Part shown: positions 1 through 36,024 of the stretch, piece after piece
Numbering within the stretch: position 1 is the stretch's first letter
Layout: each line of letters opens with the position of its first letter
IMG/VR virus record: IMGVR_UViG_3300046010_000912
Span: 1 to 36,024 of that record
Direction: 5' to 3' (one strand)
Source of the DNA: a virus
Length of the DNA: 36,024 bases
The notes under the pieces: generated by a model
What the model was told of the DNA's origin: nothing
The model's input: only the letters and a program-made list of their open reading frames with translations
Databases searched by the model: none
Position numbers and translations under genes: made by a program

Positions 1-2
1 CT

Positions 3-803
3 ATCTCTGACGAGGTTACATCTGCTAAGAATGCATCCTCTGAGGCAGGCAAGTTCACCAAGAACTTGCTCGCTAACTCGCCCGACCACAAAGCCCTCCT
101 TAACTATCGGCAGACCGTCTATAACTGGCTTCAGCGTTGCACATACGATTGGGCGGGGTCAATGCGTTTGCTACCCATGATCAACCTTGAGAAGTTCAAG
201 AAAGAATACGAGGGGCATGAGAAAGCCTTTGATGACTTGTTTGATAAGTTCATTGCGGCATACCCCACGATGGTCAGCGATGCGGCATTCAAGCAAGGCG
301 ACATGTTTAATCGTTCAGAGTACCCTGAACCACAAGATTTGCGAAGCAAGTTCAAGATCAAGTTGTTCATAACGAAAGTCCCCGCAAATGACTTCAGGTC
401 TAACATCAGCGAGGCTATCGCTGAAGACTTGATGCGCGGATACGAGAAGCAAGTGGGAGAGATCATCGATACAGTCATGCAAGATGCGAGCGAGAGACTT
501 GTCCTGTTCGCTGAGCGCATCAGCAATGCATGCACAGAGAATACCGCCAACGAGGATGGCAAGGTCAAGCGCAAGAAGATTTACGACACAACCATCACAC
601 AAGCCAAGGAGTTGTGTGAGACCCTGAAGTCTTTCAACTTAACAAATAACAACGCATTGGAGGATGCTAGAGCTCGACTAGAGAACGTATTGGATGGCGT
701 GACATGCGAGGAGTTGCGTGAGAGTTCGTATGCACGAAGCCAAGTGAAAGAGAGCGTGGATGACTTGTTGTCCAACTTTAAACCATTGAAAGCATTCTTA
801 TGA
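3..803 (+). CDS. DUF3150-like protein, 5' end outside window (partial)
   Basis: The reading frame is open to the left edge of the window, so the start codon lies outside and at least 266 residues are present. The protein is soluble-looking and rich in charged helices, with no signal peptide or membrane segment in the visible part. Its position directly before a MoxR/CobS-type ATPase and a VWA protein, and its charged helical C-terminus with a closing segment ending LLSNFKPLKAFL, resemble DUF3150 proteins that sit in such phage cassettes. That assignment is inference from context and general look. Its job would be as an accessory partner of the ATPase/VWA pair. The stop overlaps the start of the next small gene (ATGA), so the two are translationally coupled. 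Confidence 0.6.
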   Translation: MSDEVTSAKNASSEAGKFTKNLLANSPDHKALLNYRQTVYNWLQRCTYDWAGSMRLLPMINLEKFKKEYEGHEKAFDDLFDKFIAAYPTMVSDAAFKQGDMFNRSEYPEPQDLRSKFKIKLFITKVPANDFRSNISEAIAEDLMRGYEKQVGEIIDTVMQDASERLVLFAERISNACTENTANEDGKVKRKKIYDTTITQAKELCETLKSFNLTNNNALEDARARLENVLDGVTCEELRESSYARSQVKESVDDLLSNFKPLKAFL

Positions 804-979
804 CAGATTTAGAAATTGTATTGTTGATTGCATTTGCAGTCATGACAGTCATGTACTGGAGATCAGAGCGCAAGCGCATCTACATCTCTTGTGCATTGGT
901 AGCCGTAGGTTTGAAAGAAGCCTACATCGAGGTCGATGAGGAATCAAAAACCTTTGAGATCAAAAAAGTAAGTCAGTAA
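800..979 (+). CDS. Small membrane protein (59 aa)
   Basis: A 59-residue frame begins at an ATG overlapping the previous stop by four bases. Residues about 4-20 (LEIVLLIAFAVMTVMYW) form one clear hydrophobic segment. It is followed by a basic stretch (RSERKRIY), which suggests a single-pass inner-membrane protein with the C-terminus in the cytoplasm. The remainder is charged and mixed. The gene sits between the DUF3150-like gene and the AAA+ ATPase gene. A second, even smaller hydrophobic peptide gene (2285-2374) lies just before the VWA gene, and both hydrophobic segments end in a YWR motif. No known family is recognised. The overlap and the membrane segment make it likely real, but the function is unknown. 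Confidence 0.65.
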   Translation: MTDLEIVLLIAFAVMTVMYWRSERKRIYISCALVAVGLKEAYIEVDEESKTFEIKKVSQ

Positions 980-1006
980 CCCCTGAAACATTAATTGGAG
1001 AAAGCT

Positions 1007-2077
1007 ATGTCGAAAGTAAACTTTTCATTGACCACATCTATCGATGAGACCAAGCAACTTATCAAGTCTATCGGTGCAACAAACACAGTCGTTGTTGTCT
1101 CTGAGCCAGGCGTTGGGAAATCAACCATCTTAACAATGCTTAAGGCAGAGATGGGTGAGGATGAGTACGACTACATCTATGTCGATTGCCCTGTGAAAGA
1201 TATGATGGATGTTGCGGCATCTATCCCGAACCACACAAGCAAGACACTTGAGTACTATGTCTCATCGTTGTTCAAGATGGGCAACGGCAAGAAGAAGGTG
1301 ATCATGCTCGATGAGTTCATGAAGTCACCCAAGTTGATGCAGATCATTTATACCCGACTCATGTTGGAGCGTAGTGTGGGTGATGAGCAACTCCCCGAGG
1401 GAAGCATCGTCTTTGCAACAAGTAACAATGCAAGCGATGGTGTGGGTGATGGCATGTTGGCACACGTTGGGAATCGTGTGTGCTTGGTCAGTATGCGTAA
1501 GCCTAACCACGATGAGTGGAATACATGGGCAAGTGCGAATGGCATTGCGCGACCCATTCGGGCATGGGCGGCTATGAATACCAAGGCGTTCAAGTCTTAC
1601 TTAGATCCCGATCAGCAAGACAACCCATATATCTTTAAACCATCATCAACGAGCAAGTCCTTTGTGTCTCCTCGCTCATTGGCTAAGTGTTCTCCAATCG
1701 TTGAGAAGCGTGGTGAGTACACAGAGAATACATTGACTGTTGCATTGGCGGGTACTGCGGGTGAAGCGTTCGCTAAGTCTATCGCGGCATTCATCTCACT
1801 TGAGGGTCGCCTGACTAAGTATGAGGACATCATCAAGAGTCCCAAGACTATCAGCGTTCCTGACAATGTAAGCGCATTGGTCATGATGTTGTTCGAGGCA
1901 ATCGACAAGTTAGATACTCAGGATACCCTGAACAAGTACATGGACTTTGTGAATCGTATTCCCCAAGAAGAAATTCAATCGATCTTTTTCACCATGATGA
2001 TGCGAGCCAAGCCCAAGTTGGCGCGATACAACCAAGAGATCAACAAGTGGGCAACTGACAATCACCAACTTCTGTGA
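1007..2077 (+). CDS. MoxR/CobS-type AAA+ ATPase
   Basis: This 356-residue protein has a Walker A motif at residues 32-40 (SEPGVGKST), a Walker B at 98-104 (VIMLDEF) and a sensor-1 type FATSN at 136-140. It matches the AAA+ MoxR group, whose members act as chaperone-like ATPases that remodel or activate a partner carrying a VWA domain. Exactly such a partner is encoded two genes downstream (2374-3579). The start chosen is ATG 1007, which has GGAG six bases upstream; an in-frame TTG at 995 would place that Shine-Dalgarno inside the gene. The substrate in the phage cycle is unknown. The ATPase assignment is secure, the exact subfamily less so. Confidence 0.9.
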   Translation: MSKVNFSLTTSIDETKQLIKSIGATNTVVVVSEPGVGKSTILTMLKAEMGEDEYDYIYVDCPVKDMMDVAASIPNHTSKTLEYYVSSLFKMGNGKKKVIMLDEFMKSPKLMQIIYTRLMLERSVGDEQLPEGSIVFATSNNASDGVGDGMLAHVGNRVCLVSMRKPNHDEWNTWASANGIARPIRAWAAMNTKAFKSYLDPDQQDNPYIFKPSSTSKSFVSPRSLAKCSPIVEKRGEYTENTLTVALAGTAGEAFAKSIAAFISLEGRLTKYEDIIKSPKTISVPDNVSALVMMLFEAIDKLDTQDTLNKYMDFVNRIPQEEIQSIFFTMMMRAKPKLARYNQEINKWATDNHQLL

Positions 2078-2088
2078 GGAGATATTAA

Positions 2089-2310
2089 ATGGCGATGTAT
2101 CGAGTATTGGTAGATATATCAATGAGAGACCTACTCATTGAGGCAGATAGTGAGGAACATGCGATGGAGAGAATACGCAAAGAATACATTTACCCACTTT
2201 GGCACGAACATCCGTTTGGTGGGAGACCAAGCAAGTGGGGTATGCGAATAAGAGAACCTTGGAAGAAACAACTGGAGAAGAGAAATGCTAACCAAGTGGG
2301 AAAAGTTTGA
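2089..2310 (+). CDS. Hypothetical protein (73 aa)
   Basis: A 73-residue frame is preceded by a good ribosome site (GAGGAG at about 2076-2081) overlapping the end of the ATPase gene. The N-terminus (MAMYRVLVDI) alternates as a beta strand and is followed by an acidic helix (SEEHAMERIRKEY), then a Trp- and Arg-containing basic tail. The compact beta-alpha start and basic end suggest a small soluble protein. No family is recognised. Its place between the ATPase and the VWA protein suggests co-expression with that cassette. The reading frame overlaps the next membrane peptide by about 26 bases. Confidence 0.65.
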   Translation: MAMYRVLVDISMRDLLIEADSEEHAMERIRKEYIYPLWHEHPFGGRPSKWGMRIREPWKKQLEKRNANQVGKV

Positions 2311-2374
2311 GCGAGTGTTATTACTTGTAGCACTTATCGTTTTACTGTTAGACGTTTATTACTGGAGACCATAA
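2285..2374 (+). CDS. Tiny membrane peptide (29 aa)
   Basis: A 29-codon frame starts inside the end of the preceding gene and its TAA shares one base with the ATG of the VWA/metallopeptidase gene (TAATG). The peptide begins with charged residues (MLTKWEKFER), followed by a continuous hydrophobic run, VLLLVALIVLLLDVYYW, and ends RP. That is a single membrane helix. The YWR ending resembles the end of the hydrophobic segment in the 59-residue protein at 800-979. The exact coupling to the next gene and the very clean hydrophobic segment support translation, but at this length the call is uncertain. Confidence 0.45.
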   Translation: MLTKWEKFERVLLLVALIVLLLDVYYWRP

Positions 2375-3579
2375 TGATTACTGAAGAGCAACGAATCAAG
2401 AAGGGGCATATCGCCCTGATGAAACACCCCGAGACTGCATTGTGGGGTGGCGTGATGATGATGGGTTCGACTGAGGTGGTGGATGAAGCGATCACCGCCT
2501 ATACGGATGGCATCAACAAGAAGTATGGCAGAACATTCTTACAGACTATCTGTCCAACACAAGCCGAGGTCAATGGACTCATCTTGCATGAGAACTTGCA
2601 CATTGGATTGCGACACCATCTGCACGGAGCAGACATGTTCAAGGAGGATGGTGAGAAGGCTAACAAGGCGGCTGACTATGTGGTCAATGACATGATCACG
2701 GAGATCAGCAAGAAGTATCCCGAGTTAGTTCAACTACCCAAGGGTGGACTGTATGACCCGCAGTATCACAACATGAGCATGCGTGAGATATACAAATTAC
2801 TCAAGAGCAAGAAGGGTGGTGGCGGAGGTGGTGGTAAGCCTGACAAGGAAGGCGAGAAGGGTAGTGGTTCAGGGGGTGGTGAATACGAATTCGACAAGCA
2901 TGACTTTGGCAAACCTATGACTCAAGAGGAAGCCAAGGAGATGGATGGCAAGATCGATAGAGCAATACGAGAAGGCGCACTCCTAGCGGGTCGCTTGGGT
3001 ATTGACTTGCCCCGATCTATCAGCGACTTACTCAACCCTGTCATTGATTGGAAGAAAGAGTTGGCTGAGTTTGTAACATCATCATGCAAAGGCAAGGATG
3101 AGTACACATGGCGCAAGTTCAATAGGCGTGTGATCTCCAACGATATCTACCTACCAACAGTAGAGAATGAAACTATTGGTGAGGTGGTGGTGGCGATAGA
3201 TACTTCAGGTTCGATTGGACAACAACAACTTAATGAGTTCGCCTCAGAACTGGTCTCTATCTGCGAGGCAGTCTCGCCTGATGCGGTGCGCATTTTGTGG
3301 TGGGACACCAAGGTACATGGTGAACAACTCTTTACGGATAACTATGACCAAATCGGTTCGATGTTGAAGCCTTTGGGTGGCGGAGGAACTAGAGTTTCAT
3401 CTGTGGCTGAATACATAAACAAGAAGAAGATCAACGCTGAATGCGTATTGGTGTTCACCGATGGTTATCTTGAGAGCGATGTGGTGTGGAACATCTCATC
3501 ACCAACTTTGTGGATGGTAACGGAGAACAAGAATTGGACTCCTCCGACAGGCAAAAAAGTATTTATGGAGAATTTATAA
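2374..3579 (+). CDS. VWA-domain protein with HExxH metallopeptidase motif (DUF2201-like)
   Basis: This 401-residue protein has two parts. The N-terminal half carries HENLH at residues 72-76, a zincin HExxH motif, as in DUF2201 N-terminal putative metallopeptidase domains. A Gly-rich linker with a run of seven glycines follows (about 148-169). The C-terminal half is VWA-like with a complete metal-ion adhesion site: DTSGS at 276-280, a threonine in GGGGT at 335-339, and FTDG at 361-364. In MoxR systems the VWA protein is the partner of the AAA+ ATPase, here two genes upstream. The ATG at 2374 has GGAG six bases before it. It likely forms a cytoplasmic ATPase/protease-like complex; its target is unknown. 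Confidence 0.85.
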   Translation: MITEEQRIKKGHIALMKHPETALWGGVMMMGSTEVVDEAITAYTDGINKKYGRTFLQTICPTQAEVNGLILHENLHIGLRHHLHGADMFKEDGEKANKAADYVVNDMITEISKKYPELVQLPKGGLYDPQYHNMSMREIYKLLKSKKGGGGGGGKPDKEGEKGSGSGGGEYEFDKHDFGKPMTQEEAKEMDGKIDRAIREGALLAGRLGIDLPRSISDLLNPVIDWKKELAEFVTSSCKGKDEYTWRKFNRRVISNDIYLPTVENETIGEVVVAIDTSGSIGQQQLNEFASELVSICEAVSPDAVRILWWDTKVHGEQLFTDNYDQIGSMLKPLGGGGTRVSSVAEYINKKKINAECVLVFTDGYLESDVVWNISSPTLWMVTENKNWTPPTGKKVFMENL

Positions 3580-4535
3580 TGTCATTCTACGATATACAAA
3601 ATGTTAGTTACAACGCACTCATTGAGTACGCAAAGACGGCAAAGCCATACAGGGATTCAAATGGCGCATACAACTTAGGCGCAAGGCGATACTCTGACAG
3701 GCACTTCAGACTCAGAGGTAATCTCGTTGATATTTACTATACCCAACCTGATCAGTCTAAAAAGATCGTTGAGAAGGACAAGTCTTTGGACTCATGGAAT
3801 TACAAGCGACACTTGCTGACGATACATCCTGACAACTCGTTCGAGGTAGTTAACTTTTCAGGGCAAGGTGACTGTATGTTTATGTCACAAGCTACTCAGG
3901 GGTACATCCATCAGGATGGTGGGCGTAAAGGCGTGGTGTACTACACCAATACAAAGATGCATCCAGTATTCAAGGGTCTGCGCATTGACTTGAAGACAGG
4001 AGATGCAGTCACGCCATATAAGTTTTTTAAGCGAGACATTGACAAAAAGAAAGCCAACGAAACACTCAAAGAGTTCGCAGAGTTTCAAACAATAGCGATG
4101 AAGTTCATTGAGCCAATGACATCGATGGGCATACTGGAGGTGTTCAGAGATTTGTATGACCAAGAGGGCGACCTTGACTGTCTTGATGAGGGATTGTTTG
4201 TTCAGTTGGTGCGAGATAGAAAGTTTGTTGATGCGGCAATCGTGTTCTCTATCGCGGGTCATGGTCATCACTACTACAGTCATCGTCACTTGTTGAATAC
4301 CATATTCACATCCGATGATACCGAGAACGCAATGCGACAGATCACAAGATCATTTGACGAGCATTACAAACTCACTCTCGATAGAAGAATTAAAGAGAAC
4401 ATGAGGGATATTGTTCTAACAGGTTGTGACGATGCCGCAGTTCTAAAAGAGTTACCTATTGGTGAGAAGTTCCCAACATCCAAGTGGGGGTACATCATCA
4501 CCGATGAAAACAACAGTAGATTCATTCGTATTTAA
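3579..4535 (+). CDS. Hypothetical protein (318 aa)
   Basis: ATG 3579 overlaps the preceding stop by one base and has GGAG eight bases upstream, so it is preferred to the ATG at 3486, which would overlap the VWA gene by 94 bases. No known family or catalytic motif is recognised. The N-terminal half contains many Tyr, Arg and beta-type segments, including a short GDCMF stretch. The C-terminal half is helical with a His-rich patch (GHGHHYYSHRHL) that could bind metal, though this is only a guess. It follows the ATPase/VWA genes without a gap, so it is probably co-transcribed with them. Confidence 0.75.
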   Translation: MSFYDIQNVSYNALIEYAKTAKPYRDSNGAYNLGARRYSDRHFRLRGNLVDIYYTQPDQSKKIVEKDKSLDSWNYKRHLLTIHPDNSFEVVNFSGQGDCMFMSQATQGYIHQDGGRKGVVYYTNTKMHPVFKGLRIDLKTGDAVTPYKFFKRDIDKKKANETLKEFAEFQTIAMKFIEPMTSMGILEVFRDLYDQEGDLDCLDEGLFVQLVRDRKFVDAAIVFSIAGHGHHYYSHRHLLNTIFTSDDTENAMRQITRSFDEHYKLTLDRRIKENMRDIVLTGCDDAAVLKELPIGEKFPTSKWGYIITDENNSRFIRI

Positions 4536-4551
4536 CTAGGAGAAAGTAATC

Positions 4552-5481
4552 ATGGAAATAGTATCTGTATATGGCGATGCTTGGAAAGCCAATAGACTTC
4601 TGTCTAATAGCACACACCTGAATAAATTTGCGCATGAGTTCTGCCATGAATTCGACACGCGAGTCAGCTTTGATGGGGATAACTTCAGCAATAAAAGTAT
4701 TACCCTTGAGATGCCCAATGGCATGAGGATTGGTAGTCTATCAATAGGGTCAAACTGCGGAGAGCCTATTTATATTGCAAGCATGCCAAGTATCATCAGC
4801 AAAGATAGGTCTAGCAAATGGTCAGGTAGTGATGCACGAGACTCTGAAAAGCTACCCAATCTGATTCGCACTATCAAGAAGAACAAAGAACAACCCACAG
4901 AAGCCAAGGTGATGGAGATGTTCAATAGCGCAATCTATCATGCGTTAGCTGAAATAACAAATTCAAGAGAACCTAACTTTGGTATCAATGGGACACAAGC
5001 ATTGGATGCACTTAAAGCCGTATTGGGTATTGATAATATGTCTGTACATCAGCACATACCTGAGTTTCAAAAGATGTACGATAACTACATGAAGGCAGTC
5101 GCATCAGTTAAGGATAGTCAGGCAACGGCAGACCGATTCAAGAAGGGGTGTACTATGATTTATATAGAGAATGATAGATACAAAGCTGACTCTGTAAGCG
5201 GATACTATGTGGCAGACTTTGTGACTGCAATGAATGCGAGTACTGGCAAGCTTGGGTATGAGTTTCAGTCACCCCTGAAACGGTATGCTAGTCTGAAAGA
5301 AACTGAGCATGCACCGACTGTCGCAATGATTCGCTCATACTTGGAAGGTAAACCTAAATACTTTGACAAAGACAATGAGTTTGGTGTTAGATACTATGAT
5401 ACTTACTTTGACGACATGGACTTTGCGGTAGGCAATTCAAACAACAAACTTGTAGTGCTGTTGCCCAAGCATGCTCCATGA
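4552..5481 (+). CDS. Hypothetical protein (309 aa)
   Basis: The gene has a strong ribosome site (AGGAGA at 4538-4543) nine bases before the ATG. The 309-residue product is soluble-looking, with no membrane segment. The N-terminal region carries HEFCHEFDTR, and the middle is Lys-rich with helical character (RTIKKNKEQPTEAKVMEMF). A C-terminal acidic stretch (YDTYFDDMDF) precedes the end. The HEFCH segment has HExxH spacing, but the surrounding sequence does not give the usual hydrophobic frame of a zincin, so I do not call a protease. No family is recognised. It is part of the same run of phage genes as its neighbours. Confidence 0.75.
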   Translation: MEIVSVYGDAWKANRLLSNSTHLNKFAHEFCHEFDTRVSFDGDNFSNKSITLEMPNGMRIGSLSIGSNCGEPIYIASMPSIISKDRSSKWSGSDARDSEKLPNLIRTIKKNKEQPTEAKVMEMFNSAIYHALAEITNSREPNFGINGTQALDALKAVLGIDNMSVHQHIPEFQKMYDNYMKAVASVKDSQATADRFKKGCTMIYIENDRYKADSVSGYYVADFVTAMNASTGKLGYEFQSPLKRYASLKETEHAPTVAMIRSYLEGKPKYFDKDNEFGVRYYDTYFDDMDFAVGNSNNKLVVLLPKHAP

Positions 5482-5821
5482 TATCAATAGTGAACTAACA
5501 CCTGTCGCTCATAGAACTCTTAGCGGAAGCAGTAGGGTAGCTATGTGGGTCAGAGACAATGAATACGCAGTTGTGGTAGCAAAGAACCATGTAAGAATAT
5601 TCGATGAGGATACCTTGCCTGATCAGATCAAAGCTTTAATATCAATGATTCACGCATTCCCTCCTAATATACTGGAGGAGTGGGAGTCTGATAACACGAC
5701 TGTGTATATCAATCATCAAGACCTAAGACTAGATGATATAGGTTGGCAAGTAACCAAGAACCTATACATACTTGTCTTGGACAATCAATTTGTCAAGAGT
5801 CTATATGGACATAAGGAGTAA
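5471..5821 (+). CDS. Hypothetical protein (116 aa)
   Basis: The frame begins at an ATG eleven bases inside the end of the preceding gene, with no clear Shine-Dalgarno, so expression may depend on coupling. An in-frame internal ATG about 24 codons on (MWVRDNEY) could be an alternative start. The product shows beta-rich segments (YAVVVAKNHVRIF; TTVYINHQDLRL) and ends with a hydrophobic stretch followed by KSLYGHKE. It looks like a small alpha/beta protein. No family is recognised. Confidence 0.6.
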   Translation: MLHDINSELTPVAHRTLSGSSRVAMWVRDNEYAVVVAKNHVRIFDEDTLPDQIKALISMIHAFPPNILEEWESDNTTVYINHQDLRLDDIGWQVTKNLYILVLDNQFVKSLYGHKE

Positions 5822-5826
5822 CTGAT

Positions 5827-6123
5827 ATGGCTGATACGCCCGAGAAGAAGGTAAAGAAGAAAGTAATTGAGGTACTCAAAGGCATGGGCGCATACCATGC
5901 CATGCCTGTCGCCTCGGGGTTTGGTCATTCAGGCATCCCTGACATTCTATGTTGTTACAAGGGACACTTTGTAGGCATCGAGTGCAAAGCCAATGGTGGT
6001 AAGCCAACGGCTTTGCAACTTCACAATTTAAATTCTATCGAGATCGCGGGAGGCTTAGCATTGATCATCGATGAAAACAACGTACATCAACTACAACTTT
6101 TAATGGATGGATTTATCAAATGA
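5827..6123 (+). CDS. VRR-NUC domain nuclease
   Basis: This 98-residue protein is essentially one VRR-NUC domain, a PD-(D/E)XK-type nuclease fold common in phages as a stand-alone protein and thought to act in DNA repair or recombination. Visible hallmarks are SGIPDIL with D39, GIECKA with E52 and K54, and GKPTALQ with Q64. The length is typical for the stand-alone form. AAGGAG at 5813-5818 gives a strong ribosome site before ATG 5827. Stand-alone VRR-NUC genes often lie next to an SNF2-type helicase; here that helicase is 6.5 kb downstream (12669-14249). The stop overlaps the next start (ATGA). Confidence 0.9.
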   Translation: MADTPEKKVKKKVIEVLKGMGAYHAMPVASGFGHSGIPDILCCYKGHFVGIECKANGGKPTALQLHNLNSIEIAGGLALIIDENNVHQLQLLMDGFIK

Positions 6124-6287
6124 ACACCAACAAGAAACTGGTCTCTATACCCGCGCAGAAACTACAAAAGCCTGTGCGCCCAAGCTTGCTAGACCCAAGA
6201 TTTATTTACGTTCCCGCCAATCTAACCAATGTACAAGATACATGGCGTAAGTTTGGGTGGACACCCCCGAGTGAGAAACGTCAATGA
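6120..6287 (+). CDS. Small phage protein (55 aa)
   Basis: A 55-residue frame starts at an ATG overlapping the nuclease stop (ATGA) and ends overlapping the next start in the same way. The sequence is basic and proline-rich and ends with an aromatic motif, TWRKFGWTPPSEKR, that reminds me of short phage proteins found beside VRR-NUC genes. No catalytic motif is visible. The overlap at both ends is the strongest evidence that it is translated. Confidence 0.6.
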   Translation: MNTNKKLVSIPAQKLQKPVRPSLLDPRFIYVPANLTNVQDTWRKFGWTPPSEKRQ

Positions 6288-6466
6288 AAGCCGTACTTGA
6301 ATTTGAATACCCCGAAGATGAAAATAAACTTCAACATGCAATGCATGCAACAGAATACTACGAGGCACTATGCGAAATAGACAACATACTAGCCATGCCG
6401 TACACGAAGGCGGAAGCCTACATGAAGATCAGAGCAATCGTATTGAACACATTGGGGGAGGCGTGA
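6284..6466 (+). CDS. Conserved small phage protein (60 aa)
   Basis: The 60-residue product opens with EFEYPEDENKLQHAMHATEYYEAL. That combination of a YPEDE motif, a histidine-containing helix and a helical C-terminus resembles a widespread small phage protein of unknown function. ATG 6284 overlaps the previous stop. The whole protein could be one beta strand plus two helices. Its wide distribution in phage genomes is from memory and not checked. Its role is unknown. Confidence 0.7.
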   Translation: MKAVLEFEYPEDENKLQHAMHATEYYEALCEIDNILAMPYTKAEAYMKIRAIVLNTLGEA

Positions 6467-6561
6467 CATGGCCTTTCCCTCTATTCCCAAACCCCAAGGA
6501 CAAGAACGACAAGCGAGAGCCGAAGTTCAACCCCGAGAACGAAGAAGACGCGCCCCTCTGA
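6463..6561 (+). CDS. Possible 32-aa ORF in alternative frame (GTG start)
   Basis: A GTG at 6463 overlaps the TGA of the 60-residue gene (GTGA). It opens a 32-codon frame whose product (TWPFPLFPNPKDKNDK and an acidic end) has a balanced composition typical of real small proteins. The only Shine-Dalgarno nearby is two bases upstream, too close to serve directly, so it would need re-initiation after the previous gene. It shares nearly all its length with the frame starting at 6468. Either one or both may be used. Confidence 0.3.
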   Translation: MTWPFPLFPNPKDKNDKREPKFNPENEEDAPL

Positions 6562-6710
6562 GCGAGTCAACCGCTAGAACAACTATAGGCATGATGCGTT
6601 CAATGGCAAGTCACAAGCCAATCAGTCCATTTCATTTAATGGCGGCTGACGAGATGGAACGATTGTTAAATGAAGTTATGGAATACCGCAAGGAGAAAAA
6701 TAATGGATGA
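6468..6710 (+). CDS. Small hypothetical protein (80 aa), start region overlaps another frame
   Basis: ATG 6468 has an excellent ribosome site, GGGGGAGG at 6454-6461, at the right spacing. The C-terminal 40 residues (HLMAADEMERLLNEVMEYRKEK) look like a normal helical protein. The N-terminal 40 residues are unusually Arg- and Gln-rich and look like an out-of-frame translation. The same bases in another frame (6463-6561) encode a more protein-like 32-residue peptide. The real protein could instead begin at ATG 6591 (39 residues), but that site has no good ribosome signal. I keep the start with the strong signal, with moderate confidence. Confidence 0.55.
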   Translation: MAFPSIPKPQGQERQARAEVQPRERRRRAPLSESTARTTIGMMRSMASHKPISPFHLMAADEMERLLNEVMEYRKEKNNG

Positions 6711-6852
6711 CGATGACATTCAAGACTACATTAACCCAACAGAAGAGCGTAATAAAGTCTTAGAAGAGGTGGCGCGAGAGTTTGATGCGATGAAGGCTCT
6801 TGGCGATACTGCCGCAAGCTTTGCCGCTTTTGTGCGAGGGATGAAACGATGA
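6703..6852 (+). CDS. Small acidic phage protein (49 aa)
   Basis: ATG 6703 is preceded by AAGGAG at 6690-6695 with seven to eight bases of spacing and lies just inside the end of the previous gene. An in-frame ATG at 6670 would ignore this site. The 49-residue product starts MDDDDIQDYINPTEERNK and continues as an amphipathic helix with an Ala- and Phe-containing C-terminus (AASFAAFVRGMKR). The stop overlaps the glycosyltransferase start (ATGA). No family is recognised. Confidence 0.65.
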   Translation: MDDDDIQDYINPTEERNKVLEEVAREFDAMKALGDTAASFAAFVRGMKR

Positions 6853-7793
6853 CCATCTTTGTTAGCGTTGCATCCTACTGTGACAGACTACTTGAACAAA
6901 CCATACGAGACATGCTTGCAAAGGCTAGCCGCCCAAGTGAGTTGAGGTTTGGAATAGTAGAACAAAACTTTGCGGAAAGGCGACTCAAGTTTGACGATAT
7001 CAAATCCCAAGTAAGGTATGTTGGGATAGATGTACGCGATACGAGAGGTGCTTGTTGGGCGCGTTCCCTTGCCATGTCGCTCTACTCAGGTGAATCATGG
7101 TTTATGCAGATCGACTCTCACATGGTATTTGATCAGGGGTGGGATGACACACTACTCATAGCGGCAGCACGTTGCTCACAAATGTCGCCTAAGTTTGTTA
7201 TATCCAATTACCCACACCCATTCAAGATGGTTGACGATGTTCCTGTACCTGAGAGAACTACCGATGGGATTCTGTATAACTATGTCAACGATGACTTTGA
7301 GTTTAAAGAAGAGAACACGATCATTCTTTTTACTGCTTCATCTCGCACAAGTGATGTACCCCTGAAAGGCTTTCACATGGCGGCAGGTTTTATCTTCACT
7401 CATGGGCGGTTTGTATACGAAGTGCCTTACGACCCGCACTTGTACTTTGAGGGCGAGGAGCAGACTCTCTCGGTACGTGCATGGACACATGGATGGGATA
7501 TTTATCACACTACAGATGTGCCTATCTATCACTTGTATAGCACAGGGGATGTAGCGACAACACACCGCGAGGTTCATTGGTCGCCCAATTTCGATAAGGA
7601 AAGAAACCAACGATGGTGGGAACTAGACAACAAGTCTAAGGCGAGGATGACCGCACTCCTACAGCACAACGCTGACCTTGGTATCTATGGGTTAGGCAAG
7701 GCTAGAACATTGGCTGAGTATGCAAACTTCTCAGGCATTGACTACCGAAGTAAAACAATCGCTATCCACGCAAGAAGAAAAGGAAATTCATAA
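6849..7793 (+). CDS. GlcNAc-type glycosyltransferase (PF11397-like)
   Basis: This 314-residue protein begins IFVSVASYCDRLLEQTI, the usual first strand and helix of GT-A glycosyltransferases. It has GACWAR at 67-72 and QIDSH at 87-91, in place of the DxD metal-binding motif, as in the GlcNAc (Skp1 GlcNAc-transferase-like) family. A later FEGEEQTLSVRAWTHG segment fits the acceptor region of that family. It would transfer a sugar from a nucleotide sugar. The acceptor might be phage DNA, a virion protein or host surface glycan; the sequence does not say. The start overlaps the previous stop, and the gene sits inside the early/replication arm, not next to tail genes. Confidence 0.8.
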   Translation: MTIFVSVASYCDRLLEQTIRDMLAKASRPSELRFGIVEQNFAERRLKFDDIKSQVRYVGIDVRDTRGACWARSLAMSLYSGESWFMQIDSHMVFDQGWDDTLLIAAARCSQMSPKFVISNYPHPFKMVDDVPVPERTTDGILYNYVNDDFEFKEENTIILFTASSRTSDVPLKGFHMAAGFIFTHGRFVYEVPYDPHLYFEGEEQTLSVRAWTHGWDIYHTTDVPIYHLYSTGDVATTHREVHWSPNFDKERNQRWWELDNKSKARMTALLQHNADLGIYGLGKARTLAEYANFSGIDYRSKTIAIHARRKGNS

Positions 7794-7996
7794 TGCCAAG
7801 ACCTAAACCGCCTGAACCTTTAATTGGTAGGCAAGTAATGGGTAAGCAAGTACGAATGTCAGATAGACATTGGATAATTTTCCAACACCTTGGTGGCGCT
7901 GATTGGCTAAGAAAGTTATTAGATAAGAAAGACCCATTCCCTAAACAATATTATGAAAGGATAAAAAATATTTCTGAAAAACCACTTGACAAATAA
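7793..7996 (+). CDS. Small phage protein (67 aa)
   Basis: ATG 7793 overlaps the glycosyltransferase TAA by one base, and AGGAA lies about eight bases upstream. The product has a basic Pro-rich start, then SDRHWIIFQHLGGADWLRKLL, a pattern I associate with short phage proteins that carry a helix and a W-L-R-LL core. The last part is Lys-rich. The gene is visibly more AT-rich than its neighbours. Its terminal codons (Leu-Asp-Lys-stop) are also the -35 region of a promoter. Confidence 0.65.
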   Translation: MPRPKPPEPLIGRQVMGKQVRMSDRHWIIFQHLGGADWLRKLLDKKDPFPKQYYERIKNISEKPLDK

Positions 7997-8013
7997 AAAC
8001 TAAGCCTTACTAT
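7986..8013 (+). promoter_or_regulatory. Sigma70-like promoter (replication genes)
   Basis: TTGACA at 7986-7991, a 16-base AT-rich spacer, and TACTAT at 8008-8013 match the -35 (six of six) and -10 (four of six). The predicted start is near 8020, 26 bases before the DUF3310-protein start. The element has the same -35, same spacer length and similar spacer composition as the one at 12439-12466. Downstream, two similar stretches CTAAGCCTTACT and CTAACCTTACT (about 8000-8031) could be a regulatory repeat. It would drive the polymerase transcript. Confidence 0.6.
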
Positions 8014-8045
8014 ATCAATCCCTAACCTTACTTAAGAAAGTCTAT

Positions 8046-8543
8046 ATGACAAAACGCAAACTCACCACAATCGAAAAAGTTCGTCGCCACTATGAGAAGT
8101 TTCCCGATGCTAAGCATGCCGAGGTATCTTCCGCATTAGGCATTGACATTAAGTACTTGTACGTCATCAAGAACAAGCTTAAAACAACTGGTCGCTTACC
8201 GACTATCCCGGCGGTTCCCTTGACTACCATCACCACGGATAAAAGTATTAGCACAATGTTAGAGCCAACATACAAGCGTAAGATTCGCATGGAAGCCCCC
8301 GAGCGTATGGTGGAAGTTTCATACTTACCTAAAGTTTTAGCTACCCCTGATCTTGTAAATCAACCGCCTCACTACACGGCAGGTGGCATTGAGACCATCG
8401 ACTTCATTGAAGCGAAGAAGCTGAACTACAACCTTGGCAATGTGATTAAGTATCTTACGAGAGCCGATCACAAGGGCAACAAGTTGGAAGACCTACGCAA
8501 AGCGCAATGGTATCTGACACGCGAAATCAACTCAACTAAGTAA
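8046..8543 (+). CDS. HTH plus DUF3310 protein
   Basis: The 165-residue protein has two parts. Residues 5-48 form a helix-turn-helix-like region (TIEKVRRHYEKFPDA, then ALGIDIKYLYVIKNKL), which suggests DNA binding. Residues 104-161 match DUF3310: NQPPHYTAGGIETIDFIEAK, then LGNVIKYLTRA, KGNKLEDLRKA and WYLTREI. DUF3310 occurs in phage nucleotide-metabolism proteins such as T7 gp1.7, so a link to nucleotide handling or regulation of DNA synthesis is plausible. Here it is directly followed by DNA polymerase. A linker of about 50 residues joins the two parts. The ATG at 8046 has only a weak AAGAAAG ribosome site. Confidence 0.8.
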   Translation: MTKRKLTTIEKVRRHYEKFPDAKHAEVSSALGIDIKYLYVIKNKLKTTGRLPTIPAVPLTTITTDKSISTMLEPTYKRKIRMEAPERMVEVSYLPKVLATPDLVNQPPHYTAGGIETIDFIEAKKLNYNLGNVIKYLTRADHKGNKLEDLRKAQWYLTREINSTK

Positions 8544-8546
8544 TCA

Positions 8547-10418
8547 ATGAGCCTTATCACCATTGACTTTGAGACCTACTACACAAGCAAAGACCTAGGC
8601 TTCAGAACTCAGACCACGGAGGAGTACATAAGAGACTCGCGGTTTGAAGTTATTGGGGTTGCAGTACAGGTTGACGCTGGTGAGCCAGTATGGTTCTCGG
8701 GAGACCGCGAAGCAACACGCAAGTGGCTGAAGCAATTCGACTGGAAGAATAGCATGATGCTTGCCCACAACACGTTGTTTGATGGCGCGATCTTGAAGTG
8801 GCACTTTGGTATCACTCCAATGGTTTACTTAGACACACTGTGTATGGCGAGAGCTATACATGGTGTGGAGGTCGGTGGTTCTCTGGCCAAGCTCGCACTC
8901 CGATATGGAATAGGTGAGAAAGGTACAGAGGTCACTGCCGCTATCGACAAGACACGTTCGGACTTTACTCCCGAGGACTTAGCGCAATACGGAGAGTATT
9001 GCCGTAACGATGTCGCGTTGACCTACCAACTGTTCAATAACATGTCTAAAGGTTTCCCGATGGAGGAACTCAAACTAATAGATATGACCTTGCGCATGTT
9101 CACTCACCCCATGCTTTATGTGGATGAGGAGACTCTTCAGCAACGCCTTGATGATCTACGCAAAGAGCAGAGCGAATTACTCTCGTCTTTGATGGAGAAG
9201 CTTGAATGCACGACTGAGGAGGAAGTGCGTAAACAACTCTCTAGCAATCAAAAGTTCGCAAAGGTGCTAGAAGGATTTGGTGTGACTGTGCCACTCAAGA
9301 ACAGTCCTACGACTGGCAAAGAAGTACCCGCACTTGCCAAGAAGGATGAAGGCTTCATTGCATTAACTGAGAATGAAGATACTTTTATCCAACACCTGTG
9401 CGCAGTACGTCTCGGCACGAAGTCAACCCTAGAAGAAAAGCGCATCCAACGATTCATTGACATAGGCAAGCGCAACAGAGGAATGATTCCTGTCCCCCTG
9501 AAATACTATGGCGCACATACTGGCAGATGGTCGGGGTCAGACAAGATTAACTTTCAGAACTTGCCAAGCCGTGATGTAAAAAAGAAAGCCTTGAAGAAGG
9601 GAATCATCCCGCCCGAGGGCTATCTAGTAATTAACTCTGACTCATCGCAGATCGAGGCTCGCGTGCTTGCGTGGCTTGCGGGTCAAGATGATGTGGTTAA
9701 ACAATTCGCAGATGGTGAAGATGTGTACTCTGTGTTTGCATCCAGTATCTACGAGCGACCCATATCTAAGAAAGACCCAACTGAAAGGTTCGTAGGTAAG
9801 ACTTGCATATTGGGATTGGGCTACGGTACTGGAGCGTTGAAGTTACAACACACGCTATCTACCTCGCAGCCAGTAAGCGTTAAGCTGACTGAAGAAGAAT
9901 GTAAGCGTATCGTGGGTGTGTACCGAGAGAAAAACGACAACATCATTGACCTGTGGCATGAAGCTGATCAACTGCTTGAGGACATGATGAACAACAAGTT
10001 TGATAAGCCACTATCGTTCGGTCAGCATGGTTGTGTGTTCTACGACGCGGAAGGCATCATCTTGCCTAATAACTTACGCATCCGATACCCAAACCTACGA
10101 AGAGCTGAGAAGGATGGCAAGTCTCAGATTGTCTATGACTCACGCAGAGGCGAGATATCCATTTGGGGCGGTGGAGTTGTAGAGAACATTGTTCAAGCGT
10201 TGGCGCGAATAATCGTGGGTACTCAGATGGTTGAGATCAATGATAAGTATCGCGTTGCATTGACTGTGCATGATGCCGCAGTCGTGGTTGTAGAAGAAGA
10301 CAAGGTTGACATAGCCCTAGAGGTCATAACTGGTCTCATGTTCAAACCGCCAACATGGGCGAGTGGGCTACCTGTCGCATGTGAAGCAAAAGCGGGAGCA
10401 ACTTATGGAGATTGCTAA
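8547..10418 (+). CDS. DNA polymerase, family A, with 3'-5' exonuclease
   Basis: This 623-residue replicative polymerase has a DEDDy exonuclease domain with DFET (D7, E9), HNTLFD (H74, D79) and YCRND (Y151, D155). The polymerase domain shows TGRWSG at about 325-330, motif A SDSSQIE with D365 and E370, motif B with R414, K418 and Y426 (FVGKTCILGLGYG), the ENIVQALARIIV helix at 546-557, and motif C HDA at 575-577. The catalytic aspartates are present. Motif C has Ala where most family A enzymes have Glu. No 5'-3' exonuclease domain is present. It extends primers made by the AEP primase encoded downstream. It is in the same transcript as the DUF3310 gene. Confidence 0.95.
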   Translation: MSLITIDFETYYTSKDLGFRTQTTEEYIRDSRFEVIGVAVQVDAGEPVWFSGDREATRKWLKQFDWKNSMMLAHNTLFDGAILKWHFGITPMVYLDTLCMARAIHGVEVGGSLAKLALRYGIGEKGTEVTAAIDKTRSDFTPEDLAQYGEYCRNDVALTYQLFNNMSKGFPMEELKLIDMTLRMFTHPMLYVDEETLQQRLDDLRKEQSELLSSLMEKLECTTEEEVRKQLSSNQKFAKVLEGFGVTVPLKNSPTTGKEVPALAKKDEGFIALTENEDTFIQHLCAVRLGTKSTLEEKRIQRFIDIGKRNRGMIPVPLKYYGAHTGRWSGSDKINFQNLPSRDVKKKALKKGIIPPEGYLVINSDSSQIEARVLAWLAGQDDVVKQFADGEDVYSVFASSIYERPISKKDPTERFVGKTCILGLGYGTGALKLQHTLSTSQPVSVKLTEEECKRIVGVYREKNDNIIDLWHEADQLLEDMMNNKFDKPLSFGQHGCVFYDAEGIILPNNLRIRYPNLRRAEKDGKSQIVYDSRRGEISIWGGGVVENIVQALARIIVGTQMVEINDKYRVALTVHDAAVVVVEEDKVDIALEVITGLMFKPPTWASGLPVACEAKAGATYGDC

Positions 10419-11443
10419 TGACTAAATTTGACAAACTTGCTGTGACTAAAACTAAGATGACACAGAACCCTGAAAATTTAAAAATTATTTCATTTGGGCG
10501 CATTGCGGCTAATACAAGATATGAATCCCTAAGAAAAGGTTTAGAAGACGCAAGAATAAAAGATGGCCTTAGACTCATAATGGGTGAAGTATGCGATTTT
10601 GTAAAGGAAAAGGAGTGGGTTGGTTTGGAAGGCGCGGGAGAAGAAGTGGTCAATGCTATTGTTAAGTACCCCAAGATAGCAATTGAACGAGACTATGAAA
10701 CCCCACCTGATTTTGAGAATGTATTTATTGAGGAAGGCAAGATTAAATTGCCGTTCCCTAAAATTGTTGTTATCACAGGGCAATACGAAACCGAAGAGCG
10801 TGTTTATTCGTATATGGATGAATACGGTAGCATCATAAATAGACTTGCTTTTTTCATTGTTACACAACAAGAAAACGCTATAACAGTACATACACTTCTA
10901 GCTGAAGATATTAACAAGCCCTTGCATATAGCCACGACTGGCGTAGAAGTTTTCCTAGATGGGGAGACGCAAGTACTTTCAATAGCAAGTCAAACTCATA
11001 TCTCTCAGGAAAAGTGGATTCCAAAACTTGGAAGCATAATATACAATGTGCTAAGAGCTATCTATATGATGACTTATCACACAGGCGAAGTCTATATGTC
11101 TGTACCTACCCCAAGAGATATAGAAGTCAACGAGAAGAAGATGCGCAAGGGCAAAAAACCCTTGATTGAATTTCGCTTGATCTCAGTCACCGCACAGAAA
11201 AGAGATCTACCAAGCATACCTCAAGGGACACACGCCTCTCCACGGCAGCACTGGAGAAGAGGTCACTGGAGAACATATAAATCTGGAATACGCGCATGGG
11301 TCGAGCCCATGCTTGTTGGCGACGAGAAGAACGGTAAGATTGTCAAAGACTACGTTATCGGACACTATGACGAAGATAAAAGAAATGGTACGATGAGGGC
11401 TTCAAAAACTCCTAGTCAAAGTCAGTATCATGCACCCATCTGA
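10418..11443 (+). CDS. Conserved phage protein of unknown function (341 aa)
   Basis: ATG 10418 overlaps the polymerase TAA by one base, with GGAG at 10407-10410 seven bases upstream; the in-frame TTG at 10412 is not used. The 341-residue product has a mixed alpha/beta N-terminus and a central part with beta strands (PFPKIVVITGQYE). The C-terminus holds a striking segment, ASPRQHWRRGHWRTYKSG, followed by WVEPMLVG. This type of C-terminal motif seems familiar from phage and plasmid proteins of unknown function, but I cannot name the family. No catalytic motif is seen. It lies between polymerase and a RecB-like nuclease, so a role in DNA metabolism is likely. Confidence 0.7.
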   Translation: MTKFDKLAVTKTKMTQNPENLKIISFGRIAANTRYESLRKGLEDARIKDGLRLIMGEVCDFVKEKEWVGLEGAGEEVVNAIVKYPKIAIERDYETPPDFENVFIEEGKIKLPFPKIVVITGQYETEERVYSYMDEYGSIINRLAFFIVTQQENAITVHTLLAEDINKPLHIATTGVEVFLDGETQVLSIASQTHISQEKWIPKLGSIIYNVLRAIYMMTYHTGEVYMSVPTPRDIEVNEKKMRKGKKPLIEFRLISVTAQKRDLPSIPQGTHASPRQHWRRGHWRTYKSGIRAWVEPMLVGDEKNGKIVKDYVIGHYDEDKRNGTMRASKTPSQSQYHAPI

Positions 11444-12095
11444 AATTAAATGGTCGTACTCCGGTCTCAAGGATTACGCGAATTGCCCCAAACAGTACCA
11501 AGAAGTTAAGGTACTAAAAAGGTTCACAAAGTTTCCTACCAAAGAGATGCGGTATGGTACAGAGGTTCACTCTGCACTGGAAGACTATGTTAAAGATGGT
11601 ACTCCGCTTCTCAAGAATTACGCACACTTTAGTAAACAGTTAGATCCCTTGCGTGAGATGGAAGGGGACAAGTACCCCGAGCATCGCATGGCGCTTACTT
11701 ACGCCAAAGAGCCTTGCACATTTGGTGCAAAGGACTATTGGGTTCGCGGTATCGCTGACTTGCTAGTTGTCAATGATGACCAAGGTTTCATCGTGGATTA
11801 CAAAACAGGAAGCAACAAGTACCCTGACCCAAAACAGTTACAGTTGATGGCGCTCATGGCGTTTGCCCATTTCCCTCAGTTGGAACACATCAAGGCAGGT
11901 CTATTGTTTGTAGCCCACGAACACTTTGTGACCTCTGACTATGAGCGTTCCAAGATAGATAGTTATTGGGAAGACTTTACTTGGAGTCTTGAACGACTGC
12001 ATAATTCGTTTGAGACAGATACATGGCAAGCCAACCCCACACCCCTGTGCGGGTGGTGTCCAGTCAACACATGCGAGTACCACAAAGGAAGGTAA
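11430..12095 (+). CDS. Cas4/RecB-like PD-(D/E)XK exonuclease with Fe-S cysteines
   Basis: The 221-residue protein has YGTEVHSALEDY with H47, RGIAD with D110, IVDYKTG with D123 and K125, and a downstream KQLQLMAL helix. These are the residues of the Cas4/RecB nuclease superfamily. C19 near the N-terminus and C207, C210 and C215 near the end (CGWCPVNTC) form the split four-cysteine pattern that binds a 4Fe-4S cluster in Cas4 and AddB. The length is typical. It would degrade or process DNA ends during phage replication or recombination, or remove host DNA. The gene overlaps the previous one by 14 bases and has no strong ribosome site. Confidence 0.85.
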   Translation: MHPSEIKWSYSGLKDYANCPKQYQEVKVLKRFTKFPTKEMRYGTEVHSALEDYVKDGTPLLKNYAHFSKQLDPLREMEGDKYPEHRMALTYAKEPCTFGAKDYWVRGIADLLVVNDDQGFIVDYKTGSNKYPDPKQLQLMALMAFAHFPQLEHIKAGLLFVAHEHFVTSDYERSKIDSYWEDFTWSLERLHNSFETDTWQANPTPLCGWCPVNTCEYHKGR

Positions 12096-12096
12096 C

Positions 12097-12408
12097 ATGC
12101 CGTACGTTAATAAACCTAGACCCTATGATAAAGAATACCAACAGCAGAAAGCTAGAGGTGAGCATGAGCGTAGGATGGAGCGTCAGCGCGGTCGTCGTTC
12201 AATAGACAAGACTGGCTCAGACGGAAATGGAAACGGCAAAGCTGATCGCAGAGAAGGTAAGGATGTGTCCCACGTTCGCGCCTTAGACAAGGGCGGTTCA
12301 AACAAAGACGGTTTGCGCATTCAAAGCGTAGCTAAAAACCGTTCATTCAAACGCGACTCTAAAGGAAACTTAGTCTCCGAAGTTAGTAAGCGTGAGAAGC
12401 GTAAGTGA
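12097..12408 (+). CDS. HNH endonuclease-like small protein
   Basis: ATG 12097, with an AAGGAAGG site at about 12085-12092, starts a 103-residue highly basic protein. An upstream start would run into the nuclease gene. The C-terminal half carries DVSHVRALDKGGSN and then KNRSFKRD. The DxxH, KGGSN and NRSF pattern is that of a small HNH-like phage family. The usual Asn before the following LR is replaced (DGLRI) and no second His is obvious, so catalytic activity is uncertain; a DNA-binding or accessory role is possible. It ends directly before the promoter and RNA region. Confidence 0.65.
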   Translation: MPYVNKPRPYDKEYQQQKARGEHERRMERQRGRRSIDKTGSDGNGNGKADRREGKDVSHVRALDKGGSNKDGLRIQSVAKNRSFKRDSKGNLVSEVSKREKRK

Positions 12409-12438
12409 AAACACCTACGATATTTTTCAAAAAGTAAC

Positions 12439-12466
12439 TTGACAATTAAGATTAAGACTCCATAAT
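12439..12466 (+). promoter_or_regulatory. Strong sigma70-like promoter
   Basis: TTGACA at 12439-12444, a 16-base spacer (ATTAAGATTAAGACTC), and CATAAT at 12461-12466 match six of six and five of six consensus bases. The predicted transcript start is near 12473, exactly where the hairpin-rich non-coding stretch begins. It shares the -35, spacer length and AT-rich spacer with the promoter at 7986-8013. It would drive the candidate RNA and the SNF2 helicase. Confidence 0.7.
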
Positions 12467-12472
12467 AGAGAT

Positions 12473-12656
12473 GTGTCGTAAGGCGTGAGTGGACACAGAG
12501 GCGTGCTTTGCAGATTGCTGGCCTCGTAACCGCGTCAATTAGTCGGTGGGGCTTTCTCTCCTAGAGTTAACACTTTCACCCACGACAGGACTAATCGTCT
12601 AGGACACGCAGACGTTAAAGAGATGTGGGGCAGGTGGAATCCCTGCACCTAACAAG
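12473..12656 (+). ncRNA. Candidate structured RNA or long 5' leader
   Basis: No credible gene lies between the promoter and the helicase start, but the stretch holds several perfect complementary pairs. GTGTC 12473-12477 pairs with GACAC 12492-12496. GAGGC 12498-12502 pairs with GCCTC 12521-12525. ATTAGTC 12538-12544 pairs with GACTAAT 12589-12595 and encloses GTGGG 12546-12550 with CCCAC 12579-12583 and an inner CTCT/AGAG hairpin at 12556-12566. CGTCT 12596-12600 pairs with AGACG 12610-12614, with CACGC in its loop. GCAGG 12630-12634 pairs with CCTGC 12642-12646. The seven-base repeat AGGCGTG occurs at 12481 and 12499, and each copy could pair with the CACGC loop. It may be a phage small RNA or a leader regulating the helicase. 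No known RNA family is recognised. Confidence 0.45.
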
Positions 12657-12668
12657 TTGAAAGATAGT

Positions 12669-14249
12669 ATGGATATAGTTGACGACATTGCATTGCGTTT
12701 ATATTGCTCACATGACATGGCAGATCAGATCACCAAGTACATTGACAAGAGCGAAATAGTAGGCTCGACAGGCAACCATGTGCAGGTGCTTGTTTACTGG
12801 GGAATCCAAGAGGTTCAAACACTCACACGTTTACTAGATACATCCCATAAGATTCCATCTCCTATCGAGAAACACTACGGCTGGCCCGGGATGTTCCAAC
12901 CGTTTGACCACCAAAGAGATACTTCTAGGTTTCTCACACTTCATAGACGAGCGTTCTGCTTCAATGAGGCAGGTACAGGCAAAACCTCTGCGGCAATCTG
13001 GGCGGCTGACTACCTCATGAACCAAGGTTTAATTAAGAGAGTGCTAGTTGTCTGCCCACTTTCTATTATGCAAAGCGCATGGCAAGCAGACCTTTTTAAA
13101 ACAGCAATGCACCGCACATGCGCGATAGCCCACGGCTCAAAGCGCAGGAGAGTCATCCAAGCAAGTTACGATTTTGTCATCATCAATTACGATGGTGTTA
13201 ACGCTGAGCGCGAAGCAATTATCGCCAAAGATTTTGACTTGATCATCATCGATGAAGCCAATGCATACAAGAACCCAAGCACAATACGTTGGAAGACTCT
13301 TGCCAAGATCATCAAACCATCTACCTATCTGTGGATGATGACAGGCACACCCGCATCTCAATCTCCCGAGGACGCATTTGGGTTAGCCAAGCTAGTCAAC
13401 CCATCCAATGTTCCCAAGTACAAGACTGCGTGGAAAGACATGGTGATGGTTCAGGCATCTAGGTTTAAGTGGCATCCCAAGCCCACTGCCCGAGACATAG
13501 TATTCAAGGCGTTGCAACCTGCCATTCGATATGAGAAAGACCAATGCTTAGACTTGCCTGATGTGATGTATCAGACACGCGAAGTACCTTTGACGGGTCA
13601 AGCGTCAGCATACTATAAGGAACTCGTTAAAGAGATGCAGATTCAGGCGGCTGGCGAGACAATCAGCACAGTAAATGCTGCGGCATCATTGACCAAACTG
13701 CTTCAGCTATCAGGTGGTGCTGTATATACAGACGACCACAACATCATCGAGTTCGATGTATCTCCGCGATTGCAGGTTCTTAAAGAGGTGATGGATGAAG
13801 CCTTGCACAAGGTCATTGTGTTCATTCCATACAAGCACACCATCAAGCTAGTTCAAGATTCGTTAACCAAAGATAACGTTTCTACAGAAATCATTTCAGG
13901 CGATGTGTCAGCCAACCAACGATCAGCAATATTTAATCGGTTTCAAACAACAGATGACCCACAAGTACTATTAATTCAGCCACAATCTGCATCTCACGGT
14001 GTCACGCTCACTGCCGCGAGTATCGTAGTTTTTTGGTCGCCTGTAATGTCCGTTGAGACTTACCTACAGTGCATTGCGCGAATTGATCGCGTGGGTCAAA
14101 AAAACAAAATGACAGTAATACACCTCCAAGGGTCTGAGGTGGAAAGGCGTATGTACAAGATGCTTCAGGGCAAAGTGGACATGCACGAAAAATTGGTAGA
14201 CCTGTATCGTGAAGAAATCAAAGGAGAGAGCAGTGAATGTAGTAAATGA
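12669..14249 (+). CDS. SNF2-family DNA helicase/translocase
   Basis: This 526-residue protein has all core superfamily 2 motifs: AGTGKT (residues 101-106), DEAN (195-198, in place of DEAH or DEAD), TGTP (225-228), SHGVTLTAA (about 442-450) and QCIARIDRVGQ (467-477). The QxxxRxxRxGQ motif VI is typical of SNF2 proteins. It uses ATP to move on duplex DNA. Stand-alone phage SNF2 helicases often work with a VRR-NUC nuclease, encoded here at 5827-6123. ATG 12669 is chosen with only a weak GAAAG ribosome signal; TTG 12657 in the same frame is possible. The weak signal fits control by the upstream RNA structure. Confidence 0.92.
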   Translation: MDIVDDIALRLYCSHDMADQITKYIDKSEIVGSTGNHVQVLVYWGIQEVQTLTRLLDTSHKIPSPIEKHYGWPGMFQPFDHQRDTSRFLTLHRRAFCFNEAGTGKTSAAIWAADYLMNQGLIKRVLVVCPLSIMQSAWQADLFKTAMHRTCAIAHGSKRRRVIQASYDFVIINYDGVNAEREAIIAKDFDLIIIDEANAYKNPSTIRWKTLAKIIKPSTYLWMMTGTPASQSPEDAFGLAKLVNPSNVPKYKTAWKDMVMVQASRFKWHPKPTARDIVFKALQPAIRYEKDQCLDLPDVMYQTREVPLTGQASAYYKELVKEMQIQAAGETISTVNAAASLTKLLQLSGGAVYTDDHNIIEFDVSPRLQVLKEVMDEALHKVIVFIPYKHTIKLVQDSLTKDNVSTEIISGDVSANQRSAIFNRFQTTDDPQVLLIQPQSASHGVTLTAASIVVFWSPVMSVETYLQCIARIDRVGQKNKMTVIHLQGSEVERRMYKMLQGKVDMHEKLVDLYREEIKGESSECSK

Positions 14250-14655
14250 CACCGAAGAGTTAGTAGGAGACTACCTTGAGATTCGCAGAATGCGCGAGTC
14301 ATTAAAGGCGACATACGAGTCTCAAGACGAAGAACTAAAAGATGCTATGGAATCAATTAAAGAAGCACTTTTGGCAATTTGCAATGAGAACAATCAAAAC
14401 GGATTTAAGACAAATAGTGGCACAGTTACACGCCAAGTCAAAGACCGTTTCTTTTGCACTGATTGGGACAACTTTAAAAAGTTCATTGAGTTGGAAGGCT
14501 CGATTGATCTGCTTGAACGTCGCATCCATCAGCGCAACTTCAAAGAATTTATGTCTGAGAGAGTGGGCGATGGCCTACCCCCCGGAGTAAATGCATTGCG
14601 TGAATACGATATTGTTGTACGCAAAGCTTCATCAACCAGTGAAACATTAGTTTAA
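14233..14655 (+). CDS. Conserved phage protein (140 aa)
   Basis: GTG 14233 has AAAGGAG at 14220-14226, six to seven bases before it, and overlaps the helicase end. The in-frame GTG at 14209 is ignored. The product starts with a long charged helix (EIRRMRESLKATYESQDEEL). GFKTNSGTVTRQVKDRFFCTDW follows, then LLERRIHQRNFKEFM and a C-terminal PPGVNALREYDIVVRK. This layout resembles a common phage protein of unknown function next to replication genes. The coiled N-terminus with a beta C-terminal part might suggest a Gam-like DNA-end protein, but I do not assert it. Confidence 0.75.
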   Translation: MNVVNDTEELVGDYLEIRRMRESLKATYESQDEELKDAMESIKEALLAICNENNQNGFKTNSGTVTRQVKDRFFCTDWDNFKKFIELEGSIDLLERRIHQRNFKEFMSERVGDGLPPGVNALREYDIVVRKASSTSETLV

Positions 14656-14666
14656 GGAAATCCAAA

Positions 14667-15512
14667 ATGAGTAACGAACTCGCAACCATTCTCGGCACAT
14701 CTGATTTAGTTGGCCTCGGCCTTGACGAAGACACACTTGCAGTAGCAGGTGGTGCAACCAAAGGCAACAAGCGTATCTCTATTGAGGGACGTGTATTCCG
14801 CAAGATCGTTGGCGGTAAAGAGCAGAGTGTCAATACAGACAACTCTATGAATGTAGTGATCGTGAAGATGGCGCATGAAGCATCACGCACATACTACAAC
14901 CAATCCTACAAGAAGGGCGTTAAGTTGTCCCCTGCTTGCTGGTCTAATGACTCCAAAGTTCCTGACGCAGAGGTTACATCTCCATGCGCGGCAACTTGCG
15001 CTGAGTGTCCTCAGTCAGTCAAGGGTTCAGGTCAAGGCGGTACAGGTTCCGCTTGCCGTTTGTCATGGCGCATTGCTGTGGTATTGCCTAATGATCCATC
15101 AGGCGATGTGTATCAGTTGGTGCTACCGGCAACAAGCGCGTTCGGTAAAGAAGAAGGTGGCAAATGGCCTTTTAGACCATACATTCAAATGTTGGCTAAC
15201 AACAATGTCTCCGCAGGTCGCATCGTGACTAAGATGCAGTTTGACATCAACTCACCTGTGCCTCGTCTGTTGTTTGCTCCAGTGAGTGCCGTACCGGAAG
15301 ACGTACGTGATGTGATTGCGCGTCAAGGCAAGACCCCTGCGGCAGAGAACGCTATCCGCTTGACAGTCTATAAGACTGATGGTGGCGGTGAGACTGAAGC
15401 ACCCGCACAAGTAGAAATTGCAGAGCCAGTCAAACGCGAAACAACTCGCAAGGCGGCTCCCGAGACTGCTGATGATGTGAGTGACATTGTTAAAAAGTGG
15501 GCTAAGAAGTAA
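14667..15512 (+). CDS. Conserved phage protein, candidate DNA-binding protein with cysteine cluster
   Basis: The 281-residue product is preceded by AAGGAAAT. Its middle carries C91, C107, C111, C114 and C130 in the order CWSND, CAATCAECPQSVKG, and CRLSWR, a pattern that could bind zinc. A beta-rich region (RIAVVLP, YQLVLPATSAFG) follows. The C-terminal 50 residues are low-complexity, with Ala, Glu and Lys, ending DDVSDIVKKWAKK. Placement between helicase and primase genes suggests a single-strand DNA-binding or similar role, but no OB-fold signature is proven. It resembles conserved phage proteins of unknown function. The next gene starts directly after its stop. Confidence 0.7.
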   Translation: MSNELATILGTSDLVGLGLDEDTLAVAGGATKGNKRISIEGRVFRKIVGGKEQSVNTDNSMNVVIVKMAHEASRTYYNQSYKKGVKLSPACWSNDSKVPDAEVTSPCAATCAECPQSVKGSGQGGTGSACRLSWRIAVVLPNDPSGDVYQLVLPATSAFGKEEGGKWPFRPYIQMLANNNVSAGRIVTKMQFDINSPVPRLLFAPVSAVPEDVRDVIARQGKTPAAENAIRLTVYKTDGGGETEAPAQVEIAEPVKRETTRKAAPETADDVSDIVKKWAKK

Positions 15513-15854
15513 ATGGTCAGAACGTATAGCCCCAAACTTGTTGACCTAGTAAATCAGGACAACGGCAAGTACAACCTTGGAATCGATTTGGCGAAGCATT
15601 GCATCGAGGCAGGGTTGAATGCATCTTATGTTGCAGAAGTACTTGAGACTTCACGCATGACTGTACATGCGTGGTTCAGGGGCGGGGCTATACGGCCTAA
15701 CACTCGTACCAAGATTGAAGTCTTTATAGACATCCTAGAGGAGGATAAAAAACGCGGATTGTTGCCAGTCAACAGTCTTGCGCAAGCGAAGGCTTATGCA
15801 GAGGACATTCTAGGTCGTCCTTTGAAAAGCAGTTCGCTTAAAGAGCCGGACTAA
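15513..15854 (+). CDS. Helix-turn-helix regulator (113 aa)
   Basis: The gene starts at the first base after the previous stop. Residues 34-58 (GLNASYVAEVLETSRMTVHAW) form a clear helix-turn-helix, with a second helix region extending to about 75. This is in the XRE/Cro style. The tail carries a Leu-containing helix and a Lys/Glu-rich stretch. It would bind an operator in the phage genome. Possible targets are the promoters at 7986 and 12439, but this is inference. An intrinsic terminator follows 18 bases after its stop codon, so it is the last gene of this transcript. Confidence 0.7.
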   Translation: MVRTYSPKLVDLVNQDNGKYNLGIDLAKHCIEAGLNASYVAEVLETSRMTVHAWFRGGAIRPNTRTKIEVFIDILEEDKKRGLLPVNSLAQAKAYAEDILGRPLKSSSLKEPD

Positions 15855-15872
15855 TTAGTCCTTATTGTTACG

Positions 15873-15898
15873 GGCGGAGCCGGACTCCGCCCTTTTTG
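15873..15898 (+). terminator. Rho-independent terminator
   Basis: GGGCGGAG at 15873-15880 pairs perfectly with CTCCGCCC at 15886-15893 around a five-base loop, and TTTTT at 15894-15898 follows at once. The stem is eight GC-rich pairs. It ends the transcript of the helicase-to-HTH genes. It lies 11 bases before the primase ATG, so it also blocks transcription into the primase unless RNA polymerase reads through. Confidence 0.85.
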
Positions 15899-15909
15899 TC
15901 TCTGCGATC

Positions 15910-18777
15910 ATGAACAAACAATTTTACGAGAAAGTATTGCCAACGCAGGGCAACATCTGTGTGGTGGGAATGAAAGACGGAGTAGTCCGTCCCAAGTTTA
16001 CTGAAGACCTAGATGAAGCCCTAGAATATATACAACAGTTTGATGCCGATGACTTCAATACATTTTTTGGAGTTGGTACATTTGAAGGGTATCAACGCAA
16101 GGCCAATGCATGCATCTTCATGCGAGCATTCTTTGTTGACCTTGACTGTGGTGAAAACAAACCATTCCCAACATGGGAAGGCGCACTGATCAAACTGCAT
16201 CAGTTTGTAGAAGAAAAGCAATTACCATCCCCTGTAATTGTAAATTCCGGACGAGGCGTACACGCTTACTGGCCTTTTACTGATGAAGTACCAACGGATA
16301 TTTGGAAGCCCTATGCGGAGAAATTCAAACAACTATGTATAGATAGTGGCTTTTCAATAGATGAGGCAGTTACAGCCGATGCCGCACGCATACTGCGGGC
16401 CCCTGGGAGTAGAAATTTAAAAGGAGAACCATTACCTTGTGAAGTTATACAAGATGCAGATGCAAATCCATTTGAATTATTTACCGCACTACTTGGCGAA
16501 GTCCAAGAAAAGTTTGATCTATCTAAGGTTGCCAAGGGACTTGATGAAGATACCCAAGCAATCTACGACAAACTGAATGGCAATTTTGAATATGACTTTG
16601 GAATCATTGCGTACAAGAGCGTAATAGAAGGGACTGGCTGTGCTCAACTTAAACAAATCCTCACCACGAATGGTTGTCCAGAGCCGTTGTGGTACGCTGG
16701 AATATCTGTCGCCTCTCGGTGTAGAGATGCTGATTCAGCAATCCATGACATGTCCAACCATGATGACAGGTACGACTGGCAGAACGTCGAGAACAAACGC
16801 ACCCAGTCTATCTCAAGCGCAAAGTGGGCGCACAGTTGCGATGCCTTCGAAAGAGAAAACAGAGGGGGGTGTGATGGATGTCCTCACAGATCAGTCCTTG
16901 GTAAGCGGGGGCCTATTGAGCTTGGTCGAGTCCTCAAATCCGTTGAGACCATTGTTGAAGAGCCAGCAGTTGCCGGACAAACCGAAGATGAAGCGCAACC
17001 AATACGGCTCGAAACGAATACCCAAAAATATGTAGCCTTTCCTGACTTCCTGTATCCATACTCTCGCGGAGCCAATGGCGGTGTGTACTTCACGCCTCCT
17101 CCACGTTCTACTAAGAAAGGCATGGTGCAAGACCCTGATGAGTTGCTACTGCATTTCACGATGTACCCAGTCCAGCGCCTTAAGAGTCCCCATGATGGCG
17201 AATGTTTGCTTATACGAGTTGAGCTACCGCATGATGGCTCAAACGAATTCCTACTACCACTGCGCTCTGTGGCTGCCACTGACAAACTCAAAGAGGCATT
17301 AGCAAACAACAGTGTAACTTTTGAACCTGCGCAAGCACCGCGCATTGCAAGCTACTTGATGAAGTGGTCAACGTTTTTAACTAATACAAAAAGGGCAGAC
17401 ATAATGAGAGTGCAACAAGGGTGGACATCCGAGACACATGAATCGTTTGTGCTTGGCACAAATGAGTACATGAACGATGGAGAGATTCGTTATTGCCCAC
17501 CGTCGCCAATCTCAAAGAATGTCGTACGCAATATCAAGGAAGGTGGGACGCTTGAGGGGTGGAAAGCTTCTATGAAACTCTTCAATGATCCCGGCTATGA
17601 GTGGCATGCGTTTGCGGTTCTCTGTGGATTTGCTAGTCCACTGATTGAGTTTACCAACATCAATGGTGTGATCTTTTCACTGTATGGAAAATCAGGCTAC
17701 GGTAAAACAGGTGCGCTATACGGTGCGCTGAGCATTTGGGGACACCCTGAAAACCTGTCAATCTTTGACGCTACTCAGAATGCGTTGATCAATCGTATGG
17801 TGACTTGCAAGAACATTCTGTATGGACTAGACGAGCAGTCAAACACAGATGGCAAGGTGGTATCCCATGTTGCCTATAACATTTCATCAGGGCAACCCAA
17901 ACTGCGGATGATGTCATCAGCCAACCAAGAGCGTGAAGCGACCTATGTAACTAAACTGATTGCAATTATCACAACCAATACAAAGCTTCGTGAGTTGATG
18001 TCTACATTCAAGGGTGATACGAATGCAGAGGAGATGCGTATCCTTGAGCCAACCATTCACAAACCTATGGTTCCCGGGTATGAGCTAACGGATGAACGTG
18101 GCTTGTTAATGTTTGAATCATTAAAAACCCATCACGGTCACGCCGGGCCGCTGTACATACCAGAGTTGTTTAAGATAGGTGTACCTGAACTGCGTAAACG
18201 CCTCAAGACAGAATACCTGTCTGTTGGTGAGCAGTACTCAAAGAATGCGGAGTATCGCTTCCTATCTAATTTGATTAGTACAACACGGATTGCAGGAAAG
18301 ATCACCAACAATATGGGTTTAACTGAGTTTGACCTTGACCGCATTTTTACTGTTGTAGGCGAAGGCTTTGTTAGATTGATCGATGGCAGGGCAGAGGACG
18401 ATGAGTCCAAAGCAGAGAGCGTACTCGGTGACTTCATCAACAAGAACATTCAGAATGCATTGGTGTTCCGTAACGGTAAGCATGTCATGGAGCCTCGCAA
18501 TGCGCTGAGCATTACTGCCGATGTGGATGAGGGTGTGATTTGGTTGTCTACCAGCGCAGTCAAAGAATATCTACGTCTAAATAAACTTAGCCCAACATGG
18601 TTTGAAGGGGAGCTTGAGCGTAGAGGCATTTTGAAAGAGAAATCACGCAAGCAGATGGCGGCAGGATGGAAAGCGGCATTTGGTTCTACCAATGTGCAAG
18701 CCTACAAAGTTGTAATGGACATCAGTCAGATATTTAAAGATGACGAAGACACCACCGCCACCACAACCACCCAATGA
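15910..18777 (+). CDS. AEP-type primase fused to DUF927-like helicase
   Basis: The 955-residue protein joins three parts. Residues 1-180 are an archaeo-eukaryotic primase-like domain: FVDLDCGEN with D77 and D79, SGRGVHAYW with H118, and ADAARILRAPGSRN at 156-169. Residues 243-326 contain cysteines C243, C256, C271, C310, C321 and C324, with a C-x2-C-x-H-like patch that could bind zinc. Residues 580-700 carry a Walker A GKSGYGKT (593-600), a Walker B ILYGLDEQ (636-643) and a sensor IITTNT, in a DUF927 context. It would lay primers and unwind the fork for the DNA polymerase. ATG 15910 has no Shine-Dalgarno because the terminator is directly upstream; an in-frame TTG at 15865 would translate the hairpin. 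Confidence 0.88.
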   Translation: MNKQFYEKVLPTQGNICVVGMKDGVVRPKFTEDLDEALEYIQQFDADDFNTFFGVGTFEGYQRKANACIFMRAFFVDLDCGENKPFPTWEGALIKLHQFVEEKQLPSPVIVNSGRGVHAYWPFTDEVPTDIWKPYAEKFKQLCIDSGFSIDEAVTADAARILRAPGSRNLKGEPLPCEVIQDADANPFELFTALLGEVQEKFDLSKVAKGLDEDTQAIYDKLNGNFEYDFGIIAYKSVIEGTGCAQLKQILTTNGCPEPLWYAGISVASRCRDADSAIHDMSNHDDRYDWQNVENKRTQSISSAKWAHSCDAFERENRGGCDGCPHRSVLGKRGPIELGRVLKSVETIVEEPAVAGQTEDEAQPIRLETNTQKYVAFPDFLYPYSRGANGGVYFTPPPRSTKKGMVQDPDELLLHFTMYPVQRLKSPHDGECLLIRVELPHDGSNEFLLPLRSVAATDKLKEALANNSVTFEPAQAPRIASYLMKWSTFLTNTKRADIMRVQQGWTSETHESFVLGTNEYMNDGEIRYCPPSPISKNVVRNIKEGGTLEGWKASMKLFNDPGYEWHAFAVLCGFASPLIEFTNINGVIFSLYGKSGYGKTGALYGALSIWGHPENLSIFDATQNALINRMVTCKNILYGLDEQSNTDGKVVSHVAYNISSGQPKLRMMSSANQEREATYVTKLIAIITTNTKLRELMSTFKGDTNAEEMRILEPTIHKPMVPGYELTDERGLLMFESLKTHHGHAGPLYIPELFKIGVPELRKRLKTEYLSVGEQYSKNAEYRFLSNLISTTRIAGKITNNMGLTEFDLDRIFTVVGEGFVRLIDGRAEDDESKAESVLGDFINKNIQNALVFRNGKHVMEPRNALSITADVDEGVIWLSTSAVKEYLRLNKLSPTWFEGELERRGILKEKSRKQMAAGWKAAFGSTNVQAYKVVMDISQIFKDDEDTTATTTTQ

Positions 18778-18961
18778 GCCTGAATGGTTATTCCCCTTTC
18801 ATTCCTTGCGGGTGGGGGATAGCTTCTTTGTGCCTACGATGCGCCCTGCGTATATGCTTTTCATAATAGACACTACCTCCAAAAAGGCGGGTGTCAGAGT
18901 GAAAACATTTGTAACAACCAAGGACGGTGTCCTTGGTGTACGGGCATGGCGCATGCGTTAG
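18740..18961 (+). CDS. Small hypothetical protein (73 aa)
   Basis: The gene starts inside the last 38 bases of the primase gene in another frame and ends in a TAG that overlaps the stop of the convergent - strand gene. The N-terminus is proline-rich (PPPPQPP). The rest (FHSLRVGDSFFVPTM, then GVRVKTFVTT and GVRAW) is beta-rich. I associate the GDSFFVPT and closing GVRVWR-like pattern with a common small phage protein. Near the end the coding sequence includes a perfect hairpin. No strong ribosome site is visible, so translation is probably coupled to the primase. Confidence 0.65.
   Translation: MTKTPPPPQPPNEPEWLFPFHSLRVGDSFFVPTMRPAYMLFIIDTTSKKAGVRVKTFVTTKDGVLGVRAWRMR
18917..18937 (-). terminator. 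Candidate terminator of the leftward late operon
   Basis: ACCAAGGAC at 18917-18925 and GTCCTTGGT at 18929-18937 are perfect inverted repeats around a three-base loop. For - strand transcription the hairpin comes about 20 bases after the stop of the 2290-residue gene and is followed by a moderately T-rich stretch. On the + strand no T tract follows. It lies within the coding end of the 73-residue gene. A role as the late terminator is likely but not certain. Confidence 0.45.
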
Positions 18962-21900
18962 GGCTTGATATCGAAGGCTTCAAACGCATCGATCATGTGG
19001 CGCTTCTCAAAGTTCTGCATCTGCACAATGTTCTTTAATGCATCGCTACGTTCTTTAGGAGAAAGATCAGGCATCTTACGAACTCTGTTGGCTTCCTCTC
19101 GGTACTCTTTCAAGCGACCATTGATGCCTTCGTTATACATCTTGATAAGATAGTCATCCATTGGATTAGCTTCAACGTACCTTGCAAACTGTTCTGGATT
19201 TGACTCAAACATTTTAAACCTACGTTCTTTTTCTTTAATTTGTTTTTCGATATTTGAGAATTGTTTAGCGTCAAAGTTTGAGGCAGAACCAAAGAAGCTA
19301 TCAAACAAAACTGTGTCTGTTTTTGGATTGAACGCTTTTTCTCCAGCCGCAAGCAGTGACAGATTCATGCCTGTTTGCGCAAGTCGCATTGGCCCATCAG
19401 CGTAGTTATTGGCAAAGAAATACAACGTGTTAGGACTCCAGTCTATAGCACCATTCGTAACATCTGCAAGGGTACGGGCGGCTGACTTATACAACTCAGG
19501 AATGTTGTCGCCACCTGTGTACGCATCACCCACGCGAGTCTGACGATTGTTGTAAATCTCACGACCCAAAGCATCGATGTTCATTTGCCATTCAAACAGA
19601 GGACGAGCCGCAGATGGCAGCGCAGAGTCCATTAACCATGCGGGGAAGTTATCAAACATGTTGATACGCGAGACTGGCAATGGCAGAAACGAATCCATCA
19701 TCACAGACAATGTGTTGCTGAAGCCTTCTTTAATAGATGCTTGTCCAGTAGCCATAGCAGCAATCTGTGCGCCACTAGCCGCAAATGCGCCCAAGCCAAA
19801 GCCCCAAGGAATTTGAATTGGATTGTCCATTCCGGGAATATGGAAACGAGCATAACGCGCCCAACGGTTGATGTCGTCAGTCTTGGTGCGGTTACGCCCC
19901 ATTTCATCATCGTCTGACAATGCCATAGACAGCAAGTACATACCAACACCAAAGCCAGCCAAACTCAATGTCATAGCTGTAGCGGCTTTGCGTTGCTTCT
20001 CATGGCTCTTACGGAATTCAGCAACTGCCTTTTCATCTTTGCGCACTTCAGGTGGCAAGTCCAAGATTGCATCATCTGTACTGCGAAGCATTGGCCCTAA
20101 TGTTTCAATAGCACGTACCGCACCTGTAGCGGCGGGCCTAAAGAACATAAACATCGCGCCAGCACCACGCCCCCACTCACCAACTTGCTCAAAGTTTGCG
20201 AGGTTTTTTACATAGGCAGCCGCGCGAGTCTTAGCGGCTTCATCAGACAACTTGTCTTCACGCAACAATTTATTGCGGGTAATTCGGTAAGCGGCAGTAC
20301 GGCTAGACAATTCAAACATGTCAGCGTACACGTCAAAGAAATTATTCATAGCAGCCAATGCCTTTTTAGGCTTACTTGAATTTAGATCTTTTTGCAAATT
20401 CTGGAACGTACCTGTAGCAGACAAGCCTTGCAAGTAGGACACCATGCCACCTTCTTTGATGTACTCCATAACATCTTGAGAGAAACCTGATTTATCTTTT
20501 GCAACAAACGCATTGAGTTCAGCAGTCTTACCCGCGTTGTACAGACTAGAAATCTTCCATGTTTTGTACATGCCACCATTCACAACTTGTGATGTAACAG
20601 CACCAATGTATTGCGCAGCAGTTGTTGCATCCATGTCTGTGCCAATGGTAAATGCATTGGTCAACATATCACGGAAGTAGTTCATTGGCGCAAACGCCAC
20701 GTTATAGCGTGTGTGGAATTGACCCACAGTACTAGTAACGGTATTGAGCATGTCAATCAAAGGATTGGTCTGCTGGTATGCGCGACGGATAGCATTGCGC
20801 TCAGCTTCGCTATACACCTGCAACACATCAATGCTGCCGTTTTCGTTGTAATGGAAGATAGTAGTCTTACCAGACAACTCACCCAAGTCAATCTTGTTGC
20901 GATCAGCAAACTCAACTGGGTTGCCGTTCAAACCTTTTACTTCGTTGATTGAACCCATCAATAACTTCTGATCAATGGCATTTTTAATTGCCAGCGTCAA
21001 GTCTTTGCGCCCAGCACGCATCGCAGCGCGTGTAGCATCGCTCATGATCTGCGTTAATGAGTTGTCTGACCATGACTCACGGCCTTCAAATTCACTTTGA
21101 AAGTCTTGCAGTTTTTCTCCAAAGCGCTTGTCTGTTTTAAGAATATCAAAGTCAAGCATTCCGTCTTGGCTACCTGATATTTCTTTACCCTTGAATGGGA
21201 TGTAATGATCCCACCCATAGAAGTCTACGACGCTCTGCACAGGCTTAGACCAATAGTTAGCCTTTTTATTTAGCTCGGCTGTAACATCATTCATGGCTTT
21301 CATTGCTGTGATTACTGCATCAGCCTTCTTGTTGCCATTGAACTTATCACGAATAGCTTTTGCTTCATCAGGATACAAGTTACCAATGACGTTGTAGTCT
21401 GAGCCGTCTCTGTCAGTAGTCTTGTAACCAGCGGGACTATAACCCGAAGCTTCAGCAAACTGTGCAACAACTGCATCTAACTCTTTACGCAGTCGTTGAA
21501 CTTCTTTCTTGGTCAACTTACCAGACTCAACTGCATCTAGTACATCTTTACGGAAGTTAGCAGGGTTAATTGTGGATACAACTCCTGAACTGTTTGTAAA
21601 TTGCACATCAGAATTCTTTAAAGGCACGTTGCGTAAAAATTTAATTGCGCGACGCTCTGGCTCATGTAGCGCCATGAAGTATGTATGCAACTGCTTAAGC
21701 GCCAAATTAGAATCAACTTTAGCAGCCTTTGTATACTCGCCAATAGCTTGTTGTAATTTAGTTGCAGGTGTATTAACCATTGTTAGATACAAATCTTTAG
21801 CACGCGCCGCAGACAATGTAATCTGTGTATAAATGTTGTTTAACTTCGGGCCAGCATCAATAATTTTCTTTGCGCGTTGCAATCCATCTTCCCACACCTT

Positions 21901-24900
21901 GATGGGGTAACGGCTGTTTGCAAAGATAGTAGCAAGTCTACGCACACCAGCAGTGCTGGTCATAAAGTCACGAACTTTGTTTGCGCTCTTTTCATTAGGC
22001 AGTTTTTGCTCTGCAATGATTTCGTCAGGAGAACGTTGCGTAGTTTTCTTTGGCGCTTTTTGCGTAGTCGGTTTACCAGCCGCGCCTTTTGCTCCAACAT
22101 ATAGTTCAGCCGCAGCGCCAATACTTTCTTTACCAGCAAGGCGTTCAATTCCGCCTTCAGGTGCGGCAAGAATATTTTGAAAAGCAGCGGAAGCTTCTAA
22201 CAACAAGTTACCTTTGTAACCGGGGGAACGTAAAATTTCACGACGTAGATTTGTAACGCCACGCTCGTTAACAAGCTCATCTTTAAGAGGAGGAATCTCA
22301 GCAACGTTAGCTTCTTCAGGATTGTCAAATAAAGATTCAGGCGCAAGCGCTTCTTTTTCAGCAAGGTCTAATTCTCGTTTTTCTTTTTGCTCTCTTGGAG
22401 CAATAGTTTTTTCTTTAGTAGATTTCCGTGGCGTGCCAGTTTTTTCAGTTGGCATCAAGATCTTTTCACGTGTCTGTTCTGGGCGGAACAGTTTGTACAT
22501 GAATGCCAAAGTACCTGTGAAGTAATCCCACAGGTTGTCAAACATACTGTCATACGAACCTTCGCGCACGCCAGTCTCACGTTCAAGTTGCAACTCTTTA
22601 GATTGTTCTTCTGTTTTAGCAGTAGCGTATGCTAAACGAGGAATTTGAATTCCAGCCAATTCATTCTGGAATTCCATGTCGGTCATTGCATAAGCAACAA
22701 ACTCATATAAGTTATCAAATGCATTAGGGTATGTGCTACCTAATTTAGCTTTAGCAGCACTAGCAATATCTAGCAAACGCTCAACAGATTTTGCAACTCG
22801 CGGATCAAGTTTTGTTTTGTCAGTAAAAAATTGATGAATAATTTTTACAGTAGCAGCATGAGTCAGTTCATGCAAAATTGTAGCTTCATCTAAACCGTAT
22901 GGGCCAACAAACAGTGTATTGGTATTAGCATCATATTTGGCAATCTGATCATGTATCATGTTTTTATCAAACACAACATTGACTTTAAGATCGGCAACAT
23001 TTGACAAAGTATTGGCAAGACCGCGAAATATTCCCAATGCAACTGAATCACGGATGTTGACAACACCACGTCGCAAAACTGTTTTTCCATTAACCCCCGT
23101 GAACGGTACTAAATCGTAACCACGCTTAAGTTTTAAACCATGACCTTGTGTGCTTAAATACTCCAGCACACCTTGAATGTCACCACGCGCAAGCTTCTTT
23201 AAAATATCAAGCGGCAGTACCTGCCCTTTACCAGCGGGTTGTTTTTTACGCGCACGTTCTCCGGCGGCAAGCATTTCTTGTGTTGCACGGCTTTCAGCTT
23301 CTTGCAAATTTTCTTTTGAGGCTTGCGCTACTAAATCTTTTTGAATTTGTTTTTTTACAGCGCGGAACGCCAAATCTTGTTCAAGAACATCATCTGTTTT
23401 ATTAATAGCAGCGTAAGCTTTACGGGCTTCTGTAGAAAGATCGCCCCAAATAGGAAACTCGTATGAAAGTCCAGTCTTTTGACTAAATGTACTACGCTCG
23501 CGTTCATACCTTCTTCGCGCTTTTGACTCACCCACAAACGGAGCTATAACCATTAACGGGGTTCCGTCTTCATTAAACTGAAGTTCACCCGTTTTTTTGT
23601 CACGAATTTGGTACGTTTCAACTTCACTCTTACGTGATTCACGATAGTCAGCTAAATCTTTAACTGCATTATCATGCTCTGTTTGATCGTTTCGTTTAAT
23701 GTTGTCACGGAAATAAACAAGACGTTCATCATTGTCTAATTCTTTATAAGCAGGTAATGGCTCTTCGCCTTCTTCAAGTCTGGAGTTGTATTCTTGACGA
23801 GTTTCTTCGTACAAGTCACGTTGCTCTTGAGGCGCAAAGTATCCTTTTTCTTCTTTTAGTTCTTGACCTGCAATTGCCTGCGTGCTCATAGCAGAGAGTG
23901 GCTTGCCTTCGCGTTCTTTTTCAAATGCAACGGCTTTACGCAAACGCTTACCAAAGTCTTGTTGTGACTCTTCTTCTTTCTGCGTCAACCCATATTTTTT
24001 ACCAAGCTCTTCACGTTTTTTATCGTCTGCAATTTGTGCTTGAGTACGACGCGCAGAACCGGTTGAAGGTAGTCCATCATCTCCAAAGAGACTATTAAGT
24101 AAGTCTTCGTCTTGCTGCGCAGCAGTTTTTACAACGGGGGCTGCGGGTGGTTTTTGTCCTTGCGTTTCTGCTTGCTTGGTTTCAGCGGTTTGAGTGCCAA
24201 CGTCTGCTCCTGTGGGTTTTACAATTTGTGTTTCTGCTGGTGGTGTTATTACTGGAGGCGGCTGTCCTGTTGTTCCTTTATCAAGCCCTCCAGCATCTTG
24301 TCCAGTACTATCCACTCCGCCTCGTTCAAGTGCTCCAGCTCCTTCGGCGGGGGGTACATTATTACTTGGTGGTACAGATATTCCAGAGCCATCTCCACCT
24401 GTTCCTTGGTCAGATTTTGTAGCATACGTTTCTCCAGCCTCAATCCTTTTGGCAAGCGCTTCCCGCATAGCCGTGAGTTCAGCAGCAAGTTGTTCATTTG
24501 CAGTTATTTGTCCTTTGGGATTTTGATTCATCCCTTGTTTGCGTTCAATCTCTTGTTTACGAGTGTCGTACTTTTGTTGCTGTGCAGCAATAATCTGCTC
24601 AAGCTCATCTAGTGAGCCTTTAGGCGCAGTAATAGTCACACCCTCTGGCGCTTTGTATTCAGGAGGTGGACGTTTGCCAGTGGCAAGTAACTCCTCGAGC
24701 GTGCGTTCTTTTTCTTCTTCAGGAGCCGCAGTGGGCGCAGGTGTTACAACAGGTTCTTGTTGTTGATCAACAGGTACTTCAGGCGTAGCACCACCACGTC
24801 CACCAATAGCTCCAGCCACACCGCCCAGACCCACTGCACCAAGTGCCGCTTGACCAGCAGTTGCGCCCAGTCCTTGTGTAAGGCTTTGCTCTGGTTTGAC

Positions 24901-25830
24901 TTCGCGCAAGGCAAGGTTCTGTGTAAATCTGCCGCCTGTTTCTTCCAGTATCTCGCTTGGCAGTTCTTTGACCGCACCCGTAGCCGCACCCGTGATGATG
25001 CCTTTGCCTGTTGTCCCACCGGCCAACACTCGCTCCAAGGCTTGACCCCCGGGTAAATACCTATTGGCAATAAGAGACAGAGCCGCGCCCGATACGCCAG
25101 AAGCCCTTGCCAGATTGATAGCGGCTTGTCCGGCTTGTTCAGGAGTTGCGCCCTTACTTACAAGTTCTTTGACCACTTCATCGTAAGTGCCAGCGCCAAT
25201 GTCTGCGCCTTGTTGCACTGCGCCTGTACCAATAGCGGCAGTAGTACCTGCACGGATAGCTTCACGCTGTGCCACTTTCTCTGCGGCTTCTTTAGAGATT
25301 TGTCTAGCAGCCGCCTTTGCCAATACGTTGCCAGACGTAGCTGCGGCAGTAGCACCACCTGTTAAAGCGGCAGGGATTATCTGTGGTAATTGTTCCGCAA
25401 GGAACGTAGACATCAAAGCCGGATCAGAAATAGTCTGGCCAATAGCAGTCTTAAACGCTTGGAATTGACCTTGCTTTTCAGCATTCTGTACAGCCGTATC
25501 GCGTGCGGCTTCACGGGCAAGCAAGCCTTTGGACTTAAGTCCTTTGGCGTATTCTTCAAGTTCTTGACCAGCGCCTAAAGCGCCTGTCTTAGAAAAATCT
25601 CCAGTGGCTAAGCCATAGAGTTGACCGGGCAACTGAACGAGTGAGCCAATACCACCAAGACCTGCCGCACCTATGTCGCTAAACGCTTCGCCATAGGTAC
25701 GTTCTTTAGACGCAACAGGTTCTTTAGGTGCTTTTGAATGGGTAAAGTTAGCCCACTGCCAAGCAGTGTTGGAATCTGGCGCATCTACTTCGTAGGTTTT
25801 GTTTCCAACATCAACTTGATATGTAGGCAT
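18958..25830 (-). CDS. Giant virion protein with HELTH metallopeptidase motif and LPD38-like C-terminus
   Basis: This 2290-residue protein is the last gene of the late operon. The N-terminal 350 residues are Ala/Gly-rich with repeated helices. Residues about 350-600 are low-complexity with Pro, Gln and Thr. HELTH at 987-991, within EATILHELTHAAT, is an HExxH zinc-metallopeptidase motif. From about 1870 the segment FRPAATGAVRAIE, the SALPSAARPLFEW motif and later aromatic stretches resemble the large polyvalent protein-associated domain LPD38. Proteins of this kind are carried in the virion and probably ejected with the DNA, where they may cut or protect host or phage components. The frame is open throughout. 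The zinc motif and LPD38 likeness are by eye. The start is ATG 25830, two bases after the previous stop. Confidence 0.85.
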   Translation of the reverse strand: MPTYQVDVGNKTYEVDAPDSNTAWQWANFTHSKAPKEPVASKERTYGEAFSDIGAAGLGGIGSLVQLPGQLYGLATGDFSKTGALGAGQELEEYAKGLKSKGLLAREAARDTAVQNAEKQGQFQAFKTAIGQTISDPALMSTFLAEQLPQIIPAALTGGATAAATSGNVLAKAAARQISKEAAEKVAQREAIRAGTTAAIGTGAVQQGADIGAGTYDEVVKELVSKGATPEQAGQAAINLARASGVSGAALSLIANRYLPGGQALERVLAGGTTGKGIITGAATGAVKELPSEILEETGGRFTQNLALREVKPEQSLTQGLGATAGQAALGAVGLGGVAGAIGGRGGATPEVPVDQQQEPVVTPAPTAAPEEEKERTLEELLATGKRPPPEYKAPEGVTITAPKGSLDELEQIIAAQQQKYDTRKQEIERKQGMNQNPKGQITANEQLAAELTAMREALAKRIEAGETYATKSDQGTGGDGSGISVPPSNNVPPAEGAGALERGGVDSTGQDAGGLDKGTTGQPPPVITPPAETQIVKPTGADVGTQTAETKQAETQGQKPPAAPVVKTAAQQDEDLLNSLFGDDGLPSTGSARRTQAQIADDKKREELGKKYGLTQKEEESQQDFGKRLRKAVAFEKEREGKPLSAMSTQAIAGQELKEEKGYFAPQEQRDLYEETRQEYNSRLEEGEEPLPAYKELDNDERLVYFRDNIKRNDQTEHDNAVKDLADYRESRKSEVETYQIRDKKTGELQFNEDGTPLMVIAPFVGESKARRRYERERSTFSQKTGLSYEFPIWGDLSTEARKAYAAINKTDDVLEQDLAFRAVKKQIQKDLVAQASKENLQEAESRATQEMLAAGERARKKQPAGKGQVLPLDILKKLARGDIQGVLEYLSTQGHGLKLKRGYDLVPFTGVNGKTVLRRGVVNIRDSVALGIFRGLANTLSNVADLKVNVVFDKNMIHDQIAKYDANTNTLFVGPYGLDEATILHELTHAATVKIIHQFFTDKTKLDPRVAKSVERLLDIASAAKAKLGSTYPNAFDNLYEFVAYAMTDMEFQNELAGIQIPRLAYATAKTEEQSKELQLERETGVREGSYDSMFDNLWDYFTGTLAFMYKLFRPEQTREKILMPTEKTGTPRKSTKEKTIAPREQKEKRELDLAEKEALAPESLFDNPEEANVAEIPPLKDELVNERGVTNLRREILRSPGYKGNLLLEASAAFQNILAAPEGGIERLAGKESIGAAAELYVGAKGAAGKPTTQKAPKKTTQRSPDEIIAEQKLPNEKSANKVRDFMTSTAGVRRLATIFANSRYPIKVWEDGLQRAKKIIDAGPKLNNIYTQITLSAARAKDLYLTMVNTPATKLQQAIGEYTKAAKVDSNLALKQLHTYFMALHEPERRAIKFLRNVPLKNSDVQFTNSSGVVSTINPANFRKDVLDAVESGKLTKKEVQRLRKELDAVVAQFAEASGYSPAGYKTTDRDGSDYNVIGNLYPDEAKAIRDKFNGNKKADAVITAMKAMNDVTAELNKKANYWSKPVQSVVDFYGWDHYIPFKGKEISGSQDGMLDFDILKTDKRFGEKLQDFQSEFEGRESWSDNSLTQIMSDATRAAMRAGRKDLTLAIKNAIDQKLLMGSINEVKGLNGNPVEFADRNKIDLGELSGKTTIFHYNENGSIDVLQVYSEAERNAIRRAYQQTNPLIDMLNTVTSTVGQFHTRYNVAFAPMNYFRDMLTNAFTIGTDMDATTAAQYIGAVTSQVVNGGMYKTWKISSLYNAGKTAELNAFVAKDKSGFSQDVMEYIKEGGMVSYLQGLSATGTFQNLQKDLNSSKPKKALAAMNNFFDVYADMFELSSRTAAYRITRNKLLREDKLSDEAAKTRAAAYVKNLANFEQVGEWGRGAGAMFMFFRPAATGAVRAIETLGPMLRSTDDAILDLPPEVRKDEKAVAEFRKSHEKQRKAATAMTLSLAGFGVGMYLLSMALSDDDEMGRNRTKTDDINRWARYARFHIPGMDNPIQIPWGFGLGAFAASGAQIAAMATGQASIKEGFSNTLSVMMDSFLPLPVSRINMFDNFPAWLMDSALPSAARPLFEWQMNIDALGREIYNNRQTRVGDAYTGGDNIPELYKSAARTLADVTNGAIDWSPNTLYFFANNYADGPMRLAQTGMNLSLLAAGEKAFNPKTDTVLFDSFFGSASNFDAKQFSNIEKQIKEKERRFKMFESNPEQFARYVEANPMDDYLIKMYNEGINGRLKEYREEANRVRKMPDLSPKERSDALKNIVQMQNFEKRHMIDAFEAFDIKP

Positions 25831-25831
25831 G

Positions 25832-27673
25832 TTATGGCTTCTTCACTTCTCTAACGGCTCCGGGTGGTGGCGCACTAGCGGGCAATGTACTGATTCCGCC
25901 ACCAATAATTTTAGCGGTTATGTCAGCAATTTTTTGGTTATAGCCATCAATTTGGTCTAGTGTTTTTGCTCTTTTGGCTTCGTCTGTTATGTAATTTAAA
26001 TTTTGTTCAAGACCTTGGCGTATTTTTACATAGCCTTTGTAGTCTGTGTTTTTATTTAACAAATCTTGATTACGTGCTTCCATCTGTTTAAGAGCTTGAT
26101 CATTACGTAGTATTTGTCTTTCTCTATCTAAAAGAAGTTTTTCACTTTTAGACGCGGCGTTAGCAGCGGTGTTAGCCATACTAGCTTTATATTGCAAGTC
26201 ACTACCGTATGTGCTAACTGCGGCTTTTAAAGTGTCACCAAGAATTGCTTGTGCAATTTTTGCATCGTCGCCTGTAAGCCTCATGATGAGGTCTAACATT
26301 TTTTCTTTGGTTTCTTTTTCTTTTGCTTTAGCCGCGCGAACAGTGCTGGCTGTACCAACACGTTGCGCTTCCGCAGTAGCTTGAATGTCTGTTAATAATT
26401 TGTTTTGCGCATTTGCAAACCGTTCATCTTCCATTAATGCAGCTGATTTGTTGGCAATGTCACGCTCCATCACTTGACTCCAGTTTGCACCGGGACGTGA
26501 GTATGCGGCAAGTTGCGCCATAAAGTCGCGTTGTCCACGACCAGCTTCAATCTTGGCCTGACGCGCTTTGTTGTCTTCGTACATTTGTTGTTGTTGTTTA
26601 CCAAACGTACCAATACCAAGAGTTTTTTGTAAATCTTGTTCCTGTTTAATTAAATCGCTTTGCGGTGTTGTCACCATGTTAGCGCGAGCTTCATCAATTA
26701 ATTGGCCAAACTTATTGCGTTCTGGCATGTTGTACATTTTATTAATGAGAGTCTCTATACCAGCGGTTGCACTAGCTGCTGGCGGTGCTGGAGGTGCTGG
26801 TGGCGCAGGCGGTTTTACGTTTGTAAGTGGTGGAGGAGGAGGTGGAGGCGGAACGTTTTTATTGGGTTGCAAAGCAGGATTCATATTCTGCGCTGCTGGA
26901 GGGTTAGCCGCTAAACGCGCAAGCTTTTGGCTTTCTGCATCAGGTATTGTGGCAATGCCACCGGGAGCAGGAACAGGAGCAGAAACAGGGGCGGCTGCAA
27001 TAGGCATATCACCTGTAGCAGAAGGACGTGCAACAGGTTGCAACATTTTAGTTTGTTCGCTTTTTAGATATGCGTCTTGAACTTCAGATCGAATCTGATT
27101 AGCCATTTGTTTAACTTCAGGACTACTAAATTGCGTACGTTGGCCAAAACTCATTTCCGTTGCTTCACGTTCGTATTTTTTACGAAGGTCGCTATCATCT
27201 TCAACTAGCTGTTTCTTTTCTTTTTCTGGGTTGGCAAACGTAACAATGCCACCGGGGGCAAAGTTAAACATCTCAGAGTCCATAGGCGCACTCGCTATAC
27301 CGTAGTCTGGTTCAGCTTGCGCTTGGGGTTGCGCAATGCCTTGCGGAACTGGCATCTGCGCTTGGCTCGCTTGCTTTTGCATTTGCTCAGCGGCTTGACG
27401 TTGTTGGCCAGTCTGTAATGCGGCAAGCCCTGCGGCCTGTTGAATTTTGTCTGAGATTGTGCCTTGAGGCGCGTTTTCTTGCGCTTGTGAACCAGCTTGA
27501 TTTTGCAAAGCTTTAGTCAGTTGCTCCAAACGGCTTTCAACTAGAAAGCGAACAAACGGAGAACCGGGGTTACGCGAAAGGTCAGTCAGATACTCAATAG
27601 ACTGCGCATTGACTGGCAAGTCTTTTAAAGAATCTAATTGCTTTTGGTAGTCAATTTGACCGGGTTGAATCAT
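25832..27673 (-). CDS. Phage virion-type protein with proline-rich region (613 aa)
   Basis: ATG 27673 has AAGGA six bases upstream in the - strand direction. The N-terminal 50 residues are folded-looking, with DLPVNAQSIEYL followed by NPGSPFVRFLVESRL. A Gln/Ala-rich stretch and FNFAPGGIVTFA at about 137-147 follow. A long Pro/Ala region lies at about 270-310 (a run of nine prolines, then PAPPAPPAPP). The C-terminal half is strongly helical and Lys/Gln-rich and looks coiled-coil. Glycine motifs such as GGIVTF recur in similar proteins of freshwater phages. It is probably a virion or internal protein related to ejection; no catalytic motif is seen. Confidence 0.7.
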   Translation of the reverse strand: MIQPGQIDYQKQLDSLKDLPVNAQSIEYLTDLSRNPGSPFVRFLVESRLEQLTKALQNQAGSQAQENAPQGTISDKIQQAAGLAALQTGQQRQAAEQMQKQASQAQMPVPQGIAQPQAQAEPDYGIASAPMDSEMFNFAPGGIVTFANPEKEKKQLVEDDSDLRKKYEREATEMSFGQRTQFSSPEVKQMANQIRSEVQDAYLKSEQTKMLQPVARPSATGDMPIAAAPVSAPVPAPGGIATIPDAESQKLARLAANPPAAQNMNPALQPNKNVPPPPPPPPLTNVKPPAPPAPPAPPAASATAGIETLINKMYNMPERNKFGQLIDEARANMVTTPQSDLIKQEQDLQKTLGIGTFGKQQQQMYEDNKARQAKIEAGRGQRDFMAQLAAYSRPGANWSQVMERDIANKSAALMEDERFANAQNKLLTDIQATAEAQRVGTASTVRAAKAKEKETKEKMLDLIMRLTGDDAKIAQAILGDTLKAAVSTYGSDLQYKASMANTAANAASKSEKLLLDRERQILRNDQALKQMEARNQDLLNKNTDYKGYVKIRQGLEQNLNYITDEAKRAKTLDQIDGYNQKIADITAKIIGGGISTLPASAPPPGAVREVKKP

Positions 27674-27682
27674 GATTTGTCC

Positions 27683-28543
27683 TTAACCTTTAGGAATAAC
27701 GCCAAGGTTTTGTAACATCTGATATACAGTTGCCATACCACCTACTGCTTGTTGCGAACCAGTTTGAGCTTGCGGAATATTTGACACAGTAGAAATTGGC
27801 AAGCCTTGCAACATAGACTGTAAGAACTGCACTTGTTTCATTGGGTAGTCACGTTGCGCCAAGAACTCGTTGTAGTCAGCGGTAATGCCTTCTTGCTCAA
27901 TGCCACGTTGTTGTCCGCCAGCTTGACCCATCAACTCAGCCAAAGTTTTAGCTTGACCCTGCTCAGTGTTAAATTGTTGCATAGCTTTGTCGTAAGCATT
28001 AGCGTAGCCTGTACCAATAGCTTGGTTTTGCGCTTGCAACAAATTGCGGTCTGCTTCAGATTGCATAATGGCTTGACGACCTCCACCGTAACCACCAGCT
28101 TGAGTTAATTTAGCTAAATTAGGCTGAAGATTTATTTGAGATTGTCGGCGTAACTCTTCTAATTGAGGTTGAAGAACACCCTGTAAATATGGGTTCATGT
28201 ACTGCGCAGCAGTACCTGTTGGGCCAGTATTAGTATTATTTGTCATACCTGTTGAAGTCATCTGAGGTAAGTTATACGCGCCAGTAGAACTAAATGACTG
28301 TCCTAACTGACCGGGGAAATTTAATCCACCAAGCCCTTGGAACATTTTGTTCTGTAGGCCAGACTCACCAGCCGTCATTGGGCCTTGATAAGTTTGATAT
28401 GGGGTATTAGAAAGCGCTTGGGCTTTCCCCAACATATCCGTTACATACGGCCCTGCGTATTCAGACAGGGTAGACATATTGGCAGACCCCGCCATTGGAG
28501 AGCCAGAAGAACCCGGTGTTGCCGTTGTTGATGTTGCTGACAT
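27683..28543 (-). CDS. Phage virion-type protein (286 aa)
   Basis: The gene has an AAGGGG site before its ATG. The N-terminus is Ser/Thr/Gly-rich, followed by YAGPYVTDMLGKAQAL and TPYQTYQGPMTAG. The central YMNPYLQGVLQPQLEELRRQ, with GGYGGGRQAIMQSEA, leads to a long helix rich in Gln. This arrangement resembles a protein of unknown function in many aquatic phages, found beside internal virion proteins. No enzymatic motif appears. It is separated from both neighbours by about ten bases and is part of the leftward late operon. Confidence 0.7.
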   Translation of the reverse strand: MSATSTTATPGSSGSPMAGSANMSTLSEYAGPYVTDMLGKAQALSNTPYQTYQGPMTAGESGLQNKMFQGLGGLNFPGQLGQSFSSTGAYNLPQMTSTGMTNNTNTGPTGTAAQYMNPYLQGVLQPQLEELRRQSQINLQPNLAKLTQAGGYGGGRQAIMQSEADRNLLQAQNQAIGTGYANAYDKAMQQFNTEQGQAKTLAELMGQAGGQQRGIEQEGITADYNEFLAQRDYPMKQVQFLQSMLQGLPISTVSNIPQAQTGSQQAVGGMATVYQMLQNLGVIPKG

Positions 28544-28552
28544 ATTTACCCC

Positions 28553-29410
28553 TTACTTAGGAAGATATTTGTCTGCCTTAGTGTTGGCAGCGACATTTTT
28601 AATTGATTTCTTACGGGCCCTTTGGACACGATCCATCATGGCATATAACTTTTTAGCTCCAGCTTCTGTAGAGCCATTGCCAATCTCAGACACTATACGT
28701 GCAGGAATCACAAACTCTCCATCAGCCAAACGTGCTGGCTGCTTGCCACCAATAGTAGCAGGAATAGAGTCAGATACACCATCTCCGGGGCCTTTGAGTA
28801 AACGACCACCATCTGAATAACCGCCTAAAGTAGAAACACCGCCAGACATCATGCCACCAGCCGCCGCAGTGACTATAGGCGCAGCAGTTACAGCAGGAGT
28901 TGTAGCCGGAGCCACAGTTGTAACAGGGGTATAAGTCATAGGGCTAAAGTAAGTAATACCACCAGAACCGGGACGACGTGGCGCAGTACCAGCCGGAGCC
29001 GCAGAAACCGCTGGAGTAGTAGCCGTAGCAGGAATGGCTTCCCTAGCTGGCACATTTACCGTTTGTGGGATGGGGTTCATTGTGCGGGTAGCAGTGTAAT
29101 TGGGGATACCGCCTTGATAACCTTTGTATACACCTTGACCTGTTTGACCAAGACCACCACCAAGAGAATTTATCAAACTGTATAAACCAGCAACACCTGC
29201 AAGTTGACCTGCTTTACCTTGTTCGCCTGTGCCTGAAAGCAGTTTGGTAATTAAAGCTATTGGGTTTGAAGAACCAGAATCAGCGCCTGTAATTTTAGCA
29301 AACAATTGATCATTAGTAAGGTAATTATTACCAAAGTCTGACGTGGTAGTAGAGTTGGGGTCAATTCCAATACTTGTTAAAAAATCGTTATACCATTCAG
29401 TATCACCCAT
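28553..29410 (-). CDS. Phage virion-type protein with conserved GGRLLKGPGDG C-terminus (285 aa)
   Basis: ATG 29410 is preceded by AAGGGGTT, one base after the stop of the repeat protein. The N-terminal half is Gly/Ser-rich and the middle is Thr/Ala/Pro-rich. The C-terminal 90 residues from 196 carry GGYSDGGRLLKGPGDG, SDSIPA, LADGEFVIPARIV and GNGSTEAGAKKLYAMMDRV. This C-terminal block recalls a conserved segment in many tailed-phage proteins. It may form part of a virion structure with its neighbour at 27683-28543. The function is unknown. Confidence 0.75.
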   Translation of the reverse strand: MGDTEWYNDFLTSIGIDPNSTTTSDFGNNYLTNDQLFAKITGADSGSSNPIALITKLLSGTGEQGKAGQLAGVAGLYSLINSLGGGLGQTGQGVYKGYQGGIPNYTATRTMNPIPQTVNVPAREAIPATATTPAVSAAPAGTAPRRPGSGGITYFSPMTYTPVTTVAPATTPAVTAAPIVTAAAGGMMSGGVSTLGGYSDGGRLLKGPGDGVSDSIPATIGGKQPARLADGEFVIPARIVSEIGNGSTEAGAKKLYAMMDRVQRARKKSIKNVAANTKADKYLPK

Positions 29411-29411
29411 G

Positions 29412-32400
29412 TTAACCCCTTAAAATTTTGATTAAGTCATCAAATGACGTAGTTTCGCCCATGAGCTTATCTGCAACATCTAGGGCTGTATTTTGCTTGC
29501 TTTTTGCTTCTTCGGCAAGCTGTTCTATCTCTGCGCCGGGTTTAACGACACTCAATGGTTTGTACTCTTCTTCAACCAAGTCACCTTCTTTGGTAATTTT
29601 TTGCTTTTTAGAAGTAAAGTCCTTGCCGTAATAAAACACATTGGCAAGTTGTGGGATGCCAGCAGCGGCAAGTGCCTGTTGCACCTGCGGGAAGTTTAAG
29701 CCTAGATTTTGTCCACTTGCCTTGGTCGTTGTAGGCGCGGCAGTTGTTACAACTACTTTAGTTGTAGTAGGCGCGGCAGTAGTTGTAGGCGGTATTGTTG
29801 TCGTCGGGCCAACCGTTGTTGTAGGCGGTATTGTTATAGGCGGTATTGTTGTAGGCGGTACAGTGGTTCCCGGAATAGTCGTAGGCGGTACGGTTGTAGG
29901 CGGTACGGTTGTTACCGGCGCAATAGTAATTGGAGGTCTTGTTGTAGGCGGTACAGTAGTTGTAGGTACAGTAGTTTGCGGCGCTTGTGTAGTAGCAGGA
30001 GCCTGAGTTGTTTTAACAGCTTGAGTAGTCGCTGGAGCCTGCGTTGTGGCTGGCTGAAGTGTTGTAGCTGGCTGAAGTGTTGTAGCTGGAGCCAATGTTG
30101 TAGCTGGAGCCAATGTTGTAGCTGGCTTAAGTGTTGTGGCTGGCTCAAGGGTTGTCTTAGGAGCCAATGTTGTGGCTGGCTCAAGAGTTGTCTTAGGAGC
30201 CAATGTTGTAGCTGGCTCAAGAGTTGTTTTAGGAGCCAATGTTGTAGCTGGCTCAAGGGTCGTCTTAGGAGAAAGCGTTGTCTTGGGAGCAAGTGTAGTA
30301 GCTGGCTCGAGCGTTGTTACAGGCTCAAGGGTTGTTACAGGTTTAAGCGTTGTGCCGGGAGCCTGAGTTGTTGCAGGTGCAAGAGTAGTAGCTGGCTCAA
30401 GCGTTGTTTCAGGAGCAAGCGTTGTTTCAGGAGCAAGCGTCGTCTTGGGAGCCAACGTAGTTTCAGGAGCCAAAGTCGTTGCAGGGGCAAGAGTAGTAAC
30501 GGGTCTAAGCGTTGTCTTAGGCGCAAGAGTAGTGGCTGGAGCCTGCGTTGTTGCAGGTGCAAGCGTTGTCTTGGGCGCAAGCGTAGTAGCTGGATACGTA
30601 TCAGGATTTAATGGATCAAAATTAGGATCATCTAATGGATCAGGCCAAGTAGTTGGTTCATCTATTCTAAAGGGTTTGGTTGTTACAGACGGCGCTAAAG
30701 TCGTAGCAGGAGCCTGTGTTGTAGCTGGAGGCGCAGTTGTAGCCGGATACGTATCAGGATTTAATGGATCAAAATTAGGGTCATCTAATGGATCAGGCCA
30801 AGTAGTTGGTTCATCTATTCTAAAAGGTTTAGCTGTTGTTACAGGAGCCGCCGTCGTAGCTGGAGCCGCAGTAGTTTCTGGAGCCGCAGTTGTGGCTGGA
30901 GGCGCAGTAGTCGCTGGAGCCTGTGTTGTTGTAGGCTTTGTTGGTAAAACACCGGGTGGTAATCCGGGAGGCTCAAAACCTATAATCCTGTAATAGTCTC
31001 TTAAAGTAACAGGACTTCCACTTTCGTCTGTGTAATAGACTTCATCCAGTGTATTTTGCCAATTCTGAACTTCTTCAGTTGTATCTGTGTAATCTCCGGG
31101 CTGCACAACATATTGAGTTGTTACAGGCCTTGCTCCAGTAACAGTCACAGTGCCTGCATCTGTCACACCGGAGGTTGTGGCAGCGTTGTTCCCGGAGGTT
31201 GTGGCAACGTTGTTCCCGGGTATTTGATTTACCAAATCAGAATTTACAGTGCCAACTTTATCTAACGTGCCTTCACCCATCAAAAATCTTGGGATAGATG
31301 CGGCTGTAAATAGACCTGACGCAATTAAAGTATCTCTTAATAAAGTACTAACGTACTGACCTTGGTTAGCCGCATTACGTATTACTTGCTGCCCAACTGG
31401 AGATTCAACTAATTTAAGTACAGCGGCAGACGCTGTTTGAGGAGCCGTAGCAAGAAGTGCTAAGCCAGCCGTTGGTTCAGACACTTCACCTTTTAAAGTG
31501 GCAACTAAACGATCAACGTCGGCATCTCCCGTGCCCGGAAACAACGCAGCAAAATCACTAGAACGTACTGGATTGCCATCCGCATCTGTGTAGAGTACAA
31601 GCTCATCATCAACAGCAGCAACGGTTACAGATGGCGCAAGAGTTGTAGTAGGGCTTGTTGTGGCGTTTTTAATTTCCGCATTTACAAGTCCAGTAATGGA
31701 ATTCATTAAAGTCTGGTCAAGTGGCTTGCCAGAAATAACTCCTGTAATCGTATTTTTTAACGCGCCTTTTTGCGCTGCTGTCATTCCTGACGTATCAAAC
31801 TGGCTAAGAATGGCATCAGTTGCACCAGACAAACCACCCGAAGTAAGGCCAGCAAGAGCAGAATCAAGAATGTTTTGTCCTGTAATAGCGCCAGTAGTCG
31901 CGCTTGTTGCCGCACCCGCAAACGATTTAGCAAGAACCCCGGTTGGGTCAATTCCGTTTAAGTACGCAGTAGCGTCCTTCATTGCATCTAGGCCGGGTAT
32001 TTGAGAGCCGACAAAAGAGGCTGCCGCACCTTTTATAGCGGTTTCCAAATCAGCGCCAGATAGCATTTTTATTGCAAACTGCGCGGCAATCTGTTGGGGT
32101 ATCGACAAACCGCCCGTAGCCAACGCAATACCAATTTGACCAATTGGGCCAAGGTCTGATAAAAGATTTGCTAGATCGTTAGATGAACCCCCATACTGGG
32201 AGTAAAAGATAGGATTACCTGCGGCATCAAATTGCACTTTATACGCAGTAGACCCTTCTCCTGCAAAAGTTCCACCCCAAGTGTTGCCTTCCGCTTTGTC
32301 GTAATACGAATTGATAGGTTGCCCAGTCGCTTTATTAATAAACTGAGTTACTGTTTGCGCGGGTACTTCTACCGTCCCTTGTTCAGTTTCGTATGTATAT

Positions 32401-33725
32401 CCAGGAATGGTTTTTGTAACTTGCCCAAGCTGATTAATATTAGTAATACCTTGACCAGCTAACAGTACAGCCATGTCATAGGCTGTCTTTTCAGTGGAGC
32501 CATACCCCTCTCCACCCCAATATTTTGTTGTTCCTTGGGCAAGAATCTGACTAGCTAAATCAGCTACCGTACCCGTTGTAGGTTTAGTATCAACAGCTTC
32601 GTTTCGCGCAGCGCCAAGGAATCTATCAAGTTCCCCCGCATCAATCGTGTCACCAAAATTCCAACTATCAATTTCTTCTTGAGACGGCGTGCGCCCCAAA
32701 GTTGATTGATACAAAGCAACTAAAGGATTTTGAGTAGTAGCAGGGGGCGCTGTAGTCGTAGGGGCGGGGGTGGTTGTTAGTGTAGCTATGCCAACAGCCG
32801 TAGTTGTAGGTGCAAGGGTTGTAGTTGGTAATCCTAAATATCCTTGTACGTACTTTGTATAGGGATCATCTGGGTTATCAGTAATATACCTATTAACAGC
32901 GCCTTGGAACGTAGCCGCAAAGTCTGCTGGTTTGATTGCGCCAGATTGCAATGCGCTTAAAAAGTTATTGTAGCCAGCCTGATCAATCTGGTTTGTCGCC
33001 GTGCCCATACCTGTGCGGCCAATAGTCGCATACGCATCACGAACCATCTGATCGTAGTTGGGCGTATCTACAGCAGTAGAAGTATTGGTATCAAGTAATG
33101 ATCTAGGTGAAGTTACTACTGGAGTACCCGTAGTTACAGGCGCTAATGTTGTAACAGGAGCAGACGTAACTACTGGAGCCGCCGTAGTTGCAGGGGTGGA
33201 TGTAGCTGGTAGATATGGAGCAAAGACAGAAGCAATTGCATCTTCAGATAACCCCATACCTCTAAATTGCGTAATTAAGTCGTTGGTAGCATCTCTTCCG
33301 CCAAAAACATCATAAATACTTTCATAATTAAAAGACGACGTAGCTGCTGGAGCAGACGTTACAACAGGAGCCGCTGTGACAGTAGCTGTAGTAACAAAAG
33401 GAGCAGACGTAACTACTGGAGCATAAGTATCTTCCCCAAACTGTTGCGCAAAATAATCAATTGTTGCTGCTGGAGCAGACGTGACTATTGGAGCTAATGT
33501 AACAGTAGCTGTAGTAACAAAAGGAGCAGAAGTTACAACAGGTATAGACGCAATTCCAGAAGCTACGTTATATCTAGATTGAACATTAGATAAATCAGCT
33601 CCTGTAGCGCGAGCAATATCTTCCGGAGTCAATTTAAACTGATCCATAGTGCTGGCAATAGTGGCATCATCTGCCCCGGGATTAGCCAAGAACCAGTCAA
33701 ATATCTGTTGGTCTGAAATTGCCAT
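29412..33725 (-). CDS. Giant virion protein with mucin-like Thr/Pro repeat domain (1437 aa)
   Basis: The N-terminal 200 residues hold Thr/Val/Ala-rich repeats (VVTSAPFVTTATVTAAP). Near residues 328-370 the segment LVALYQSTLGRTPSQEEIDSW resembles DUF4214. A hydrophobic, Gly-rich central part follows (about 500-800). Residues about 925-1335 are Thr/Pro-rich, including 34 consecutive six-residue units of the type TTLAPx or TTLEPx at 1047-1250. The C-terminal 100 residues return to a normal, charged, helical composition. It is likely a long extended fibre or internal protein of the virion. The repeats probably make a stiff rod. It has no signal peptide. Its start ATG 33725 has only a weak ribosome site. 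Confidence 0.85.
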   Translation of the reverse strand: MAISDQQIFDWFLANPGADDATIASTMDQFKLTPEDIARATGADLSNVQSRYNVASGIASIPVVTSAPFVTTATVTLAPIVTSAPAATIDYFAQQFGEDTYAPVVTSAPFVTTATVTAAPVVTSAPAATSSFNYESIYDVFGGRDATNDLITQFRGMGLSEDAIASVFAPYLPATSTPATTAAPVVTSAPVTTLAPVTTGTPVVTSPRSLLDTNTSTAVDTPNYDQMVRDAYATIGRTGMGTATNQIDQAGYNNFLSALQSGAIKPADFAATFQGAVNRYITDNPDDPYTKYVQGYLGLPTTTLAPTTTAVGIATLTTTPAPTTTAPPATTQNPLVALYQSTLGRTPSQEEIDSWNFGDTIDAGELDRFLGAARNEAVDTKPTTGTVADLASQILAQGTTKYWGGEGYGSTEKTAYDMAVLLAGQGITNINQLGQVTKTIPGYTYETEQGTVEVPAQTVTQFINKATGQPINSYYDKAEGNTWGGTFAGEGSTAYKVQFDAAGNPIFYSQYGGSSNDLANLLSDLGPIGQIGIALATGGLSIPQQIAAQFAIKMLSGADLETAIKGAAASFVGSQIPGLDAMKDATAYLNGIDPTGVLAKSFAGAATSATTGAITGQNILDSALAGLTSGGLSGATDAILSQFDTSGMTAAQKGALKNTITGVISGKPLDQTLMNSITGLVNAEIKNATTSPTTTLAPSVTVAAVDDELVLYTDADGNPVRSSDFAALFPGTGDADVDRLVATLKGEVSEPTAGLALLATAPQTASAAVLKLVESPVGQQVIRNAANQGQYVSTLLRDTLIASGLFTAASIPRFLMGEGTLDKVGTVNSDLVNQIPGNNVATTSGNNAATTSGVTDAGTVTVTGARPVTTQYVVQPGDYTDTTEEVQNWQNTLDEVYYTDESGSPVTLRDYYRIIGFEPPGLPPGVLPTKPTTTQAPATTAPPATTAAPETTAAPATTAAPVTTAKPFRIDEPTTWPDPLDDPNFDPLNPDTYPATTAPPATTQAPATTLAPSVTTKPFRIDEPTTWPDPLDDPNFDPLNPDTYPATTLAPKTTLAPATTQAPATTLAPKTTLRPVTTLAPATTLAPETTLAPKTTLAPETTLAPETTLEPATTLAPATTQAPGTTLKPVTTLEPVTTLEPATTLAPKTTLSPKTTLEPATTLAPKTTLEPATTLAPKTTLEPATTLAPKTTLEPATTLKPATTLAPATTLAPATTLQPATTLQPATTQAPATTQAVKTTQAPATTQAPQTTVPTTTVPPTTRPPITIAPVTTVPPTTVPPTTIPGTTVPPTTIPPITIPPTTTVGPTTTIPPTTTAAPTTTKVVVTTAAPTTTKASGQNLGLNFPQVQQALAAAGIPQLANVFYYGKDFTSKKQKITKEGDLVEEEYKPLSVVKPGAEIEQLAEEAKSKQNTALDVADKLMGETTSFDDLIKILRG
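29976..30587 (-). repeat. 34-copy tandem 18-bp repeat coding TTxxPx units
   Basis: Thirty-four units of 18 bases, each coding Thr-Thr-(Leu/Gln)-x-(Pro/Val)-x, fill this interval without a break (residues 1047-1250 of the 1437-residue protein). Parts form a 36-base higher-order pattern alternating TTLEPA and TTLAPK. Unit-to-unit changes are mostly at the fourth and sixth residues. Imperfect Thr/Pro repeats continue on both sides. Such arrays often change copy number by slippage or recombination. Confidence 0.9.
30592..30830 (-). repeat. Pair of 86-bp direct repeats
   Basis: Bases 30592-30677 and 30745-30830 are nearly identical, with two differences seen, at an offset of 153 bases. Each codes a copy of the non-repetitive segment PFRIDEPTTWPDPLDDPN and the following FDPLNPDTYP. 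They lie immediately upstream, in coding direction, of the 34-unit array. The pair probably arose by tandem duplication that included the Thr/Pro linker. Confidence 0.85.
33343..33543 (-). repeat. Pair of about 78-bp direct repeats near the protein N-terminus
   Basis: Bases 33343-33420 and 33466-33543 are similar, offset 123, and code the two copies of the block VVTSAPFVTTATVT with neighbouring residues. They are less identical than the 86-bp pair. They belong to the first 130 residues of the 1437-residue protein. Confidence 0.7.
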
Positions 33726-33734
33726 ATAAACTTA

Positions 33735-34004
33735 TTAAGATGTCTTTATACGAAGCATCTGACTAGTATCTTGAACGCCGTCTTGTGTGTCTCGATAGAC
33801 ATCACCCAACCTTAAATTAGCCAGATCAGCATCTGTGGGTAGGTTGTTTAAATCAAAGTTTAAACTTGTAGCGCCCATTGGCCCGGGGTTGTCTAGCTGG
33901 TTAAAGTATAGACGCAGAACATTCGTGAGCTTGTCAAAGTACTCACGTTCGTACTCCGTACCGGCCAACGGCAGGCTTGGTGCTTTGGCGTTTAGTTGTG
34001 CCAT
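33735..34004 (-). CDS. Conserved small virion protein (89 aa)
   Basis: ATG 34004 follows the stop of the gp10-like gene directly (TAA then ATG). The product begins MAQLNAKAPSLPLAGTEYER, continues with a helix (KLTNVLRLYFNQLD), and has a Gly/Asp/Leu-rich later part (NNLPTDADLANLRLGDVY). Small proteins of this type follow gp10-like proteins in podovirus-like phage genomes and may be head-tail or neck components. No enzymatic motif is visible. Its position between two structural genes is the main support. Confidence 0.7.
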   Translation of the reverse strand: MAQLNAKAPSLPLAGTEYEREYFDKLTNVLRLYFNQLDNPGPMGATSLNFDLNNLPTDADLANLRLGDVYRDTQDGVQDTSQMLRIKTS

Positions 34005-35912
34005 TTATCTGCGTCCATCAGCTCTGATGTCAATTCTAGGAGATCCTAGTTGCCACTGAGTATTGATCTGGTTGCTGGCGATCTTAAAGATCATCTGCCG
34101 TCCCCGTATCCGGGTGTAGATTTGACCTGTAAATTCTTCAGTAATGACAAAGTTACTACCCTTGGTAACAAGGCCAGAGGCGGTATTCACAACTCCAGAG
34201 CCTGAGTTGGTTAAGCCAAATAAACTCATCGTCACCCTAGGACTGACGGCGGTAGGACTATTGGTAGACTCACCAAAGGTTAAATCGGGCACAACCCTCC
34301 AGACAAAACCAAAGCTGTTGCCGTCTTCAATGTCAAACTCGGAAGATGAAATGTAAGCGTCCAAAGCAATCGCTGTACCCGTTGCGTTGTCGTTTAAACC
34401 GTTTTCATGCTCTACAAGGTTACCAGTATTATTTGGTTGATACGTTGCAGCTATAGGGTAATCCCTTAATCCTGAGTCTAACCAAGCTGATCGTGCCATC
34501 GTGCCGTAGTACCAAACACCTTTACCTTCGTTTTCTGCGTAGTTATAAATAACGTAGCGGTCAATAGATGTACTTGCTTCTGAACAGTAGAACCACCAGA
34601 CCTCATTGAAGCCTTCATTCAATCCAGCAAAGACCTGTAGGTTTTGACTTTTATTAATGTCACTAAAAATGAACCTGCGCAGGTCGCAGTTCAATGTCTG
34701 TACTCGGCCATCGTATTTATAGAACTTGTCTATGCCCATCCAATACACAATACCTGAAGCAAGGACGGCTGCGTTTGGGCCATAGATGGATGTGTTATCA
34801 CCCAAGAGTTGGGTTTGCCAGACAACTGGCGGGCCGAGGTACTGTAATGAATACACCGCAGAGTCTGTAAAGACAATCTGCTCCTGCCTTGACTGCACCA
34901 CAGCAATGATCTCAGAGCCATGTGACAGCGTCACACTACCAGCTTGATTGGTAGGGAGTGGATTCCAGATAAGAATGTCTTCTTGATCCGACCAGCGTAT
35001 TAACATTGGATTTAATACGGAGCTTCCATAATCATCGCAGCCAAAACAAAACACAAATCTGGATGTATCTGAGACTGCAACCAAATTAACCACCGAAGGT
35101 ACTTCAGGATCTGCACCCATTAGGCTAGACACCAAAACACCTCTGGTGTTTAAACCACCACCAGCGTCCCAATAATACAAACCACCGCCGCGAGGCGCAA
35201 ATACTAGATCTTCACCAAAGTTCTGCTGGCTCCAAATTCTTAAAGCACCAAATACAGTCGCCACGGGAGCGCCATTACCCCATGTACCTAAACCCCAGCC
35301 GCCAGCGCCCCAACCCTCTAAAACCTGTTGTGTCTCAGGGCCAACACTAATTTGATATGCAGCATTCACAGAAGCACCACCACCGGGAGAGCCAGAAACG
35401 TCCGTTGCATTGGCTGTGGCAGTGGCTACAAAAGTGTAGGTGTTGGCGGTTAAAACAGTAATCTGATACTCAGCGTTTAACACCGTAGCGGTAATATTAC
35501 CGCCCAGACTTGTAGCACCACTGAAAGTTACAAAGTCCCCTGTAACAGCGCCATGCGATGTGTCTGTGACGGTAATAACGGCGGAGCCGTTTGTAGCCAC
35601 AAAAGGGTTTGTATTGATTGTGCTGGATGCCCGGATGGGTGTGATGTCATAGTAAGCACCACCATTCTCAAGGTAAAACTTAAGGTTCGTGCCAAGACCA
35701 ATGATGTTCCTGCCGTCCAATAAAACCCAGTTCCACAAAGACCGGCAGATACCTAAAAATGTATTCGTAGAAATACGTACCCAACCACCAATCACTTCAG
35801 GGTTGCCCTGACGGAAACGAACCTTGTCGCCCTCATACCAACCGTTCTCAGTTGTATACCGTGTGTTCTCACGATTAACACCCGGGCGGAAAAGTATTTT
35901 TTTAAGTGGCAT
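34005..35912 (-). CDS. P22 gp10-like tail/stabilisation protein (635 aa)
   Basis: The protein starts PLKKILFRPGVNRENTRYT, then WYEGDKVRFRQGNPEVIGGW and RSLWNWVLLDG, a beginning I associate with phage stabilisation (P22 gp10-like) proteins that close the head-tail junction. Residues about 103-165 (TVTDTSHGAVTGDFVTFSGA and following) look like the beta-rich FCCH-type insert found in phage structural proteins. The rest is beta-propeller-like with many Trp and Tyr. The ATG is 35912, with AGGA of CCTAGGA overlapping the upstream stop. It suggests a short-tailed virion. The length is longer than P22 gp10 because of the insert. Confidence 0.75.
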   Translation of the reverse strand: MPLKKILFRPGVNRENTRYTTENGWYEGDKVRFRQGNPEVIGGWVRISTNTFLGICRSLWNWVLLDGRNIIGLGTNLKFYLENGGAYYDITPIRASSTINTNPFVATNGSAVITVTDTSHGAVTGDFVTFSGATSLGGNITATVLNAEYQITVLTANTYTFVATATANATDVSGSPGGGASVNAAYQISVGPETQQVLEGWGAGGWGLGTWGNGAPVATVFGALRIWSQQNFGEDLVFAPRGGGLYYWDAGGGLNTRGVLVSSLMGADPEVPSVVNLVAVSDTSRFVFCFGCDDYGSSVLNPMLIRWSDQEDILIWNPLPTNQAGSVTLSHGSEIIAVVQSRQEQIVFTDSAVYSLQYLGPPVVWQTQLLGDNTSIYGPNAAVLASGIVYWMGIDKFYKYDGRVQTLNCDLRRFIFSDINKSQNLQVFAGLNEGFNEVWWFYCSEASTSIDRYVIYNYAENEGKGVWYYGTMARSAWLDSGLRDYPIAATYQPNNTGNLVEHENGLNDNATGTAIALDAYISSSEFDIEDGNSFGFVWRVVPDLTFGESTNSPTAVSPRVTMSLFGLTNSGSGVVNTASGLVTKGSNFVITEEFTGQIYTRIRGRQMIFKIASNQINTQWQLGSPRIDIRADGRR

Positions 35913-35920
35913 GAGCAGTC

Positions 35921-36024
35921 CTAGGATAGAAACAGTGCTTTTTCAGCGTCCCTGCGCTTTTTTAGCCCTAGTAGTATTTTGCCACCAGCCATGCAATACA
36001 GCAAGAGCGCATCGGCTGCGCCTT
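35921..36024 (-). CDS. Unidentified virion gene, 3' end only (partial)
   Basis: A reading frame open to the right edge on the - strand ends with TAG eight bases before the gp10-like start. The 33 visible residues (ADALLLYCMAGGKILLGLKK and then RRDAEKALFLS) form a helical, normal-looking C-terminus. The other two frames in this direction also reach stops, but with less protein-like sequence. By position it could be a head-tail protein such as a P22 gp4-like factor, but the fragment is too short to say. Confidence 0.55.
   Translation of the reverse strand, partial: GAADALLLYCMAGGKILLGLKKRRDAEKALFLS

Follow-up and report, generated by a model that had tools for sequence, protein, structure and literature searches.

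The 36,024-base virus record analysed here (the window, meaning the whole stretch) places a noncoding region between a near-consensus promoter and the gene of an SNF2-type helicase. Does this region make a structured RNA, and does such an RNA serve the helicase or stand on its own? A preliminary description, drawn from the letters alone, had proposed either a new phage RNA or a switch-like leader, on the strength of several perfect stems, a pseudoknot and two pairs of competing helices.

Promoter, noncoding stretch and relatives

The promoter and the noncoding stretch were both found as described. No open reading frame of at least 60 aa was present on either strand from 12408, where the preceding small gene stops, to the helicase. 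Transcription is predicted to start at approximately 12473, that is, where the first hairpin of the RNA (P1) begins, and across the group to which the window belongs the P1 strand begins at about the predicted start. Promoter-like sites were detected in 38 of 130 family members vs. 7 in shuffles. The ribosome signal of the helicase is weak to modest, as had been noted (GAAAG at 12659-12663 in the window, AAGGA in many relatives). We judge the helicase start to be ATG 12669, not TTG 12657, because most close relatives have a conserved ...AGTATG... after the ribosome site.

The product of the small gene (12097-12408), a basic protein of 103 aa, is conserved and matches nothing in Pfam; the gene lies immediately 5' of the RNA in most relatives. 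Downstream, between the helicase and the replication genes, 14209-14655 matches the PHROG family 'minor head protein' (phrog_13900, E 9e-22). A gene so labelled occupies the same place in Xanthomonas phage Xp15, and the head label may therefore be wrong.

From IMG/VR, 80 loci with the helicase were fetched and their upstream regions compared. Most contained a short hairpin with the loop GUNAGGYRUGAGUG, a variable stretch, the sequence AACCRYRUCA and a second hairpin. Further loci were taken from motif-only scans of IMG/VR, in which a first, looser pattern also gave many chance matches. A covariance model recovered all 68 newly fetched motif-matched loci (68/68), and the covariance-model run yielded 164 distinct copies in 195 listed loci; E-values from this home-made model are rough. 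All family members come from metagenomic contigs, and several of the contexts end at contig ends.

A pseudoknotted fold kept by matched base changes

The core of the RNA is about 125 nt long (12472-12595 in the window, plus P4 to 12614, plus strand; Table 1). The P1 loop pairs with the downstream AACCRYRUCA strand in an H-type pseudoknot, in which the loop bases GUNA, AGUG and AAC are nearly invariant; in the window, the AAC at 12528-12530 stands directly 5' of the pseudoknot strand CGCGTC. Between P1 and this strand lies P2, a region that differs in length and sequence from member to member, and directly after the pseudoknot follows the long hairpin P3, in the family often with the internal loop GWCAG and with a C/U-rich tip. 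The seven-pair stem enclosing another helix, recognized in the preliminary description, is P3, and the stem-loop recognized after it is P4. The latter is GNRA-capped in 70 of 128 members, is represented by other hairpins elsewhere, and has no counterpart in a few members. The GCAGG/CCTGC hairpin is likewise present in the window sequence. By eye, P4-type hairpins just 5' of the helicase were also seen in some relatives without the core (e.g., L043 and L048).

Table 1. Positions of the RNA, its parts and adjoining features in the window
Feature	Positions	Strand	Description	Evidence or remark
Sigma70-type promoter	12439..12466	+	TTGACA (begins 12439) - 16 nt - CATAAT (ends 12466)	11 of 12 consensus bases
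P1 hairpin	12472..12497	+	12472-12477 with 12492-12497; loop GTAAGGCGTGAGTG, 12478-12491	Covariation (helix 1), held-out test
Pseudoknot	12482..12536	+	GGCGTG 12482-12487 (P1 loop) with CGCGTC 12531-12536	48/48 paired; covariation (helix 2)
P2, putative variable hairpin	12498..12525	+	12498-12502 with 12521-12525	Window sequence
P3 hairpin	12538..12595	+	12538-12544 with 12589-12595	Covariation (helices 3 and 4), held-out test
P3 inner helix		+	12546-12550 with 12579-12583; internal loop GACAG 12584-12588; C/U-rich tip 12552-12562
P4 accessory hairpin	12596..12614	+	12596-12600 with 12610-12614	Sequence unrelated in other members, some without P4
Local hairpin	12630..12646	+	GCAGG/CCTGC	Seen in close relatives of the window alone (e.g., L017); outside the family core
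SNF2-type helicase	12669..14249	+	Pfam PF00176, PF00271	Usual, non-constant downstream neighbour of the RNA

The long-range pairings first proposed did not survive the comparison. GGCGTG had been matched, as part of AGGCGTG, to the CACGC loop of P4 (12605-12609); its conserved partner is CGCGTC, and all six positions of this helix are paired in 48 of 48 non-redundant members, with exchanges between U-A and C-G and between G-C and A-U (a one-base bulge of some members was omitted from the 48-member alignment). The two competing pairings, through CGTC 12533-12536 and AGGTG 12632-12636, both rely on segments that the family does not conserve. No conserved mutually exclusive pairing was found, and a switch is therefore not indicated.

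Base changes across the family follow the fold closely. When column pairs of the 48 members were ranked by corrected mutual information, every one of the top 14 was a P1, pseudoknot or P3 pair. In alignment A1 (46 sequences), 88.8% of pairs were standard under the stated structure vs. 68.3% in shuffles, two-sided pair changes numbered 265 cells vs. 85, and 22 of 25 pairs had changes on both sides. The covariation score was 0.569, compared to 0.224 in shuffles and 0.09-0.13 when partners were slid by 1-3 columns, and compensatory changes exceeded the controls in all four core helices tested. Because the choice of sequences for A1 had partly used the ability of P1 and P3 to pair, these two helices were retested on members picked by the loop motif alone. 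In this held-out set (n = 46), at least five of the six P1 pairs formed in 38 members (expected 10, maximum 21 over 5000 swaps), and an exact 6-mer partner for P3 was present in 24 (expected 3.6, maximum 11). Another motif-chosen test of P1 and P3 had a similar outcome. In well over a hundred related environmental phage sequences, the shape of the RNA is maintained through matched base changes.

Loop lengths differ across the family by numbers that are not multiples of three, which argues against a missed protein gene. Folding energy gave a different picture. Excess stability had been anticipated, and the energy of 12473-12656 was ordinary (z = -0.28; 73 of 200 shuffles at least as stable), as was that of the family (mean z = -0.44, 80 members). 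We rejected folding stability as evidence for the RNA, since these values are uninformative; an energy test alone would miss or reject it, although the RNA is real. Energies not below shuffles are what could be expected of chance helices. Such helices, or a missed gene, are nevertheless scarcely credible as an explanation given the covariation in four helices against shuffled, slid and held-out controls, the non-triplet length changes and the lack of any open reading frame of 60 aa. We conclude that 12472-12614 is almost certainly a real, conserved structured RNA.

This RNA has no counterpart among the 4227 families of Rfam 15, neither for the window at the gathering threshold nor for 12420-12700 up to an E-value of 10, and the relatives gave no Rfam match over the RNA, as would be consistent with an uncatalogued RNA. 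A scan of approximately 85,000 bacterial and archaeal genomes returned three motif matches; their sequences, inspected by eye, show no P1/P3 pattern and look like chance, and they were not accepted as members. Among cultured phages, blastn, which is weak on short divergent RNAs, found no DNA match to the RNA, and the loci of the nearest cultured helicases (Acinetobacter phages HHU4 and Effie, Xanthomonas phage Xp15 and a Rhizobium phage) gave no covariance-model match. Titles and abstracts of the open-access literature retrieved on phage structured or noncoding RNAs, tRNA arrays and SNF2 leaders contained nothing on the element. It represents a new family of the known kind, structured phage noncoding RNAs, and no known family can be assigned. 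Of the original interpretation, the new phage RNA is thus strongly supported, by covariation in four helices, recovery of all motif-matched loci, the empty Rfam searches and the non-triplet indels. Few phage noncoding RNAs have been charted, as most searches depend on cultured phages or on folding energy.

GOLLD and ROOL (PMC12286853) are likewise phage- and lake-associated structured noncoding RNAs, and some contigs have our RNA, too, within long noncoding stretches close to tRNA genes. GOLLD and ROOL are many hundreds of nucleotides long, in contrast to our core of about 125 nt. Both are in Rfam, and their Rfam models gave no match in the window or its relatives.

One locus, L038, holds a divergent possible member at 4848-4966 (12.7 bits, E 0.16), in which P1, an altered pseudoknot and P3 were recognized by eye; from this case the family may be wider than the reach of the covariance model. 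A second weak match in L192 (E 0.03) was rejected as a copy, as it falls inside a coding sequence.

Separability from the helicase

The RNA lies directly 5' of the SNF2 helicase in 137 of the 164 distinct copies, usually with 40-80 nt from P3 to the helicase start, and elsewhere in the rest. In L109, L182 and L219 it is found 4.7-5.8 kb upstream of the helicase. Three records with the RNA, possibly incomplete, have no match to this helicase: L107 (53.9 kb), L144 (56.7 kb) and L181 (45 kb). In L144 the RNA is followed by a terminator-like hairpin of the GGCACGGCC..GGCCGTGCCTTTTT type and then by convergent genes on the opposite strand, so that there is no same-strand gene close downstream. In L107 and L217 the RNA overlaps the end of the upstream open reading frame and precedes genes that by eye look like terminase genes; a tRNA lies downstream of it in L217 and L146. 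These non-helicase contexts, known from metagenomic contigs, recur in independent samples (L098/L105/L141/L159/L182 and L087/L107/L135/L146/L217). In five other loci (L205, L206, L208, L212 and L216) a small open reading frame (MTREEFEALLK...) separates the RNA from the helicase.

The RNA was present in 28 of 34 records, as a single copy in each with one exception, a record holding two equal copies about 64 kb apart, which is probably assembly redundancy. Mapped on the helicase tree, presence and absence required 7 changes, at least 6 of them forced by well-supported branches; the helicase therefore does without the RNA. Other contexts, L144 and losses with the helicase kept all demonstrate independence from one particular downstream gene. 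Within this phage group the RNA looks like an old feature that has been lost repeatedly and can exist without the helicase. What emerges is a strictly conserved pseudoknot RNA across an uncultured phage group, missed by Rfam and by energy tests, and separable from its usual neighbour gene.

These distributions bear on the hypothesis that the RNA is a cis-acting 5' leader of the helicase operon, sensing a ligand or protein (e.g., in autoregulation by a replication protein) and controlling either the ribosome site of the helicase or termination at P4. The usual position and spacing would suit a leader, a promoter lies just 5' in the window's clade, and a T-run follows P4 in a few members (L026, L226). 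Compact H-type pseudoknot riboswitches with conserved loops, such as SAM-II and preQ1, sit just 5' of a gene, and our RNA resembles them in its compact pseudoknot, its conserved loops and its usual place; it differs in having no Rfam match, in its varying neighbours and in a pseudoknot without conserved overlap of a ribosome site. Copies far from the helicase or in records without it, the arrangement in L144, repeated loss of the RNA with retention of the helicase, a P3 tip that is not specific to its own Shine-Dalgarno (SD) sequence and the non-conserved switch pairings make a leader possible but somewhat unlikely. The switch-like leader of the preliminary description was not supported: its mutually exclusive pairings are not conserved, and the RNA also occurs without the helicase downstream, in one genome with no same-strand gene nearby.

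Possible roles of the RNA

Its occasional occurrence apart from the helicase makes it probable that the RNA has a function independent of that gene, and we tentatively favour a phage RNA that stands alone and acts in trans over a switch for the helicase. Read from sequence, the proposed course is as follows. In the window phage, the RNA would be made by host sigma70 polymerase as the predicted 5' end of an early replication mRNA. The pseudoknot and P1 may guard this 5' end and serve as a platform, possibly one that binds a protein. The C/U-rich tip of P3 would be the effector, pairing with SD-like sequences of phage or host mRNAs, and the site before the helicase would be an inherited one, convenient for its early promoter, and would not mark a switch dedicated to the helicase. 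The comparison shows the fold, its conservation, single copies per genome, other neighbourhoods and losses with the helicase kept; we infer transcription, action in trans and the role of the tip. As a candidate early RNA effector of phages, the RNA is concrete and open to test.

The tips of P3 are 69% pyrimidine and contain CUCC in 75 of 122 cases vs. 23 (maximum 33) in shuffles, also in non-helicase contexts. Specificity of the tip for the SD of its own helicase was considered and rejected: the pairing energy was unchanged after swapping, showing no preference for the helicase SD of its own phage over that of another, and a generic SD interaction is still compatible with this result. Some base-pairing sRNAs use a C/U-rich seed. 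Like them, our RNA has a stable scaffold that carries a tip (CUCC/CUUUC) able to pair with SD-like sequence; it differs by its elaborate pseudoknot core and by most copies having no obvious terminator. Several points count against action in trans. The prevalence of copies directly before the helicase would also be explained by a function in cis, most copies lack an obvious terminator that would free a short RNA (T5 within 45 nt downstream of P3 in 9 of 128 members), and the non-helicase contexts are drawn from metagenomic contigs.

The predicted position, at the head of an early transcript, would also suit a put-like processive antiterminator, in which the nascent RNA binds RNA polymerase and later terminators are passed. 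The put RNAs of phage HK022 consist of two hairpins, with copies at two promoters. Like them our RNA is structured and opens an early phage transcript, and terminator-like hairpins lie nearby in L109, L144 and L331; unlike them it has a pseudoknot, and it occurs once per genome and not once per early promoter. In L144 there is nothing on the strand of the RNA past the terminator to read, and in L331 the terminator-like hairpin precedes the RNA. We consider this role improbable.

A part in a phage machine, e.g., as packaging RNA or replication primer RNA, appears improbable as well. The RNA lies amid replication genes in most genomes and, in one phage group, shortly 5' of the terminase-looking genes, but the neighbourhood varies, the RNA was lost in several lineages that retain replication genes, and no packaging RNA in Rfam matched.

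More speculatively, and to be taken as doubtful, the RNA could represent a new class: a pseudoknot scaffold that displays an anti-SD-like loop at the start of infection, perhaps redirecting translation, and that is an exchangeable module alongside other uncatalogued RNA modules in uncultured phages. The RNA family itself points to more such uncatalogued modules in environmental phages.

Further noncoding elements were observed in the same contigs. A second element that appears to be structured, AACACGCATGRGGATTG - variable insert - CAGTCCCCAGCCGTGTTGGTG ... CCACCAACAAC, occurs in more than 120 IMG/VR contigs, including L083, L181, L188, L192, L217 and L313-L392 (e.g., L349, minus strand, matches at 3915-3930 and 4234-4249). 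It is often in tandem and near tRNA genes, shows a compensated C-G to A-U change in L083, and had no match in Rfam. Relative to close relatives, it is inserted between P4 and the helicase in L188 and L192. Within the element in L192 (about 1800-1905, minus strand) there is a tRNA-like insert with a T-arm-like GGGGGTTCGACTCCCCC, for which ARAGORN made no tRNA call. In L331 (6480-6720) a copy of the RNA comes directly after a terminator-like hairpin and a copy of the second element. There is also a third element, a noncoding block that recurs as approximately GTTGGCGCACAGTAATCGGACAGG..GCTTTCTGTC..CTGAAGCTCCCTGYGCCAAC; it follows the RNA in L087, L107, L135, L146 and L217, and the same block follows the second element in L313, in the same noncoding stretches.
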